From contig CALAJH010000053.1 of the NCBI GenBank assembly GCA_937922655.1, positions 1 to 64,000 on the forward strand: DNA of 64,000 bases, read 5' to 3'. This DNA comes from an uncultured Bacteroidia bacterium. Lineage in GTDB: Bacteria > Bacteroidota > Bacteroidia > J057 > CALAJH01. Below the pieces are notes generated by a model. It was not told the DNA's origin, ran no database searches, and saw only the letters and a list, made by a program, of their open reading frames with translations. Shown in pieces: positions 1-64,000 of this stretch. Each line of letters opens with the position of its first letter. The stretch's first letter is position 1. The position numbers and the translations under genes were made by a program.

Positions 1-289
1 TGCGACGGGCGCGGCGGGCCGTTTGGCGGAGTCGGAATCGGGGGCGGAAATGATTGCGTATCCGAATCCGAACAGGGGCGATTTTGAGTTGAAAGTTTCG
101 GGTTTGGCGGACGCGCCGGGGGAACTGAGGTTGTACGACGCTACGGGAAGGTTGGTTTTTCGCCAAAACTTCTCGCCCGAAGGCGGTCGAATTGAGGTTA
201 ATTCCGTACCGGCGGTTTCGGGCGTTTACCAAATCGTTTGGAAAACGCAATACGCGAACAAATACGCAAAAATCACAGTGGCAAGGTAA
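1..289 (+). CDS. C-terminal end of a T9SS-secreted protein (5' partial)
   Basis: The reading frame is open from the window edge to a TAA at 287-289, so only the last ~95 residues of a larger protein are seen. They form a type A T9SS sorting domain: a YPNPNRGDF motif, a central LYDATGRLV strand and a terminal SGVYQIV...KITVAR strand. In this family the domain directs export through the outer membrane by type IX secretion and is then cleaved, with the cargo anchored or released. The function of the missing N-terminal part cannot be told. A strong hairpin follows 22 nt after the stop. Confidence 0.85.
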   Translation, partial: ATGAAGRLAESESGAEMIAYPNPNRGDFELKVSGLADAPGELRLYDATGRLVFRQNFSPEGGRIEVNSVPAVSGVYQIVWKTQYANKYAKITVAR

Positions 290-619
290 AACGTTAAACA
301 ACACACTCACAACGACCCCGCCCTTTGAAAGAAAAAAGGGCGGGGTCGTTTGTAGCGATTTTATGCGTAATTATTCGGCTTGAGCCAATTCGGTATTTTA
401 ACCTATCGTGTTTTGAAAAAAACGGTAGAGTGGGCAAAGATAAAAAATTATTACACATTAACAACACATTGTCATTAAGCAAAAATCTTAGGACGTTAAG
501 AAAAAATTATACTTGTTTAATATTGCCAAAACTTGACAGCCCGTCGTTGCGTTAACAAATATTGGCGCTACTCAAAATACGCTGCGTTTTTCTTTCGAGG
601 TAAGCCGAAAAATTCGCTT
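290..619. other. Non-coding 330-nt spacer between convergent genes
   Basis: Apart from the 311-350 hairpin no gene is supported here. The sequence after about 350 is AT-rich. A leftward -7-like element (reverse complement TATCTTTG) is present at 435-442 with no ORF behind it; see findings. Confidence 0.6.
311..350. terminator. Perfect 16-bp hairpin, intrinsic terminator-like
   Basis: Arms at 311-326 and 335-350 are exact reverse complements (AACGACCCCGCCCTTT and partner) around an 8-nt A-rich loop. It sits just after the T9SS gene end. The following T tract is short (TTTG), so it may act as a weak terminator or as a 3' stabilising stem. The hairpin is symmetric and could serve either strand. 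Confidence 0.65.
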
Positions 620-1153
620 TTATCGAGCCTGCGTCGTGGAAAGATAGCGTTGGGCCAGCCAAGCCGGCGAAAACAATACCGCCGAATAAAACAGGTCGCC
701 TGCGAGGGTGTTGCCCAAGAAAGGAATCGCGGCGACGTAACATTCGGCGAGGCCGACGGCGTTTTTGGGATAATATGAACCGACAGCCCATACCCCAAAG
801 TTGGAAACAAGAAAAAATATCGCGGTGGAAGCGACGGCGGCGACGGCGGTGCGCAAGGGTGTGGCTTTACCTCGCAAAAATCCGAAACCCACGAGGGAAA
901 TCAGAGCAAACGCTCCGTAAACATAGGCCATCGTTGCATGGAAACCCAAGGCCAAGTCCGACAGGAGCATGGCTACCAATGGCACGGCAAACGCCGCGCG
1001 TCGATCGGCAAAATAGGCCGCGCCAAACAATGCCACGGCGCCCACGGGTGCAAAGTTGGGCGGGTGGGGTAAAAGCCGGGTTGCGCACACCAACGTTACC
1101 AACGCCGCCGCCGCCCAAAAGCCCGCTCGTCCTCTTCCTATTCGCTGTTCCAT
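620..1153 (-). CDS. DUF6580 family membrane protein
   Basis: This 177-aa hydrophobic protein has about five predicted membrane segments. The N-terminal segment carries RLLPHPPNFAPVGA (about residues 26-39) followed by an ALFGAAYF helix, which is the hallmark of DUF6580 putative transport proteins; these resemble the substrate-binding S components of ECF transporters. A conserved second half (GNTLAGDLFYSAVLF) matches the family. The ATG at 1153 is preferred because a -7 element at 1169-1176 lies just upstream and would put the longer TTG start (1171) inside the promoter. It is monocistronic. The substrate is unknown. Confidence 0.75.
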   Translation of the reverse strand: MEQRIGRGRAGFWAAAALVTLVCATRLLPHPPNFAPVGAVALFGAAYFADRRAAFAVPLVAMLLSDLALGFHATMAYVYGAFALISLVGFGFLRGKATPLRTAVAAVASTAIFFLVSNFGVWAVGSYYPKNAVGLAECYVAAIPFLGNTLAGDLFYSAVLFSPAWLAQRYLSTTQAR

Positions 1154-1168
1154 GACCGAATTTTGACG

Positions 1169-1176
1169 CAAAGTTA
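1169..1176 (-). promoter_or_regulatory. -7 promoter element, TAACTTTG
   Basis: Exact match to the Bacteroidota TAnnTTTG consensus, 15 nt before the ATG of the DUF6580 gene. Confidence 0.55.
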
Positions 1177-1234
1177 GCGCAAATTCGCCGTTTTTTCAAA
1201 CGCCGTTCAAAGAAAACCGGCGGTTTCGGGATAG

Positions 1235-1642
1235 CTATGCGTAGTGAAAGCGGGCTTCGATTTCGACGTCTTTGCCGAGGCTGAGGGCAACGGGACAGGT
1301 GTGGGCCGTCGCTTCAAATTCCGCTCGGTCTTCGGGCGCCAGCGGTCCTTCGACGTAAACGTCCATAACAATTTTGGCAATTTTTCGGGGCGGGGTTGCA
1401 CTCATGATTTTTTGCACGTCGGTACGCATTTTTACCTCCGGAAATCGTCCTTGTTTCATTTTTATCGCAAGGATGGAGGTCATACAGGCGGCAAGGCCGG
1501 CGGCGACGAGGTCGGTTGGCGAAAACGCCGCTCCTTTGCCAAAATTGTCGGGCGGAGCGTCGGTTGTGATTTCATACCCCGAACGCTCGTGTACCATGCG
1601 GGTCGTCAGTTCCCCGCAATATTCTACGGTGGCTGTTTTCAT
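1235..1642 (-). CDS. OsmC family protein (organic hydroperoxide reductase-like)
   Basis: 135 aa, a normal length for a single OsmC/Ohr domain. The two redox cysteines of the family are present: C53 in the AACMTS helix and C116 in HTCPVALSL. These reduce organic hydroperoxides in characterised members. The GAAFSPTDLVAAGLAAC segment is typical of the YhfA-like branch. The start ATG overlaps the photolyase stop (ATGA at 1639-1642), so it is the last gene of a three-gene operon with photolyase and a DUF5618-like gene. Co-transcription with photolyase suggests a shared light or oxidative-damage context (inference). Confidence 0.88.
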   Translation of the reverse strand: MKTATVEYCGELTTRMVHERSGYEITTDAPPDNFGKGAAFSPTDLVAAGLAACMTSILAIKMKQGRFPEVKMRTDVQKIMSATPPRKIAKIVMDVYVEGPLAPEDRAEFEATAHTCPVALSLGKDVEIEARFHYA

Positions 1643-2931
1643 TTTTTTAATACCGATTGATAAGTTTTAATGGCGCGTTCGCGGGCAAAAGCGTGTTCGA
1701 CGACGCGGGGCGGCGCCAACGCTTGGGCATACTCCGGCGCCCAACGCAAAATAAATTTTTTTTCGGGGTCGAACTTACGCATCTGTTCGTCGGGGTTGAA
1801 CACCCGAAAATAAGGTGCGGCGTCGCAGCCCGTGCCGGCGCTCCATTGCCAACCCGCGTTGTTTGACGCCAAATCAAAGTCCAAAAGTTTTTCCGCAAAA
1901 TACTTTTCTCCAATTCTCCAATCGACCAACAAATGTTTGGTTAAAAAGGACGCGGCGACCATTCTGAGCCGGTTGTGCATGAGTCCGGTGGCGTTGAGTT
2001 GCCGCATGCCGGCGTCGACCATGGCGTAGCCCGTGGTTCCCGTTTTCCACCTTTCGATTTCATTCGGGTGGTTGCGCCATGGAATGGCGTCGTACTCGCG
2101 TTTGAAAGCCCCTTCGACGACGTGCGGAAAATGGTATAAAATTTGAGCGTTGAAGTCGCGCCAAATCAATTCGTTGAGAAAAACGTTGTTGAGTCGCCGG
2201 GCCTTGCTTGCCCATTGGCGAATGGAGACGGTTCCAAAACGAAAATGTATTCCCAATTTGGAGGTGCCGTCAAGGGCCGGAAAATCGCGGCGTTCGCCGT
2301 AATGAATAATAACCTCGTCGTCGGGAGCGGGGGAGGGGAAGGTTTGCCCGTCGTCGGGGGCGAAGCCCATGCTTTCCAAGGTTGGCGGTGCGGGCGGCGA
2401 AAATTTTTCCAGCGCCCCGAAGTATTTTTCCGTCGGGTAGGATTTAAGGTAAAAATCGTCAAGGCGCGAAAGCCACTTTTTTTTGTAAGGTGTAAATACG
2501 GTGTAAGGTTTGCCCGAGTCGGTGAGAATTTCGTCTTTATGAAATATTAGATGTTCTTTTACGAGGGTAAGGGTGGCGCCGCGTCGGTTCAAAATTTTTG
2601 CGACGTTTGCATCGCGATTTTTGGCATAGGGTTCGTAGTCTTCGCCGGCGAACACCCGTTCCACGGGCCGGGTTTCAACAATTTTTTTCCATACTTCCTC
2701 CGGTTTGCCGAAAAACGTTTCCAAACCCGAGCCCAGTTGCCGTAGTTGCTCGTTTAATTGAACGATTTGTCGATAAATAAAAACGACTCTTCGGTCGTTG
2801 GCGGGCAGCGGGCGTAAAATATTTTCGTCGAAGATAAAGACGCAACGCACGGGTTTGCCCGATTTAAGGGCGTAATACAGCGGTGCATTGTCGTCGAGCC
2901 TGAGGTCGCGTCGGAACCAGTGCAGCGTCAT
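1639..2931 (-). CDS. phrB: Deoxyribodipyrimidine photolyase (class I, cryptochrome/photolyase family)
   Basis: 430 aa. The N-terminal antenna domain begins LHWFRRDLRLDDNAPL. The C-terminal FAD-binding domain has MVDAGMRQL, MHNRLRM, LLVDWRIGEKYF, LDFDLASNN, and WQWSAGTGCDAAPYFRVFNP at about 350-375, the strongly conserved flavin and DNA-lesion pocket. Such enzymes repair cyclobutane pyrimidine dimers using blue light. A (6-4) photolyase or cryptochrome role is less likely given the class I pattern but is not excluded. It overlaps the upstream DUF5618-like gene and the downstream osmC gene by ATGA junctions. Confidence 0.92.
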   Translation of the reverse strand: MTLHWFRRDLRLDDNAPLYYALKSGKPVRCVFIFDENILRPLPANDRRVVFIYRQIVQLNEQLRQLGSGLETFFGKPEEVWKKIVETRPVERVFAGEDYEPYAKNRDANVAKILNRRGATLTLVKEHLIFHKDEILTDSGKPYTVFTPYKKKWLSRLDDFYLKSYPTEKYFGALEKFSPPAPPTLESMGFAPDDGQTFPSPAPDDEVIIHYGERRDFPALDGTSKLGIHFRFGTVSIRQWASKARRLNNVFLNELIWRDFNAQILYHFPHVVEGAFKREYDAIPWRNHPNEIERWKTGTTGYAMVDAGMRQLNATGLMHNRLRMVAASFLTKHLLVDWRIGEKYFAEKLLDFDLASNNAGWQWSAGTGCDAAPYFRVFNPDEQMRKFDPEKKFILRWAPEYAQALAPPRVVEHAFARERAIKTYQSVLKK

Positions 2932-3359
2932 GCGTCGCCTTTGACGATGAGTTGTTCCATGAGTTTTAGTACGTCTTCGGCGTTGCGAATGCCGGCCTTG
3001 ATTAAGTCTACGCTGACGGCTTTGCGGTGGTAGCCGAAAAGGTGCAGATTTTGGTAGGCGACGGTGAGCATCGGGATGAGTCGGTGGCGACAGTTGAGCC
3101 GGTCTACGGCATGGCCGTATTCGTGAATTTCCGCGGGAAGACGGGCATAGTCGGCGCCGACGTGCAGAAGATAAGCGTTGACGGCTTTGAGGGCGGCAAG
3201 GTAAGCGTTTTGGGCGACGAGCGCGACGCCGTCGGGGTCTTCGTAAATGCGGTTTTCGATGACGGTGATGCCCGCCAAGTCGGTTTTTGCTTTTTGCATC
3301 AGCGCCTTGGCCTCTTCGAACTCCCTTCGGCGCAGTTCCGCTTTGTCTACCGTAATCAT
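2928..3359 (-). CDS. DUF5618-like alpha-helical protein
   Basis: 143 aa from the ATG at 3359; a TTG 12 nt further upstream lies inside the promoter element. The protein is charged and helical: an N-terminal helix rich in R/E/K (ELRRREFEEAKALMQKAKTDL), then alternating helices with conserved histidines (HEYGHAVDRLNCRHR, NLHLFGYHR). The layout recalls HEPN-like helical bundles, and I match it to DUF5618 of Bacteroidota from memory, with moderate certainty. It is the first gene of the operon with photolyase and osmC. Function unknown. Confidence 0.65.
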   Translation of the reverse strand: MITVDKAELRRREFEEAKALMQKAKTDLAGITVIENRIYEDPDGVALVAQNAYLAALKAVNAYLLHVGADYARLPAEIHEYGHAVDRLNCRHRLIPMLTVAYQNLHLFGYHRKAVSVDLIKAGIRNAEDVLKLMEQLIVKGDA

Positions 3360-3368
3360 ATTTTTATG

Positions 3369-3376
3369 CAAATATA
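3369..3376 (-). promoter_or_regulatory. -7 promoter element, TATATTTG
   Basis: Perfect TAnnTTTG match 9 nt before the ATG of the DUF5618-like/photolyase/osmC operon. The predicted leader is nearly absent. Confidence 0.55.
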
Positions 3377-3517
3377 CGGCAAATCATCGGTGCAATTTTT
3401 TTCCTCCGTAGGAATTTATGAACGTCCCTCAACGGTGTGATGGTTGTCTAACGGATTTTAGACGCAAAAAAATGTAATAAGTAGAGAAAGCTCTTAGGAA
3501 TTTCCAACCGGGTTTGT

Positions 3518-3525
3518 TAATTTTG
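3518..3525 (+). promoter_or_regulatory. -7 promoter element, TAATTTTG
   Basis: TAnnTTTG match 17 nt upstream of the AtuA-like gene start at 3543. Confidence 0.5.
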
Positions 3526-3542
3526 GCGACTGAAACACACGC

Positions 3543-3851
3543 ATGAAAAAGACGGTTTTGGAAGAGCTGGCTTTTGCCCGTTCGGGGGACAAAAACGACG
3601 TTTGCAACATAGGCGTTATGGCCCGCCGTCCCGAGGATTACGACTTTTTGGTGCGCGAATTGACGGCCGAACGCGTCAAAGCGCACTTCGGCGCCTTGAT
3701 TCAAGGTCCCGTCGTTCGTTACGAATGGCCGGCCATCGAGGCCCTCAACTTCGTGTGTTACGCCGCCCTTGACGGAGGTGCGTCCCGTTCGCTCAGGATG
3801 GACGCCTTGGGTAAAAATTTTGCCTCCCATCTCTTAACTTTGGAATTGTAA
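3543..3851 (+). CDS. AtuA-related small protein (AtuA C-terminal-type domain)
   Basis: 102 aa. The pattern LAFARSGDKNDVCNIGVMAR, then LTAERVKAHF, GPVVRYEWP, LNFVCYAALDGG and SRSLRMDALGK is the signature of the small domain found at the C-terminus of AtuA-type proteins (acyclic terpene utilisation) and also as a separate gene. Here it stands alone, with no large AtuA (DUF1446) partner in the window. No catalytic role is established for the domain. It is followed after 30 nt by the cysteine-less ArsC-like gene on the same strand, probably co-transcribed. Confidence 0.8.
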   Translation: MKKTVLEELAFARSGDKNDVCNIGVMARRPEDYDFLVRELTAERVKAHFGALIQGPVVRYEWPAIEALNFVCYAALDGGASRSLRMDALGKNFASHLLTLEL

Positions 3852-3881
3852 TTATTTCATTATTTCCGGGTCTTGTTTCAG

Positions 3882-4355
3882 ATGAAAATACTGGTATTGG
3901 ACGATCGCAATTCGGTGCGCAGCCAGATAGCCGAAGGTTACTTGCGTGTTTTTTTGGGTGCTGAGGCGACGATACTTAGTGCGGGCAAAAATGCTTACGG
4001 CCTCGACCCGCTTGCCGTACGCGTTATGGCCGAAGACGGGGTCGATATTTCCACCCAATCTTCAAAAACCATGGTCGACGTCTTTGAACCCGAAGAGCAT
4101 TCCGATTGCGTCATTACGTTTAGCGACGACGCCGTCGAACATTTTCCCGTACCCGTCGGAGGGGTTTATCATATTCATCGATACGTCGACGATGTTTCCA
4201 AAGCCGTTTTGTCGGACGAAGAAAAACTCGAGCGTTTACGCGCCCTAAGAAACGAGCTCAAGGAATTTCTTGCGTTCTTTGCCCAAAAACCGGATTACTA
4301 CTTAGTTAAAGACTTCCTTGAAGAAAGGGTGGCTTTGCCCGAATTTGCCCGATGA
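3882..4355 (+). CDS. ArsC/LMW phosphatase-fold protein lacking all catalytic cysteines (putative pseudoenzyme)
   Basis: 157 aa from the ATG at 3882. The protein follows the thioredoxin-coupled arsenate reductase/low-molecular-weight tyrosine phosphatase fold: an N-terminal KILVL strand, a P-loop region, RSQIAEGYL helix, SAGK strand, GVDIS and the DCVITFSDDA strand, then a VDDV segment and C-terminal helices. In active ArsC the P-loop reads C-T-G-N-S-C-R-S-Q; here it reads D7-D-R-N-S-V12-R-S-Q, so both P-loop cysteines are gone. The positions of the resolving cysteines carry S81 and F88. It therefore cannot use the known mechanism. It may be a binding or regulatory protein (inference). DNA read codon by codon at 3882-3947 confirms the substitutions. 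Follows the AtuA-like gene by 30 nt. Confidence 0.8.
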   Translation: MKILVLDDRNSVRSQIAEGYLRVFLGAEATILSAGKNAYGLDPLAVRVMAEDGVDISTQSSKTMVDVFEPEEHSDCVITFSDDAVEHFPVPVGGVYHIHRYVDDVSKAVLSDEEKLERLRALRNELKEFLAFFAQKPDYYLVKDFLEERVALPEFAR

Positions 4356-4585
4356 GTTTATAGTCGGCGTGAAAATTTTGACTTGCACGCTCAATGTTTT
4401 TGTAATAAGAGCGCGGCCGTTCGTTTGAATGGAACCGACAACGACGAATAGACGCCAATTGGTGAATTTGGTTTGTGTGTCGGGGATAATTGCGAGGAAA
4501 TTGATTGGGTTGTTTGTGGTTTACGCATCGCCTTGAAATTTAGGCGCAGGGGTCTGCGCGTTTGGGTTTTCGTCGTTGTCAAACG

Positions 4586-4617
4586 TTCCGTAAGCTTGCG
4601 GAAGGGTTGTTTTTTTT
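4586..4617 (+). terminator. Rho-independent terminator
   Basis: Stem TTCCGTA / TGCGGAA (4586-4592 and 4597-4603, one G-U pair) with loop AGCT, followed by GGGTTG and T8 at 4610-4617. It lies downstream of the AtuA-like/ArsC-like pair. Confidence 0.55.
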
Positions 4618-4704
4618 CTGTTTGTTGGGCGCTTGGCGCAAAAAGCGGGCGTTATGCACCGAACGCCGGGGAAAAAGCGGGGGCGGACGGGGGCGTCGGG
4701 CGCT

Positions 4705-4712
4705 TATATTTG
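4705..4712 (+). promoter_or_regulatory. -7 promoter element, TATATTTG
   Basis: Perfect TAnnTTTG. It places transcription start near 4716-4720, which rules out the longer upstream frame of the J-domain gene. Confidence 0.55.
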
Positions 4713-4741
4713 CACCGACGATGACGACGTGGGCAAGTCGA

Positions 4742-5590
4742 ATGAGGGTGGCGCTGTCGGTGGAAAACTATTCGGCGGCGGAAAGTTTGTGTGCCGAAGC
4801 CGGGGCGTGGGAGCCGGTGGTCGTCGCCGTTCGCGCCCGGCGCTACGACGAAGCTCTTGCGTGGCTCAACGAGTTGGCCGTCGCCCGGGTTCCCGACCCC
4901 GTCGCTCTTAAAATCCGCGTTCTTATCGTCGAAGCCGAAAAACAAATCGTTGCTTTGGAAACCGAACTTTCCGATGCCGAACGTCTGGTTTTTGCTTTTA
5001 ATCGGGCTTATTACGCACGCTTGGGCGTACACTTGGCCGAACTGCTTAAAATCAAACAGGAAATTTACCGTCGTTGGGCGGAAAAAGACCCGTCCCGACA
5101 AAGTCAATACGACGAGGTCAAAAACGACTATGAACGATTGTATCAATCGCCGAAAGAGGAGCCGCCGCCGATGGCTCCCGAGGCCGAGGCCGAACTCAAA
5201 GACTATTTCAAAAAAGCCGTCAAGCTGTGCCATCCCGACGCCGCGCCGCCCGACCACGCCGAAGAAGCCGCCGCCGCCTTTATGGCCCTCAAAGCCGCGT
5301 TCGACAGAAACGATCTGCACGCCGTCAAAAACATTTTTCAACGCCTAAGTCAAAGTCGGTATTCTTTCAACGTGCCGACCGAGCGTGTCAAACTTCAGCT
5401 TCGCCTCAACGCCTTGCGTGAAAAGATTACCGCCCTCCAACTCAAAATCGGTTCTTTCAAAGCCGGCGAATCTTTCCGTTTGGCTTCCGAACTCACCGAT
5501 TGGAACGCTTATTTCGTCAAAATGCAGTTGAAAATCGAAGAGGAAATTCGCCAACACCGCAAACTTAAAGCGGAGATGGCCCTGTGGTGA
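4742..5590 (+). CDS. J-domain-like protein with flanking coiled coils
   Basis: 282 aa from the ATG at 4742; an ATG at 4721 is the alternative and would be almost leaderless. An N-terminal helical part has a TPR-like start (YSAAESLCAEAG, YDEALAWLNEL), followed by a coiled coil (about 60-135). A degenerate J domain with the diagnostic HPD tripeptide at 164-166 (AVKLCHPDA) follows, then a second coiled coil (about 215-280). J domains stimulate Hsp70 ATPase; this architecture with no glycine-rich or zinc region suggests a specialised co-chaperone. The last codons overlap the GTG start of the ABC ATPase gene, so the two are translationally coupled. Confidence 0.7.
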   Translation: MRVALSVENYSAAESLCAEAGAWEPVVVAVRARRYDEALAWLNELAVARVPDPVALKIRVLIVEAEKQIVALETELSDAERLVFAFNRAYYARLGVHLAELLKIKQEIYRRWAEKDPSRQSQYDEVKNDYERLYQSPKEEPPPMAPEAEAELKDYFKKAVKLCHPDAAPPDHAEEAAAAFMALKAAFDRNDLHAVKNIFQRLSQSRYSFNVPTERVKLQLRLNALREKITALQLKIGSFKAGESFRLASELTDWNAYFVKMQLKIEEEIRQHRKLKAEMALW

Positions 5591-6174
5591 GCTTGGTGGC
5601 GGAAAACGTTGCTAAGCGCGGCGTTTTCGCAAACGTAAATTTTTCACTCGAAACGGCAAAGAGAATGGCCGTCGTGGGCGCCAACGGCGCCGGCAAATCG
5701 ACGTTGTTGAGAATCATTGCCGGCGCCGCCGCGCCCGACGTCGGAAACGTCCGTTTTTTCGATAGCGATGGTGAAATTGCCGTCGAAAAACGTTACCGGC
5801 ACGTTTCATGGTCGGGACCGAACGTTGAATTTCCTCCCGACATTTCCATGCGCGATGCTTTTAAACTACATTTTTCTTTTCGCGTTCCTTGGGCAAAACC
5901 CGAACAAATCGCACAAATCATTCGTTTGCAAACGCATTTGGACAAAAAATTGCGACATTTTTCTTCGGGAATGCTTCAACGTTTCAAGGTGGGGACGGCG
6001 CTTTTCACCCAAAGCGCCCTGTTGATTTTAGACGAACCTACGGCGTTCATGGACGTCGAAAACGCCCGTTACGTTTGGCAACTCATTGAAGAACATTTGA
6101 ACGGAAGAACGTTCGTCGTTGCCACCAACGACCCCGCCGAGGCGGAAAAATTCGACGTTCGCCTAAGGTTGTAG
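5584..6174 (+). CDS. ABC transporter ATP-binding protein (short, CcmA-like)
   Basis: 196 aa, about the size of a minimal ABC ATPase. Walker A is GANGAGKST (32-40), the signature is SSGMLQR (127-133), and Walker B is LLILDEP (146-152). The H-loop position reads ATNDP, so the usual histidine is asparagine (N182). The GTG start lies within the J-domain gene (7-nt overlap). No permease is adjacent: the next gene is convergent and unrelated. The partner membrane protein must be encoded elsewhere, or the ATPase has a non-transport role. Confidence 0.85.
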   Translation: MVSLVAENVAKRGVFANVNFSLETAKRMAVVGANGAGKSTLLRIIAGAAAPDVGNVRFFDSDGEIAVEKRYRHVSWSGPNVEFPPDISMRDAFKLHFSFRVPWAKPEQIAQIIRLQTHLDKKLRHFSSGMLQRFKVGTALFTQSALLILDEPTAFMDVENARYVWQLIEEHLNGRTFVVATNDPAEAEKFDVRLRL

Positions 6175-6203
6175 CTCCCCGTTCTTGCGGAAGGCTGCGT
6201 TTT

Positions 6204-6779
6204 TTACATGATTCCGTGAATGTAGCGGTTGAGTTCGCGTATGCTCGAAGAGAACCGAAAAGCGTCGTTGACCATGAAATAATTTTGGGGGTCGCAAGTG
6301 CGGGTATAAGCGAACTTGGCGATTTCCAATCGACTGCTTTCAAAATCCAAACTTTTGACAACGGCCACGACTTGTTGGGTGGTTACACAGTGGGCGGAAA
6401 GCATTTGCTTGGCGATGACGACGCGGTCGCTTTCAAAACGGGCGTTGTGAAAAGTGTGCATAAAGCCGTCGAAAGCGGTGGGCGACAACGTGGGAGCGGG
6501 GCAAAAGCCCGGTGCGACCACGACCGGCGGCGGGCACGGGATGGGAACCTGTTGCACGGCCCAGCCGCCTTCGCGCCACGTTTTGCGTCCGCCCGGCCCC
6601 GTTTCCCAGCGACCCTCCACCCACACACGCTCCTCGCGATAACAGCCTTGCGCGCCGGCGCCCGTCGTTATGGAGCCGTTTTCACGGCGAATGGACGTGC
6701 CGGTATTCGGTTGAGCATGCGCGTACAAACCCATTGACACCATTGCGATAAACGCCGATATTTTTTGGTAAGGTTTCAT
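6204..6779 (-). CDS. Secreted DUF4476 domain protein
   Basis: 191 aa from the ATG at 6779, chosen because it begins a clear signal peptide (MKPYQKISAFIAMVSMGLYAHA). A basic, proline-rich linker with two cysteines follows (about 25-85). The C-terminal ~90 residues match DUF4476: a duplicated pattern of F...F and E..R..IAK helices (FESDRVVIAKQML, then FESSRLEIAKFAY), ending in a RELNRYI helix. DUF4476 proteins are common exported proteins of unknown role in Bacteroidota. Monocistronic, convergent with the ABC gene. Confidence 0.8.
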   Translation of the reverse strand: MKPYQKISAFIAMVSMGLYAHAQPNTGTSIRRENGSITTGAGAQGCYREERVWVEGRWETGPGGRKTWREGGWAVQQVPIPCPPPVVVAPGFCPAPTLSPTAFDGFMHTFHNARFESDRVVIAKQMLSAHCVTTQQVVAVVKSLDFESSRLEIAKFAYTRTCDPQNYFMVNDAFRFSSSIRELNRYIHGIM

Positions 6780-6965
6780 TTTCTTTCGTGTTTGTGTAAA
6801 TCCCCGATAGTGCTCTTCGTAAATCACAAACCGTGCCGAAGGCTCGACTTGCGTTCCCGCCGTTATACAATAGGATTAAATTCTTTTTTCGTTTTCGGCG
6901 AACGTCGCTAAATTGCCGACAATAAAATTTATCGCCATTGGCGGCGCCGCATTTGTTTTTTTTTC

Positions 6966-6973
6966 TACATTTG
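6966..6973 (+). promoter_or_regulatory. -7 promoter element, TACATTTG
   Basis: Perfect TAnnTTTG ending 7 nt before the DinB ATG (6981), implying a nearly leaderless transcript. Confidence 0.55.
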
Positions 6974-6980
6974 CGACAAT

Positions 6981-7520
6981 ATGAACAAAGTAGACAAGGT
7001 ACACGCCAAGTTGGTGGGTATCATCAAAGCTTACAGAACGGCGCTCGAACGCTACACCCCCGAACAACTGCAATTCAAACCCGGCCCCGACGACTGGTCC
7101 ATCGGACAAATGTATTCCCACGTGATTATGTCGTCGCTTTTCTTTTTTATCGACCATGCGGAAAAATGTTTGGCGGGCCATAAAACTTCGTCGGGCGAAA
7201 AAACGCGCAACGGAAAAATCGTCTTTTTTTTCAATTCTTTTCCGCCCATACGTTTAAGAATGCCCAAGCGCATCGCCGTCGAACCCCATCAACCCAAAGA
7301 TGTTCAAGAAATTCGAGAAGGTTTGGATAATCTTTTAATCCGTATCGAAGAAGTGAAAAAGAATTTCGATACGAATTTCGACCCTCAAAAAAAACGCGAA
7401 AATCCGGTTTTTGGTTGGTTGAACGCCGTCGAGTGGTGGCAAGTGATGGAAATGCATTTTCGTCATCATCTTCGCCAAAAGGCGCGCATCGACAAAGCCA
7501 TTCGTGCGGCAAAGGTATGA
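6981..7520 (+). CDS. DinB superfamily protein
   Basis: 179 aa four-helix-bundle protein of the DinB/YfiT type. The first helix ends in a PGPDDWSIGQMYSHV segment that supplies the first metal-ligand histidine. The C-terminal helix EMHFRHHLRQKARID carries the paired H-x3-H ligands. Such proteins bind divalent metal and some are thiol transferases. An internal basic segment (about 75-100) is longer than in small DinB members. The stop overlaps the rpe start (ATGA at 7517-7520), so it is coupled to ribulose-phosphate epimerase. Confidence 0.8.
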   Translation: MNKVDKVHAKLVGIIKAYRTALERYTPEQLQFKPGPDDWSIGQMYSHVIMSSLFFFIDHAEKCLAGHKTSSGEKTRNGKIVFFFNSFPPIRLRMPKRIAVEPHQPKDVQEIREGLDNLLIRIEEVKKNFDTNFDPQKKRENPVFGWLNAVEWWQVMEMHFRHHLRQKARIDKAIRAAKV

Positions 7521-8167
7521 GCGTCGTTGTTGCGCCATCGGTACTAAGCGCCGATTTTTCCGACCTTAAATCGGAGTTTGCGATGCTCAACGCTTCCGAT
7601 GCGCCGTGGATTCATCTCGACGTCATGGACGGCGTTTTTGTTCCGAACATATCTTTTGGAATGCCCGTAATATCGGCGATGCGTCGTCTGACTTCAAAAT
7701 ATCTCGACGTTCACTTGATGTCCGTCAAACCCGACGATTATATTTTACCGTTGAAAAAGGCCGGCGCCGACGGTTTGACCGTCCATTACGAGGCGTGTTT
7801 GCATCTCGACCGGACTTTGGCGCAAATACGCGCCGAGGGCATGCGTGCCGGCGTGGCCCTCAATCCCGCCACGCCCGTCGAAGTTCTCTTGGACGTATTG
7901 CACGCCGTGGAATTGGTTTGTTTGATGTCCGTCAATCCGGGATTCGGCGGACAATCGTTTTTGGAACGCACCTACGACAAGCTTTCCCGACTGGTTAAAA
8001 TGCGTTCCGATGCGAAAAGCTCGTTTTTTATTGAAATAGACGGCGGGGTAAATTTTGACAACGCCCCCCGACTTCGGGGCTTGGGGGCGGACGTGCTTGT
8101 CGCGGGAAACACCGTTTTCGCCGCTCCCAGCCCTATGGAAGCCGTTCGCAAACTTGCAAGAGACTGA
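7517..8167 (+). CDS. rpe: Ribulose-phosphate 3-epimerase
   Basis: 216 aa, standard length. It interconverts ribulose-5-phosphate and xylulose-5-phosphate in the pentose phosphate pathway. Diagnostic motifs are present in order: APSVLSADF, HLDVMDGVFVPNISFG (metal histidine and catalytic aspartate), DVHLMS, TVHYEA, MSVNPGFGGQSF and EIDGGVN (second catalytic aspartate). The ATG at 7517 overlaps the DinB stop. A longer in-frame opening upstream lies inside the DinB gene and is not used. Confidence 0.95.
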   Translation: MSVVVAPSVLSADFSDLKSEFAMLNASDAPWIHLDVMDGVFVPNISFGMPVISAMRRLTSKYLDVHLMSVKPDDYILPLKKAGADGLTVHYEACLHLDRTLAQIRAEGMRAGVALNPATPVEVLLDVLHAVELVCLMSVNPGFGGQSFLERTYDKLSRLVKMRSDAKSSFFIEIDGGVNFDNAPRLRGLGADVLVAGNTVFAAPSPMEAVRKLARD

Positions 8168-8235
8168 GCATCGCCACGCCCCGTCGCCCGGTAAGTCGAT
8201 GCAGCGACCGCCCGTTGAACAGCGTTTGGGGGGGG

Positions 8236-9687
8236 TTAGACGGCGGAAACGTCGGCCGAATTCATCCGTTGGTGGAATTCGGCCAATTTTTTGCGGTCGA
8301 TTTTATTGCTGTCGGTTTGGGGAAAGGGAGCGGTGAAAATCACGGACTTCGGAATCATGTAGGTCGGCAGCTTATCGGAGAGTTTGGTTTTGAGTTCGGA
8401 TTCCGAGCCGTTCAAACTTTCCACAAAAGCGGTCAATATTCCATTGGATAACATGACGACCGTCTTGCATCCGGTAAATTCGTGAATGACGCACTCGATT
8501 TCTCCGGGTTCTACGCGGTATCCGTCCACTTTGATTTGAAAATCCTTTCTACCGATGAAGTTCAATCCATTGGAATTGGCAAAAACCTCGTCGCCGGTTT
8601 TGTAATAACGTTTGCCGTCGATATAGACGAAAACGGATTGTGTTTTTTCGGGGAGGTTGAGGTAACCGTCGGCGAGTTGTTCGCCCGCTAAAAGCAGTTC
8701 GCCGCGTGGATGCGGTTCGAGGCGGATTTCGGTACCGGGCAAAGGCTGTCCAATGGGAACGATGCCCAAAAGAGATTCGTCCACGTGGCGGTTCCAGACG
8801 TGGCGCGTGCAAAAAATCGTGGCTTCGGTGGGGCCGTAAACGTTTTCGATTTGGGCGTCGGGTACGCACGGCGCCCAATCGGCCACGTCTTTTTGATACA
8901 AAGGCTCGCCGCAAAACAGGTGCAAACGCACGCTCGGCGCGAGGATTTCGTGCAAATAAGGACGCAAATAGCTTAGAACCGACGGTGCGGTCAGAGCGAC
9001 GGTGATTTTTTTCTCCATCAACGTTTCGGCCACGGCGAGCGGTACCGACGGCGAATTCCTTGGTACAACCACGCACTTGGCGCCGTTCATCACGCTCATC
9101 CAAAAGCCGAAGCCCGACAGGTCAAAGGTCTGTTCGAACATTTGGAGAACGATATCCTTTTCGTGAATTCCGTAACATTCGCAGGCGGCCAGCAAAAACG
9201 CAAACAATGCCGAACGCGCTACGACCACGCCTTTGGGCCGACCCGTACTTCCCGAAGTATACAATACATAAACGGGCTTGGCGTCGGAAACGGCTCCGGG
9301 CAACAGCGGTTCGTCGGAAATTTTCAAATCCTGCGTACAAACAAACGAATATTTGCCCGTATTGCGCGGCCAATGCCCAAAAACGCACGCGGGTTGGCAA
9401 TCATTAAGCATGTAATTGACGCGTTCGTCGGGATAGTTTCTTCCAATGGGAACGTAAGCCCGACCGATGATTACCGAAGCCAGCATTACGGCGTAAGACC
9501 ACGGTTCGTCGGAGGAAAAGAAAGCGATGGGTCCGGGTTTTCTTTTAACGGCGTGGGCAACGGCGTGGGCGGCTTTGAAAAGCTGTCCCAACGTCCAATC
9601 GTCGCCGTCGCCTGCGGACAATACTCTTCGAGATTCGAATTTGTCGAGCGCTTGGACAAGGGTTTTGTTGAGACTGCGTTTGGTCAT
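8236..9687 (-). CDS. Stand-alone amino-acid adenylation (AMP-dependent) ligase, DltA-like
   Basis: 483 aa, the size of a free adenylation domain such as DltA. Core motifs are intact: A3 YTSGSTGRPKG, A5 NVYGPTEATI, A7 YYKTGDE, A8 GRKDFQIKVDGYRVEPGEIE, A10 NKIDRKKL with the catalytic lysine. Members activate a carboxylate as an AMP ester and load it on a carrier protein. No carrier protein, DltB-like acyltransferase or NRPS module is in the window, so the acceptor is unknown. Its ATG overlaps the pgk stop (ATGA), making it the third gene of rhomboid-pgk-ligase. Confidence 0.85.
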   Translation of the reverse strand: MTKRSLNKTLVQALDKFESRRVLSAGDGDDWTLGQLFKAAHAVAHAVKRKPGPIAFFSSDEPWSYAVMLASVIIGRAYVPIGRNYPDERVNYMLNDCQPACVFGHWPRNTGKYSFVCTQDLKISDEPLLPGAVSDAKPVYVLYTSGSTGRPKGVVVARSALFAFLLAACECYGIHEKDIVLQMFEQTFDLSGFGFWMSVMNGAKCVVVPRNSPSVPLAVAETLMEKKITVALTAPSVLSYLRPYLHEILAPSVRLHLFCGEPLYQKDVADWAPCVPDAQIENVYGPTEATIFCTRHVWNRHVDESLLGIVPIGQPLPGTEIRLEPHPRGELLLAGEQLADGYLNLPEKTQSVFVYIDGKRYYKTGDEVFANSNGLNFIGRKDFQIKVDGYRVEPGEIECVIHEFTGCKTVVMLSNGILTAFVESLNGSESELKTKLSDKLPTYMIPKSVIFTAPFPQTDSNKIDRKKLAEFHQRMNSADVSAV

Positions 9688-10868
9688 GCGAGAGCTTCAA
9701 TACCGGGGAGGGTTTTAAACTCTAAATATTCAAGCAGAGCTCCGCCGCCCGTGGACACAAAAGAAAGTTCGTGGGCGCGGCCAAATTTTTCGGCGGCGGC
9801 GGCGCTGTCTCCTCCGCCGACCAACGTATAGGCTCCCGCACGCGTCGCTTCAACCAAAGCGTCCAAAATGCCAACGGTGCCGTTGGCAAAAGCGGATTTT
9901 TCGAATACGCCGGCGGGTCCGTTCCAAAGTATTGTTTTACAGGTCAATAGGGCGACTCGGGCGGCTTCGATGGTTTTCGGACCGATATCCAATCCCATGC
10001 GGTCGTCGGGAATTTGGCGGGCGGCACAGACGGCGGCGCCCGTCTCGTCGTCCAAACCGGCGGCAACGACGGTGTCTTCGGGTAAAATCATTCGTATCCC
10101 TCGCGCTTCGGCTCGAGACATAATTTGCAATGCAACGTCGGTTTTATCCGCCTCCAAGAGCGACTTGCCCACTTTTCCACCTTGCGCATGAATAAACGTG
10201 AACGCCATACCTCCCACAACAACCACAACGTCCGCCGTTTCGACCCAATTTTTCAATACGCCGATTTTGTCGGAAACCTTTGCCCCGCCCACGACCACCC
10301 CAAACGGGCGGCGTATGCCGTCTATAACCCGTTTGGCGTTTTCGATTTCCGCGGCCATGAGATAGCCGGCGTATTTTTCTTGAAAATACTTGGCCACCAC
10401 CGCCGTGGAAGCGTGAGCGCGGTGGGCGGCGCCAAACGCGTCGTTAACGTAGACGTCGGCCAATTCCGACAGTTCTCGCGCGAGGGTTTCGTCGCCCTTT
10501 TCTTCGCCGGGGTTGAAACGGATGTTTTCCAGCAACGCGACGTCGCCCGGCGCCAAACTTTCACAAAATTCTTTCAATTCCCGACTGCCCACGGGCGCGG
10601 CCGAAAACAACACGCTTTTATCCAGCATTTCAGCCAAAGGATGATGCAAATGGCGTAAACTGTATTTAAATTCACGATTCTTGGGGCGACCGAGGTGAGA
10701 AACGAGGATGACGGCGCCGCCGTCGTTCAAGACGTGCCGAATGGTAGGCAACGCGGCACGGATGCGTCGGTCGTCTTCGATTACGTAATTATCATTGAGG
10801 GGTACGTTGAAATCTACGCGAACCAAAGCTTTTTTTCCGGAAAAGCGGCCTTCTTCGATGGTTTTCAT
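9684..10868 (-). CDS. pgk: Phosphoglycerate kinase
   Basis: 394 aa, full length. It catalyses 1,3-bisphosphoglycerate + ADP to 3-phosphoglycerate + ATP. The N-terminal KKALVRVDFNVPL motif, SHLGRPK, LLENIRFNPGEEK, DAFGAAHRAHAST, GGAKVSDKIGVL and the C-terminal nucleotide loop TLVGGGDSAAAAEKFG are all present. It is preceded by the rhomboid gene and followed by the adenylation ligase, both through ATGA overlaps. Glycolytic pgk is more often next to gap or tpi, so this grouping is unusual. Confidence 0.97.
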   Translation of the reverse strand: MKTIEEGRFSGKKALVRVDFNVPLNDNYVIEDDRRIRAALPTIRHVLNDGGAVILVSHLGRPKNREFKYSLRHLHHPLAEMLDKSVLFSAAPVGSRELKEFCESLAPGDVALLENIRFNPGEEKGDETLARELSELADVYVNDAFGAAHRAHASTAVVAKYFQEKYAGYLMAAEIENAKRVIDGIRRPFGVVVGGAKVSDKIGVLKNWVETADVVVVVGGMAFTFIHAQGGKVGKSLLEADKTDVALQIMSRAEARGIRMILPEDTVVAAGLDDETGAAVCAARQIPDDRMGLDIGPKTIEAARVALLTCKTILWNGPAGVFEKSAFANGTVGILDALVEATRAGAYTLVGGGDSAAAAEKFGRAHELSFVSTGGGALLEYLEFKTLPGIEALA

Positions 10869-11749
10869 TCCTGACTTGCTCGAAAGAGCGTTTGTTTTTC
10901 TTCTTTAGTGAGATTGTTGTAACCGACGGCTTGAATTTTGTCGAGAATTCGGTCTATCTCTTGGGGGGTGGGTTTAGGGGGAGGAGAGGCTTTTCCTCCG
11001 GCGTGGTGAACGACGCGCATCGACGGGTTGCGGTAGGTTTGAAACTTACGTTCCGTGCTTCGGCGAAAAACGTCGAATACCGAGGCTAAATCCACGCCGC
11101 GTCGGCGCAAGGCAATCAACGCTCCGCCCATAGCCGCGCCCCCCACGTGGGCTACCATACCCCCGGGGTTCCCCCCGCTAATGAGTATCAAATCCATCAA
11201 CACCAACACAAGCGCGAGCCATTTTAGACGCACCATGCCAAAGAAAAGAAGTTGTAAGGGATAATTGGGAACGAGGACGGCGGCGGCAACCAGAACTCCG
11301 TTGACCCCCGCGGAAGCCCCGTGAAGCGTTCCGCGCAAACCGGAAAATCCCGGAAAAACGTTGATTGCCGTTAAAAAAGCCGCTCCGCCCGCAAGGCCGC
11401 CGAATAAATAAGCCGCCCATACCGTCCGGTCCCCCGCAAATTCGCGCAATATTCGCCCCATCCAATAGAGCCAGAGCATATTGAAAAGGATGTGAAAAAC
11501 ACCCGTTGGATGATGAACGAACATGTACGTAAGGAGTGTCCACGGCCGTACGGCCAACGTCTTGAGGTCGGAAGGAAGTTGAAAATAAGAAAAAAGAAGT
11601 TCAAAGTCGGCGCGTTTGCCTGCAAAAAAAAGGATGACCGAAATCAAACCCAAGCCCAAGTAAACGCCGACGTTGACGACGACGATTTTTGCCGCCGCGC
11701 CGTATCGGGCGATAAACTGGGTTCGCAATTCTTCGACAAGTCCGCTCAT
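10865..11749 (-). CDS. Rhomboid family intramembrane serine protease
   Basis: 294 aa with about six membrane helices between residues 20 and 215. The oxyanion residues lie in the GVFHILFNMLWL helix (H86, N90). The nucleophile is S146 in GASAG, a variant of the usual GASG, and the general base is H201 in MVAHVGGAAMGG. A soluble C-terminal tail (about 215-294) is basic and proline-containing. Rhomboids cleave within or near membrane helices. First gene of the operon with pgk and the ligase; a -7 element lies 38 nt upstream. Confidence 0.88.
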   Translation of the reverse strand: MSGLVEELRTQFIARYGAAAKIVVVNVGVYLGLGLISVILFFAGKRADFELLFSYFQLPSDLKTLAVRPWTLLTYMFVHHPTGVFHILFNMLWLYWMGRILREFAGDRTVWAAYLFGGLAGGAAFLTAINVFPGFSGLRGTLHGASAGVNGVLVAAAVLVPNYPLQLLFFGMVRLKWLALVLVLMDLILISGGNPGGMVAHVGGAAMGGALIALRRRGVDLASVFDVFRRSTERKFQTYRNPSMRVVHHAGGKASPPPKPTPQEIDRILDKIQAVGYNNLTKEEKQTLFRASQE

Positions 11750-11786
11750 GGTTGACGCCTTGTTTGATAAACAAACAAAGGTTGTG

Positions 11787-11817
11787 CAAAATTACAAAAT
11801 ATGCCGTCATGGTCAAG
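11787..11817 (-). promoter_or_regulatory. Promoter of the rhomboid-pgk-ligase operon
   Basis: -7 element TAATTTTG at 11787-11794, with a CTTG -33-like box at 11814-11817 spaced by 19 nt (consensus TTTG). The predicted leader is about 35 nt. Confidence 0.5.
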
Positions 11818-11967
11818 CCTTCAAAAAAGGGTAGTTCGCCACGGCTAACGATAACGATAAAAATTCCCTTTGACCCGCCAAAAATTATCCAATTAAGAAT
11901 AAATGATTGCCGTTTTGCGCCGATTTTTATCATTATCCTATCGTACGTCGCTTTGTCGAAATTTGAG

Positions 11968-11975
11968 TAACTTTG
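11968..11975 (+). promoter_or_regulatory. -7 promoter element, TAACTTTG
   Basis: Perfect TAnnTTTG match 32 nt before the nuclease-family gene at 12008. Confidence 0.55.
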
Positions 11976-12007
11976 CGTAAAATATCCAAGGAAAGGTAAC
12001 CCCAAAG

Positions 12008-13141
12008 ATGAAAAAAACAATTTTCGCCGCTTTTTTGGCAATTGCCGTTTTGGTGATAGCGGCATTGGCGATTATTGCGTACACCAACGTCTTGGTCTAT
12101 CAATTTCCTGCCCGCGAACCGGGCGAATACTATCGCGCCAAAGAAATTGTTCCCGCGCCGCCGCACGGCGATTCGTTGAAGGTCATGGACTGGAACATCA
12201 AATTCGGCGGCGGACGCATCGACTTTTTCTTCGACTGTTACGGCGACCGTGTAAACATGACCCCCGACGAAGTTACCGCCAATTTACAGGGGCTGGCCCA
12301 AAAAATCAACCAATACGACCCCGACGTATTGCTCTTGCAAGAAATTGAAACGGGTTCCAAACGCGCGGCGTTCGTAGACATGATGCAATGGCTCTTGGAC
12401 AATACCAAGCTTAATTACGGTGTTTACGCATCGCAATGGAAAGTACGCCATATTCCGTCGCGCGGCATGGGAAAAATGAATTCGGGCGTGGCGATTATGT
12501 CCAAATACCCCCTTCAAAACGCCGAACGCATCGCGCTGCCGCTTATGCAGACCCAAGACCCGCTGACCCGTTTCTTTTATTTGCGCCGCGGAATCTTGAC
12601 CGCCGACCTCGTTCTTCCCGACGACACCGTCGCCGTCGTCGTCACCCATCTTTCGGCTTACGACAAAGAAGGCTTGCGCCTCAAACAACTTAAAATTCTC
12701 AAAAACGTTGCCGATTCGCTCGTTCGCCTTCGCGGAAAAACGATTGTCGGAGGCGACCTCAACACCGTCCCTCCCGGCACTCAAAAACTCAAAAATTTTG
12801 ACGACGCGGTGTGTAAAGACGACGACTTCATCGAAGACGATTATACGGGTGAAACCGAATTTTTGGCGCCGTTCTACCGCGACTACCGGGAAGTGATTCC
12901 TTTGGAAGAATATCGACTCAACGAGGCCAAATACTATTCGCACACCGTGAACGGACGCGGTTTTTGGAACCGTAGACTCGATTATCTTTTTTCCAATCTA
13001 TGGTGGACGGACGGCATGGTGCATCAGGACGAAAGTACCGGCGGCATGCAAACCATGCCCCTTTCCGACCACGCACCCGTTACGGGTACGCTTCGCCTCA
13101 AACCGCCGGCGTCGCCGGACAACGTCAAATCCGTTCCGTGA
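12008..13141 (+). CDS. Endonuclease/exonuclease/phosphatase family protein, membrane anchored
   Basis: 377 aa. The N-terminal helix (MKKTIFAAFLAIAVLVIAALAI) is a membrane anchor or uncleaved signal. The catalytic domain has the EEP fold motifs: VMDWNIKFGG, LLLQEIE (metal glutamate), GGDLNT (catalytic Asp/Asn) and LSDHAPVTG (catalytic histidine). The substrate may be a nucleic acid or a phospholipid/phosphoester; the family alone does not decide. The TGA overlaps the GTG start of the HhH gene, so both are coupled. Confidence 0.85.
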   Translation: MKKTIFAAFLAIAVLVIAALAIIAYTNVLVYQFPAREPGEYYRAKEIVPAPPHGDSLKVMDWNIKFGGGRIDFFFDCYGDRVNMTPDEVTANLQGLAQKINQYDPDVLLLQEIETGSKRAAFVDMMQWLLDNTKLNYGVYASQWKVRHIPSRGMGKMNSGVAIMSKYPLQNAERIALPLMQTQDPLTRFFYLRRGILTADLVLPDDTVAVVVTHLSAYDKEGLRLKQLKILKNVADSLVRLRGKTIVGGDLNTVPPGTQKLKNFDDAVCKDDDFIEDDYTGETEFLAPFYRDYREVIPLEEYRLNEAKYYSHTVNGRGFWNRRLDYLFSNLWWTDGMVHQDESTGGMQTMPLSDHAPVTGTLRLKPPASPDNVKSVP

Positions 13142-13998
13142 CCGCCCCTTCCCAATCCCGTACCCTTGCCGCCATCGCCCTCGTCGGTTTGTTGATGTTG
13201 GCGACGCATCGTTTATTTCGTCGCGATCCACCGCCGGCGCACGTCCATTTCCCACGGCCCCAAGGACTGTTGCCCGACGGCCAAATCGAAATCAATTTGG
13301 CCGATACCCTCGCATGGCAAACGATAAAAGGCGTCGGTTCGTCGAGGGCAAAACTCGTAGTTCGACGGCGCGAACGACGCGGCTATTTCGAATCTCCCGA
13401 AAACCTCTGCGAAATTCGAGGAATCGATTCCATCTATGAAGCCAAGCCCGAAAAGTTTGTCGTCTTGGATTCGGTTTTGAAAGTTTTTAAGGATTCGTTG
13501 GGCGACCCTAAACCCTATCGTCCCCACAAGCCCAAAAGAAAAAAAGAATCTCCGGCCGCGGCGGAAAATTTCGCCGAGAAAAACGAGGCTCCTCGGCCTT
13601 TGAAAAAAACGGTTCCGGTACCCGTCGCCGCCTTGGACCTTAACACCGCAAACGAAGCCGAACTCGAAGCTTTGCCCGGCATCGGCGAGGTTTTGTCCGC
13701 CAGAATTGTCAAGTTTCGCAACCTTTTGGGCGGCTTTTACGCCGTCGAGCAGCTTAGAGAAGTTTACGGACTTCGGGACGAGCATTATCAAAAATGCGCC
13801 CGCCATCTCGTCGTCAAAACCCCGCCGTTCCGAAAAATTCCCGTCAATTCCGCTTCGGCTTCGACGCTAAAAAAACACCCTTATTTCAAAACGTTTGCCG
13901 ACTCCATGATTGCGTCGCGCCCGTTGACCCCCGAAAAAATGCGGGCCTTGATGAAAAAAGACTATCAACGTGCCGAAGCTTACATCGACTGGCGTTAG
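13138..13998 (+). CDS. Membrane-anchored helix-hairpin-helix protein (ComEA-like)
   Basis: 286 aa from a GTG at 13138 overlapping the upstream stop (GTGA). After a membrane segment (about 10-25) come three HhH units: INLADTLAWQTIKGVGSSRA, then a lysine/proline/glutamate-rich linker, then LNTANEAELEALPGIGEVLSARIV, then a degenerate VNSASASTLKKHPYF. HhH pairs bind DNA backbone without sequence preference; ComEA uses them for DNA uptake. Pairing with a surface EEP nuclease suggests extracellular DNA handling (inference). Its 3' end overlaps the convergent exonuclease gene by 4 nt. Confidence 0.8.
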   Translation: MTAPSQSRTLAAIALVGLLMLATHRLFRRDPPPAHVHFPRPQGLLPDGQIEINLADTLAWQTIKGVGSSRAKLVVRRRERRGYFESPENLCEIRGIDSIYEAKPEKFVVLDSVLKVFKDSLGDPKPYRPHKPKRKKESPAAAENFAEKNEAPRPLKKTVPVPVAALDLNTANEAELEALPGIGEVLSARIVKFRNLLGGFYAVEQLREVYGLRDEHYQKCARHLVVKTPPFRKIPVNSASASTLKKHPYFKTFADSMIASRPLTPEKMRALMKKDYQRAEAYIDWR

Positions 13999-15389
13999 TC
14001 AAAGCGAAAAATTTCAAAACCGGGTTCGGGGCGTGCCAAAAAATTTTTAAGTATTTGGCGTACGTCGCGGTTGTGTCCACCGTGCTCGAGTTTGGGTTTG
14101 AGCGTTTCAACCGACCACGGAGCTTCATCGGACGCAAAGGTAAAGCCGGCATATCGTCCGCGTTCCACCACGACAAACGCTTTTTCTCCCTCCCGACGAC
14201 CCGGCCCCTTGATGACGACGTTTTCTTCGTTAAAGCCGATTTCCGAAGTCAATACCTGCACCCGTTTGTTGTAGTCTTCGGGGGATTCTTTATGTGCGCA
14301 CGCGCCTTTACATTTGTGCAGTTGGTACTGAAAACAGGGCCCCGAAGTTCTTCCGGTCGCAAACGGTTCCAGATTACATAATTTGGGGCATAATTCCAAT
14401 TCCCAAACTTTGGCGTTCAAATAATCTTTGGCGGCGTCCATGTTTGGGAAAAAAGCAATCGGATTGCTGTCGGGGCGCGTTTTTTGTATCGTTAGGCGAA
14501 TGTAACCGTTTTGGTCGGTGTAATGAAATATGCCGTAACTTGCCCCGGCGCGTTTGCTTTTGACGTTGAAAACGGGTTTAAGTCGTTTGATTTCTTCGGA
14601 TTCGAGCAAAAGCGCCACCAATTCGTTGCCTGTTTTTTCAAAATGCACGTCGGCGGTTTTGAGTTTCATGCCCAAAGTTTTTTGGGATCGGTGGTCGTTG
14701 TAAAAATGAGAACGCACCCGTTCGCGGATATTGACCGATTTTCCGATGTAAATCACACGTCCGTCGTCGTCCAAAAAATAATACACCCCCGGTTCTTCGG
14801 GCAAGGATTCGAAGGTTTGGGCTTCAAGTTCGGGGGGGAGGCCGCCGTTTTTGCTCAACGTTTCGACCGAATCCCAAAAGACGTCGGGATAGGTTTGGGC
14901 GGCGATACGCTCGATAAGTTTGACGGTGGCGGCGGCGTCGCCCCATGCCCGGTGTCGGCCTTCGATTTCGATTCCCAAATCCGCACACAATTTTCCCAAG
15001 CTGTAAGACGGCCGCCCGGGTAAATGCAATCGACTTAAACGCACGGTACACAAGCGACGCCGCTGATATTGGTAGCCCAATCGCTTGAATTCGCTTTTCA
15101 AAAACGAATAGTCGAAATTGACGTTGTGGGCGGTGAATATCGCTCCCTCCGTCATTTTGACCACCTTTTCGGCAATCTCGCAAAATTTCGGCGCGTCGCA
15201 GACCATCTTGTCGTTGATGCCCGTTAGTTGGGTGATAAAATAAGGTATTTCGCGTTCGGGATTGACGAGCGTGGTATACGAGTCCAATATCTTTTCGCCG
15301 TCGTGGAGAAATATCGCCACCTCGGTGATACGGTCGTCGACGGGCGAACTTCCCGTCGTTTCCAAGTCCACTACCGCAAATCGGGCCAT
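13995..15389 (-). CDS. DEDDh exonuclease fused to GIY-YIG nuclease (DnaQ-UvrC/Cho-like)
   Basis: 464 aa from the ATG at 15389; the -7 element at 15407-15414 excludes the longer frame start at 15467. The N-terminal ~170 residues form a DnaQ-type 3'-5' exonuclease (FAVVDLETTG, HNVNFDYSFL, HRAWGDAAAT). The middle is a GIY-YIG domain (EPGVYYFLDDDGRVIYIGKS) as in UvrC. A cysteine-rich region follows (LCPKLCNLEPF, GPCFQYQLHKCKGAC). This fusion is a known bacterial arrangement related to the Cho/UvrC incision nucleases and is presumably a DNA repair enzyme. Confidence 0.88.
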   Translation of the reverse strand: MARFAVVDLETTGSSPVDDRITEVAIFLHDGEKILDSYTTLVNPEREIPYFITQLTGINDKMVCDAPKFCEIAEKVVKMTEGAIFTAHNVNFDYSFLKSEFKRLGYQYQRRRLCTVRLSRLHLPGRPSYSLGKLCADLGIEIEGRHRAWGDAAATVKLIERIAAQTYPDVFWDSVETLSKNGGLPPELEAQTFESLPEEPGVYYFLDDDGRVIYIGKSVNIRERVRSHFYNDHRSQKTLGMKLKTADVHFEKTGNELVALLLESEEIKRLKPVFNVKSKRAGASYGIFHYTDQNGYIRLTIQKTRPDSNPIAFFPNMDAAKDYLNAKVWELELCPKLCNLEPFATGRTSGPCFQYQLHKCKGACAHKESPEDYNKRVQVLTSEIGFNEENVVIKGPGRREGEKAFVVVERGRYAGFTFASDEAPWSVETLKPKLEHGGHNRDVRQILKNFLARPEPGFEIFRFD

Positions 15390-15406
15390 CGCGTCGCTTA
15401 ATGTTG

Positions 15407-15414
15407 CAAATTTA
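15407..15414 (-). promoter_or_regulatory. -7 promoter element, TAAATTTG
   Basis: Perfect TAnnTTTG, 17 nt upstream of the ATG at 15389. Confidence 0.55.
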
Positions 15415-15467
15415 CGTTTGTCCTCAGGCCTTTCACCCCACCCCTCGCCGAAAAAAGTTTTCCACAA

Positions 15468-15502
15468 AATACTTTCGGCCCCATTTCGGGGCCGAAAGTA
15501 TT
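15468..15502 (-). terminator. 15-bp hairpin terminator of the four-repeat T9SS gene
   Basis: Arms 15468-15482 and 15488-15502 are exact complements with loop ATTTC. On the minus strand the stem runs into TTTT, typical of intrinsic termination, 22 nt after the stop of the gene starting at 17845. Confidence 0.75.
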
Positions 15503-15523
15503 CAATTGGAATGTCAAGCGGGA

Positions 15524-17845
15524 TTAATATCCGCTTCTGACGTATTTTACCGCCTGATATGCGCCGCCCGTCGTTACTTTTACGGTATAAAAGCCGGGGG
15601 AAAGGTCGGGAATAGCCACGCTTTGGCGGCCCGTGGCGTTTTCGAGTTGTTGGCGGAAAACCACCCGTCCGTCCAAAGTAATCGCCTCAACCGTCGCCGT
15701 GCCCGCCGTCGCAACGACGAACGTTGCCGTGGCCGCGCCGTTGGAAGGATTGGGATAAATTTGAACGCTCATGGCGCGGCGAATCAATTCCGTAATATTC
15801 GACGTTTGTTCGCAGGGGTCGTTCGTCGCCCCGTTTACAAACAACGCATAGGGAATGCCGTCAAAGAAATTGGGCAAGATGCTGTTCAACGTTGCGTTGT
15901 CGGTGGTTATTTTGAATTTGATGAGCAACGAGTCGGGATTGTCGGCGTTGGGGCAGTTTTTGACGTTGGGCGTTCCCGTTAAACGTACGCACCCGGCAAT
16001 AAGGTTGTTGCACGGACTTAAGCGGCCGCCCTCGTCGCAAGGGTTGGCGCTGACAACGGCGTAGTTCATCCAGTTGTAAGTATTGAGATTTTTGGCCGAA
16101 CCTACGCCCGTAATATCCACGTATAAAATATTCGAAGGCGCGGTGGTTATCGGGGGAAAGGCGGGGATTTGCGTTTGCGACTTGAACTGTATGATTTCTT
16201 CGTAAGGCTCGCCAACCGTACCGACGGCCAACGTTTCGGGAGCCAAGCCCACCAAGTTTTGCAATTGGGGATTGAAGGCAACGCCGTCGGGGTCGGGAAC
16301 GCATGCGGGGTTGGACGGCGGCGGACAATTGCAACCCGCCGGCTCCAATACTTTAAGGTTGAAAGAAAAGCCGTTAAGGGCGTTGTTCAACGCCGTCAAT
16401 GCGGCAGGGTTCGTTACCTCGAACGTAAAATTTACTTTGACTTGTTTGTCCGTTACAGGCGTGGTAGGTAATCCGCTGAGTTTCAAGCATCCGGTAATCG
16501 TACCGTCGTTGCCGGGAGTAAACGACAACGACGCGTCCGTTGCCACGCTCGAAGCCGACGCTACGTTCACCCAATTGAGTTCGTTGCCCGAGGGCAGGGT
16601 AACGCCCGTAGCAGAGACCGTGGCGCGGGTAATGGAAAATTCGGGTTGGCCGGGTTCCAAAAAGCCGGCGGGAAATTCGGTGCGAATTTTGATTTGTACC
16701 ACCTGCTCGTAGTTTTCGCCCACCGTCCCGTCGGGAAGCGAAACGGTCGATTGCAACGCCACGTCCGTAGCCCCAAGCGTCAATCCCGTACCGTTTACGG
16801 TACATGCCGGCGGCGGTATGTAACCACAGCTGTCCGTCGCTCCGCCCGCGCCATTTACTTGAAAAACCACTTCGTAGCCGTTGAACAGATCGTCTACGGC
16901 CGTTTGGGCGTTGGGGTTGGCGGCAAAGAGTTTGGCCCGGATAATCAAGTTTTTGTTGCAAACCTTGACCGTCGGCGTACCGTAAATGCGTACACAACCG
17001 GCCATTACCCCGTCCTGATTGGGCGTCAAGCGATTTTCGGCTTCCCAATCGGCGTTGTTGATGCTCGCTACGTCGTATTGCACCCAGTTGAATTCCGTTC
17101 CCGACGGCGAGGCTTCAATACCCGTAACGAGAAGCGAATCGAAAGTTACGTCCACGCCTGCGATGCTTGCCGTAGAAACGGCCAAAATCTGGAAGGTTTG
17201 AGAATAGGGCTGGCCGACCGTCGCCTCATTGGTAACGACGGCCGGGGAAATACCGGTCAGGCCGCCGTATACGCCGGCATTCAGGGTAACGGCGTCGGGA
17301 TTGGGCTCGCAAGCGCCGGCGCAAGGGTTGGCCGTGTCGTCGACCAAAAATTTGGTCCCTATCGGCGGCAAAAAGCCTGAAACGTCGCCGAGCGCCGTAT
17401 TAATGGCCATCAATATCCGTAGCGAGTCGTTGCAAGCGCGTTGATTGGGCGTGCCGAAAAGACGTATGCAACCGGCGATGATGCCTTGGTAGGGGGTCAA
17501 GACGTTGCCTTGGTCGGCGGGATTGTAACTGACTACCTCGTATTGGAGCCAGTTGTAAATTTCGGGGTTGTTGAGGCCCTCGATGCCGTTAACCACCACG
17601 GACTGAATGTCCAACGGAATGGGGTTGGTAATGGATTGTAAAGCTTTGAATTGGATGACCTCGTCGTACGGTACTCCGACGTATGCCGTAGGCAGCGCCT
17701 CGGGATTCAAGCCGGCGGCGTTCATGAAAGCGGGATTGAACGGATACGAATCGGGCGCGGGGGTACACCCTTGTCCGAAGCTTGCCCCTCCGGCGCTTGC
17801 CCATAGCGCAACGCCCATAAAGGCTACGAATAGATGTTTAAGCAT
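15524..17845 (-). CDS. Secreted T9SS protein with four internal repeats
   Basis: 773 aa with a signal peptide (cleavage near ASFGQG, residue ~25). Four related units of about 150-165 residues follow (about 27-175, 180-335, 348-500, 515-675). Each contains a GxPY(D/E)xxxQ(F/I)K strand, a YNWxxY or FNWVQY strand, then xAGCxRLxGTP and a cysteine-containing strand (for example IIAGCIRLFGTP, VMAGCVRIYGTP, LIAGCVRLTGTP). The units are linked by C/P-rich segments. The last ~80 residues are a type A sorting domain (VQIYPNPSNG ... SPGFYTVKV). The units look like beta-sandwich modules with a conserved disulfide; I do not recognise a named family. Likely an adhesive or structural surface protein (inference). 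Confidence 0.85.
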   Translation of the reverse strand: MLKHLFVAFMGVALWASAGGASFGQGCTPAPDSYPFNPAFMNAAGLNPEALPTAYVGVPYDEVIQFKALQSITNPIPLDIQSVVVNGIEGLNNPEIYNWLQYEVVSYNPADQGNVLTPYQGIIAGCIRLFGTPNQRACNDSLRILMAINTALGDVSGFLPPIGTKFLVDDTANPCAGACEPNPDAVTLNAGVYGGLTGISPAVVTNEATVGQPYSQTFQILAVSTASIAGVDVTFDSLLVTGIEASPSGTEFNWVQYDVASINNADWEAENRLTPNQDGVMAGCVRIYGTPTVKVCNKNLIIRAKLFAANPNAQTAVDDLFNGYEVVFQVNGAGGATDSCGYIPPPACTVNGTGLTLGATDVALQSTVSLPDGTVGENYEQVVQIKIRTEFPAGFLEPGQPEFSITRATVSATGVTLPSGNELNWVNVASASSVATDASLSFTPGNDGTITGCLKLSGLPTTPVTDKQVKVNFTFEVTNPAALTALNNALNGFSFNLKVLEPAGCNCPPPSNPACVPDPDGVAFNPQLQNLVGLAPETLAVGTVGEPYEEIIQFKSQTQIPAFPPITTAPSNILYVDITGVGSAKNLNTYNWMNYAVVSANPCDEGGRLSPCNNLIAGCVRLTGTPNVKNCPNADNPDSLLIKFKITTDNATLNSILPNFFDGIPYALFVNGATNDPCEQTSNITELIRRAMSVQIYPNPSNGAATATFVVATAGTATVEAITLDGRVVFRQQLENATGRQSVAIPDLSPGFYTVKVTTGGAYQAVKYVRSGY

Positions 17846-17872
17846 TCTATTTTAGATTTTGGTAATTTTCGG

Positions 17873-17880
17873 CAAATTTA
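17873..17880 (-). promoter_or_regulatory. -7 promoter element, TAAATTTG
   Basis: Perfect TAnnTTTG, 27 nt before the ATG of the four-repeat T9SS gene. Confidence 0.55.
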
Positions 17881-18025
17881 AGTTTTTTTTTCGGACCCGT
17901 GGGAACTTTTTAACAAAAATATTCAAAAACTTTGTCGAAAATCACGAGCAAGAGGCTTCACGCGCTGTTACGACGGTGGAAGCAATGTGAATTGTATTTT
18001 AGATTTGCCGTCAATACTTGGGCGC

Positions 18026-18051
18026 GTGCCGAATCAAAAACGATTCGGCAC
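18026..18051. terminator. 10-bp hairpin after sucC
   Basis: GTGCCGAATC (18026-18035) and GATTCGGCAC (18042-18051) with loop AAAAAC, 29 nt downstream of the sucC stop on the minus strand. No T run follows, so termination is uncertain. Confidence 0.45.
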
Positions 18052-18080
18052 ACCCAAAATGTTACAGCGCAAACCAAAGG

Positions 18081-19277
18081 TTAAGCCGAAAGGGCTTCGC
18101 GCACTTTTTGCGCCGCTTCCCGCAATTCGATGGCCGGAACGACTTTAAGGCCCGAATTGCGAATGATTTCGGCGGCGAGTTCGGCGTTGGTGCCTTGCAA
18201 GCGAACGATAATCGGCACGTTGATTTGGCCAATGTTTTTGTAGGCTTCGACCACGCCGTTGGCCACGCGGTCGCATTGGACGATGCCGCCGAAGATATTG
18301 ATTAAAATCGCTTTAACGGCGGGGTCTTTGAGAATGATGCGGAAGGCGGCTTCGACGGTTTGGGCGTTGGCTCCGCCGCCGACGTCCAAAAAGTTGGCGG
18401 GTTCGCCGCCCGAAAGTTTGATGATGTCCATGGTCGCCATGGCAAGACCCGCCCCATTGACCATACACCCTACGTTGCCGTCGAGTTTGATGTAGTTGAG
18501 GTTGTTTTCACGGGCTTCGGTTTCGAGCGGTTCTTCTTCGGTAACGTCGCGGAGGGCTTCGTAATCCTTGTGGCGGTAAAGGGCGTTTTCGTCAAGCTCA
18601 AGTTTGGTATCGACGGCGATGATTTTGTCGTCGGAGGTTTTGAGCATGGGATTGATTTCGAGCAGGGAGGCGTCGGTTTTGGCGTAAACCTCGTAAAGTT
18701 TTTTAATGAAGGCCACGCCGTTTTTGTACGCCGTTCCCGAAAGTCCCAAAGCGAAGGCAATGCGACGGGCTTGGAAGTCGGTCATGCCGACGAGCGGGTC
18801 GATGTGTTCGCGAATGATTTTTTCGGGGTGTTTTTCGGCCACCTCTTCGATATCCATGCCGCCTTCGGACGAGGCCATGACGATGTCTTGTCCACGGGAA
18901 CGGTCAAGGGTGATGGAAATGTAAAATTCCTTGTGGGGCGTAGGGCCGGGGTAATAGGCGTCTTCGGCGATAAGCACTTTGTGGACGATTTTTCCCTGCG
19001 GGCCGGTTTGGGGCGTAACGAGGTTCATGCCCAAAATTTGTTGGGCTTTTTCTAAGGCTTCATCGGGATTTTTGGCCACTTTGACCCCGCCGCCCTTGCC
19101 GCGTCCGCCCGCGTGGATTTGCGCTTTGACCACGTAAAATTCTTTACCCGTCGGGTTGGGATAAAGATTTTTGATGGCGGCGGATATCTCCTCTATGTTC
19201 GAGGCCGCAATGCCTTCTTGAATCGGCAATCCGTAGCTTTTGAGTATTTGCTTGCCTTGGTATTCGTGCAGTTTCAT
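18081..19277 (-). CDS. sucC: Succinyl-CoA ligase [ADP-forming], beta subunit
   Basis: 398 aa, normal length. With SucD it converts succinyl-CoA to succinate with substrate-level phosphorylation in the TCA cycle. The ATP-grasp start [33 protein letters not shown], the LLEINPM segment, and the C-terminal VDVGG-like [17 protein letters not shown] and [16 protein letters not shown] are present. It is the last gene of a three-gene operon with two exported proteins; sucD is not adjacent, whereas sucCD are usually paired. Confidence 0.96.
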
Positions 19278-19285
19278 GAAATCAA

Positions 19286-19699
19286 TTAAAATGATTCGGC
19301 TTTAATTCCTTTTTCGTCCGCGACGTTCTTTTCGGCTTCACCCACCACGATGGCAACCGGACCTTCGCCGCGCTCGAAGGTTACGGACAAAGTATATTTC
19401 CCACGACGGCGAATGTGACAGTCCATATAATTTTTTCCCGTTTGTTTGGTCGAAAGGGCCAAAACGCCGGAACGGTCGTAAAAATTCAGCACGGGTTTGC
19501 CCCCGTCGGCGCAAACGATAAAACGATACACGTAATCCGACGACAGCGTCAATCGTAATTTTGCCGTTTCGCCTTCAAAAAGCTCGGTGCGGAAATAATG
19601 GGTGGTTGAGTCAAAGGGCGCGAGCGCCTCGACGCATTTCGGCGCCTGTGCCATAAGCCACATCGGCGCCGACAATGCCAAGGTCCACATCGCTTTCAT
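19286..19699 (-). CDS. Exported hypothetical protein (137 aa)
   Basis: A signal peptide (MKAMWTLALSAPMWLMAQA) is followed by a small beta-rich domain with three cysteines (C22, C63, C93 approximately). The strand pattern (LRLTLSSDYVYRFIVCADGG, VLNFYDRSG, CHIRRRGKYTLSVTF) resembles a C2/jelly-roll-like pre-peptidase fold, but I do not assign a family. Its ATG overlaps the upstream lipoprotein gene stop (ATGA) and sucC follows 8 nt after it. Function unknown. Confidence 0.7.
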   Translation of the reverse strand: MKAMWTLALSAPMWLMAQAPKCVEALAPFDSTTHYFRTELFEGETAKLRLTLSSDYVYRFIVCADGGKPVLNFYDRSGVLALSTKQTGKNYMDCHIRRRGKYTLSVTFERGEGPVAIVVGEAEKNVADEKGIKAESF

Positions 19700-20571
19700 C
19701 CTTCGGTTATCGTTTTGCGCAAACCCGAAATAATTTTGAAAATTGCGTCGATTTGTTCGTCGGTGTATTTGGGTTTGACGGGGGCGTCGTCGTCGCCGGA
19801 TTGTTTTTCGCCTTCTTCCCCCGGCGTCATGGTGCGGTAAACCTCGGAAATTTCGGCGAACTTGGCTTTAAGCGTTTGGACGGCTTTGTCTTGGGTATCG
19901 AGTTTGCCCACGAGGTCGGCAAGCATCGAGGCCGTCGGCCCTTGCATCGCGATTTGGTCGGCAAGTTCCGGCACTTTTTTGGTCCGCCAAATCGAACCCG
20001 CCAGCCATATCGTTTCCACCCAACCGCCCGAAATGATGAGCGCCAAGTCGCGTTCGTTGGAGTTTTGTTCCAAGCGCGAGTGAAGGTTGGCAAAGGTTTC
20101 GGTAAATATCTGTTCGAGCGAGTCGCGGTTGCCTTGGTTGTTGGTCGCGCGGTCCAAAACCTCGCGGGTGAACACGCTGCCGACCCCGATTTTTTGGGCG
20201 ATTTCGCTGGTAAGCGCAAAATATTGCAAAGACTCTTTTTTTCGGTCGAAAAGGGTGACGTAAGACAAGTCCGCGCCGTAAACGCCAAGAATCATGGCTT
20301 GGGAGGCCGAAGATTTATAGTTTTCCTTGTTGGCGATGGGATTGAGAAGCGTACCGTCGTAAGCGGCGTTGGCGTTGCGCAGAATATTGACCATTTGCAC
20401 CGGTGACGGCAAAGACATAAGCAGGTCTATCATCGCCTCGTCCACGCTGCCGCCCGAACCCAGTAGGGTGTCGGAAGTTTGACTTTCGCCGGGTTCTTTT
20501 GGGGTGGGTTCGCATCCCGAAAGCATCGTAAAAACAAATGCGGCAACGACGCCGACGCCTAATCTGGTCAT
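19696..20571 (-). CDS. Putative lipoprotein of unknown function
   Basis: 291 aa from the ATG at 20571, chosen because it begins a lipoprotein signal (TRLGVGVVAAFVFTMLSGC). The mature part starts with a P/E/S/T-rich stretch, then an all-helical domain with repeated conserved segments (LLMSLPSPVQMVNILRNA, LNPIANKENY, QAMILGVYGADLSYV, LFDRKKESLQYFALTSEIAQKIGV, IISGGWVETIWLA) and an acidic tail. The pattern recalls a helical protein conserved in Bacteroidota without assigned function. First gene of the operon with the 137-aa protein and sucC. Confidence 0.75.
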   Translation of the reverse strand: MTRLGVGVVAAFVFTMLSGCEPTPKEPGESQTSDTLLGSGGSVDEAMIDLLMSLPSPVQMVNILRNANAAYDGTLLNPIANKENYKSSASQAMILGVYGADLSYVTLFDRKKESLQYFALTSEIAQKIGVGSVFTREVLDRATNNQGNRDSLEQIFTETFANLHSRLEQNSNERDLALIISGGWVETIWLAGSIWRTKKVPELADQIAMQGPTASMLADLVGKLDTQDKAVQTLKAKFAEISEVYRTMTPGEEGEKQSGDDDAPVKPKYTDEQIDAIFKIISGLRKTITEG

Positions 20572-20610
20572 AGTCGGTTTTCTACGTATGTGTTCTAATA
20601 TCTTTGACCA

Positions 20611-20641
20611 CAAATTTACGAACATTATCATTGTGCGCAAC
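20611..20641 (-). promoter_or_regulatory. Promoter of the lipoprotein-sucC operon
   Basis: -7 element TAAATTTG at 20611-20618 and a GTTG -33-like box at 20638-20641 separated by 19 nt. It fixes the lipoprotein start at 20571 rather than the longer frame opening at 20715. Confidence 0.55.
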
Positions 20642-20822
20642 GTTTTCTTGTAGGACGACAAAAAAAATATCAAATTACTTGAAAATGAGGCCGGCGCCGT
20701 TCCATGCTTCGTCATGTCCGTTTGACGGGGCTTTGAAAATTCGGATACATGCTCTTGCGGCCGATTAAATTTCTTTGCCGTCGTAAAAAACCGCGTGTTA
20801 TTGCTTAGTTTCGCGCCGAGAT

Positions 20823-21197
20823 ATGAGCAAACCCTTGCGCTTTGTCATCGGGCTGGAAAAAATGTCCTTTTACGGCTATCACGGCGCCTACGTCGAAGAA
20901 AACAAACTCGGCAACCGCTACGAAGTCGGCGTGGAAATGGAAGCCGTCCTCGACCCCGAAGTCGAAAACGACCGTCTGTCCGCCACCGTCAATTACGAAA
21001 CGATTTACCGCGTCGTTGCCGAGACGATGGCGGAAAAGCACCGGCTTTTGGAACGTTTGGCAATGAGAATCGGCGCGAAAATATTGGCGGCGGCGCAGGA
21101 GGTGGAATCGGTCAAGGTGCGCGTGGCCAAAACCAATCCCCCCGTTGGCGGCGTGTGCGAAAAGGCTTACGCCGAATACGTCAGCCGACGCGCCTGA
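20823..21197 (+). CDS. folB: Dihydroneopterin aldolase
   Basis: 124 aa, standard size. It converts 7,8-dihydroneopterin to 6-hydroxymethyl-dihydropterin in folate synthesis. Motifs: FYGYHGAYVEENKLGNRYEV near the N-terminus (substrate-binding tyrosine and glutamate), NYETIYRVV, a LLERLAMRIG helix, and VAKTNPPVGG with the catalytic lysine. Single gene; a 7/8 match to the -7 element (TAGTTTCG) is at 20806-20813. Confidence 0.93.
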   Translation: MSKPLRFVIGLEKMSFYGYHGAYVEENKLGNRYEVGVEMEAVLDPEVENDRLSATVNYETIYRVVAETMAEKHRLLERLAMRIGAKILAAAQEVESVKVRVAKTNPPVGGVCEKAYAEYVSRRA

Positions 21198-21200
21198 AAC

Positions 21201-22427
21201 TCACCGGCCTTCCACGCCCTCGCGCAAGCGTTCGCGTATTTGCGTGAAAGCTTCGATAGTGTATTCGACGTGTTCGGGCAGGTGGTCGGCGGTGGGAATG
21301 AGCCGAAGCATCAGCAGGCCTTTTTCGATAACCGGATAGGTAACCACCGAAACGAAAAGACGAAACTCTTCGCGCAAAGCCCGCACCACTTCGATAACCT
21401 GTGCATCGTTTCCTTTTAAGTAAACGGTTGTAACGGGCGTTTGGGTAATGCCGAGGTCGAAGCCTCGGTCGCGAAGGCCTTTTTGCAACATACTCGTCAA
21501 GGCGTGCAATTTTTGACGGCGGTCTTGGCCGTCCCGTATCATTTGAATGCGCTTTATCGCGCCGATGGCCATGGCTATCGGCAAGGATTTGGCGTAAATC
21601 TGGCTGCGCATATTATAGCGCAAAAAGTCGATGACTTTTTTGTCCCCGGCAACGAAAGCGCCTATCATCGCCATGGATTTGGCAAAGGTCGTAAAGTAAA
21701 GGTCGATTGGGTCCATGACGTTGTAATGTTCGGAGGCGCCGCGCCCGCCCGCACCCATGACGCCGAAACCGTGTGCGTCGTCAATCAAAATGCGAAAATC
21801 GTATTTGGATTTGAAAGCGACGATTTGGTCGAGCGCGCCTATGTCGCCTTTCATACCGAAAACGCCTTCGGTGACGACGAAAATGCCGCCGCCCGTCTGC
21901 GCCGTGATTTCCGCCGCTTTTTTGAGTCTGTCTTCAAAGCGGTTCATGTCGTTGTGGGGGAAAACGAAGCGTTTGGCCAACGATTGCATCATGCCGTCGA
22001 TAATGCAGGCGTGGGCAAGTTGGTCGTAGACGATGACGTCGCGTCGGTCGGTTAGGGCTTGGATTATCGATACGCATCCTTGATAACCGTAATTGAGCAG
22101 GAAGGCGTCCTGTTTTTTTTCGTAATCGGCCGCCAACGCCTCGAACTCTTCGTGAAACTTGGTGTTGCCCGTGAGCATGCGCGAACCCATGGGGTAAGCC
22201 AAGCCGTATTGCGCCGCCGCCTCCGCGTCCACCCGGCGTATTTCGGGGTCGTTGGCCAAACCCAAATAGTTGTTGAGCGACCAACACAACACTTCCTTGC
22301 CCTCAAAAAACATCTTCGGCCCGATTTCCCCGGTAAGTTTGGGGAAAGTCAGGTAACCGTGGCCGATTCTAGCGTATTTGCCTAAATCCGTCTCCATGAG
22401 ACGGTCAATTTTTGCGAATAAATCCAT
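21201..22427 (-). CDS. Alpha-oxoamine synthase family PLP enzyme (KBL / serine palmitoyltransferase-like)
   Basis: 408 aa from the ATG at 22427. The fold-type I aminotransferase features are clear: NNYLGLANDPE and YPMGSRMLTGNTKFHEEFE in the N-terminal part, the LIDDAHGFGVMG aspartate-histidine motif that holds PLP, and TTFAKSMAMIGAFVAG with the Schiff-base lysine. The family condenses amino acids with acyl-thioesters (2-amino-3-ketobutyrate, 8-amino-7-oxononanoate, 3-ketosphinganine or cysteate-derived sulfonolipid base). The subgroup resembles a conserved Bacteroidota branch without biotin or threonine-pathway neighbours, so a sphingolipid or sulfonolipid role is plausible but unproven. Confidence 0.85.
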   Translation of the reverse strand: MDLFAKIDRLMETDLGKYARIGHGYLTFPKLTGEIGPKMFFEGKEVLCWSLNNYLGLANDPEIRRVDAEAAAQYGLAYPMGSRMLTGNTKFHEEFEALAADYEKKQDAFLLNYGYQGCVSIIQALTDRRDVIVYDQLAHACIIDGMMQSLAKRFVFPHNDMNRFEDRLKKAAEITAQTGGGIFVVTEGVFGMKGDIGALDQIVAFKSKYDFRILIDDAHGFGVMGAGGRGASEHYNVMDPIDLYFTTFAKSMAMIGAFVAGDKKVIDFLRYNMRSQIYAKSLPIAMAIGAIKRIQMIRDGQDRRQKLHALTSMLQKGLRDRGFDLGITQTPVTTVYLKGNDAQVIEVVRALREEFRLFVSVVTYPVIEKGLLMLRLIPTADHLPEHVEYTIEAFTQIRERLREGVEGR

Positions 22428-22518
22428 GAAATAAAATGGGGCCGAAATTTCGCTTGAATTTTTCAATTTGCCAACGCTCCCGGGGCATGAGAAAAAATAC
22501 CTTTCGGCGTTTTCTTGT

Positions 22519-22550
22519 TTTGCAAAATTGTACGCCGCGTTTTAAATTTG
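22519..22550 (+). promoter_or_regulatory. Full Bacteroidota promoter: TTTG-N20-TAAATTTG
   Basis: -33 box TTTG at 22519-22522 and -7 box TAAATTTG at 22543-22550, exact consensus at both positions with 20-nt spacing; the gene starts at 22558. The best promoter match in the window. Confidence 0.7.
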
Positions 22551-22557
22551 TATCGCC

Positions 22558-23130
22558 ATGTTCACGGGCGCGGAACCTTATCACGGGTGGTTGCACCTTT
22601 ACAACCACGAAATGGACGAACGTTCGCCGTTTCACCACGTCGAACACAATCTTTTTTTCTTTGACCGTTTCATTCACAACATTCCCGCCCACCCCTTGTG
22701 GGACGACATCGAAAGCGAAAGTCTTTTGGTCAAAATTCTTTACGCCGACTACGTCGAAGGATACGCCGTCATCGAGCTTTTCGGCGAATGGAACGACCTT
22801 TTTGAAAACGATTTTCGACTATTGTACGAAAACTGTCTGTGCTTTTTGACCGACGCGGGCGTGGACAAATTCGTTTTTATTTGCGAAAACGTCTTCCACA
22901 TCTATTTGCAGGACGACGATTATTATCGCGCGTTCTCCGAAGACATTTCGGACGGTTGGGCGTGTTTGGTGCGGGCGCGTCCGCACGTGCTTGAAGAGGT
23001 GGAAAAATACGGCATGGGCCGCTTTTTTTATTGGAGTGCGGCCTTGTCGAGCATCGAATGGAGAAAGTTGAAGCCCGACGTGCTTTGCGAATACATCGAG
23101 GAGCAGGTGCGTCAAACGTTGAGCGCATAG
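22558..23130 (+). CDS. Conserved hypothetical protein (190 aa)
   Basis: Soluble, acidic, aromatic-rich protein with no signal peptide. Notable segments: HGWLHLYNHEMDERSPFH near the N-terminus, HPLWDDIESESLLVKILYADYVEGYAVIE, then FIC-ENVFHIY and SDGWACLVRARPHVLEEV. No catalytic motif or named domain is recognised. It has a near-ideal promoter of its own and is convergent with the phosphatase gene, ending 4 nt before it. Its size and composition suggest a cytoplasmic protein specific to Bacteroidota. Confidence 0.7.
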   Translation: MFTGAEPYHGWLHLYNHEMDERSPFHHVEHNLFFFDRFIHNIPAHPLWDDIESESLLVKILYADYVEGYAVIELFGEWNDLFENDFRLLYENCLCFLTDAGVDKFVFICENVFHIYLQDDDYYRAFSEDISDGWACLVRARPHVLEEVEKYGMGRFFYWSAALSSIEWRKLKPDVLCEYIEEQVRQTLSA

Positions 23131-23134
23131 GCGC

Positions 23135-24367
23135 TTACAAAAAACGTATGGCCATGATGGAGACGTCGTCGAATCGGGGAACGCCGCCGGCGTGGTTTTC
23201 TATGAGTTTCAATGCGTCGGAAACGATGTGTTCGGCGCTTTGGTTGTGGTTTTCCAAAAGCAATTTCTCAAACGGTTCGACGCCCAAAGCCTCGTCTTTG
23301 TCGTTGTGTTGGTCGACCACGCCGTCGGTATAAAGCAAAAGCACACTGCCCGGTTCGCAGGTTTCGGCGCCGAGGTCCAAATTGTCTATCGGCATGATGC
23401 CCAAAGGAATCACGCCCCGGGACAGTTCGCGCACCGTGCCGTCGCGGAAAAACAGCGGCGGGTTGTGGCCCGCGTTGACGTAAGCCATACGTCGGGAACG
23501 CACGTTCACCTTGCCCAAAAACATCGTTACAAATTGACCCGAATCGGTCAAACGTATTATCGCGTTGTTGAGGTGGAAAAGTATGTGATGAAACGAGGTG
23601 CGGGCCGTGGCAAGGGCCCGAAAATTGGCCTGCAAATTCGCCACCAACAACGCCGCGCCGATGCCTTTGCCCGCAACGTCGGCCATGCAAAAGTAAAACT
23701 CCTCCGAATTGACGGGAACCAAGTCGTAAAAGTCGCCCGCAACCGTCGAATGCGCTTGGTTTATCGCGTATACGTCGATATATTCGGGAAAGGCGAACGT
23801 AGAGGGCAAAGCCAAGCGCTGAATGCGGGACGCAAACGACAGCTCCTGCTCCAACGCCCGACGCTTCAACTGCTCTTCCAACAACAACTTGTTCTCCAAC
23901 GACAAAGCCAATATGTTGCCGACCGTTTCGATAAATATCAAATCGTTTAAGGCCTCCTCGGCCGATTCGGCAAAGTCGGCGATGATGAACCAGCCCGACG
24001 GCGGTCGATTTTTCATTCCCACGGGAATGACGTACTCCGCGCCCAAATCCTTGACCGCGTCGGGGACTTTTCGCTTAACCCGGGTCGTGGAGGTTATGTT
24101 CGTCAAAAAATCCAATACCTCCCGAGAAACCGGCGGGAAATTGACGTTCACCTCGACCTTTTTCACCCCGCCAAAGTTTGTAACGAAAATAAGTTTGGAA
24201 ACGTCAAGTTGGTTGCGAATCGCGTGAACGACCGCGCCGATGAGTTCGGGTGGCGAGGATTCGGGGTTGATGCCCCGAATAACGTCCAACAACACGCGCG
24301 ATTCCTGACGCTTGAGCGCCAGAAGTTGGGCGGGGTCGGTGGTGTTGTAGGCGTTGTATTTCGTCAT
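23135..24367 (-). CDS. SpoIIE-type PP2C serine phosphatase with N-terminal GAF-like sensor
   Basis: 410 aa from the ATG at 24367, which overlaps the lysA stop (ATGA); the frame opens further upstream only as a shadow of lysA. Residues ~20-180 look like a GAF-type sensor with a following helix; ~200-410 form the PP2C/SpoIIE domain: AGDFYD, MADVAGKGIGAALL, NAGHNPPLFF, LLYTDGVVDQHN and RFDDVSIMAI supply the metal aspartates. Such RsbU-like phosphatases dephosphorylate anti-sigma antagonists or partner-switch proteins; none is encoded here. Coupling to lysA is probably incidental (inference). Confidence 0.87.
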   Translation of the reverse strand: MTKYNAYNTTDPAQLLALKRQESRVLLDVIRGINPESSPPELIGAVVHAIRNQLDVSKLIFVTNFGGVKKVEVNVNFPPVSREVLDFLTNITSTTRVKRKVPDAVKDLGAEYVIPVGMKNRPPSGWFIIADFAESAEEALNDLIFIETVGNILALSLENKLLLEEQLKRRALEQELSFASRIQRLALPSTFAFPEYIDVYAINQAHSTVAGDFYDLVPVNSEEFYFCMADVAGKGIGAALLVANLQANFRALATARTSFHHILFHLNNAIIRLTDSGQFVTMFLGKVNVRSRRMAYVNAGHNPPLFFRDGTVRELSRGVIPLGIMPIDNLDLGAETCEPGSVLLLYTDGVVDQHNDKDEALGVEPFEKLLLENHNQSAEHIVSDALKLIENHAGGVPRFDDVSIMAIRFL

Positions 24368-25605
24368 AACCATTCCGGCATTTCGACAAGGGTGCGCAAA
24401 GCGTCTTCCATCGTCTCCCTTCGGCGAATTAAATGAGCCTTTCCACGGTAAACAAAAACTTCGGGCGGGCGAAAACGACAATTGTAATTTGAACTCATCG
24501 AATAGCCGTAGGCGCCCGCGATGTCGACGCCTAAAATGTCGCCCTCGCGCACCTCGTTGATTTTTCTGTCCCAGCCGAAGGTGTCCGTCTCGCAAATGTA
24601 GCCCACCACCGAATAGACGCGGGGAGGCGCGCCCGGATTGGAAACGTTGACAATGGGGTGCCATGCGTTGTAAAACATCGGGCGAATCAGGTGGTTGAGG
24701 CCGGAGTCCACGCCGACGAACGTCGTCGAAACCGTTTGTTTTACGGTGTTGCATTGCACCAAAAGCGTGCCGGATTCCGCGACCAAAAACTTTCCGGGTT
24801 CGAACCATATTTCCGGCGATTGGCCCGTTTCTTGTTCAAACGTCCGTATGCGTTCGCTCATGGCGGCGCCGAGGGCTTCCAAGTCCGTTACGGGGTCGGT
24901 TTCACGATACGCAATCTTAAAGCCCGAACCAAAATCAATGTACTTCAAATCGTTGAATTCGGTGGCGGCGCTCAAAATCACCTCCACGCCTTGCATAAAC
25001 ACTTGCCAATCCGCCAGCTCCGAACCCGTGTGCATATGCAGGCCCTCGACGCGTATTCCATGAGCCGAAACCACGCGTTGAATGTGCCGCAATTGAAATA
25101 TCGATATGCCGAACTTTGAGTCTATGTGGCCGGTTTGCAGTTTTACGTGCGCGCCCGCCAAAATGTGCGGATTGATGCGGATGCAAACCGGCACCCCCGA
25201 GCCGAACCTGTGTCCGAAACGTTCCAAAATCGAAATATTGTCGATGTTTATCCTCACCCCCAATTCTACCGCCGCACATATTTCCTCAAAAGAAACGGAG
25301 TTGGGCGTGAAGATTATATCCTCGGGCATAAAACCGGCCAAGAGCCCCAGTTCGACCTCTTGTATCGAAACCGCGTCCAAGCCCGCACCCAACCGGCGTA
25401 CGAACCGCATGATGTTGAGGTTCGAATTGGCTTTGCATGCGTATTGCAAGCGTACACGAACCCCCGAAAATGCGTTTTTTAAACGTAAATATTGCGATTC
25501 GATTTTTGCCCCGTCGTATACGAAAACGGGCGTACCGAAGCGTTTGGCCAATTCCTCCGCGTTCAATCCGCCAATTTCGTAGACGTTGTTTTTTAATTCA
25601 AGCAT
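24364..25605 (-). CDS. lysA: Diaminopimelate decarboxylase
   Basis: 413 aa, standard length for the alanine-racemase-fold (fold III) decarboxylase. It makes lysine from meso-diaminopimelate. The PLP lysine is K58 in QYACKANSN; HMHTGSEL, DFGSGFKIAY, EPGKFLVAESG and the CETDTFGWD motif (catalytic cysteine and glutamate contributed across the dimer) and GAYGYSMSSNYN are present. Other carboxylating substrates of this fold are possible but the motif set fits LysA. Followed by the SpoIIE-type phosphatase. Confidence 0.9.
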   Translation of the reverse strand: MLELKNNVYEIGGLNAEELAKRFGTPVFVYDGAKIESQYLRLKNAFSGVRVRLQYACKANSNLNIMRFVRRLGAGLDAVSIQEVELGLLAGFMPEDIIFTPNSVSFEEICAAVELGVRINIDNISILERFGHRFGSGVPVCIRINPHILAGAHVKLQTGHIDSKFGISIFQLRHIQRVVSAHGIRVEGLHMHTGSELADWQVFMQGVEVILSAATEFNDLKYIDFGSGFKIAYRETDPVTDLEALGAAMSERIRTFEQETGQSPEIWFEPGKFLVAESGTLLVQCNTVKQTVSTTFVGVDSGLNHLIRPMFYNAWHPIVNVSNPGAPPRVYSVVGYICETDTFGWDRKINEVREGDILGVDIAGAYGYSMSSNYNCRFRPPEVFVYRGKAHLIRRRETMEDALRTLVEMPEWL

Positions 25606-25616
25606 ATATATTTGGG

Positions 25617-25648
25617 CAAAAATACGAAAACCCGGTTTCTATTCCAAC
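25617..25648 (-). promoter_or_regulatory. Promoter of lysA-phosphatase pair
   Basis: -7 element TATTTTTG at 25617-25624 and a GTTG -33-like box at 25645-25648 with 20-nt spacing; the lysA ATG is 12 nt downstream. Confidence 0.55.
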
Positions 25649-25700
25649 GGATTTTATCGCTCGTTCACCGAAAGAAATTTTTGCTTCTGCGGATTTTTCT

Positions 25701-25708
25701 TACTTTTG
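25701..25708 (+). promoter_or_regulatory. -7 promoter element, TACTTTTG
   Basis: Perfect TAnnTTTG 27 nt before the udk ATG (25736). A TTTG at 25680-25683 could serve as -33 box with a short 17-nt spacer. Confidence 0.5.
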
Positions 25709-25735
25709 CAACCCCAAAACGAAAATTTAACAATA

Positions 25736-26374
25736 ATGGCTTACTTGGTCGGGATATGCGGGGGGAGCGCCTCCGGAAAAACGCGTCTGATACGGGAAAT
25801 GCGCAACGCATTGCCCGAGGCCACCTTCGTATCCCAAGACAATTATTACAAAGACTTGGAAAAACAGGCGACTGACGCCAACGGCAGAATCAATTTCGAC
25901 CACCCCGACGCCGTGGACATGCCGCGTTTCGAAGCCGACTTGCGGCGCATGGTCGCCGGCCAAAGCGTAACGGTCAAAGAATATCATTTCAACCGTCCCG
26001 ACGCGCCCGAAACCTATCTTACTTATTCGCCCGCACCCGTCGTTATCGTCGAAGGTTTGTTCATTTATCATTACAAACCCGTTGCCGAGCTGCTCGATTT
26101 AAAGTTGTTTGTCGAAGCCGACGAACATACCAAACTCATTCGCCGCATTCGCCGCGACGCCGCCGAACGCGGCATTCCCCTCGAAACCATACTCGAACAG
26201 TACGAACGCGACGTGATTCCGATGTACAAAAAATTCGTCGAGCCTTACCGTTCCGATTGCGACCTTATTTTGCCCAACAACCGCGATACCGCCGGCGCCC
26301 AAGTCGTCATCAATCATCTTCGCGTCGTCATTGAAGCCCGCAAGCTTGCGCGGCCGGTAATGGATGCAATTTGA
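25736..26374 (+). CDS. udk: Uridine kinase
   Basis: 212 aa from the ATG at 25736, after the promoter element; the frame opens earlier (25586) but not within the transcript. P-loop GGSASGKT, SQDNYYKDL, NFDHPDAVD and EGLFIYHY match uridine/cytidine kinase, and RRIRRDAAERG is the lid. It phosphorylates uridine in pyrimidine salvage. It is divergent from lysA and convergent with the pyrE operon, which makes UMP de novo; this is a neighbourhood coincidence or weak functional grouping. Confidence 0.93.
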   Translation: MAYLVGICGGSASGKTRLIREMRNALPEATFVSQDNYYKDLEKQATDANGRINFDHPDAVDMPRFEADLRRMVAGQSVTVKEYHFNRPDAPETYLTYSPAPVVIVEGLFIYHYKPVAELLDLKLFVEADEHTKLIRRIRRDAAERGIPLETILEQYERDVIPMYKKFVEPYRSDCDLILPNNRDTAGAQVVINHLRVVIEARKLARPVMDAI

Positions 26375-26409
26375 ATCGACGTACCAAACGGGGAGACGGG
26401 ACCCGGGTG

Positions 26410-26435
26410 CCGTTTTCGCGACTTCTTGAAAACGG
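26410..26435. terminator. Weak hairpin between udk and nuoC
   Basis: CCGTTTTC (26410-26417) and GAAAACGG (26428-26435) with a 10-nt loop, located between convergent genes. No T run follows. Confidence 0.3.
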
Positions 26436-26441
26436 GACGAC

Positions 26442-26933
26442 TCAATAACCCTTGGGCGGGTCTTTTTCCGGCATTTGTATAGAACCCGGAATGCCGATGA
26501 GCGGAAATTCTTTGCGCAAAGGAAAATAGGCAAAGTCTTCGGGCAGGTAAATGCGTCGCAAATCGGGATGACCCTCGAAAACGATACCCATCATGTCGTA
26601 GGCCTCGCGTTCGTACCAATTCGCCGAAGGCCACAAGGAAACAACGGATTGAATTTTGGGGTTGTCCTCTTCCAGTTGCGCTTTGACGCGCACGCGTTTG
26701 TTTTCACCGAGGTTGAAAACGTTGTAGCTGACTTCAAAGCGTTTTTCGTCGCGGTAATAGTCCACGGCGCTGATATCCACCAAATAGTTGAATCCGTATT
26801 GGTCGCGCAGGTTTTTCAGCACGTCGTAAACGTCGGCGGCGTCGACGGTGAGGGTCAGTTCACCGGCGTAAGTGTCGCATTTGAGGGTCCGCGCTTGAAG
26901 CTCGGTGCGTATTTTGTCCAAAAACCGTTCCAT
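26442..26933 (-). CDS. nuoC: NADH-quinone oxidoreductase subunit C
   Basis: 163 aa from the ATG at 26933, one nucleotide after the pyrE stop. The NuoC signature YEREAYDMMGIVFEGHPDLRR is at about 108-128, followed by IYLPEDF and the PLRKEFPL end. NuoC is a peripheral-arm subunit of complex I contacting the Q-site. It is separated from all other nuo genes in this window and lies at the end of an operon with pyrE, scoA, GNAT and Omp28-like genes, which is unusual since nuoABCD are generally contiguous. Confidence 0.93.
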   Translation of the reverse strand: MERFLDKIRTELQARTLKCDTYAGELTLTVDAADVYDVLKNLRDQYGFNYLVDISAVDYYRDEKRFEVSYNVFNLGENKRVRVKAQLEEDNPKIQSVVSLWPSANWYEREAYDMMGIVFEGHPDLRRIYLPEDFAYFPLRKEFPLIGIPGSIQMPEKDPPKGY

Positions 26934-26934
26934 G

Positions 26935-27573
26935 TTATGAATACTGCCAGTGTTCGGGTTGATTTTTCCAACGCAATAGCGTTTCGCGTTTGGCGGGGTC
27001 GATTTTTCGCAATTCCATTCCGATTTCGACGACGCATTCAAAATTACACAAAAAATCGAAGGCCACGCCGTTTTGGGCAAATAAATTTTCGGCGTGGGGA
27101 AAACCGTAATTAAAAATCGAAAGTATGCCCAAACTTTTTGCTCCGGCCTCCAAAAGGGCCTGATGCACTCGAAAACAGCCGGCGCCCGTGGAAACGAGGT
27201 CTTCGACCACGAGGGTCTTGGCGCCTGCGGGCAGTTCGCCTTCGATGCGGTTTTCGAGGCCGTGGCTTTTGGGTTCGGGGCGCACGTAAACCATGGGAAT
27301 ACCCAAACGGTCGGCGGCGAGCGCCGCGTGTCCGATGGCTCCCGTCGCCACCGCCGCCAAACATTCCGTCGCGGGAAAACTCGTTTTCAAGGCTGAAACC
27401 AGCGCGTTCGCCACGCGTGAACGGATGGGCGGATGAGACAAAATTTTGCGGTTGTCGCAATACATCGGCGACAACCATCCCGAACTCCAACGATAAGGCG
27501 GGTCGATGCGAACGTTTACCGCTCCGATTCGCCACAAGTCCCGGGCTATAGACAATGCCAATGGTCGGTTCAA
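26935..27573 (-). CDS. pyrE: Orotate phosphoribosyltransferase
   Basis: 212 aa from a TTG at 27573 (no ATG nearby in frame). It makes OMP from orotate and PRPP. The family motifs YRWSSGWLSPMYCDNR, ATGAIGHAALAADRLG, YVRPEPKSHGLENRIEG and the PRPP loop TLVVEDLVSTGAG are present. It follows scoA by 9 nt and precedes nuoC by 1 nt. Confidence 0.93.
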   Translation of the reverse strand: MNRPLALSIARDLWRIGAVNVRIDPPYRWSSGWLSPMYCDNRKILSHPPIRSRVANALVSALKTSFPATECLAAVATGAIGHAALAADRLGIPMVYVRPEPKSHGLENRIEGELPAGAKTLVVEDLVSTGAGCFRVHQALLEAGAKSLGILSIFNYGFPHAENLFAQNGVAFDFLCNFECVVEIGMELRKIDPAKRETLLRWKNQPEHWQYS

Positions 27574-27582
27574 AACAAATTA

Positions 27583-28275
27583 TTATCGCGTGGTGAGCTG
27601 TTCGATGCGTTTTTCGTAGTTCACGCCTTGGAATATGCGTTGGACGTAAACGCCGGGGGTGTGGATAAAATTGGGGTCGAGTTCGCCGACGGGAACGAGT
27701 TCTTCGACTTCGGCGATGGTGATTTTTCCTGCGGCGGCCATCATGGGGTTGAAGTTGCGGGCCGTGTAACGATAAACAAGATTGCCCATTGCGTCGCCTT
27801 TCCATGCTTTGACGAGGGCGAAGTCGGCTTTGAGGGCCGTTTCCATAATGTAGGGCTTTCCGTCGAAGACGCGGATTTCCTTGCCTTCGGCGACCTCGGT
27901 GGCGTATCCCGCCGGCGTGAAAAACGCGGGAATGCCCGCACCGCCCGCCCGTATCCTTTCCGCCAACGTGCCTTGCGGTATCAAATCGACCTCCAATTCT
28001 CCGGAAAGCAACTGGCGTTCAAACTCGTCGTTTTCCCCGACGTACGAGGAAATCATTTTTTTGACTTGACGGGTTTTGAGCATCAAGCCGATGCCAAAGT
28101 CGTCCACGCCCGCGTTGTTGGAGATGCACGTGAGGTTTTTAACGCCTTTTTTTATCAAAGCGGAAATGCAGTTTTCGGGAATGCCGCACAAGCCAAAGCC
28201 GCCCAGCATGAGCGTCGCCCCGTCGTGAACGTCGAAAAGGGCCGAATCGGCGTCGGCGTATACTTTGGATTTCAT
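27583..28275 (-). CDS. scoA: 3-oxoacid CoA-transferase subunit A
   Basis: 230 aa, matching ScoA/AtoD in length. The glycine-rich [13 protein letters not shown] loop, [12 protein letters not shown] and [20 protein letters not shown] with the TEVAEGKEI segment fit succinyl-CoA:3-ketoacid CoA transferase alpha. The catalytic glutamate is in subunit B, which is not next to it or anywhere in the window. The ATG overlaps the GNAT stop (ATGA). It would handle acetoacetate-type substrates if a partner exists elsewhere. Confidence 0.9.
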
Positions 28276-28946
28276 GAGATGTCGAGTTGAAGTAGATATT
28301 TTCCCGTACCGGAAAGGAGTCGTGGGATTTCGGGGTCGTCGGAACGGGTTTCTTTGACGATTTCAAAACCCGCTTTGAGATACGACTTTAAGGCCTGTGT
28401 GTTTTCCCGCATCAAAATGATTTGCGCCGTGTTCAATTCGGGAAAAATAAGTTTGAAGCGTTTAACGTGTTCGTTGATGAGTTTGTGGGGTAGGTTTTTG
28501 CCTCGAAATTCGGGCAAAACGTAAAAAGACTCCAACTGAAGGGCGCCCGGAGTGCGTTCAATGTGTACCTCGGCGACTTTTTCCAAGCGTTTTTTGGCGC
28601 CGGCGACGATTTCGGGCGGCAAAAAGTGGGCAAGCAACTGCATTTTTACCAACGACGACGGCGAACAGTTTTTGGCTTCCACCCATCCGGCGCAGGCGGC
28701 GGCCGGTTTTCCCCGATACTCGGCGATGAGATAGTTGTTGTGGGTTAAATCCTGACCGGCCGCGTCTTCGCGGGCAATTTCCACCAAAAAGTTTTTCATC
28801 GTCGCGTCTTCTATGCCGAATATGCGGGCGTAGCTGAAGACGTTCGTACCCGAAGATTCGGCGGCAACCACGGCTTCGGCAATAAATGGGGCGTCCTCGG
28901 GCAAAGCTTCCCGAAAAACATATTCCCCTGCATCGAGATGGAACAT
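28272..28946 (-). CDS. GNAT family N-acetyltransferase
   Basis: 224 aa from the ATG at 28946. The acetyl-CoA binding region is [20 protein letters not shown] (beta4 and the R-G-x-G/N-like loop), followed by a [13 protein letters not shown] strand-helix typical of motif B. The N-terminal part ([18 protein letters not shown]) is the usual GNAT beta1-alpha1. The substrate is unknown. Second gene of the Omp28-GNAT-scoA-pyrE-nuoC operon; it starts 2 nt after the Omp28-like stop. Confidence 0.82.
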
Positions 28947-28948
28947 AA

Positions 28949-29785
28949 TCAACGCGAAATTACGTAAGTTTCCGCCGCTTGCAATATTTCTTTGTTGTTT
29001 GCCCGAGACAAAAACGCCAAAACTTTACATTTTGAGGCGTTCCATCCGTCGTTCAAGCGAAAAACGACGTTGGTGTTTTTTTTGTCGCCGGGTGCGGCGG
29101 CGCCGACAAACCTTTGTCCCCATATTCCCGTCGGGCAGGCCCGCAACATATCCCTTTGCGGATAGTCGTATATCGAGCTCGGCGAACGTGAATAGTCCTT
29201 TTGATAGCTCGGGACGCTATCCTCCAAAAGATATACGACCAAATTCAAGGCCTCGGGCGCGGGGCGTAAAAAATCGGCCGCCACCCGCGCCGCGACCTCT
29301 CGGTTTTCGGCGTTGTAATCGCAAACGACGGAAAAGGTGCACAGCGTCGGTTCTTTGACGAGCGAATCGACTTTGGCCGCCCACGTGGAGGCGGTGGAAA
29401 GCGGGTCGCCGTCCCAAGTTCTCCGTCCGACCAGTCCTATCGGAATGCCTCGGTTGTCGATGCCGTAATGACGGTTGAGGCTGTCGCCGGCGGGGGTTTT
29501 GAAATAGTATTGTCCGAAGGGTGGAAAAGTGTCGGCCAGGACACCCGTGTGTATTTCGGCTACAAACACCCGGCCTTTATAGGTTTCGGCGATTTGATGG
29601 GCCGTACCCCCCGCCGACGGGCAATTGCCGCACATAAAGCCGGTAAATTTTTCGATGACGACGCGGGTAACGGTATCGCCGGCGGGCGCGTCTTTTCCGC
29701 CGCCTTCTTTATACGGCGCTTTGACCACGTCGCAGGCCGAGGTTAAGCAAACCGCCACCGCCGTAAACAATAATTGCCGTGCCAT
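28949..29785 (-). CDS. Omp28-related lipoprotein
   Basis: 278 aa. The N-terminus is a lipoprotein signal ending LTSAC (C18). The mature part has a thioredoxin-fold-like start with VVIEKFTGFMCGNCPSAG, a CGNC pair at about 52-55, followed by HTGVLADTFPPFGQYYF and GIPIGLVGR. The second half is a beta-rich domain. This is the Omp28-like family of Bacteroidota outer-membrane proteins; the CxxC may be redox active (inference). First gene of the five-gene operon. Confidence 0.82.
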   Translation of the reverse strand: MARQLLFTAVAVCLTSACDVVKAPYKEGGGKDAPAGDTVTRVVIEKFTGFMCGNCPSAGGTAHQIAETYKGRVFVAEIHTGVLADTFPPFGQYYFKTPAGDSLNRHYGIDNRGIPIGLVGRRTWDGDPLSTASTWAAKVDSLVKEPTLCTFSVVCDYNAENREVAARVAADFLRPAPEALNLVVYLLEDSVPSYQKDYSRSPSSIYDYPQRDMLRACPTGIWGQRFVGAAAPGDKKNTNVVFRLNDGWNASKCKVLAFLSRANNKEILQAAETYVISR

Positions 29786-29795
29786 CTTTTTTGCT

Positions 29796-29803
29796 CAAAT
29801 TTA
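29796..29803 (-). promoter_or_regulatory. -7 promoter element, TAAATTTG
   Basis: Perfect TAnnTTTG, 10 nt before the ATG of the Omp28-GNAT-scoA-pyrE-nuoC operon. Confidence 0.55.
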
Positions 29804-29818
29804 CTTAAAAATCGGCGC

Positions 29819-31747
29819 TCAATACGCCAAAATTTCAAACTCCACCCGACGGTTTTTTTGCCTGTTTTCTTCGGTGTCGTCGGGGGCGATGCGTCTTTCC
29901 ATACCGTAGCCCACCGACTCCAAGCGCGAGGCGTTGATGCCCGCGTTGATGATGTACGACTTGACGGCCGTCGCCCGGTTTTGGGAAAGCAGTTTTTTGG
30001 TGTCGGGTTCGCCCGTACCGTCCGTGTGTCCCGAGATGCGCATGCGCACCGAAGGATTTTGTTTGAGAAAATCCACCACGCGGTCGAGTTCGGGTTTGGA
30101 TTCGGGGCGAATGGTGGATTTGCCGATGTCGAAGTGGATGCTGAACGACTGCACGATTTCACCGATTTTAATTGGACGCAATTCGACGTCCAAGCGGATT
30201 TCGGAGTAACGTTGTTCGTCGGTGATGCGCACGTCCTGACTGTAAAACATATAGCCTTGGGCCGAAAAACCAATGGACGCCAAATTCGTGTCGGGCAAAA
30301 AGACGTTGTAAATGCCGTAGGTGGTATCGGATTTGTCGGCGGATACTTTTCTGTTTTTGTAATTTTCTACCAATTTTACTTCCACTTCTATGTATTTTTT
30401 GGTTTCCGCGTCTTTGACGTAGCCGATGATGGTGGTGGGGGTAAGGGAAATGACGCGGTTGTCTTTGTTGTCGGGGTCTTGGATGCCGAGAATCCAGACG
30501 TCGGAACCGCCCGCGTGGATTTGTCCGGCCAAGTTACCGCCTTTGGAGGCCGAGGCCCCGACGGCCACGTAATCCCCGCCGGGGATTTCCTTTATGTCGT
30601 AGATATAGTCGTGTTTTTCGCCGCCGACGACCTTTTGCCACAACATTTTTCCGTCTTGTCCCGAAACTTTGAATATCCAGCCGTCTTCCATGCCTCGATT
30701 TTCGAGCAGGTTTTTGTCTTTGGATTTGCTGTGGGCGGAAACGAGATAATTGCCGTCGAAGGCCATGGAGATGGCGTGGGCCTCGTCGTCGGCGCTGCCG
30801 CCAAACGATTTTTTCCACACCAAGCGTCCATCGCCGGAAATTTTCATGACAAAAACGTCTTTGGCGCCGTGTTCGGCAACGATTTCTCCGGTGGTGGAGT
30901 TCGTTACACCTGCGATAACGAAGCCTCCGTCGGGCGAGCCGGCAATCGAACGGGCTTCGTCGTTGAGGTTGCCGCCAAACGATTGTTTCCACACAAGTTT
31001 TCCTCCGGCGTCGAGTTTGACGACCCAAGCGTCGGTTGCGCCTTTGTTCGCCGGCACGTCGCCGTCGGAGGAGTTGGAATAACCCGCAAAAACAAAACCT
31101 CCGTCCGGCCCCGCGACCCCGCAAAGAATATGGTCGTTGAGCGTACCTCCGAGATAAGTTTCCCATTTGATTTTTCCCGTTCGGTCGAAGGCTATGACCC
31201 AGCCGTCGGCGTTTCCGCGATGGCCGTCGTTGCCCCGTCCGCCGCCGCACTCGCCGCCGACGACGAACGTACCGTCTTTTTTGGAAACGACGCACCGGGC
31301 CTCGTCGTTGTTCGGTCCGCCGAAAGCCTTGTTCCAGCGCATGTTGCCCACCGCGTCGATGAATGCGATGTAGGCGTCTTTTTTGCCTTTGGCGAGTTCG
31401 GGGGAGTCCGTCGAACCGACGCAGACCATCGCTTTTTCGAACGTTTTTATGGCGTAGGGAACGTCCGAACCCCGCCCGCCAAACGATTTTTTCCACAAAA
31501 ATCGTCCCTTGGAATTGACTTTTGTAATAAAAACATCGTTGTCGTGATGGGATTTTTCCAAACCCGGGATATTTCCCGAATGAAACGAACCGGTTATCAA
31601 ATAACTGCCGTCTTGGGCGATTTCAAACGCTTGCGCATGTTCTTCGCCCGACCCGCCCAGCGTTCGTTGCCACAAAACGTCTTGTGCGTACATTAATCGC
31701 GAATAAAAGACAAACGTTAGCAGGCAGACCAATGGTTTTTTGTACAT
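29819..31747 (-). CDS. OmpA-family outer-membrane protein with N-terminal propeller repeats
   Basis: 642 aa from the ATG at 31747, which begins a signal peptide (KPLVCLLTFVFYSRLMYAQ). Residues ~25-430 contain about seven propeller-type repeats of the form LWQRTLGGSGEEHAQAFEIA...DGSYLITGS, recurring as WKKSFGG...D.A.AI. A CarboxypepD_reg-like sandwich follows (IIGYVKDAETKKYIEVEVKLV). The C-terminal OmpA domain (SIHFDIGKSTIRPES..LDRVVDFL ... SGHTDGTG ... NRRVEFEIL) binds peptidoglycan. Probably an outer-membrane protein linked to the cell wall. A -7 element is present at 31861-31868, giving a leader of ~105 nt. Confidence 0.88.
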   Translation of the reverse strand: MYKKPLVCLLTFVFYSRLMYAQDVLWQRTLGGSGEEHAQAFEIAQDGSYLITGSFHSGNIPGLEKSHHDNDVFITKVNSKGRFLWKKSFGGRGSDVPYAIKTFEKAMVCVGSTDSPELAKGKKDAYIAFIDAVGNMRWNKAFGGPNNDEARCVVSKKDGTFVVGGECGGGRGNDGHRGNADGWVIAFDRTGKIKWETYLGGTLNDHILCGVAGPDGGFVFAGYSNSSDGDVPANKGATDAWVVKLDAGGKLVWKQSFGGNLNDEARSIAGSPDGGFVIAGVTNSTTGEIVAEHGAKDVFVMKISGDGRLVWKKSFGGSADDEAHAISMAFDGNYLVSAHSKSKDKNLLENRGMEDGWIFKVSGQDGKMLWQKVVGGEKHDYIYDIKEIPGGDYVAVGASASKGGNLAGQIHAGGSDVWILGIQDPDNKDNRVISLTPTTIIGYVKDAETKKYIEVEVKLVENYKNRKVSADKSDTTYGIYNVFLPDTNLASIGFSAQGYMFYSQDVRITDEQRYSEIRLDVELRPIKIGEIVQSFSIHFDIGKSTIRPESKPELDRVVDFLKQNPSVRMRISGHTDGTGEPDTKKLLSQNRATAVKSYIINAGINASRLESVGYGMERRIAPDDTEENRQKNRRVEFEILAY

Positions 31748-32081
31748 GGTAAAAGGGTAATTTGCTTTGCGAAAGGAATATTTCGTTGTCATCACCGATG
31801 ATTTACGCAACGGGCGTGCCGGAAATTCTCCTTTTCTTTGCATCGCCAAAATTCAAGCGGCAAATTTACGCATATTTGCCAAAGGCAGACAATCCGAAAT
31901 ATCGCGATTTGCGGACGCTTCGACGGTTTTCCGGCGTGGCGCTCCCAAAACGTTTGCCGAGGCGTTTTGTTTTTAACGACCTTTGATACGACAAGTTCGG
32001 CCCTGTTTAGATTTGTGGATAACTTTTTGACGCAAAACGCGCGGAGTAAGCCAATTTTTAGCGTACTTTGCACCGCGAATC
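31748..32081. other. 334-nt intergenic region
   Basis: Holds the -7 element for the OmpA-family gene (31861-31868) and the region upstream of the tRNA. A weak TACTTTG box at 32064-32070 precedes the tRNA by 11 nt. No protein gene is supported. Confidence 0.5.
31861..31868 (-). promoter_or_regulatory. -7 promoter element, TAAATTTG
   Basis: Perfect TAnnTTTG about 114 nt upstream of the OmpA-family gene start, implying a relatively long leader. Confidence 0.45.
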
Positions 32082-32155
<74 letters not shown>

Positions 32156-32158
32156 CCC

Positions 32159-32187
32159 AACGCGGTCTTTTTCGGCCGCGTTTTTTC
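32159..32187 (+). terminator. Rho-independent terminator of tRNA-Ala
   Basis: AACGCGG (32159-32165) pairs with CCGCGTT (32176-32182), loop TCTTTTTCGG, followed by TTTT (six consecutive T including the stem end, 32181-32186). Confidence 0.8.
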
Positions 32188-32375
32188 TTGCCCCATTGGG
32201 CCGGCGCCAAATACCTCTAAAAATTGTAGCGACGGTTGTGTTAAACAAATTAACGACGGTCATCGAGGCCTCTAAAATCATCGTAATGATTGTCAACCCG
32301 TCGATTTCTTATCTCCGTACGGATTTTTGTCGTAACCGGTCCATTGACGTAGCGTTACCCAATTGATGAAAAAAT

Positions 32376-33356
32376 CTATTTTCCCGTTGGGACGAGGGCG
32401 CGTTCGCAAAGTTTGGCGCCTTTGGGAACGACGGCCAACATCGCTTGTTGTTTGGCGGGTATTTGCGTATTGTCAAGGATGCAAACCTCTTTGAGTCCGG
32501 TCATGTTTTGAAACTCCGGCGGCAGGGATTGAAGTTGGTTTTTGGAAACGTCGAGTTTGGCAAGCGTGGTAAGTTTGCAAATTTCGGCGGGAAGTTCGGT
32601 CAATAAATTTACTTCAAGCCGAAGGGTGTCCAAATCGGTCAATGCGGAAATCCCCGGTGGAATTTGTTTGATTTGGTTGAAAGCCAAGTCCAATATTTTG
32701 AGTTTGGTGCATTTGTAGAGGTCGGGATGTATTTCGGCAACGACGTTTCTACGCACGGACAGCGTTTCAAGTTCGGTTAATTCACCCAGGTGGTGAGGCA
32801 GTTTGCCGATTTGATTTTGAAAAAGAATTAAGGCTTTGAGTTTGGAAAGTTTACCGATGTGTTCGGGAATATGTTTGATGGAAGTGCCGCCAATGGCCAA
32901 AAACTCAAGATTGGATAAAGAAAGAATAGGATGGGGAAAATGCGAAATCGGATTTTCCTGAAGTATCAGCTTTTTGAGTTTGGAAAGTTTGGCGAAGTCG
33001 TCGGGAAGTTTGGTCAGTTCGTTGCCGGAAAGGTCGAGAATTTCCAAGTTGGGAAGGAGCGCGATTTGCGGGGAAATGACTTTGAAGTCGTTGCGATACA
33101 AACTAAGCGCCTTGAGGTTTTTAAGTTGAAAAAACATCGCGGGCGGCAGTTCTTTGAGCTTGTTGTTGTCGAGGATGAGCGTTTCCAAATTTTTGAATTT
33201 GTAGACGTCCTGCGGCAAAACGCTAAGATTTTGGCCCGAAAGATCGAGTTCAACAACTTTATCGGGCGTTTTGAGCGCTTCTTTCAGATTGGTAAACTTT
33301 TGACCGAAAACCGTTCCGGCCATTGATGCGATGATGACGACAATGCGCAATATCAT
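32376..33356 (-). CDS. Exported leucine-rich repeat protein
   Basis: 326 aa with a signal peptide (MILRIVVIIASMAGTVFGQ). Residues ~35-305 form about 12 LRR units of 23 residues (pattern L..L.L..N.L..LP..), for example NLETLILDNNKLKELPPAMF and LKKLILQENPISHFP. A short C-terminal region has two cysteines. LRR proteins of this bacterial type mediate protein or host-surface binding. It is the last gene of the four-gene envelope operon; its ATG overlaps the upstream binding-protein gene stop (ATGA). No T9SS domain, so it is probably periplasmic or released. Confidence 0.88.
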   Translation of the reverse strand: MILRIVVIIASMAGTVFGQKFTNLKEALKTPDKVVELDLSGQNLSVLPQDVYKFKNLETLILDNNKLKELPPAMFFQLKNLKALSLYRNDFKVISPQIALLPNLEILDLSGNELTKLPDDFAKLSKLKKLILQENPISHFPHPILSLSNLEFLAIGGTSIKHIPEHIGKLSKLKALILFQNQIGKLPHHLGELTELETLSVRRNVVAEIHPDLYKCTKLKILDLAFNQIKQIPPGISALTDLDTLRLEVNLLTELPAEICKLTTLAKLDVSKNQLQSLPPEFQNMTGLKEVCILDNTQIPAKQQAMLAVVPKGAKLCERALVPTGK

Positions 33357-35107
33357 GGCTTGTATTTGATTAAATTATGAGGAACCCAAAAGCGTTCGGG
33401 GAAAAATCCGGGTGGAACGTCGTGGGTTCGCGAATTTCTAAATCTTTTGTGGACGGCGTATCTTTCAAGCGGCGTAACCAAAAACACGCAGGGAGTTTCG
33501 TCGACCACCGCCCGTTGAAAGCGGACGAACAGTTCCCTCCGTTTGGCCGAGTCGCTTTCCACCTGCAAGGCTTCGATGATACGGTCGGTTTCCGCGTTGC
33601 CAAAACCCAAATCGTTGGAGCCTTTCTTGCGCCATGAATCGGTGTGCCACAACTGTTTGGGGTCCAACTGCAACGGCGAATTAAGCCAGCCACTTATATA
33701 CAGATTGAGCTCTTGGTTTTGTTGTTTTTCAACCATGACGGCCCAATCCAAGGGCACGGGCACAATTTTTATGCCGATTTTCGCGGCGTTGTCTGCGAGC
33801 ATCGCGCCGACGATTCTGCCCACTTCGTTGCCTTGTCGGTAGTAAAATTCGGTTTCGAACTTTACGCCGTTTCTTGAAAGCACGTCGCCGTTTTTTGTCC
33901 AGCCCGCGCGGGCCAACAACGCCGCCGCACTATCCAAGTTGAAAGCGGGTTGGCGTAAATCTTCGTCGAAAATATCTTTCAACATCGGGTAGACGGGGCC
34001 GGGCATAGGCCGCGCCAAACCCTTGTAAGCGTGTTCGACGAGTGCGTTTACGTCCACCAGATGCGCCATCGCCCGCCGGGTGTGTTTGTCGGTAAACAAA
34101 GGTTTTACGTTCGGCCCCGGGCGGTTGTTCATGCCAATGTAATTATAGGCGTAAATCGGCGGCGTGCTTAGTTCGTAATGTTCCGTGACTTTGGCGTCGG
34201 TTTTCAACGCATCGAAGGCGCGGTAGGGAATCGAGCGCAAAACGTCGATTTCTTGGTTTTTGAGGGCGTTGAGGGCGGCGGTTTCGTCGCTAATCATTCG
34301 ATAAACGATGCGCTCGGGAAAGACCTGTAACGCCGGGTTGTCGGGTTCGCGGGCGCCCCACCAATATTTTTTGCGCTCCAAAACCAATTCCCTTCCCGCA
34401 TCCCAAGACTTTAGAAAGTACGGCCCCGAGCCGAAACTTTCGGTCGGGTTGCGCCATAGTTTTCCTCCGTTCCATTTTTCCGCCAATGCCGTAACCTCGG
34501 GGTCGTTTACCTTGCCCGCCGCCAAATCCTCCAACGGGTATTTTTTCAACACCCCCTTAGGGTCAAAAAAATACTCGGGCAACACCCAAAGCTCAAAGCC
34601 CAAGCCCGACAATGCGTAGGCGTATTTTTCTTTGAACTTGACGGCGAACTTTTTGGGATTTTCGGGTGAAATTTCGACCGATTTTATTTTTTCAAAATAT
34701 ATTTTTCGATGAGGGGCCTGAATTTGCGGACAAAACAACAATTTGAGGCTGAAAGCCACGTCCGCACCCGTTATCGGATATTCGTCGTTCCAATCGGCCC
34801 GAGGATTGATTTCAAAATAATAGGTTTTTCCGTCGTCGGAAACGTCGGGAAAGCGCAGCGCCAACGACGGAGTGAAACGTTCCCCCTCCGGAGAGAGCTC
34901 CAAAAGCCGTTGGTACAACAAACGCACCACCATAAACGAGGGTTCGTCGGCGTAGGAAAGCGGGTTTAAATTGACGGGTTCGGATTGAAGGGCGACAACC
35001 ACGTGGTCTCCTTTGGCGGGCGTGGTTTGGTCGGACTCGTAGGCTCCTTTTTGCGGCGTGCCGCATGCCGCCGCAATCAGCCCCGTACACAGAAAAAATC
35101 GTTTCAT
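33353..35107 (-). CDS. Peptide/nickel-type ABC substrate-binding lipoprotein
   Basis: 584 aa from the ATG at 35107, which begins a lipoprotein signal (FFLCTGLIAAACGT). The family-5 solute-binding (DppA/OppA) fold is seen in LNPLSYADEPSFMVVRLLYQRLLE, SLALRFPDVSDDGKTYYFEI, the WNDEYPITGADVAFSLKLL segment and the central FGSGPYFLKSWDAGRELVLERKKYWWG. It would bind peptides or similar ligands in the periplasm. No permease or ATPase gene is adjacent; it sits between a subtilase and an LRR protein gene, suggesting it captures products of the secreted protease (inference). Confidence 0.88.
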   Translation of the reverse strand: MKRFFLCTGLIAAACGTPQKGAYESDQTTPAKGDHVVVALQSEPVNLNPLSYADEPSFMVVRLLYQRLLELSPEGERFTPSLALRFPDVSDDGKTYYFEINPRADWNDEYPITGADVAFSLKLLFCPQIQAPHRKIYFEKIKSVEISPENPKKFAVKFKEKYAYALSGLGFELWVLPEYFFDPKGVLKKYPLEDLAAGKVNDPEVTALAEKWNGGKLWRNPTESFGSGPYFLKSWDAGRELVLERKKYWWGAREPDNPALQVFPERIVYRMISDETAALNALKNQEIDVLRSIPYRAFDALKTDAKVTEHYELSTPPIYAYNYIGMNNRPGPNVKPLFTDKHTRRAMAHLVDVNALVEHAYKGLARPMPGPVYPMLKDIFDEDLRQPAFNLDSAAALLARAGWTKNGDVLSRNGVKFETEFYYRQGNEVGRIVGAMLADNAAKIGIKIVPVPLDWAVMVEKQQNQELNLYISGWLNSPLQLDPKQLWHTDSWRKKGSNDLGFGNAETDRIIEALQVESDSAKRRELFVRFQRAVVDETPCVFLVTPLERYAVHKRFRNSRTHDVPPGFFPERFWVPHNLIKYKP

Positions 35108-37440
35108 GGTGCAACAACGACCTTTATCGTCCGTGTATTTTCGCCACAACCCGTTTTAACCACGTAAACGCCCGGTGTAAACAACCGAATTTCCATCTCG
35201 TTGCCGTATTCAATCGCATTCACGGCTACTTTGCGACCGTCCATTGTATAAACTTCAGGTAGGGTTCCGGGGGGGGCGCCCAAGATGCGGAACGCTCCGC
35301 CGTTGGGGTTGGGATACGCCGACAAACGAGGTTCGACGACGGGGTCGATGGAAACGGCGCCCGTTGTTTCAAACGTGCCGGAAATTTCGTGAACGCACAC
35401 GCCCCGACGAATATACAAAACATAGGTGTGCCGACCGGCTTCGAGGCCGCCAAGTATGGCGTTGGGGGTTTCTCCGACGATTTTGCCGTCCACCGTCCAC
35501 AGCATGGCCTCGGGCGTCGGGCTGTGGTAAAGAAGCGTAAAAACGTTTTCGTTGTTGAACGTCAGTACGTTGCCGGGGTCGAAAAGGGCTTCTTCGCTCA
35601 CGTACCGGAGTTCTATGCCCATATTCAACGAAACCCCCCAATTCAGGTAAACGGCCGTCCATGTGCCGTCGTAAGCGCGTTCCCATGCCGTTTCGTAAGT
35701 TTGGGTGTTGTCGGAGGTAGGCAGGGCGAGGGTGTCGCCGGCCGCGGCGGGTAGACGCAAACTTGCAAAAACATCGGATACTTTGACGGGCGCCGGTAAA
35801 CTTATCACGTAGTTTTTGTTTTCATCCCAACGGGCCTTGAGGTTTTTTAAGGCGACGGACCCGGAGAACAACGTTTGCCCCGGGCGATGGACCGTGTTTT
35901 TGGCGTACAAATGTACCGATACCGAATCGTTTTGCGAACTTAGTTTCAAAAAACCCGGACGCAATTCGATGTGGGTAACGTAATCGCGACCGGGCAGGCG
36001 TTGAAACAGTTCCGCTTTTTCAACGATGTTTCGCGGGCCGGTACCGGCGGGAAAATAGCCGCCGGTCTTTAATATGTATGCCATTGAGCCGAGGTGGGAA
36101 ACGAGTTCGGGACGACAAGCCATGGGCCGCAATTTTTTCATGGCCGCGCCCGCATTCAACAGCCCGGAGCCCAACTTGCCGGCGTGTCCGGTGTTGAGTT
36201 CGTCGAGACTTTGGGCCGATTCGACAATGGCCCGGCGAACGTCGTCGGGCGTGGCGTCGGGGCGGTGGCTTTTGAGCAGGCCGCACACTCCCGCGACAGC
36301 GGCGCAAGCCATCGAGGTGCCGGCACGTTTTTTATAACCTTTGATTAAATTGGCGGCCGTCGCCTCGCCTGAAGCGCAAACGTCCACCCATGCCCCGTAA
36401 TTGGCGCTCGAGTATTTTTGCAAGGATTCGTCCACCGACGATACACATATGACGTTTTCGTACCCACAGGGATATTGTATTGCCTCGGCGTCGGCGTTGC
36501 CCGCCGCTGCCACGCAAACAATTCCCCGGTCGTGTGCCGTCAATAACAAATCCCGGAAATACGCCGAAAATACCGAAGAACCAAAAGACATGGAAATAAC
36601 GTCGGCGCCGGCGGCGATGGCGTATTCCACCGCCTCGTAGGAATGGGTTAGCGCGGCAAAGCCAATGGTGTCGGATACGGCTTTGACGGGCAAATACCGA
36701 CAACGAAATCCCGCACCGGCCATACCTTTGCCGTTGTGCGTCGAAGCCGCCGCCACCGACGCGCACGCCGTTCCATGCACGAAAAACGGACGAAGCGTAT
36801 CCATCGGCGGTTTGACGTCGCCGTCGCCGTCCGCCGCGTCAAAACCCTGATGGTCGTCGATATAACCGTTGCCGTCGTCGTCGACGCCGTTGTTCGGAAT
36901 TTCCAAAGTATTGAGCCGAACGTTGTCGCGCAGGTCCTCGTGCGGCAACCAAAAACCGTTGTCCACGACGGCAATTGTAACCTCGGGATGGCCGTAATTG
37001 TATTGCCAAGCCTCGGTAATGTTGACGAGCGCCAAATGCTTGGAGTAAGCGGGCGAGTAATCGTCGGGGTTGCCGAAGGGGGGGTGAAAGAAGCAGTAAA
37101 ACAACGGAACGGGCTCGACCCGTTCGACCAACACACTGGATTCCAAACGCTGATACACCTTTTTCTCTTCCGGCGGCGGGAAGCTTACTTTCAGGTAGCG
37201 TTCCAGACGAACGGAGTTTAGCGCCGAGGCCCGAACCACGCTAAAACTTTGAACGTCGGCCGCTTCGAGAATTCCCGCAATCGATTGAATCATTTCCTCC
37301 GTTTTGTCCAAAGGAGCGGGAAGCGGGCGTATTTTGACCATCAAAACCCCTTCGCGAAAAAGCGGCTGGCCGTTTGCCACGAACGTCCACGCGAAAAAAA
37401 ACGGCATAAAAACCATTTTTATTTTTTGCTTTACCACCAT
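35104..37440 (-). CDS. Secreted S8 family subtilisin-like peptidase with T9SS domain
   Basis: 778 aa. A signal peptide follows the start chosen at 37440 (an internal ATG at 37416 is an alternative). The catalytic triad is intact: aspartate in TIAVVDNGFWLPHEDL, histidine in FVHGTACASVAA, serine in AGTSMACAAVAG. A beta-rich domain follows and the last ~75 residues are a type A sorting domain (LSAYPNPNGGAF ... FTPGVYVVKTG). It is an extracellular protease exported by type IX secretion. It overlaps the upstream DUF6089 gene by 10 nt and the downstream binding lipoprotein gene by ATGA. Confidence 0.92.
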   Translation of the reverse strand: MVVKQKIKMVFMPFFFAWTFVANGQPLFREGVLMVKIRPLPAPLDKTEEMIQSIAGILEAADVQSFSVVRASALNSVRLERYLKVSFPPPEEKKVYQRLESSVLVERVEPVPLFYCFFHPPFGNPDDYSPAYSKHLALVNITEAWQYNYGHPEVTIAVVDNGFWLPHEDLRDNVRLNTLEIPNNGVDDDGNGYIDDHQGFDAADGDGDVKPPMDTLRPFFVHGTACASVAAASTHNGKGMAGAGFRCRYLPVKAVSDTIGFAALTHSYEAVEYAIAAGADVISMSFGSSVFSAYFRDLLLTAHDRGIVCVAAAGNADAEAIQYPCGYENVICVSSVDESLQKYSSANYGAWVDVCASGEATAANLIKGYKKRAGTSMACAAVAGVCGLLKSHRPDATPDDVRRAIVESAQSLDELNTGHAGKLGSGLLNAGAAMKKLRPMACRPELVSHLGSMAYILKTGGYFPAGTGPRNIVEKAELFQRLPGRDYVTHIELRPGFLKLSSQNDSVSVHLYAKNTVHRPGQTLFSGSVALKNLKARWDENKNYVISLPAPVKVSDVFASLRLPAAAGDTLALPTSDNTQTYETAWERAYDGTWTAVYLNWGVSLNMGIELRYVSEEALFDPGNVLTFNNENVFTLLYHSPTPEAMLWTVDGKIVGETPNAILGGLEAGRHTYVLYIRRGVCVHEISGTFETTGAVSIDPVVEPRLSAYPNPNGGAFRILGAPPGTLPEVYTMDGRKVAVNAIEYGNEMEIRLFTPGVYVVKTGCGENTRTIKVVVAP

Positions 37441-38444
37441 ATCGAACGCATTTTTCGTCTTTTGTCGTGGCCGTCGGCACAACGGTCGTTTTTATCGATG
37501 ATATAGCCCAACGAAAACATCGAAAAGACGTAGACGTCGTTTTGGTTGGGGTCGCCGCGATTGGCGCGGGTTTCGTAACCCGTCATACCGGCGCTTCGGT
37601 CGGAAAAAAGCATGCTTTTTATCGCGCCGGCTTGTATGAAATCGTTGGGATTGGGGTAATAGGTACCGGCAACGTTGCCGGAAACGTCGTCGATGTAATC
37701 GGTGAGCGTAACCCGATAGCCGACCTCGAACGACAGGTCGATTTCCCTCGTGATTTTAAAACGCAATCCCATGCCGACGGGAAAAGCCACGGCAAACCGG
37801 GAATACGGCTTTTGGTAATAATCGCGCCCGCTTTGCAAAAACTGACCTTCCGTGCCAAGAGGTTGAAGATTGACCCAACGGTCGTCGGCAAAAAGCTCGG
37901 GATATCGTTCGACCCAAGACTTGTCGGGCTTGGCTTGGGGGTTGAACCAAAAACCGGCCACGCCGCCAAAAAAATACGGCGAAACCTTGGTGCGGTTGTC
38001 GGGACGCGCTTGATACAATATGCGTTTGCCCAAGAACTCGTAGCACCATTGCGCGGAAAGTTCCGAAATGGGCGAACGAAAATGGAGGTTGCGGGTACGG
38101 CGCGCTTCGGTCGAGCCGTGTTTGTCGTGTGCGCCTACGAAGCCTTGCGACAACGTGAAACGCACGTACATATATTGATGAAAATGAACGTTGAGGTAGG
38201 CTCCGAAAGCGGGGCGCATCAGCAAAAAAGGATTGCCCACGCTTTGTCCGGACTTTTGACCCCAAAGATTGCCAAAATCGAAGCCGTTGTCGTCCAAATC
38301 ACCCTGATAATGAGAGACCCCAAGCATTCCGCCTACCGAAATATACGTATACGGACGGTCGTCTTGGCTTTGCAAGACGGATGGAATGCACGCAAACAGC
38401 CCGATTAATATACAAACACTCGCTTTTATCGTTTTTTTAAGCAC
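37431..38444 (-). CDS. DUF6089 outer-membrane beta-barrel protein
   Basis: 337 aa. A signal peptide is followed by an alternating aromatic/polar beta-barrel pattern with GVSHYQGDLDDNGFDFG near the N-terminus, LHFRSPISELSAQWCYEF, SPYFFGGVAGFWFNP, NLQPLGTEGQFL, PVGMGLRFKI and DIDDVSG-type strands. This is DUF6089. A paralog lies at 43212-44252 with the same landmarks. First gene of the operon with the subtilase, binding lipoprotein and LRR protein. A near -7 element (one mismatch) is at 38483-38490. Confidence 0.85.
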   Translation of the reverse strand: MLKKTIKASVCILIGLFACIPSVLQSQDDRPYTYISVGGMLGVSHYQGDLDDNGFDFGNLWGQKSGQSVGNPFLLMRPAFGAYLNVHFHQYMYVRFTLSQGFVGAHDKHGSTEARRTRNLHFRSPISELSAQWCYEFLGKRILYQARPDNRTKVSPYFFGGVAGFWFNPQAKPDKSWVERYPELFADDRWVNLQPLGTEGQFLQSGRDYYQKPYSRFAVAFPVGMGLRFKITREIDLSFEVGYRVTLTDYIDDVSGNVAGTYYPNPNDFIQAGAIKSMLFSDRSAGMTGYETRANRGDPNQNDVYVFSMFSLGYIIDKNDRCADGHDKRRKMRSIWW

Positions 38445-38888
38445 AGATTTTGTGTTTTTTTATTTTTAAGCCCATAAATGGGCAAATTTTTGTAAAAATA
38501 CGAAAAAAATCCGTTCACAAACCCTAGAATCCATTGAACGATTCGATAAAACGACGTTCGCTCCAAATTATTCGTGTGCCAAATACGCTCACGTTCGACT
38601 TGCCGGGGGAAACTTCCGGCTTCACGGCTTTTACACGGGTCGTACGGCCCGACCAACGCCGCGTTGTGTAAGACGAATGCTCCCAAAAAATTAAAAATAA
38701 TTTGCCGATTAAAAGAAAATGCGTTAAAATTGCGTATTAACGGCCGTCCAATCGGCGCTTTCATAAATTTTAGGCGTAAGCGACTCGTCTTGCAAGCCGA
38801 ATGGAGAACGAGCCGGCTCGCGGCTTGCCGTTTTGCCCCTTAAAAATTCAATAATCAAAGCGTTTTCCAAATCAGGCATTTCCCAACG
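38445..38888. other. 444-nt spacer between divergent genes
   Basis: Contains a short inverted repeat GCCCAT-AA-ATGGGC at 38470-38483 next to the -7-like box of the DUF6089 operon (possible operator), and AT-rich sequence further right. A small open frame on the minus strand overlaps the DUF6089 start and lacks protein-like composition. Confidence 0.45.
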
Positions 38889-39530
38889 ATGAAAAACACC
38901 GACAAGCCGGTAGGCGAAAGCAAATTTCTTCGATTTTGGGCGAAACTTTTGTCGTTCTTAATCAATCCGAATATTTGCCAATTTTTTCTCTTCGTTTATT
39001 TCATATCCACGACGACGGGTTTCGTTTTAAGTTCTTTGTTGTTTCTTTTCGTCATTCCCTTTGGAGGTTACGTTCTTTACGTCAGGCTTTGGCTTAAACG
39101 TAAAAATTTATACGTTTTGGAAAGAAAATATCGTTACTTTCCCTTTGTCTTAAATATAGTAAGCGTGATTGTTTTTTGTCTCATTTCCATTTATCACTAC
39201 AATGTTTATGCTCGTTTCGAGGTTTTTTTCCTGATATTCATCAACTTGACCGCATTCTTCATTACTTTTTTTTGGCGTATTTCCATTCATATGTTGGCTT
39301 CGAGCGCCGCTTACGCCCTCATTTACTACGGCAACCACACCCAATCCAAACCCATGGCCGTACACTGGCTGGTGGCCTTGGCGTTGTTGGTGGCGGCGGT
39401 GGGCTGGTCGCGTTATTACCTGCGGGGCCATACCTTCAATCAAATCTTAGGAGGAACCTTGACCGGTTTCGGCGGATTTTTCTTTTTCAAATTTTTCGAA
39501 CTCGACGCTTTTTTTGAAAAACTGCTCTAA
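38889..39530 (+). CDS. PAP2-like integral membrane protein
   Basis: 213 aa with six membrane helices. The PAP2 (phosphatidic acid phosphatase) pattern is recognisable but altered: the middle motif PSGH appears as ISIHMLASSAA, and the C-terminal motif SRxxxxxHxxxD reads SRYYLRGHTFNQ, so the aspartate is glutamine. This branch is seen among Bacteroidota PAP2 proteins; whether it has phosphatase activity is unclear. Single gene, convergent with ftsI. Confidence 0.75.
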   Translation: MKNTDKPVGESKFLRFWAKLLSFLINPNICQFFLFVYFISTTTGFVLSSLLFLFVIPFGGYVLYVRLWLKRKNLYVLERKYRYFPFVLNIVSVIVFCLISIYHYNVYARFEVFFLIFINLTAFFITFFWRISIHMLASSAAYALIYYGNHTQSKPMAVHWLVALALLVAAVGWSRYYLRGHTFNQILGGTLTGFGGFFFFKFFELDAFFEKLL

Positions 39531-39608
39531 ACCAACTCCAATTTACCAAACCGTTACACTTCGGCGAACGAAGCAACGTTCGTTGGACGATTGCCCCGTC
39601 GCGTGCGC

Positions 39609-41747
39609 TCATTGCAAGTGCAGCACCACGGTCCGGCCGCGCCGTAGGGGTTGGTCGTAGGGCAAACTTTGGCGAACGACCCGTCCCGAGCCGCTAAGCC
39701 GGGGTTTTAGGCCGATGTTTTCCGCAAGGGCCAGCGCGTCTTTGGCCGACATTCCTCGAAAATTCGGTACGCCTTTGTAATTGTATTTGTAGGGCCGAAA
39801 ATGAACGCTGTCGCTGACGGCTTTAAGCCGAACAAGGTCGGAACCGGGCAAATCGGCAAAAGGGATATTGAGCGTTTGATAAACGGTTTTTGCGTCGCGG
39901 GCGTTGACCACGGGCGCCGTCGGCGGTTCGACCTTGCGTTTGCGCAAGCTTTGGCTTTCCTTGCGCAGGTGCGTTTCGACGTGCGTGGCGTAGATGTTTT
40001 CGGCAATTTCCTTAAATACGGGCGCAGCCACCTCCGAACCGTAATACTCTCCGGACAATGGCTTGTCTATCATCACGTAACACGTATACAAGGGTTTGTC
40101 CGCGGGAAAATAACCTACGAAAGAAGAACGATACTTTTTGTGATAAGCCCCGCTGACGACCGTCAGCGCCGTTCCCGTTTTTCCTGCAATTTTGAAATGC
40201 TTGGATTTAATATTTTGCGCGGAACCCGTTTCCACCACGCCCTCGAGCATTTCTTTAACCAACGCCAACGTCGAAGACGAGCAGATGCGTTTGTTCAATA
40301 TTTGGGTATCGAAGCGTTCGCGAGTCGTGCCGAAGTCCAGAATTTCGCGAACCAACATGGGCCGTACCATGACTCCGTCGTTGGCTACGGCGTTGTAGAA
40401 CGTCAAAAGTTGGAGGGGGGTAAGTTTGACGTTGTAACCGATGGCCATCCACGGCAGGGTTACCTTGCTCCAAAACTTTTCGTTGGGCATGATGATATAG
40501 GGTTCGGGTTCGCCTTTAAGGTCGAATTGCGTGTGTCCCAAGACCCCCGTTTTTCGCACCTGTTCGATAAAAAGTTCGGGCTTGTCGCCGAATTTGTTTT
40601 GTACCACTTCGGCAAAGGCGATGTTGCTTGATTTTTCAAACGCGGTACGGAAGGTGATGTTGCCGTAAGGTTTGACGTCGGTCATGGTGCGGTCGTAGTA
40701 TTTTTTTGCGCCGTCTCCCGTGGCGACGGTGTCGTCGGGATGAATTTGACCGGCTTCGAGGGCGGCAATGGCGGAAACGAGTTTGAACGTCGAACCGGGT
40801 TCAAGTTGGGTGGCCGTGGCGTTGTTGTAGGTTTCGGGATAATTGGCAATGGCTTTGATATGGCCGGTGCGGGTTTCCATGAGTATGGCCACGCCGCCTT
40901 CGGCGTTGTGTTTTTCGACCGCCGACTTCAACGCCTGCCAAACCACGTCCTGCATATTGACGTTGAGCGTGGTCATGAGGTCGAATCCGTCCTTTGGTTC
41001 AATTTCCGCAACATTGGCCACGGGGATTTCGGTGCCGCCGCCTACCCGTTGCATGATGACCCGTCCGTCGCGCCCGGCCAGTTGGGCGTTGTAAGCGTAT
41101 TCCAAACCTTTGACGCCCATGCCGTTCTCGTCCAACGACCCCAACGTCACTTGGGCCAATACCCCCAACGGATAAAATCGTTTGTCCTCGACGGGTTCCA
41201 CGATTAAGCCGCCTTCGAGTCCCGCCCGGTTGAATATCGGCAGTCGCCGAACTTCCTTGATTTGTTTGTGGCTGAACAAATCTTTGACGCTCGTCAAATA
41301 GATATGACGGTCGTTTTTTGCTTTGGCCAAAAGAAGTTTGTCTTTGAAGTAATTGGGGGTATAAGCGCCGTCGAGCGGGAGCATCATTGCCGACAACTGC
41401 CGACAAAGCGCGTCGAGCGAGTCCTGAAAATTGGCGAAATTTTTTTCGTCGAGGAGGGTGGCGTCGACCGCAAGTCGAAAACGGTGGATGGTCGTGGCCA
41501 AAATCGAGCCGTCGTCGGCCAAGATACTGCCCCGGTGGGCGCGGATAATTTTGGGCGCCACCCTGTTCGCCAACTGTTTTTTTCGCCAACGTTCGGCGTC
41601 CAACGTTTGGATGTAAAACAACTTGATTGCCGTTAAGGCGCCAAAAAGAGCCATGGCCCCGAAAACCACATACATTCGGCTGAGCGTTTGATTGGAGAGT
41701 CCGTTTTCGGGCATTTTCGGTTTGACGGCGTTCAAGACTCGGTTCAT
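39609..41747 (-). CDS. ftsI: Penicillin-binding protein FtsI (class B, PASTA-containing)
   Basis: 712 aa. A single N-terminal membrane helix (~25-47) precedes the PBP dimerisation domain. The transpeptidase motifs are intact: STFK at 319-322, SSN at 373-375 and KTGTA at 523-527. A PASTA domain is at the C-terminus (~658-712, GVPNFRGMSAKDALALAENIGL). It cross-links septal peptidoglycan. It directly follows ftsL; the expected murE, mraY and murD genes do not follow, and the next gene is convergent. Confidence 0.94.
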   Translation of the reverse strand: MNRVLNAVKPKMPENGLSNQTLSRMYVVFGAMALFGALTAIKLFYIQTLDAERWRKKQLANRVAPKIIRAHRGSILADDGSILATTIHRFRLAVDATLLDEKNFANFQDSLDALCRQLSAMMLPLDGAYTPNYFKDKLLLAKAKNDRHIYLTSVKDLFSHKQIKEVRRLPIFNRAGLEGGLIVEPVEDKRFYPLGVLAQVTLGSLDENGMGVKGLEYAYNAQLAGRDGRVIMQRVGGGTEIPVANVAEIEPKDGFDLMTTLNVNMQDVVWQALKSAVEKHNAEGGVAILMETRTGHIKAIANYPETYNNATATQLEPGSTFKLVSAIAALEAGQIHPDDTVATGDGAKKYYDRTMTDVKPYGNITFRTAFEKSSNIAFAEVVQNKFGDKPELFIEQVRKTGVLGHTQFDLKGEPEPYIIMPNEKFWSKVTLPWMAIGYNVKLTPLQLLTFYNAVANDGVMVRPMLVREILDFGTTRERFDTQILNKRICSSSTLALVKEMLEGVVETGSAQNIKSKHFKIAGKTGTALTVVSGAYHKKYRSSFVGYFPADKPLYTCYVMIDKPLSGEYYGSEVAAPVFKEIAENIYATHVETHLRKESQSLRKRKVEPPTAPVVNARDAKTVYQTLNIPFADLPGSDLVRLKAVSDSVHFRPYKYNYKGVPNFRGMSAKDALALAENIGLKPRLSGSGRVVRQSLPYDQPLRRGRTVVLHLQ

Positions 41748-41750
41748 TGT

Positions 41751-42104
41751 TTATTCGTCGCTAAGTTTGAAGGGCGGGGCGGAAAGCGGTTTAAGACCGA
41801 TACTGTCCACGACGGTGCGAACGTTCGACTGTTTGCGGCGCACGGAAAGCTCGGCGTTGACGGTCATGTATTCGGATTTGTACTCTTTAAGTTCTTCTTG
41901 AAGTTCGTCTACGTAACGGGCGCGTCGTTGCACGTCGTGGGCGTTCCAGACGTAAAAAAGCCCCAACGCCGTCAAAAATAGGGAAAACGCAAGATTGCGT
42001 TGAAACCAGAGCAGAGCCTTGCCCGTGGCCACGTTTCGTACAAGCGAAAGTATCGCGGCAAACGCGACGACCAATGGTCCGGGGTTTTTTTTCGATTGAT
42101 TCAT
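41751..42104 (-). CDS. ftsL: FtsL-like cell division protein
   Basis: 117 aa bitopic membrane protein: short cytoplasmic N-terminus, one membrane helix (NLAFSLFLTALGLFYVW, ~37-53), then a periplasmic coiled coil (VQRRARYVDELQEELKEYKSEYMTVNAELS). The topology, size and position between rsmH and ftsI identify the Bacteroidota FtsL-like family, a divisome scaffold. Sequence similarity to classical FtsL is low. Confidence 0.85.
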   Translation of the reverse strand: MNQSKKNPGPLVVAFAAILSLVRNVATGKALLWFQRNLAFSLFLTALGLFYVWNAHDVQRRARYVDELQEELKEYKSEYMTVNAELSVRRKQSNVRTVVDSIGLKPLSAPPFKLSDE

Positions 42105-42113
42105 CGGTACGAA

Positions 42114-43001
42114 CTAAATTTTTTCCGCCGCCCGCAGTTTGACGCTGCGAGCGCGGGGGTTGTCGGCAATTTCTTGCGCATCCGCAACGACGGGTTTTTT
42201 CGTTATTTCCCGCCAAATTTTTTTTTCCCGTCCATAAAAATCCTTTTCCGCCAAGCCGGTTTCATTGCCTGCGCGAAAAAATTTTTTGACCAAACCATCC
42301 TCCAAAGAATGATAGGACAACACAACCAACCTTCCGCCGGGTTTGAGCAACTCGGGGGCAAACGTCAGAAATCGAGTCAAGACGTCGATTTCGTCGTTGA
42401 CGCGAATACGAAGCGCTTGATAAATTCTTGCCAAATCGCCGTTTACGTCGGCGGGATTCAGCCACGGCTCCACGGCGGCGTTCAGTTGGAAGCTCGTCAA
42501 AACGGGCCGATTGTCTACCACCGACTTGGCCAATTTTCGACTTTGGCGCAGCTCGCCGTAACGAAAAAAAACATCCGCCAATTCGTCGACGGGCAACCGA
42601 TTGAGCAGGTCGGCGGCGGACGGGGAGGTGGATTCGGCATTCATGCGCATATCCAGCGGCGCGTTGAACCGAAACGAAAATCCCCGCGAGGCCGTGTCGA
42701 ACTGATGGGACGACACGCCGAGGTCAAGTAGAATACCGTCCATCGGCGGCAGCCCCGCCTTGTTCATTTCCACAAAGTTGCATGCGATGAACGTCAGGCG
42801 TGAATCGTTGGGGACGTTGGTCCTAACGTCGGGGTCTTGGTCGAAGGCGAAAATTCGCCCGCGCCCGTTCAAGCGTTCCAACGCGCGGCGACTGTGGCCC
42901 CCGCCGCCAAACGTAGCGTCGGCGTACATTCCGTCTTCACGGGTTATCCACAGTCCCACCGAGACGTCGAGTAATACCGGTACGTGATAGCGCGTCGTCA
43001 T
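42114..43001 (-). CDS. rsmH: 16S rRNA (cytosine(1402)-N4)-methyltransferase
   Basis: 295 aa from the ATG at 43001. It methylates C1402 in the decoding centre. The SAM-binding motifs ADATFGGGGHSRRALE and the FAFDQDPD segment, DGILLDLGVSSHQFDTASRGFSF and VVLSYHSLEDGLVKKFF are diagnostic. First gene of rsmH-ftsL-ftsI. mraZ, normally just upstream, is missing. The -7 element TAACTTTG at 43013-43020 is 12 nt upstream and supports this start over the longer opening at 43094. Confidence 0.95.
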   Translation of the reverse strand: MTTRYHVPVLLDVSVGLWITREDGMYADATFGGGGHSRRALERLNGRGRIFAFDQDPDVRTNVPNDSRLTFIACNFVEMNKAGLPPMDGILLDLGVSSHQFDTASRGFSFRFNAPLDMRMNAESTSPSAADLLNRLPVDELADVFFRYGELRQSRKLAKSVVDNRPVLTSFQLNAAVEPWLNPADVNGDLARIYQALRIRVNDEIDVLTRFLTFAPELLKPGGRLVVLSYHSLEDGLVKKFFRAGNETGLAEKDFYGREKKIWREITKKPVVADAQEIADNPRARSVKLRAAEKI

Positions 43002-43012
43002 CTTTGCAACGA

Positions 43013-43020
43013 CAAAGTTA
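43013..43020 (-). promoter_or_regulatory. -7 promoter element, TAACTTTG
   Basis: Perfect TAnnTTTG, 12 nt before the rsmH ATG. Confidence 0.55.
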
Positions 43021-43155
43021 AACTTTGTGCGCCCGCTGCCGGCGGATAAATTTCCCGGTAAAATGTGGGGAAAATCGGGGCCCGCCTCGCCCAAAGCCGC
43101 AACCGTACAATGGGAAGTGGAACTCGACGAACCCCAATCAATTCTTTAAAAACAC

Positions 43156-43192
43156 CGACGCCCCGCCGTACTTATGGTATGACGGGGCGTCG
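43156..43192 (-). terminator. Rho-independent terminator of the second DUF6089 gene
   Basis: CGACGCCCCG (43156-43165) pairs perfectly with CGGGGCGTCG (43183-43192). On the minus strand the stem is followed by GTG and T5. It lies 20 nt after the stop at 43212. Confidence 0.75.
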
Positions 43193-43211
43193 ATTGCGAC
43201 GGTATGTTGCG

Positions 43212-44252
43212 TTAGCGTCCGAAAAGGTTGCCCAAGTCGTATTTGGGGCAACGGTCGGGTTTGTAGATGAGCATCGTTACTCCGAGAGCGACAAAGGCGT
43301 ACCAGTCGTCACGCTTGGGATTGCCGCGTTTTTCTCCGTATTCGCGCCCGCCAAGCCGCTGTACCAGCGAAGCGCTTACCCCCCGCGTGGAATATTCGGC
43401 GATGTACCCGCTTCGGTCGGAAAAGAGGGCGGCCACGGGATTGTAAGCCATCATTTCCTCGTAATTCGGATAATCTATGCCCGATACGTCGTCGAGATAA
43501 TCGGTGAAAAGTTTGCGCAAGCCGATGTCGAAGCGCATGTCGAATTTAGGCGAAATTTTCCAACGCACCCCTGCACCGAAGGGAACGCAAATTTGCGTTA
43601 GAGAATAAGGGCTGGGATAAGACGGGATTTGCCCCGTGATAGGGTCCACTTGGGGAACCAAAAACTGGCCTTCCGTTCCAAGCGGTTGTAGCTCGACGAA
43701 GCGGTCGTCTTGAAAATATTCGGGATAGTCCTTAATCCATTGAGGGTCGGGTTTGGCCTTGGGATTAAAGAAAAACACGCCGACGCCCGCAAAAAAGTAA
43801 GGCGACCAACGTTTGCGATAAAGCGGGTCGTAGGTCGGAAAAACCTCGTAAATCAAATGGGCGCTGATTTCCGTAATCGGCGAACGAAAATGCTGGTTGC
43901 GCCAACGACGACCAAAGGAGTCGTTGAACGAGTCGGCCGCCGCTATCCATCCTTGATTGAACTGGGCGCGTACCAAAAATCGGGGCAAAAAGTGATAGTA
44001 AACCGAGAATCCCACCCCGGGCCTCAAAAGGTCGATAGGATTTCCGATTTTACGGTTTTCTTTCCCCCCTTCAAATACGGCCCACCAGTCGAAACCGTTG
44101 TCGTCGAGGTCGCCCTGATAGTGGCAGGAACCCAAGTGCGGGCCGGCGGTAAAAAACGAATAGCTTCTTTGCGCCCACGCTTGCCCAACGCCCAAGGCCG
44201 TCAGCGCCGCGAAAACCAAGCTTATCGCCCAATTCCGTACAACTTTCATCAT
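43212..44252 (-). CDS. DUF6089 outer-membrane beta-barrel protein (second copy)
   Basis: 346 aa with signal peptide (VVRNWAISLVFAALTALGVGQAWAQ). Landmarks shared with the 37431-38444 copy: SCHYQGDLDDNGFDWW, HFRSPITEISAHL, SPYFFAGVGVFFFNPKAKPD, LQPLGTEGQFL, FSDRSGYIAEY and a C-terminal PDRCP. The two copies are clearly paralogous but divergent at many positions, so an old duplication or separate inheritance is likely. Single gene with its own terminator, upstream of rsmH. Confidence 0.85.
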   Translation of the reverse strand: MMKVVRNWAISLVFAALTALGVGQAWAQRSYSFFTAGPHLGSCHYQGDLDDNGFDWWAVFEGGKENRKIGNPIDLLRPGVGFSVYYHFLPRFLVRAQFNQGWIAAADSFNDSFGRRWRNQHFRSPITEISAHLIYEVFPTYDPLYRKRWSPYFFAGVGVFFFNPKAKPDPQWIKDYPEYFQDDRFVELQPLGTEGQFLVPQVDPITGQIPSYPSPYSLTQICVPFGAGVRWKISPKFDMRFDIGLRKLFTDYLDDVSGIDYPNYEEMMAYNPVAALFSDRSGYIAEYSTRGVSASLVQRLGGREYGEKRGNPKRDDWYAFVALGVTMLIYKPDRCPKYDLGNLFGR

Positions 44253-44422
44253 TTTTACGGGGAATTATCGTATTTGTAAAATAATTTTACGCTACGGCGG
44301 CCGTCGAAAATATTCCGCCGTAACCAAATGCAATATTAAGACAATTTCTTTTACTATCCAACTTTTTTTCGGTCAAGCTCCTAATAATTTCGACCAAAGC
44401 CCGAATTGTCCACACGGACGAA

Positions 44423-45379
44423 TTACGCGACAACGGACTCGATTTGTGGAATATGCTCCAGAATTTGGTGGGCGACGACCAGCGAATCGTAAGCCGACTC
44501 AAAATTGACCGCGGGTTCAACGCCCGTCGTTATCGAACGGGCAAAAAGTTTATGCTCTTCTTCAATAGCGTTGACTTTGGGAGGTTCGGGGTGTTTGACT
44601 GAAAGATAACGCGTTTTGTCCCCAAAAACGAACGGCATCGAGTTTTCCACGGGTTCGGCGGATATGCGATAGATTTCCGATTTTCGTTCCAAAAAATCCA
44701 ACGTCAAATAGGCGTTGGGTTGAAATATACGCATGCGGCGCATGTTTTTCATCGAAAACCGACTGGCCGTCAAATTGGCTACGCAATTGTCTATGAATTC
44801 GATGCGGGCGTTGGCGATGTCGGGCGTATCGCTAATAATGGCAACGCCCGAAGCCCGTATGCTCCGTACCGGCGACTTTACCAAACTCAACACCAAATCT
44901 ATGTCGTGAATCATGAGGTCGAGAACGACGGAAACGTCGGCGCCGCGCGGATTCCATTGCGCCAAGCGATGCACTTCGATAAACAAAGGTTGCAACGGCT
45001 CGGCGGCGACGGACAAAAAAGCAGGGTTGAAACGCTCGACATGCCCCACCTGATTAATCACCCGGGCCTCGCGTGCCAACTTCACCAATTCCTTTGCCTC
45101 TTCCAAAGTGCCGGCCAAGGGTTTTTCCATAAAAACGTGTCGTCCCGAGCGCATCGCCTTCGCCCCCAAGCGATAATGACTCGTCGTTACGGAAGCGACG
45201 ACCACCGCATCGACCGCCGCTATCAAATCGTCCTCCGACGAAAAACGATACGCCCCGTCAAGCGATACCACCGGGTCGTAATAGCCTAAAAAGTCGTATT
45301 CGGGCAAGGATCGGATAATTTCGATGTGGCGTTTGCCCAAATGGCCTGCCCCCAATACGCCAACCTTGATTTTTTCCAT
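44423..45379 (-). CDS. Gfo/Idh/MocA family oxidoreductase
   Basis: 318 aa. The N-terminal Rossmann motif VGVLGAGHLGKRH is followed by VDAVVVASVTTSHYRLGAKAMRSGRHVFMEKPLAG, the family-defining EKP segment with its catalytic lysine. The second half contains QVGHVERFNPAF and a GGV-less C-terminal domain with DLMIHDIDLVLSLV. The substrate is likely a sugar or inositol derivative. It lies 50 nt downstream of the DedA gene on the same strand. Confidence 0.88.
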   Translation of the reverse strand: MEKIKVGVLGAGHLGKRHIEIIRSLPEYDFLGYYDPVVSLDGAYRFSSEDDLIAAVDAVVVASVTTSHYRLGAKAMRSGRHVFMEKPLAGTLEEAKELVKLAREARVINQVGHVERFNPAFLSVAAEPLQPLFIEVHRLAQWNPRGADVSVVLDLMIHDIDLVLSLVKSPVRSIRASGVAIISDTPDIANARIEFIDNCVANLTASRFSMKNMRRMRIFQPNAYLTLDFLERKSEIYRISAEPVENSMPFVFGDKTRYLSVKHPEPPKVNAIEEEHKLFARSITTGVEPAVNFESAYDSLVVAHQILEHIPQIESVVA

Positions 45380-45429
45380 AATTAGAAAGCCATTTAATAT
45401 TTGCGTTTAGCGAGGCGGTGTCGTAAAAG

Positions 45430-46176
45430 CTATTTTTTTAGTTCGTGGTCTACATATACGTATACGTCCCCTTCCTCGCGAATTTTCGCCTCGAATTCGG
45501 CTTCGACGCTCTTGCTGTCTTCCAAAGGTTTGTTGCCCGCCCCGTCTTTTTTCGCCGCCATCCACGTACGTATTACGGGTATGGCCGTAACGACGATAAA
45601 GGCGATAACGATGTATTCGTAGTAGTCTTTTATTCCCGGAACCTGAGTGCCGAGAAAATAACCGAGCAGGGTCAGCGACCAGACCCATAAAAAACCACCC
45701 ACGACGTTGTAAGTCAGGAATTTTTTGTATTCCATGGAAATTACCCCGGCCAAAACGGGCGCAAACGTGCGAATAATCGGCAGGAACCGCCCCACAATCA
45801 AGGTTTTGGCGCCGTGTTTGGCGTAAAAACGCTTGGTCATCACGACGTATTCGGGTTTGAATATCCGTGAATTGTGCCGTTTGAAGACTTTCGGACCGTA
45901 GCGTTTGCCGACGTAATAACCAAAGCTGTCCCCCGCGATGGCCGCCGCCGTAACGAACAACAACACCCGCCATATCGAAAGTCCCAGTTTGGGGTTGGCG
46001 GAGAGCAGACCCGCCGTAAAAAGCAATGAGTCGCCGGGAAGAAAAAAACCCACCAACAAGCCCGTTTCCGCAAACACGACGAAGGTCAGCAGCGTCAGAC
46101 CGCCTACCCTGATAATTGTCTCCGGATTGACGAGCTGTTTCAACAACTCGTATATTTGACTAAACCACTCGCCCAT
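45430..46176 (-). CDS. DedA family membrane protein
   Basis: 248 aa from the ATG at 46176, set by the -7 element at 46195-46202. The DedA/SNARE-associated domain shows ETGLLVGFFLPGDSLLFTAGLL, GDSFGYYVGKRYG and the conserved IVGRFLPIIRTFAPVLAGV helix with FR(T)F residues. A charged C-terminal tail (~205-248) is cytoplasmic. DedA proteins act as lipid flippases/transporters (undecaprenyl phosphate or phosphatidylethanolamine) in characterised members. Possible co-transcription with the oxidoreductase gene. Confidence 0.88.
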   Translation of the reverse strand: MGEWFSQIYELLKQLVNPETIIRVGGLTLLTFVVFAETGLLVGFFLPGDSLLFTAGLLSANPKLGLSIWRVLLFVTAAAIAGDSFGYYVGKRYGPKVFKRHNSRIFKPEYVVMTKRFYAKHGAKTLIVGRFLPIIRTFAPVLAGVISMEYKKFLTYNVVGGFLWVWSLTLLGYFLGTQVPGIKDYYEYIVIAFIVVTAIPVIRTWMAAKKDGAGNKPLEDSKSVEAEFEAKIREEGDVYVYVDHELKK

Positions 46177-46194
46177 TTGCGCCGTATCCAAGCA

Positions 46195-46202
46195 CAAAAA
46201 TA
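46195..46202 (-). promoter_or_regulatory. -7 promoter element, TATTTTTG
   Basis: Perfect TAnnTTTG, 18 nt before the DedA ATG and just past the WG-repeat gene stop. Confidence 0.5.
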
Positions 46203-46203
46203 A

Positions 46204-47295
46204 TCAATAAATTCGGTGAAAAGAGGAGAGGTCGGAAAATTTGTGGGCAATAACGGTTTTGCCGTCGGCGTTGACGAACCCCCAAAGCCCGCCGAGCTTG
46301 ACGGCGGCCAGCCCGTAAGAAAAATTGTTGGCGGCCTCGTATTTTATCGGTACGGCTACTTGGCCCGAAGGCGATAAGAACCCCCATTTGCCGTATCGTT
46401 GGACGGCGGCGCGGCCCTCGCAAAATTCCATTGCGTCGTCGTAAATCAACGGCACGACAAGTTTTCCCGTTCGGTCGATGAATCCTCGCCTCATACCGTC
46501 GCCCACGCGCACGCGCCCGTCCCGCATTCGTCCCCCCGACTCAAACGGAAGGTAAAGCATCGTTTTGCCCGTTTCGTCGATAAGCGCCGGTTGGTCGTCG
46601 AGTACAACGTAGGCGCATGCCTCGGAGAACGGCAGGGTGTAGTCGAAAATCAAAGGAACGCAGACAAGGCCGTCGCGTGTAATCCACCCCCAATAACGCC
46701 CGTCCGAAATCTCTGCTCGGCCCTCGAAAAAGTTGTAGGCGTCGGCGTATCCGAAAAGCGTCGCCGGCGTTCCGTGAACGTCGATAAACCCCACGCCCTT
46801 TTCGGTTCGAACCCGCGCTCGCCCCTCGCTAAACACCGCCGCGCTCAAAAATTGCGGCGGCACAACGAGCGCCCCCGACGTATCGACGTATCCCCAACGC
46901 CCGTTTCGACAAACGGCGGCGCGATAATTCGAAAACACGCCCGCGTCGTCGTACTGCGGCGGTACAACCTCTCGGCCCGTGCCGTCGCAAAAGCCCCAAA
47001 GACCGCCGAGTCGTACCGGCGCCCGATTTTCACGGTACGGCAAGGCCTCGTCGTAGCGTGGGGGAATGCGAAATTTTCCCTTCGCGTCGATGTAACCCCA
47101 CTTTTTGCCCTTGCAAACCCGCGCCAAACCCTCCGAAAAACGCTCCGCCCTCTCAAATTGCGGTGCGACAAGCCACGAGCCGTCGGGGCGAAGATATCCG
47201 TACAATCCCTCGTAACGCGCGCAGGCCGCGATCGTATCCGCGTTTTGGGCAAAAGCGCCGTACAAACCAAACCACGCCCAGAGAATTATCGTCAT
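46204..47295 (-). CDS. Exported WG-repeat protein
   Basis: 363 aa. A signal peptide (MTIILWAWFGLYGAFAQ) is followed by about eight WG repeats of ~40 residues (KWGYIDAKGKFRIPPRYDEALPY, LWGFCDGTGREVVPPQYDDAG, RWGYVDTSGALVVPPQF, and so on), each with W-G-[YFW]-x-D and a P-x-x-[YF] strand. WG-repeat proteins are common secreted or surface proteins with unknown ligand. A single gene with no clear promoter. Confidence 0.85.
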   Translation of the reverse strand: MTIILWAWFGLYGAFAQNADTIAACARYEGLYGYLRPDGSWLVAPQFERAERFSEGLARVCKGKKWGYIDAKGKFRIPPRYDEALPYRENRAPVRLGGLWGFCDGTGREVVPPQYDDAGVFSNYRAAVCRNGRWGYVDTSGALVVPPQFLSAAVFSEGRARVRTEKGVGFIDVHGTPATLFGYADAYNFFEGRAEISDGRYWGWITRDGLVCVPLIFDYTLPFSEACAYVVLDDQPALIDETGKTMLYLPFESGGRMRDGRVRVGDGMRRGFIDRTGKLVVPLIYDDAMEFCEGRAAVQRYGKWGFLSPSGQVAVPIKYEAANNFSYGLAAVKLGGLWGFVNADGKTVIAHKFSDLSSFHRIY

Positions 47296-47456
47296 TACAA
47301 CGTAAAATTACGCGAAGGCCGCTTTGTCGCATTCGGATTTTGTGAATTTAACCGGCGTGTAAAGCGTAAACAAAGTCGCAATCGACTCGTCGGCCAAACC
47401 GGCCCCAAACATCCTGTTTGATTTTGCGACTCGGCCTCTTCAAAACGCGACGACGT

Positions 47457-49700
47457 TTAGCGCATCAACAACAACCGATGCCCCTCAATAAAATAATATC
47501 CGTTTTGCAAATTTTCGGGAACGACGATTTCGACTTCAAATTTCCCCGATGGAATCGACACAAAATATTCCGCGACCGTTTTTCCATAAACGTCGTAGAG
47601 TTTCAATACGTTTTGAGGCGAACCGAGGTTGGTTCCCGAAAAAAACGTCTTTGAGCCGTATACGGGATTGGGGTACAGGTTCGTTTGGGAAAACGACAAG
47701 CGTTGCGAACGCTTCAAGACCTGTTCGCCGTCAAAAACCGCGACGCATCCGTCGAAAGAATTGCCCGAAAGATTGGTTTGTTGAAAATAATCGTTGCGAA
47801 AAAGGTCGGGACTTTCCGTTTTTCCGACAACGACGAGCTTGGATGAAACAAAGGCCGCCGCCAACAAAGCGTCGTTTCCGCCGCCGCCGTAATAACTGAA
47901 AACCTGCACCCTTCCCAAAGAATCGGCCCAAAACACGGCGCCGTCCGTTTCCCCACCGCCAAACCCGTTTTGATAATCCGAACCGAAATATCGACTGTAC
48001 GTTTGACCGACGAAAACAAGGCTGCCGTCGGATTTTCGCACGGCGGCGCCGGCGGCAAAATCCCAATCGTCCCCACCGTAAACGCCCGAAGATTGCAAAC
48101 GCAACGTCGAATCTTGAAATTGAAAAGTGGCCAAAGACCAGTCGGACTTACCGTTGTGGGTTTTTCCAAAAGCCGTGCCTTCAACGGAAAAGTCTTGACT
48201 GTACGTGTGTCCGAAAACGTGAACTTTTCCGCCGTTGGATACCGCAACGGCGGCGCATTCGTCGCGGTCGCTCCCGCCAATCCCCGTTACATGCAAGAGT
48301 TTGCCGTCCCGGAATGCGGCAACGAAAACGTCGCGGTCGCCAAAGCGAGGGAAAAAATCCGAAATCGTTTCGCCGGCGACAAAAACAACGCCCGAGTCGT
48401 CGACGGCGACGGCTTTGCCGTAATCTTGGTCGCTTCCGCCGAAATAGAACATCCGACGGGGAGTCAAATTCGAGTCCAATGCGGCGACAAACACGTCGGA
48501 TTGTCCGATGTTGCGTTGGGAAAACCCGCCGAAAGCAAAAAGATTCGTACTCGAAGTCGTTCCGACAAACACCGACAATCCGTTGGGGTCGCGGGCGGCG
48601 GATTCGATGCGGTCTTCGCCGTTCCCCCCCATGAACGACGAGCGAACCAATCGTCCGTCGGCGTCGAAAACGGCGGCAAAACCGTCGCCCAAACCGCCGT
48701 AGTCGCCCTGATAGGGCAAATACACGGGCAGATTTTCGCTGTAAGACGTGCCGAAAACAATGATTTTCCCCTGCGGGCCGACGGTCAAGGCTTTGCCGAG
48801 GTCGTTGCGGGCGCCGCCAAAGTAAGTCGCCCATTTTCTTTGTCCGGTTTTCAAATCCCAGCACAAAAGCGTAACGTCGCAGTTTGCCGGCGAATTCGGA
48901 CGATTGTTGAGAAAAGACTGCCAAGCCGAAAGTTTGGGGAAGTTCATGCTGAAAGTGGTTCCGACGGCGTAGGCGTTGCCCAAAGCATCGGCGCCGACGG
49001 CGCATATTTCGTCGTAATCCGAACCGCCGTAAAAGCCCGCGCCCAAGAGTATCAATGGGTCGATGACCCACGTTTCGTTCGGCGCCGCATCGACGCAAAA
49101 GCCAAATTCGTTGCGGGAAAACACGCGGTATTCGGTATGAATTTTTCGGTCGTTCTCCCATGCGACGGGCGGCGTAAATTCAAAGACGGCACCCGTCGTC
49201 GCCGTTTCGACGCTTATCTTGTCGTGAAAAAAACATACGTTTCCGAGTCCTGAAAGCGACAATCGTATGCGTTCGGGGTCGGCGCCGGCATGCAAAACAA
49301 AGTCGAATTTTATACCGCCGTCCGCGCCGTAAAAGCGCATGTCCACTTCGGGAAAAACGTCGCGATAGACCAATGCGTTGGCCACGCGAGCGGTTTTCTC
49401 GTCGGTCGAATTCAAATAATACCTTACGGTTTCGTGAGTGGGCAACAAGGGTTCGGGCGTGGATTTTTTACCCAAAACGGTCAAATCCCAGCGTTCGTGG
49501 GCGTAAGGAACGGGACGGTCAAGCGATTCGTCGCGCAAGTACCTCGGGAATACAAACGATACGCCGCCGTTCCAAAAGAGCGCGTCCACGCCGTTGATTT
49601 TTGCATGGTATTTAATTTCTTGGTCGTAAACGACGTTTTCGACAAAGCGTACCGGCGATGCGAAGCAGATTGCCGCCCCCAAAATCCATAAACCCAACAT
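47457..49700 (-). CDS. Secreted DUF7948-type protein with T9SS sorting domain
   Basis: 747 aa from the ATG at 49700 (signal peptide MLGLWILGAAICFASP). Residues ~15-200 resemble the DUF7948 domain that precedes SBBP/propeller repeats (VRYYLNSTDEKTARVANALVYRDVFPEVDMRFY). Then come about seven loosely repeated units of the form DVFVAALDS...YFGGSDQDYGKAVAVDDSG. The C-terminus is a type A sorting domain (TNLYPNPVYGSKTFFSGTN ... YYFIEGHRLLLM). Probably a surface-anchored protein related to the gene at 53255. Confidence 0.85.
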   Translation of the reverse strand: MLGLWILGAAICFASPVRFVENVVYDQEIKYHAKINGVDALFWNGGVSFVFPRYLRDESLDRPVPYAHERWDLTVLGKKSTPEPLLPTHETVRYYLNSTDEKTARVANALVYRDVFPEVDMRFYGADGGIKFDFVLHAGADPERIRLSLSGLGNVCFFHDKISVETATTGAVFEFTPPVAWENDRKIHTEYRVFSRNEFGFCVDAAPNETWVIDPLILLGAGFYGGSDYDEICAVGADALGNAYAVGTTFSMNFPKLSAWQSFLNNRPNSPANCDVTLLCWDLKTGQRKWATYFGGARNDLGKALTVGPQGKIIVFGTSYSENLPVYLPYQGDYGGLGDGFAAVFDADGRLVRSSFMGGNGEDRIESAARDPNGLSVFVGTTSSTNLFAFGGFSQRNIGQSDVFVAALDSNLTPRRMFYFGGSDQDYGKAVAVDDSGVVFVAGETISDFFPRFGDRDVFVAAFRDGKLLHVTGIGGSDRDECAAVAVSNGGKVHVFGHTYSQDFSVEGTAFGKTHNGKSDWSLATFQFQDSTLRLQSSGVYGGDDWDFAAGAAVRKSDGSLVFVGQTYSRYFGSDYQNGFGGGETDGAVFWADSLGRVQVFSYYGGGGNDALLAAAFVSSKLVVVGKTESPDLFRNDYFQQTNLSGNSFDGCVAVFDGEQVLKRSQRLSFSQTNLYPNPVYGSKTFFSGTNLGSPQNVLKLYDVYGKTVAEYFVSIPSGKFEVEIVVPENLQNGYYFIEGHRLLLMR

Positions 49701-49716
49701 ATTTCGTCCTTTTGGG

Positions 49717-49724
49717 CAAAGATA
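49717..49724 (-). promoter_or_regulatory. -7 promoter element, TATCTTTG
   Basis: Perfect TAnnTTTG, 16 nt before the ATG of the DUF7948-type T9SS gene. Confidence 0.55.
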
Positions 49725-49773
49725 CGGAAAAAACCGATTGCCGACGGCTTCGACGCAAGGGCTTTGACGAGCG

Positions 49774-51204
49774 TTAAACGAAGTTCTTTTCAAGAAAACG
49801 CCAAACGTTTTCGCGCAATATTTTTCGGGTCATCGCCTCGGGGTCGAGGCCCGTATCGGCGAAAAAGGCCCTGCGTTCGGTAAAAAGACGTAAAAGTTCG
49901 TTGTCCAAGCGTCGGGTGTTTTCGCCGGGCTTGCAACGATATTCTTCGGCGGTGGGAATGAGGTCGATAGGGTCGATGATGCCGTCGAAATCGCTTCCCA
50001 AACAAATCGAATCCAGGGCGTTGGTGGGCGAAAAACCCGCTTCGACGAGGGTTTTGTAGATGTGTTCGATATGGTTGAAAATGATTTCGACCCATTTGCC
50101 CGTTTTTCGCGCTTGTTTTTCCGCGGCGGCGGACGACAATACGCGTACGTCCATAATCAAGCCCATGAGTCCGCCCGAGGCGTGAATGGCGACGATGTCG
50201 TCGTCGTGGAGGTTGATGTCCCACGGGTTGAACTTTTCGGCGACGGCGCGGTCTTGGGTGCGGTCTTCGAGTTTGTTGAGCAGGGAAAAGTCGCCGTTGA
50301 GGTTGGTGGGTTTGCCGGAAACGGCGACGTGGGAGGCGATGACGGGTTTTCGGTGTTTGCGGGCAAGGGCGTAAATTTGTCGGCGCGTAACGGCGTCGCA
50401 ATGTTTGACGTCGATAAAGATGTTGTTCTCGAAGCATTTTTCGACCATGTAAACGCCGAGATAGGTCAGTCCCCGATAGTCCCCCATTTTGTCGAGTGTT
50501 TCAAGGGGGTTGCCGGCAATTTTTTTCCATCCCGTCAATTCGACGGCCTTGGGCATCGAGGCCAAGCGATTGTAAACGAAATGATTGAGGGTGAGCATAA
50601 AAAAACCGTGGCGCTTGATAAAGGCGACGCGCTCGTCGACGAGTTTTTCATCAACGGGTTCGGCGGCTTCGACGGGCCTTCCGAAACGGTCTTTGGCCTC
50701 GGGAAATTTTCCGTCGCAATACTCAAAGCCGAGGTTGTGGGCGCCTTCGACGGCGGGCAACACGGCAACGACGTTGGGGTCGGCCAAAGCGGCCCGCACC
50801 TCGGCAAAATTGCGCACAACCACGGCGCGACGGTCGGAATTTTTATCTTCTTGATGGTCGTAAAAAAATTGCAGTTCTTCCTGAAAAATCTTGAAGGGCT
50901 TGGTTGCCAAAACGCGCCGCAACAACGGTACGGTCATTCGCATCATGCGCCCCAAAACGTTGGGTGCGGTAATGATTTTGTTTAAGACGTAACGTTCGGG
51001 GACAATGAAGGCATGGGAAACGAGACGGACGCCGGCGTTGTGTAGGCGTCCGTAGTCCGATTGCGCCAAACGCATCGTTCTGCCGGAACGTTCTTTGAGG
51101 CTGCGGGTGGTGTCGTGGGCTTCCCACGGATGTTTGATTTGTTTGACGTAAAAAGACTTCATCGTGCAATGCACGTGAATGTCCGCATAATAATCCTGAT
51201 TCAC
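49774..51204 (-). CDS. Membrane dipeptidase (peptidase M19 family)
   Basis: 476 aa from a GTG at 51204. The amidohydrolase-fold metal ligands are spread as in renal dipeptidase: DIHVHC (two histidines), LPAVEGAHN (glutamate region), FIDVKHCD, PVIASHVAVSG (histidine) and CLGSDFDGIIDP (aspartate). Members hydrolyse dipeptides or D-containing dipeptides; substrate not inferable. The -7 element ends 5 nt from the start, so the mRNA is probably leaderless. A shorter start is possible. Confidence 0.85.
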   Translation of the reverse strand: MNQDYYADIHVHCTMKSFYVKQIKHPWEAHDTTRSLKERSGRTMRLAQSDYGRLHNAGVRLVSHAFIVPERYVLNKIITAPNVLGRMMRMTVPLLRRVLATKPFKIFQEELQFFYDHQEDKNSDRRAVVVRNFAEVRAALADPNVVAVLPAVEGAHNLGFEYCDGKFPEAKDRFGRPVEAAEPVDEKLVDERVAFIKRHGFFMLTLNHFVYNRLASMPKAVELTGWKKIAGNPLETLDKMGDYRGLTYLGVYMVEKCFENNIFIDVKHCDAVTRRQIYALARKHRKPVIASHVAVSGKPTNLNGDFSLLNKLEDRTQDRAVAEKFNPWDINLHDDDIVAIHASGGLMGLIMDVRVLSSAAAEKQARKTGKWVEIIFNHIEHIYKTLVEAGFSPTNALDSICLGSDFDGIIDPIDLIPTAEEYRCKPGENTRRLDNELLRLFTERRAFFADTGLDPEAMTRKILRENVWRFLEKNFV

Positions 51205-51208
51205 GACG

Positions 51209-51216
51209 CAAAAATA
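51209..51216 (-). promoter_or_regulatory. -7 promoter element, TATTTTTG
   Basis: Perfect TAnnTTTG immediately upstream of the M19 dipeptidase gene. Confidence 0.5.
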
Positions 51217-51265
51217 CGATGCATTGAATTCTACGAGCTCAAACGGAATTTAAATTGTTGTTGTC

Positions 51266-52996
51266 TTATGCCGTTGCGCGTTGGGAGACCTTGCGTTTGA
51301 GTTCTTCGACACGCTTGATAACCTCTTCTCGAGAGTATTTTCGGAAGCTTTCGGGCAAGAGTTCGCGCGAGGTGCATTCCATAACGGCGGCAAAGTTCAT
51401 GAGTTCGATTTCGTCGGGGTAGGCGGGCGGAATAAAGTCGTCGAAGGCGGCGACAATCAGTTCTCGGGACATGGGCAGGTTTTCGGCGGCCGAACGGAAC
51501 TTGGCGCGGGTAAGGGCGGCCTCCATGTCCGCGCCCGAAAGAATGGTCAATGCATTGAAAAATTGGTCGTCAAAATCGTTGGCCGAAACTTCGCTTATTT
51601 GGGTTTTTTTGAGCATGACGGCCAAAAGTTCGCGTTTTTCCTCGACGGTTTCGGGGTAAAAGAGGGCGATGTGTTCTTCGGCGCGGCCCTGACGTTTGAA
51701 GTCCACGGGCATGAGGTCGGGCCGGGCGGTGAGCAGAAACCAAATGATTTTTCCTCGGTTTTCGGTGTTGCTCATAAACGTGGCAATCATCGAAAAAACC
51801 CGGCTGCTCACGCCGCTGTCGCCTTGCATGTTTCGATTGCCCAAATAGGCGTCGGCCTCGTCAATCATGACGGCGACGGGGTTCATGGCTTTGAGCAGTT
51901 TGAGCACTTTTTCGAGGTTGGCCTCGGTAACACCCTGCCATTGCGAACGAAAGTTTTTGAGCAAAAGCATGGGGATGCCGATGTCGGCGGCAAAACAGCT
52001 GACCAAAAACGTTTTGCCCGTACCGACGGGGCCGTTGACGAGGTAACCCATGGGTAAAACGTCGCCCCGTCCGTTTTTGAGGGCGGCGGCCGCGGCGCGC
52101 AGGTGTTTTTTGGCAAAGGCGTGCCCCGCCACCGAATCCAAGTTGAATTTCGTTTCGACGAACTCCAACAAACCGCCCGCCTCCGCCTCGATGACCGCCT
52201 TTTTGCGTTCGGCCAACGCCTTGTGCGTAAAGACCTCGTCGCCTCGGTTGATTTGCGCCAAGAGCGTACGCAGCTGCACCAAGTTCATGCCCGCCGTGTT
52301 TTTGGCCAACACGCTTTCGGTCATCGCCAATTTTTCAATAATCTTGGGCGACTTTTCAATAAAATGCCGTATGAATTTGCCTCTTTCGTCCTCGTCGGGA
52401 TAAGGAATTTCGATTTCGGCGGTAAACGGACAGCGAATGATTTGCTGGTGAATTTCTTGGAGGGAATCGGCCAAGAGGACGATGGTCATATCGTTCTCCA
52501 AAAACAGACTTTCTCCGCCCCAACGCAAAAGATATACCAACAACGCCCGGTCCTGTGCGGAAATCGAACCGCCCGAACTCATCGGCACGAGCGTGTCCGC
52601 ATAATCGACGATGAAAGCGATTTTTTTGCCTTCGCTCAGCCGGCGGTAAAAATAGTTCTCCAAAATGGCGAAGGCTTGAACGGGGTCGCGCGGCAAATTT
52701 TGGCTGAAATTTGTGCCGTGAAGCGTATCGTAGGATTGCAAGACTTGAAAAAAGTCCTTGCGCATTTCGGGGGTGCGGAAAGTAATGCCCGAGGCCCGGT
52801 CGTAACGGATGACGGCGTCGCGTTTTTTGAAAAGGTCGTTTTGAAGGTAGTCGCGAAGCTTGGGATAACGAACGCCGGCCGATTCCTCCACCCGTACGTA
52901 GTCCACGATGTTGCCGTGGAGAATAAACTGTGAAATGGTGCCGGTAAAATAGATGCGCGCAAACGCTTCGACCCATTCGGGACGGTAATTTTCCAT
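51266..52996 (-). CDS. Tandem AAA ATPase with degenerate first module
   Basis: 576 aa from the ATG at 52996; the frame continues upstream to 53158 but without a plausible start region. The N-terminal part (WVEAFARIYFTGTISQFILHGNIVDYV, then a Walker B-like IAFIVDYAD at 126-134 and TIVLLADSL) resembles an AAA module without a P-loop. The C-terminal module has Walker A GPVGTGKT (322-329), Walker B AVMIDEAD (375-382), sensor 1 FLLTARPD and an arginine-rich RQGRAEEH region. Related proteins occur in many bacteria with unknown role. It is a single gene; a near -7 element is at 53016-53023 with one mismatch. Confidence 0.82.
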   Translation of the reverse strand: MENYRPEWVEAFARIYFTGTISQFILHGNIVDYVRVEESAGVRYPKLRDYLQNDLFKKRDAVIRYDRASGITFRTPEMRKDFFQVLQSYDTLHGTNFSQNLPRDPVQAFAILENYFYRRLSEGKKIAFIVDYADTLVPMSSGGSISAQDRALLVYLLRWGGESLFLENDMTIVLLADSLQEIHQQIIRCPFTAEIEIPYPDEDERGKFIRHFIEKSPKIIEKLAMTESVLAKNTAGMNLVQLRTLLAQINRGDEVFTHKALAERKKAVIEAEAGGLLEFVETKFNLDSVAGHAFAKKHLRAAAAALKNGRGDVLPMGYLVNGPVGTGKTFLVSCFAADIGIPMLLLKNFRSQWQGVTEANLEKVLKLLKAMNPVAVMIDEADAYLGNRNMQGDSGVSSRVFSMIATFMSNTENRGKIIWFLLTARPDLMPVDFKRQGRAEEHIALFYPETVEEKRELLAVMLKKTQISEVSANDFDDQFFNALTILSGADMEAALTRAKFRSAAENLPMSRELIVAAFDDFIPPAYPDEIELMNFAAVMECTSRELLPESFRKYSREEVIKRVEELKRKVSQRATA

Positions 52997-53254
52997 GTGA
53001 ATAGACTTTACGAAGCGAAAATACACATTTTTTGTGCTTGCGTCTCGTTTTCCGCAAAAAGAATTCGGGGTTGCGACGCCAAACGTTGCAACCCCGAGTT
53101 TTTCGCGAATGTATATCGTACAAGGCTCCCTATTGGGCGGGCCAAGGAAGTAACCCACGCGTAGTCGGGGGACGAAGACCGTCGATAAGTTAGCCGCTAC
53201 GACAATTTGGATTTACGGCGACATTATCTTATCAATCGGACGGGTTAAGGGTTT

Positions 53255-55915
53255 TTATTGCCCGTTAACAAATTTTCGAGCTTGGACGCCGGAAGCGGTG
53301 GTCAAACTCACGACGTAGACGCCCGCGGGCGCTTCGATCGGTACCAACGTCGTGCCTGCCGGCAGTTCGACGCTCCGACGCCAAATGTTACGTCCCCAAG
53401 CGTCCATGAGAGCGAGTGTGCCCGAAGTTGGCGCCGCGACGGTGATTTCAACTTTAGTCTTGTCCGAACCCGTTAAAATTCGGAAATTGTCGTTGAATAA
53501 ATTCGTTTTTCGAGTTGTCGTACTCCCGGAAGTTGAAAATTTTACCAAATAAGCGTCGGAAAAATTGCCGGTGCTGCCGCGCGTTTCTTGATGGGCTCCG
53601 GGAGTGGCGATGGCATCGTCGGAAGTGGTATATCCCGCGAGATAAACGGAGCCGTCGGAAGAAACGGCTACCGATTTGCCCGAAGTTCCCGATCTACCGC
53701 CGTAATAGGTGCCCCATTGTCGAAGGCCGTTGGCGTCGAATTTCACCAAAAAGGCTTTTTGCGAGTTGCCGTATTCCGTTTGATGTGCATCGTCGGTAAC
53801 GATACCGTTTTGGGAATACGTGTTTCCCGCAATATAAACAGGGCCGTCCGGCGAAACGGCTACGGAATAGCAAACATCCCAGCTCTCGCCGCCGTAGTAG
53901 GTAGCCCATTGTCGAACGCCGTTGGCATTGAATTTCACCAAAAAGCCGTCTTCGTCTTCGTTATCGGGCCCAAGGTTGGCGTGCGTTTGTTGATGGGCTC
54001 CGGCGGTGGCAATGCTATCGGATCTGGTTTGTCCCGCCATATAAACGGAACCATCGGAGGCCACGGCAACCGACCATAATAGATCATTGTCTGATCCCCC
54101 GTAGTAGGTAGCCCATTGTCGAACGCCGTTGGCGTTGAATTTCGCCAAAAAAGCGTCGTTATTAATAGTAAAAACGTTGTTACGAGGACTAAGGGTACTT
54201 TGATGGGCGCCGGAAGTGGCGATGCCGCTATTGGACATAGTGTGCCCGCCAATATAAACGGAGCCGTCCGGCCCCACGTCCATAGAACGAACACTTTCCG
54301 CCGACGGTCCCCCGTAGTAGGTAGCCCATTGTCGAACGCCGTTGGCGTCGAATTTTGCCAAAAACCCGTCGCGGGCGCCGCCGCCATACGTGCTTTGATG
54401 GGCGCCGGGAGTGGCGATGGCATCGCTGGAGCAGTTTCCCGCCAAATACACCGAGCCGTCGGGACCTACCTTTACCGAGTGACCAAGTTCTTCGGCCAAA
54501 CCGCCGTAGTAAGTACCCCATTGGCGAACGCCGTTGGCGCTGAACTTTACCAAAAAAGCATCGTACGTATTGGAAGAAGAGCCATCGGGATATGTGCCGC
54601 CGTGCGTGCTTTGATGGGCGCCGGGAGTGGCGATGTTGTTATAGGACAGCGTACTTCCCGCCAAATACACGGAGCCGTCCGGGGCCACGGCGACGGACGA
54701 ATAAGGTTCTTCGTTGTTGTCCCCCCCGTAATAGGTACCCCATTGGCGAACGCCGTTGGCGTCGAACTTTGCCAAAAAAGAGTTTGCGGGGTCAACAACG
54801 GCGAGTACCGTTTGATGAGCGCCGCCGGTGGCAATGCCATCGGCGGATTGGGTTTGTCCCGCCATATAAACGGAACCATCGGAGGCCACGGCAACCGCCC
54901 ACGACGCTTCGTCTCTGTTTCCGCCGTAATAAGTGCCCCACGCGCGTACGGGGGGGTCTATCACAAGGGTTTGGTTTTTGTCATAGTCGGATACGGAAAA
55001 AGTCAAAATATTTTCTAAAAGTATGGGGCGAACGTTGATCCGATGTTTAACGTCTTTTGAAACGGCGCTTTCCAGCCACGCGTTCACTTTGCCTTCCTCC
55101 ACCGAACCAACGCTTGTATTCATGACCAAGCCGTTTTCGGTGAGTTGTAAAGCGTTCGCGCCACGATATTCCATGCGGATTTGACGCGCGTCCCCGCCCG
55201 GACGAACGACAAAGTCGTACTCAAATTTTCCTTCGGCGTTCGTATAAAATTTAAGGTCGATGTTCGGATAGACGTCGTGGTAGACGACGTATTGATAACG
55301 CCGCACTTCGTGAACGGCCGGGATTACGGTGTAGTAGTTGTCGTAGTCGGGCGAGGCGTCGTGCGACGCAATGCGGGGATTGGGATTGGCGTCGAGCAGT
55401 TCGACGTCCACGCGGTGGACGTGGTATCCGGGTGCGACGGGTCGGACAAATTCTTTTTCAAACGATGGACGATTTTTATCGTGTCGTTTACGGTCGGCTT
55501 CGATTTCGTCGGCGTTGAGCAGTTTCCATGTTTCGTAGGAAAAACCCGTTTTACGCAAATGGACTTTGAGGCCGTTTGCGTCGGTGAAAAGATGGGAAAC
55601 ATCGGGGCGAGGGGCGCCGTTTTGGTCGCGTACCTGTCCTTTGTTTTCGGCGAAGGAGAAGCGGGCGTCGGGAGCGATGGAAGGGGTCGCCAAAGGCGCC
55701 GAGCTTTGAAGGGCGTCGTCGTTCCAACCTCGCACTCGCGGCATCGGCCCGGCGGGCCGAAAAACGTTTTGTACATCCATGAATGCGGAGTTGTTGCGGT
55801 GCAAAACTTTGCAGGCAACGGCGGCGGCGTCCGTGCAAAACCCGGATGGGTTGCCGGCTTGGACAATCGCGACAATCAATGCCGGAATGGCCGAAAAAGT
55901 CAAAATTTTACGCAT
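53255..55915 (-). CDS. Surface SBBP-repeat protein with DUF7948 N-terminus and T9SS-like end
   Basis: 886 aa with signal peptide. Residues ~80-320 are DUF7948-like (FSFAENKGQVRD, VVYHDVYPNIDLKFYTNAEGKFEYDFVV). Residues 326-797 hold seven repeats of 64-75 aa with the core W(G/A)TYYGG ... SVAV..DGSVY(L/M)AG.T ... IAT.GAHQ ... FL(V/A)KF.ANG(V/L)RQ. The C-terminus (~815-886) is a sorting domain of beta-sandwich type ending VYVVSLTTASGVQARKFV, without a perfect YPNP. Probably a surface-exposed beta-propeller. The leader may be long because the nearest -7 element is at 56110-56117. Confidence 0.87.
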   Translation of the reverse strand: MRKILTFSAIPALIVAIVQAGNPSGFCTDAAAVACKVLHRNNSAFMDVQNVFRPAGPMPRVRGWNDDALQSSAPLATPSIAPDARFSFAENKGQVRDQNGAPRPDVSHLFTDANGLKVHLRKTGFSYETWKLLNADEIEADRKRHDKNRPSFEKEFVRPVAPGYHVHRVDVELLDANPNPRIASHDASPDYDNYYTVIPAVHEVRRYQYVVYHDVYPNIDLKFYTNAEGKFEYDFVVRPGGDARQIRMEYRGANALQLTENGLVMNTSVGSVEEGKVNAWLESAVSKDVKHRINVRPILLENILTFSVSDYDKNQTLVIDPPVRAWGTYYGGNRDEASWAVAVASDGSVYMAGQTQSADGIATGGAHQTVLAVVDPANSFLAKFDANGVRQWGTYYGGDNNEEPYSSVAVAPDGSVYLAGSTLSYNNIATPGAHQSTHGGTYPDGSSSNTYDAFLVKFSANGVRQWGTYYGGLAEELGHSVKVGPDGSVYLAGNCSSDAIATPGAHQSTYGGGARDGFLAKFDANGVRQWATYYGGPSAESVRSMDVGPDGSVYIGGHTMSNSGIATSGAHQSTLSPRNNVFTINNDAFLAKFNANGVRQWATYYGGSDNDLLWSVAVASDGSVYMAGQTRSDSIATAGAHQQTHANLGPDNEDEDGFLVKFNANGVRQWATYYGGESWDVCYSVAVSPDGPVYIAGNTYSQNGIVTDDAHQTEYGNSQKAFLVKFDANGLRQWGTYYGGRSGTSGKSVAVSSDGSVYLAGYTTSDDAIATPGAHQETRGSTGNFSDAYLVKFSTSGSTTTRKTNLFNDNFRILTGSDKTKVEITVAAPTSGTLALMDAWGRNIWRRSVELPAGTTLVPIEAPAGVYVVSLTTASGVQARKFVNGQ
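53525..54940 (-). repeat. Seven tandem ~200-nt coding repeats (SBBP units)
   Basis: Seven units of 192-225 nt encoding the propeller repeats in the gene at 53255-55915. Near-identical DNA blocks recur at unit boundaries, such as GTCGAACGCCGTTGGC and CCGCCGTAGTAGGTAGCCCA, so recombination between units is possible. Confidence 0.8.
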
Positions 55916-56109
55916 GGATATATTCTTTTTTTTATTTATTTACTTATTGACACTATGAAGTTTTAATGGATGAAAAGAGGTTGGCTTTCCACCGTCGTAG
56001 CGGAAAGCGCTTGAAACAATAATAATGGCGGGCGTTGCGTGGACCGCATTTGCGCTAGCGCCGTATGGAAAAACTTCCATAACGCATTCAATCGGAGTTT
56101 ATATACATG

Positions 56110-56117
56110 CAAATTTA
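56110..56117 (-). promoter_or_regulatory. -7 promoter element, TAAATTTG
   Basis: Perfect TAnnTTTG pointing toward the SBBP gene, giving a predicted ~190-nt leader, the longest in the window. Confidence 0.35.
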
Positions 56118-56546
56118 TGATTCTTGTTTATCTATCATATAAACTTTTCGGAGTTGGTCGAAAAATTTTAGATAAAATATCCACATGTCTAAAAATACAA
56201 GCAATTAGGCGTGGGGAAAAAATAAACCCCGTCAAGACATAAAACAACGGTAAAAAATTTCTTTCCAAATTCTTCGACGCGCTCATTGGTTCCGACGGTT
56301 TTACCGCTTGTTGCTACAATTTATCATTCATCGGTTTACGATTGCCGCGTCGATTCGATAAAAATAAAAAAATCATATCGTGGAACGGATAACGACAATC
56401 GCGGGATTATTCTTCGTCCGTTTTTTGCGATATTGCGGGTCATGCCACGACAATGCAAATAAATTTTTAGGCCCGTGGATATTTTTATTGTCGCTCGTTG
56501 CACACTGCCAAACTTTGTTTTCACGTGATTTCCACAAGTAAATTGT

Positions 56547-56554
56547 TAATTTTG
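56547..56554 (+). promoter_or_regulatory. -7 promoter element, TAATTTTG
   Basis: Perfect TAnnTTTG 19 nt upstream of the SDR gene start. Confidence 0.5.
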
Positions 56555-56573
56555 CAAAAACGATAGGCAGGCC

Positions 56574-57422
56574 ATGGATTTGACAAGCATGAGGGACAAA
56601 ACCGTCATTGTTACGGGGGCGAATACAGGAATCGGCAAGGTTACGGCATTGGAAATGGCGCGAATGGGCGCAAAGGTTGTCATGCTTTGTCGCAATCCCG
56701 AAAAGGGCGCCGCCGCCCGCGACGAAATTGTTCGTCTTTCGGCCAATGACAACGTCGAACTTATCGTCGCGGATTTGGGCGAGAAAGCCACGATTTTACG
56801 TTTTGTCGAAGAGTTTTGCACGCGCCATTCCCGATTGGACGTACTTGTCAACAACGCCGGCGGCATTTGGCGCAACTATACCGAAACCGCCGACGGTCAT
56901 GAAACAACTTTCGGAGTCAATCACCTCGGGCATTTTTACCTGACTCACCTGCTGACCCCCATGCTTTTGGATTCCGCTCCCTCGCGTATCGTGAACGTCG
57001 CCAGCGAATTTCATCGTTTTGCCGGAAACATTAATTTTGAGGATATTATGGGAAAAAACAATTACAATTCTTGGTATGCGTATGCGCAAAGCAAGCTTTG
57101 CAACATTCTTTTTACCTATCGTTTGGCCGACTTGTTGAAGAATACGGGGGTAACGGCCAACTGTTTGCATCCGGGGGCGGTGGGTACGGAATTTGCCCGC
57201 GAACTGCCCGGCTGGGTGAAAAATATTTTCAATTTTGTCGCCGTTACCCCGGAAAAAGGGGCGCGCACCTCGGTGTATTTGGCCTCCTCGCCCGCCGTCG
57301 AAAACGTTTCCGGCAAATATTTCGCCTCGCGCAAACCGAAAAAAAGCAGTTCCGTCAGTTATAGCGTTCCACTGCAAAAACGATTGTGGAAGCTCAGCGA
57401 AGAGCTTTGCGGAATATCCTAG
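56574..57422 (+). CDS. Short-chain dehydrogenase/reductase (retinol dehydrogenase-like)
   Basis: 282 aa. The Rossmann motif TGANTGIGK binds NAD(P); NNAGG, the catalytic YAQSK and a conserved NHLGHFYLTHLL segment are present. The long C-terminal part (GWVKNIFNFVAVTPEKGARTSVYLASSPA) resembles the retinol/steroid SDR group. The substrate is unknown. Single gene; it converges with mutS2, their stop codons being 5 nt apart. Confidence 0.88.
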   Translation: MDLTSMRDKTVIVTGANTGIGKVTALEMARMGAKVVMLCRNPEKGAAARDEIVRLSANDNVELIVADLGEKATILRFVEEFCTRHSRLDVLVNNAGGIWRNYTETADGHETTFGVNHLGHFYLTHLLTPMLLDSAPSRIVNVASEFHRFAGNINFEDIMGKNNYNSWYAYAQSKLCNILFTYRLADLLKNTGVTANCLHPGAVGTEFARELPGWVKNIFNFVAVTPEKGARTSVYLASSPAVENVSGKYFASRKPKKSSSVSYSVPLQKRLWKLSEELCGIS

Positions 57423-57427
57423 CGGCG

Positions 57428-59830
57428 TTATTCCAAAACGCAAACCGTAATTCCCGTACCTCCTTCGTTATCCGGCGGATGATGAAGTTTTTTTATTTGT
57501 GGATAAGTTTCTTTGACGAAACGCCAAAGAGCGGTTTTCAAGGTTCCCGTTCCTTTTCCGTGCAACAAAAACACGCGGGGCAGACCGGCAACAACGGCCT
57601 CGTCCAAAAAACGGGTAACTTCGGGCAAAGCCTCTTCGACCCGTTTGCCCCGTAAGTCGAGCTCTTGGGGAGTGGAAAAGGTTTTGTCCAACGTGGACAC
57701 GCCCGTTTTGGGGGCGTCGCTTTTTTCACGTTTGACCGTTTTGACGAGTTCGCTTCGTTTTGCGGTGGTTTTTAATTCTCCGACGGCCACGACGGCCACC
57801 TTGTCCCTGACTTCCAACACCGTTCCGACGGTGAAACCGTCGGGCAATCGCACGGCGTCGCCCGGTTCGAACGTTTCCTCGGGGCGGTCGTCGAACGGTG
57901 GCGGCGGCGCGGTCGTTGAAACGACCGCCAACTCCCGTTCGAGTTCTTTGCGCAACTTGCGGGTTTGTTCTTTGTCGGCCTTGACTTCGCGTATTTTACG
58001 AATCGTCGCCTCGATGCGGGCATTGGCGTGTTGAAGCATCCGCGCCGCCTCTTCTTTTGCTTCCTTAATTAATTTTGTGCGTTTGGCTTCGGCTTCTTTA
58101 TCGGCTTGTTTGCGGGAATTTTCGGCGTCGGCGATGGCTTTTTCGCGTTTTTCGAGGTTTTTGAGTCGATTTTCGAGGTCGATTTTTTGGCCTTCGAGCG
58201 CTTGTTGTTTTTGACGGAGGGTGGCCAAAAGCCTTTCGACGTCCGCGCGAACGACGCCGATTTTCGCCCTTGCCGCCGTTAATACGTCTTCGGGAATACC
58301 GGCGCGGGCGGCGATTTCCAAGGCGTAACTCGCCCCCGGCGCTCCCTGTTCCAAAACGTACGACGGCGCCAACGTTTCGAGGTCGAAGCGCATGGCGGCG
58401 TTGCCGCAGTTCGGATGGTTTTGCGCAAAGTCTTTAAGGTTGGAATAGTGGGTGGTAACGACCCCGAAGCCGCGTTTTTGCACGAATCGTTCCAAAATGG
58501 CTTCGGCAATGGGGCCGCCCAATTGAGGGTCGGTTCCCGACCCAAATTCGTCAATCAAAAACAGCGAACGCCGGTTCATGCGTTCAAGCATATACCGCAT
58601 ATGCCCCAAATGCGAAGTGTAGGTGCTTAGGTCGTTTTGCAACGACTGGTCGTCGCCCATGTCAATGAACATCCTTTCAAAAACGGGAAAAACGCTCGAA
58701 TCGCCGACGGGGACGGGCAAGCCCGATTGTACCATAAGTTGGAGAAGTCCGACGGTTTGCATGGCAACGGTTTTTCCGCCGGCGTTCGGTCCCGAAACGA
58801 CGACGATTCTCGCGTGGCTGTCGAGCCGAAGGTTGAGCGGCGTAACGGCGTTTTTTCCTTTTTGCAAAACGAGCAGGGGATGACGGCCGTTTTCGATGTT
58901 GAGCACGACAACGCCTTTGCCGTCGTCGGCACGGACGACGGGTACGCTTGCCCCCAGTTCCAAACCCAACTTCGCTTTGGCACGCAAAACATCCACCGCC
59001 GTTAAAAAATCCGAATAACGATGGTATTCCGGCAAATACGGGCGCAGTTTATCCGTGAGTTCGGTGAGGATTTTAAGGATTTCGTTGCGTTCGCGAAGCT
59101 TGAGTTCGCGGATTTCGTTGTTTAAACCAAGAGCCTGCACGGGTTCAAGGTATACCGTTTGGCCCGAGGCGGAAACGTCGTGAACAAAGCCTTTGATTTT
59201 GTTTTTATGGTCGGCGTGGATGGGCAAAACCAGCCGATCGTTGCGAACGGTGAGTTCGCGGGCGTCGGTCAAGCCTTCGCTGCGGGCGTTGCGAAGAATT
59301 TGTTGCATTATCTTGCGCAATTCGTTGCTTTTTTCCGTAATGCTTTCTCGCAAACGCAATAATTCCGGCGAAGCATGGGACAGCATTTTTCCTTCGGGGC
59401 CAATGACCTTGTCGATTTCGTCGGCAAAGCGCACGTCAAACTTCGGCCCGGCAATCAATTCCGCCAAAGCCGGATATTTTGAGCGCCGGGCGTGAAAATA
59501 GCCGTACATCGCCTTGACCGTCGCCAACCATTTGGAAAGCGCAAAAAAATCTTCTTCGAGCAGGTAGTAGTTTTCAATGGCGGCGCGGGCGAAAAGCGGT
59601 TCTACATACGGCAGGCGTTGAAAAGGCAAAGGTTCGTCGCCGACAAGGATTTCGGTCGTTTCTTCGACCCTTTTGAGTTGCGTAAGAATTTCATCGAAAC
59701 AAGTGGAGGGCCGCAGCGCCAAAAGCGTTTCTTTTCCCCGTTCGCCAATGCAGTAGCCTGCGGCGCGTTGGATAACGGCGTTAAAACCGATTTTTTCCGC
59801 CAAATGGGCGGGGTAGAGTTCGACACTCAA
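57428..59830 (-). CDS. mutS2: MutS2 recombination/ribosome-rescue ATPase with Smr nuclease domain
   Basis: 800 aa from a TTG at 59830 overlapping the MmcQ stop (TTGA). The MutS core lacks the mismatch-binding N-terminus. The ATPase has Walker A GPNAGGKT (about 330-337) and Walker B FLIDEFGSGTDPQLGG. A long coiled coil rich in K/E/A follows (~510-630), and the C-terminal ~75 residues are an Smr domain (LDLRGKRVEEALPEV, LHGKGTGTLK, EGGTGITVCVLE). MutS2 suppresses homologous recombination and, in some bacteria, splits collided ribosomes. Confidence 0.95.
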   Translation of the reverse strand: MSVELYPAHLAEKIGFNAVIQRAAGYCIGERGKETLLALRPSTCFDEILTQLKRVEETTEILVGDEPLPFQRLPYVEPLFARAAIENYYLLEEDFFALSKWLATVKAMYGYFHARRSKYPALAELIAGPKFDVRFADEIDKVIGPEGKMLSHASPELLRLRESITEKSNELRKIMQQILRNARSEGLTDARELTVRNDRLVLPIHADHKNKIKGFVHDVSASGQTVYLEPVQALGLNNEIRELKLRERNEILKILTELTDKLRPYLPEYHRYSDFLTAVDVLRAKAKLGLELGASVPVVRADDGKGVVVLNIENGRHPLLVLQKGKNAVTPLNLRLDSHARIVVVSGPNAGGKTVAMQTVGLLQLMVQSGLPVPVGDSSVFPVFERMFIDMGDDQSLQNDLSTYTSHLGHMRYMLERMNRRSLFLIDEFGSGTDPQLGGPIAEAILERFVQKRGFGVVTTHYSNLKDFAQNHPNCGNAAMRFDLETLAPSYVLEQGAPGASYALEIAARAGIPEDVLTAARAKIGVVRADVERLLATLRQKQQALEGQKIDLENRLKNLEKREKAIADAENSRKQADKEAEAKRTKLIKEAKEEAARMLQHANARIEATIRKIREVKADKEQTRKLRKELERELAVVSTTAPPPPFDDRPEETFEPGDAVRLPDGFTVGTVLEVRDKVAVVAVGELKTTAKRSELVKTVKREKSDAPKTGVSTLDKTFSTPQELDLRGKRVEEALPEVTRFLDEAVVAGLPRVFLLHGKGTGTLKTALWRFVKETYPQIKKLHHPPDNEGGTGITVCVLE

Positions 59831-60174
59831 ATTCTTTCGCGAATTTTTTTCGGTAAACCGGCAAAGACCAAACGGTAGGACTGTTCCACCATTTTAGCGA
59901 TGATTTCATGGGACAGGCCGGCGGCAAGGTCTACGGTGTTCCAGTGTTTTTTGTTCATGTGGTATCCCGGACGAATTTGGTCGGGCCACGCCTCGCGCAG
60001 CCGCAATGCCTCCTCCGGTTCGGCTTTGAGATTGACCCGACGGTCCGTCAAGTCGGCGATGGCGTAAATTTTACCTCCAACCCGAAAACAAACAAGGTTT
60101 TCTCCAAAGGGAGAATCGAACGTCGTTCCTTTTAACCTTAAACAAAAATTTTTTAGGGCTTCGATTTCTTGCAT
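59827..60174 (-). CDS. MmcQ/YjbR family protein
   Basis: 115 aa from the ATG at 60174. The CyaY-like YjbR fold is seen in the N-terminal NFCLRLKGTTFDSPFGENLVCFRVGGKIYAI, the central VNLKAEPEEALRLRE, and the C-terminal PGYHMNKKHWNTVDL with its conserved HMNKKHW signature. Small DNA-binding-like proteins of unknown role. Directly coupled to mutS2. Confidence 0.87.
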   Translation of the reverse strand: MQEIEALKNFCLRLKGTTFDSPFGENLVCFRVGGKIYAIADLTDRRVNLKAEPEEALRLREAWPDQIRPGYHMNKKHWNTVDLAAGLSHEIIAKMVEQSYRLVFAGLPKKIRERI

Positions 60175-60191
60175 GCAATGAGGGGTAAATG

Positions 60192-60220
60192 GCAATTCCC
60201 CGCCTCAAGCGGGGAATTGC
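60192..60220 (-). terminator. 12-bp hairpin downstream of the HMA lipoprotein gene
   Basis: GCAATTCCCCGC (60192-60203) pairs with GCGGGGAATTGC (60209-60220), loop CTCAA. The minus-strand T run after it is short (ATTTACC), so termination may be weak. Confidence 0.55.
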
Positions 60221-60238
60221 GCCGGACATGCAGCGTAT

Positions 60239-60739
60239 TTATTTATCCTCGGCCTCTTTGAAAATATCGTCGTCGTCGAGATTCTCTTCTTCGCCCTCCG
60301 TTTTGATTTCCAAACCTTCGATGTCCTTGTCCACGTCGCCGAGTTCTTTGAGTAAGTCTTCGGTTTCCTTCATCATCTCTTCTTCCTCCAATGCAAGCGA
60401 ATCGAACTCAACGGGGATTTGAATCGAACAGCAATAAAGGTTGGGGGTGGTGGGGATACCAATGGACTCGTTGGCGTCGTAGCCATAGTCGTTCAGTCTG
60501 CCGATAAACGCCTTTCTCGAAATAATGGAAGTGTCGATTTCGACCAATAGCGTTTGCGTGCTATCGGTGTAAGAGTAGCCGATAACGCCTTTGGTGTCGC
60601 GAAGCAGGGTATCCAAACGTGAATAAGGGCAATCCTCGCAGACCCCGCCGATTTCTATGGACATTTTCAGCGACGCCTCGGGTTTGCAAGCCGACAGTAT
60701 AAATAGCAATGCCGAAACGGCGGATAGTTTCCGTGTCAT
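60239..60739 (-). CDS. Lipoprotein with heavy-metal-associated-like domain and acidic tail
   Basis: 166 aa. A lipoprotein signal ends FILSAC (C18). An HMA-like ferredoxin fold follows (~25-95): a GGVCEDCPYSRLD metal-binding CxxC loop and DTSIISRKAFIGRLNDYGYDA. A CC pair (LYCCSIQIP) follows, then a C-terminal ~50-residue tail that is almost all E and D with a few L/K. HMA domains bind copper or mercury; the acidic tail could bind cations too (inference). Single gene. Confidence 0.78.
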   Translation of the reverse strand: MTRKLSAVSALLFILSACKPEASLKMSIEIGGVCEDCPYSRLDTLLRDTKGVIGYSYTDSTQTLLVEIDTSIISRKAFIGRLNDYGYDANESIGIPTTPNLYCCSIQIPVEFDSLALEEEEMMKETEDLLKELGDVDKDIEGLEIKTEGEEENLDDDDIFKEAEDK

Positions 60740-60771
60740 AAAGGTTGAATGCTGGTTTTACCTTTGCCCGT

Positions 60772-60779
60772 CAAAATTA
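60772..60779 (-). promoter_or_regulatory. -7 promoter element, TAATTTTG
   Basis: Perfect TAnnTTTG, about 32 nt upstream of the HMA lipoprotein ATG at 60739. Confidence 0.5.
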
Positions 60780-60843
60780 GCAATAATTATTGTATGTAAA
60801 ACCGTGCCAAAAGATAAAAATCGGATATTGTGGAAAATTTGGG

Positions 60844-62019
60844 TTAAACGGCTTCAAGTACCAGAGCGGAAGCGCCTCCGCCGCCGTTACAGATGCCCAC
60901 CGCGCCGTATTTTGCGTTTTTTTCTTTCAAGCCCCGCGCCAACGTCAATACCAAACGCGCGCCGCTGCATCCAATAGGATGTCCCAACGACACCGCGCCC
61001 CCATTCGGGTTAAGTTTTTCGGTGGGAATGTCCATCAATTTTTGATTGACCAACGCCACGCAAGAAAACGCTTCGTTGATTTCAAAAATATCGAGTTGTC
61101 CGAGGGAGAGGCCGGCTTTTTTGGTGGCAATGGATACGGCGTCGGTAGGGGCGATGGTGAACCATTCGGGCTCGCGGGCGGCGTCGGCAAAACCCGCCAC
61201 GCGGGCCATGGGTTTGAGGTTGTATTTTTTTAAAGCCGATTCGCTTGCCAAAATCACCGCCGTCGCCCCGTCGTTGATTTTGGAGGCATTGGCGGCGGTA
61301 ATCGTTCCGTCTTTTTTGAACGCGGGGCGAAGTTCGGGAATCTTGTCGTAACGCACGTTGCCCGGTTCCTCGTCTTTGTCTACAATTGTCGTTCCTTTTT
61401 TGCCTTCTATTGCAACGGGTACTATTTCATCGGCAAAATAACCGCGTTCCAACGCTTCGGCCGCCAGTTTGTAGGCGCGAACGGCGTACTCGTCTTGAAT
61501 TTGGCGGGTAAAACCGTATTTCTCGGCGCAAAGTTCGCCCGCCATGCCCATCATCGTTCCCGAATATACGTCTTGCAAACCGTCGCGAACGATGCCGTCT
61601 ATCAATTCCGTATTGCCGTATTTGAATCCCGTGCGGTAAAAAGGAACGTAGTGGGGTACCAGACTCATGTTTTCCATGCCGCAGGCGGCCACAACGTCGC
61701 GATCGCCGAGCATAATGCTTTGTGCCGCCAACATGATGGCCTTCGTACCCGATGCGCACACTTTGTTTACAAGCGTGCAGGGAACCGTAGTGGGAAGGCC
61801 TGAATAAACGGCCACTTGCGTGGCCGGAGCCTGACCCATATTCGCATTGAGAACGTTACCCACGTATAGTTCTTCCACCGCATCGGGACTCAAACCCGCC
61901 TGACCCAACGCGCCTTTGAGCGCCGTGGCCGCCAACGTCGGCGCCGGAACCGACGACAACACCCCGTTCAACGAACCTATCGGCGTTCGTTTTCCGGCTA
62001 CTAAATATACCGCTTCCAT
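60844..62019 (-). CDS. Acetyl-CoA C-acetyltransferase (thiolase)
   Basis: 391 aa from the ATG at 62019. The nucleophilic cysteine is in NKVCASGTKAIMLAAQS, the general bases in VALVNQKLM/NEAFSCVA and GGAVSLGHPIGCSGARL, and the second cysteine in CNGGGGASALVLE. It condenses two acetyl-CoA or cleaves acetoacetyl-CoA. With the CoA-transferase subunit at 27583 it could belong to ketone-body metabolism, but they are 33 kb apart. Single gene. Confidence 0.94.
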   Translation of the reverse strand: MEAVYLVAGKRTPIGSLNGVLSSVPAPTLAATALKGALGQAGLSPDAVEELYVGNVLNANMGQAPATQVAVYSGLPTTVPCTLVNKVCASGTKAIMLAAQSIMLGDRDVVAACGMENMSLVPHYVPFYRTGFKYGNTELIDGIVRDGLQDVYSGTMMGMAGELCAEKYGFTRQIQDEYAVRAYKLAAEALERGYFADEIVPVAIEGKKGTTIVDKDEEPGNVRYDKIPELRPAFKKDGTITAANASKINDGATAVILASESALKKYNLKPMARVAGFADAAREPEWFTIAPTDAVSIATKKAGLSLGQLDIFEINEAFSCVALVNQKLMDIPTEKLNPNGGAVSLGHPIGCSGARLVLTLARGLKEKNAKYGAVGICNGGGGASALVLEAV

Positions 62020-62034
62020 TTTTAATTTTGATTG

Positions 62035-62042
62035 CAAAAATA
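62035..62042 (-). promoter_or_regulatory. -7 promoter element, TATTTTTG
   Basis: Perfect TAnnTTTG 15 nt before the thiolase ATG; it makes the longer frame start at 62037 impossible. Confidence 0.55.
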
Positions 62043-62154
62043 ATCATTTATTTCGGCAACCCACATTCCTTTCACATAATTTTATGCCAAAGAATGAAAA
62101 AACGATTCCTCGTTCGTCGTTAAAGCAATTGCCAATCTTGCAAATCCCAAAAAA

Positions 62155-62181
62155 CGTGAGCCGCCCAAAGAGCGGCTCACG
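62155..62181 (-). terminator. Rho-independent terminator of the large repeat protein
   Basis: CGTGAGCCGC (62155-62164) pairs with GCGGCTCACG (62172-62181), loop CCAAAGA, followed on the minus strand by T6. It lies 23 nt after the stop at 62205. Confidence 0.8.
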
Positions 62182-62204
62182 AATAACTTTTTGATTAACC
62201 TCCG

Positions 62205-64000
62205 TTAGTTTCCAACGCAACATCCGTCGCAAGTGATGACTTGCACCGTGATTTGTTTGGATTCGACGCAACCGGCGGCGTTGCTCCCCACGACGGTATA
62301 GGTAGTGGTCACCGGGGGACGGGCGGAAACCGTATGACCCGACGAACCGCTCAACCACGTCGTCGGAGACCATTGATAAAATTCCGCTCCCGTCGCTTGC
62401 AAAAACGCTTCACTGCCCCGGCATATTCGAACGTTCGACGACGGTCCCACTTGCAAATCCATTAAGTCAAGTACTTGAATATTGGTCGTTGCGGGTTGGG
62501 AAAAACAGCCGTTCTGAACCGTAACCAACGTATATTGTCCGGCCATTTCGGGCGTAACGGGGGAGAGGGTTGGATTTTGCTGACCCGAAACGAAGCCGTT
62601 TGGCCCCGTCCAAAGATATCCCGCTCCCGGCACAAACGACGCCGTTAGTTGAAGCGTTCCTCCAACGCAAACGGGATTGTTGCTCGTTATGGTGGCTCCG
62701 GCCAACGGTCCGTCGATAACCGTAATGCTTCGCGTCGTCGAATAAACGCATCCGCCGGGAATTTGATACGTATAAGAGACGACGTGCGTGCCGGCGCCGG
62801 CGGCGGAAGCTACGAACGTATTGCCCGCCACACCCGGTCCGCCGAACGTTCCGCCCGCGGGATTGCCCGTCAGCGTGAGCGCCTCCGCGTTCGTGCACAC
62901 CGTCTCGGGCAAGTATAGTATTTCCGCCGTTGCGGCGTTTGTAGTGGCGATGGTTATCGTTGCCGTCGAAGAGCATCCGGCGGCGTTGGTTCCTCTAACG
63001 GTGTAGGTGGTGGTGGCAAACGGATTGACGGTTACCGACGCGCCCGAAAGCCCTCCCGGCTCCCATGTGTACGATACGGCGCCCGTTGCCGACAGCGTTG
63101 TGCTTTCGCCGGCACAGACCGTCGTCCGTGTCGCGCTTGCGGAAACGTCGGGTAAACCGCCCACGCCCACAAACACCGCGCCCACGGCCGTGCAACCTTC
63201 CGCATCCGTAATCGTAACGGTGTAAGTTGTAGAAGTTGTGGGAATCGCTTGTACCGTCGAGCCTGTTGCGGGAAAAGTCGTTGGAGACCATTGGTAGGTA
63301 AAGGGCGCCGTTCCACCGGTAGCCGTCGCGGTCAGCGTCGCGCTTTCGCCCAAACATATGTTTTGGGTCGGGGAAACGTTTACCCCCAAGTTACACGCCG
63401 GAGCCAACACTTGCACCGCACGACTCGAACCGCATCCGTTCGAACCCGTTACCGTAGCCGTGTAATTGCCGGCGGGAACGTTCGTGAATTCAACGCTCGG
63501 CCCGAAAACATTGGATTGTGTTTGGTTGTAGCCCGCGCCGTCCGACAAATTGACCGTGTAGGGTGCCGCGCCTCCTCCCACCGTTACCGTTACCGTCGAA
63601 GGCGCGGGAGTGGAACTAACCGACACCGAGGGGACGGGAAGCGCTTCCATCGTTATCGTTTCGACGGTCGAACAGCCCGCGGCGTTCGTTGCGGTCAAGG
63701 TATAGATTGTCGTAACGGACGGCGTTTGGGTTATGGACGGACCGGAAAGGTTGCCCGGTTGCCACGTGTACGTTACACCCGGAAGGTTCGTTGCCGAGAG
63801 CGTTACCGTCGTGCCGGCGCATATCGGAGACGGTGGAACGGCGCCCAACGTTACCGACGGCGGCGTATTGACCGTTATCGTTACCGTTGCATTCGCCGAA
63901 CATCCGTTGTTGATTCCCGTGAGCGTATAAACGGTAGTCGAAGTCGGGCTAACGACGACGCTTTGACCCGTGAACGAGTTTGTGCCGTCGCTCCACGTGA
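62205..64000 (-). CDS. Large secreted Ig/PKD-like repeat protein (5' partial)
   Basis: The frame is open from the right edge of the window (translation TNSFTGQS, SPTSTTVYTL, CSANATVTITV continues across) to a TAA at 62205; ~598 residues are seen. Ig-like units of ~75-95 residues recur with PxICAGxTVTLSAT ... YTW.PG.LSGxSxTxxP..TT.YT(L/V)T.TNAAGCS (six or seven in view). The last residues are ITVQVITCDGCCVGN, with no T9SS type A domain. The repeats are typical of large secreted adhesins of Bacteroidota. A terminator follows. Confidence 0.85.
   Translation of the reverse strand, partial: TWSDGTNSFTGQSVVVSPTSTTVYTLTGINNGCSANATVTITVNTPPSVTLGAVPPSPICAGTTVTLSATNLPGVTYTWQPGNLSGPSITQTPSVTTIYTLTATNAAGCSTVETITMEALPVPSVSVSSTPAPSTVTVTVGGGAAPYTVNLSDGAGYNQTQSNVFGPSVEFTNVPAGNYTATVTGSNGCGSSRAVQVLAPACNLGVNVSPTQNICLGESATLTATATGGTAPFTYQWSPTTFPATGSTVQAIPTTSTTYTVTITDAEGCTAVGAVFVGVGGLPDVSASATRTTVCAGESTTLSATGAVSYTWEPGGLSGASVTVNPFATTTYTVRGTNAAGCSSTATITIATTNAATAEILYLPETVCTNAEALTLTGNPAGGTFGGPGVAGNTFVASAAGAGTHVVSYTYQIPGGCVYSTTRSITVIDGPLAGATITSNNPVCVGGTLQLTASFVPGAGYLWTGPNGFVSGQQNPTLSPVTPEMAGQYTLVTVQNGCFSQPATTNIQVLDLMDLQVGPSSNVRICRGSEAFLQATGAEFYQWSPTTWLSGSSGHTVSARPPVTTTYTVVGSNAAGCVESKQITVQVITCDGCCVGN

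Follow-up and report, generated by a model that had tools for sequence, protein, structure and literature searches.

The window analysed here, a stretch of 64,000 nucleotides from an uncultured Bacteroidia bacterium (contig CALAJH010000053.1, positions 1 to 64,000), carries on its forward strand an intact open reading frame (ORF) at 3882-4355, with an ATG start, 157 codons and zero stops or frameshifts, which encodes a protein of the arsenate reductase (ArsC) fold without the four catalytic and resolving cysteines. A small gene for a stand-alone AtuA ferredoxin-like domain ends 30 bp before its start, and co-transcription of the two genes across this gap is possible. The features are as follows:

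3543..3851, + strand, upstream gene, stand-alone AtuA ferredoxin-like domain (AtuA_ferredoxin, PF23544), 102 aa
3882..4355, + strand, ArsC-fold protein without the four catalytic/resolving cysteines, 157 aa
3900..3926, + strand, P-loop codons DDRNSVRSQ, residues 7-15 (canonical CTGNSCRSQ), with R13 retained
4122..4145, + strand, codons 81-88, SDDAVEHF, the segment of the second cysteine pair in ArsC, with S81 and F88
4191..4196, + strand, codons 104-105, general-acid Asp D104 retained and the next Pro replaced by V105

Further along the window, the gene at 4562-5590 gives a weak DnaJ match of 17.7 bits, which is below the cut-off, and is immediately followed by a lone ABC ATPase of 196 aa (5584-6174). 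On the opposite strand, the 483-aa product of 8236-9687 resembles, by eye and from sequence only, a stand-alone adenylation (AMP-binding) enzyme, and the start of its gene overlaps the end of what by eye is an apparent phosphoglycerate kinase gene (9684-10868). A promoter and terminator scan returned counts without clear excess over shuffles.

The homology of the 3882-4355 product to ArsC is well beyond chance, with sequence matches in the PDB to the ArsC chains 2ipa_B (E 9e-19) and 1jl3_A (E 1.2e-17), and identity to 1jl3 is 36% across the whole fold. The TIGR02691 model (arsC_pI258) gave 82.6 bits (E 2.7e-23), which does not reach the NCBIfam equivalog cut-off of 174.3, although canonical Bacteroidota ArsCs, at 153-159, likewise lie below that value; Pfam LMWPc (PF01451) gave 24.8 bits, barely above its cut-off of 23.2. 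The AlphaFold model, calculated from a 13-sequence alignment, has a mean pLDDT of 79.4 and a pTM of 0.78 with a confident core, and its top structural match is B. subtilis ArsC (1jl3_A; Z 22.0, rmsd 1.6 Å, 135 residues). A C-terminal tail runs approximately 20 residues past the ArsC end; pLDDT is below 50 from residue 143, residues 143-157 being unreliable and this extension poorly modelled. The assignment to the ArsC/low-molecular-weight (LMW) phosphatase fold, which had been made in a sequence-only reading of this DNA, is therefore borne out by the PDB sequence matches and by the superposition on B. subtilis ArsC, and the protein belongs, as a divergent member, to the pI258/B. subtilis-type ArsC group with the LMW-PTP fold.

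The positions of the catalytic and resolving cysteines are occupied by D7, V12, S81 and F88, with a P-loop of D7-D-R-N-S-V12-R-S-Q, as that reading had stated. The nucleophilic Cys and the cysteine relay (C10, C15, C82 and C89 of pI258) are thus absent, and the CX5R motif of the LMW protein tyrosine phosphatases reads DX5R. Such a protein would be expected neither to reduce arsenate nor to act as a phosphatase through a thiol, since the established mechanism of the ArsC and LMW-PTP enzymes needs the lost thiols. Thirty-four columns were defined as conserved (at least 95% identical among 104 CTGNSC-type homologues), and the protein retains 22 of these, including N10, S11, R13, S14, Q15, the SAG at 33-35, D104 and R123, in agreement with the claim that the surrounding scaffold residues are preserved. 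The 12 altered columns are C7D, T8D, G9R, C12V, N42D, V80F, C81S, C88F, F102V, P105V, G110L and F119L, such that retention stands at 65% compared with 89% in the least-conserving canonical member. The P-loop arginine and the VDD segment had also been said to remain; R13 and D104 are indeed kept, but the proline following D104 is lost (P105V). Sequencing error or a frameshift is an unlikely source of these changes, as the altered codons are scattered and a change of two bases is required in five of them.

With D7 at the place of the nucleophile and both R13 and D104 retained, an altered enzyme can be envisaged in which D7 would act for the Cys while R13 and D104 work as in the LMW-PTPs, and the fold can phosphorylate a residue other than Cys, because a B. 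subtilis YwlE C7S structure contains a phosphorylated active-site serine (title of 4kk4). However, the family-invariant T8, G9 and P105 are also altered and Asp stands at the nucleophile position in no relative read, thus making this enzyme very improbable. A similarly slender chance is given to the wider case, in which the Cys nucleophile would have given way to a pocket of Asp residues serving a new chemistry or a new ligand, be it phosphotransfer with Asp as nucleophile or a metal bound by D7/D8 together with acids close by, while R13 and D104 would remain functional. The sequence-only reading had itself suggested a binding, sensing or regulatory role, possibly for a phosphate or arsenate-like oxyanion; the retention of R13, N10, S11, S14 and D104 is consistent with an oxyanion sensor or binder that would use the emptied P-loop. 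However, two aspartates, D7 and D8, now lie at and next to the nucleophile position in the anion pocket, G9 is changed to Arg, and genes for a regulator or transporter are not found directly beside the ORF, which together make such a sensor improbable.

ArsC of the same kind is carried by only two others among the 22 genomes of the order, whilst matches to the protein were found in 170/395 genomes of the class sample and 242/395 of the phylum sample. The closest match is 50% identical over a 104-residue piece, the best full-length match is 47% identical, and a scan of the genome contigs gave a single relative at 30%. About 170 Bacteroidota relatives were read, together with phage-contig copies, and each has the nucleophilic Cys where its P-loop is covered. 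Of 132 extracted sequences other than the query, every one that covers the P-loop has this Cys (two entries stop short), as do all of 64 additional matches, among them phage-contig loci and some duplicate entries; the best matches of the plasmid search are ArsC by annotation only. In three relatives, L218 (G648), L085 (G359) and L109 (G301), the nucleophilic Cys is kept and the second P-loop cysteine is Val, Thr or Ala, therefore that position is more easily lost. No relative sharing the cysteine loss was read among the 22 genomes of the order, the class and phylum samples (395 genomes each) or the phage contigs. A family of cysteine-less relatives, and with it the conserved pseudoenzyme family considered in the earlier reading, is accordingly not supported by the sequences read; the protein is a singleton in the samples examined.

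In a tree of 71 sequences, in which few branches are supported, the query forms a lone long branch, with a terminal length of 2.85 changes per column, the median being 0.24. Judged by this length, the cysteine loss does not look recent. The possibility had been raised that homologues carry the cysteines and that this copy alone lost them recently; the first half agrees with the nucleophile kept by the homologues, whereas the branch length speaks against the second.

No Acr3 was found above the cut-off in the window's genome, where the one match, of 27 bits, falls on a locus for an SBF family protein; ArsB was not found in that genome, and no ars genes adjoin the 3882-4355 ORF. The canonical relatives L067, L068 and L069 adjoin ArsR-type regulators together with an SBF/Acr3-type transporter or a methyltransferase. 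The same genome also encodes an ordinary LMW-PTP (L001) as well as another ArsC-like protein (L002, G000:C1:209422-209781), which has several cysteines and the P-loop CVENAGRSQ; the frames around the latter resemble, by eye, SbcD and DHH proteins and not ars genes.

A rival account is that of a gene in decay, an arsC left behind after loss of its ars operon which would be drifting under weak or no selection and would still be unbroken by a stop or frameshift. The changes common to no relative, the very long branch, the lack of efflux genes to serve, the 12 altered columns out of 34 and the poorly modelled C-terminal extension are all in keeping with such a relic. Set against these are the 22 retained columns, the confident model core and the outcome of a neutral simulation, in which a consensus-like ancestor was allowed to drift until 12/34 conserved columns had changed. 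Of the runs, 10% stayed free of stop codons and so kept the frame open, 0.3% accumulated five or more changes that each required at least two base substitutions, and 0.025% did both. The simulation disfavours plain drift, with the caution that the chosen start sequence drew in part on the query itself and that the case was picked for its lost cysteines. Decay is thus a tenable but rather unlikely account, and the earlier statement that the gene is not simply decaying is upheld by the absence of stops and frameshifts and by changes unlike those of simple neutral decay. Codon adaptation is uninformative as a sign of selection, as the value for the ORF (0.664, inside the range spanned by the neighbouring genes but at its low end) is matched by reverse frame 0 (0.662).

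The neighbouring gene at 3543-3851 had been pointed out earlier as an AtuA-like pairing partner of the ArsC-like gene. Its product is the small partner of AtuA, here detached from it; in genome G007 this small gene comes immediately after AtuA, and in the window's genome AtuA lies on a different contig (G000:C5:265808-267154). The small gene also stands alone in four other genomes of the order (products 64-73% identical to that of 3543-3851), and in none of them was an ArsC found near it in the stretches read. The stand-alone form is therefore not peculiar, and the pairing is not conserved and is incidental. A functional link between the ArsC-like protein and AtuA was rejected, as the adjacency is not conserved among genomes of the order.

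The reading which we prefer over a dying relic, an oxyanion sensor or an Asp-nucleophile enzyme is that of a relic of ArsC which has been retained as a binding or scaffold protein without catalytic activity, with a probability of roughly 0.55. The gene would have originated as the arsC of a Bacteroidota ars operon, encoding a thioredoxin-coupled enzyme of the LMW-PTP fold, and in a lineage without Acr3/ArsB efflux pumps it may have been freed from arsenate reduction. Selection would still have held the fold while the nucleophile, the relay of thiols and some of the P-loop were lost, leaving a protein that would most likely bind or scaffold through its ArsC-derived surface and perhaps also its short C-terminal extension. 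We infer the ongoing selection and the binding role from the intact ORF, the superposition of the model, the 22/34 columns kept, the simulation, the lack of ars efflux and a parallel in kinetoplastids. However, the branch length of 2.85 and the eight conserved columns lost besides the cysteines fit relaxed constraint, there is one sequence only, and the gene neighbourhood is not conserved. Its position 30 bp upstream is all that makes the AtuA small protein a candidate partner. Provided that the window protein is produced and adopts its fold, bacteria would have an equivalent of the inactive ArsC homologues found in trypanosomes, and the ArsC scaffold would be reusable without thiol chemistry. 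The label 'arsenate reductase' would be wrong for this ORF, because the genome is without Acr3/ArsB and the protein cannot use the known mechanism.

Amongst known systems, the thioredoxin-coupled ArsC of the pI258/B. subtilis type (1jl3, 1jf8; TIGR02691) has in common with the window protein its fold, length and NSxRSQ P-loop tail, together with SAG, M49, DIS, the P-loop Arg and the acid Asp, but the window protein is without the four working cysteines, T8, G9 and P105, has a C-terminal extension and is encoded outside an ars operon. The LMW protein tyrosine phosphatases and the arginine phosphatase YwlE have the same fold and the same P-loop Arg and acid Asp positions; however, they need the nucleophilic Cys which is absent here, and the window sequence is nearer to ArsC. 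ArsC is unrelated to the AtuA small protein PF23544, whose adjacency to the ArsC-like gene is seen only in this genome. A parallel exists in kinetoplastids, where the catalytic Cys of ArsC homologues is replaced by Gly and both landmark cysteines are gone whilst the P-loop Arg and acid Asp are kept (PMC2175518); a literature search for ArsC without cysteines returned nothing besides the trypanosomatid papers. These proteins (Tb09.160.2100 and orthologues) share with the window protein the loss of the catalytic and two landmark cysteines and the kept Arg and Asp, but have Gly and not Asp at the nucleophile position, contain two long insertions and are eukaryotic, whereas the window protein is bacterial. 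In T. brucei, an LMWPc-domain protein that the PDB calls mt-SAF26, and which is probably Tb09.160.2100, is a chain of mitoribosome assembly intermediates (6sga, 7pua) and matches the window protein both in sequence and in structure (Z 17-19; 7pua_FW, Z 18.7). Because the kinetoplastid homologues show a similar loss, the window protein is not categorically new, and is instead a new bacterial variant of the dead ArsC known from kinetoplastids.
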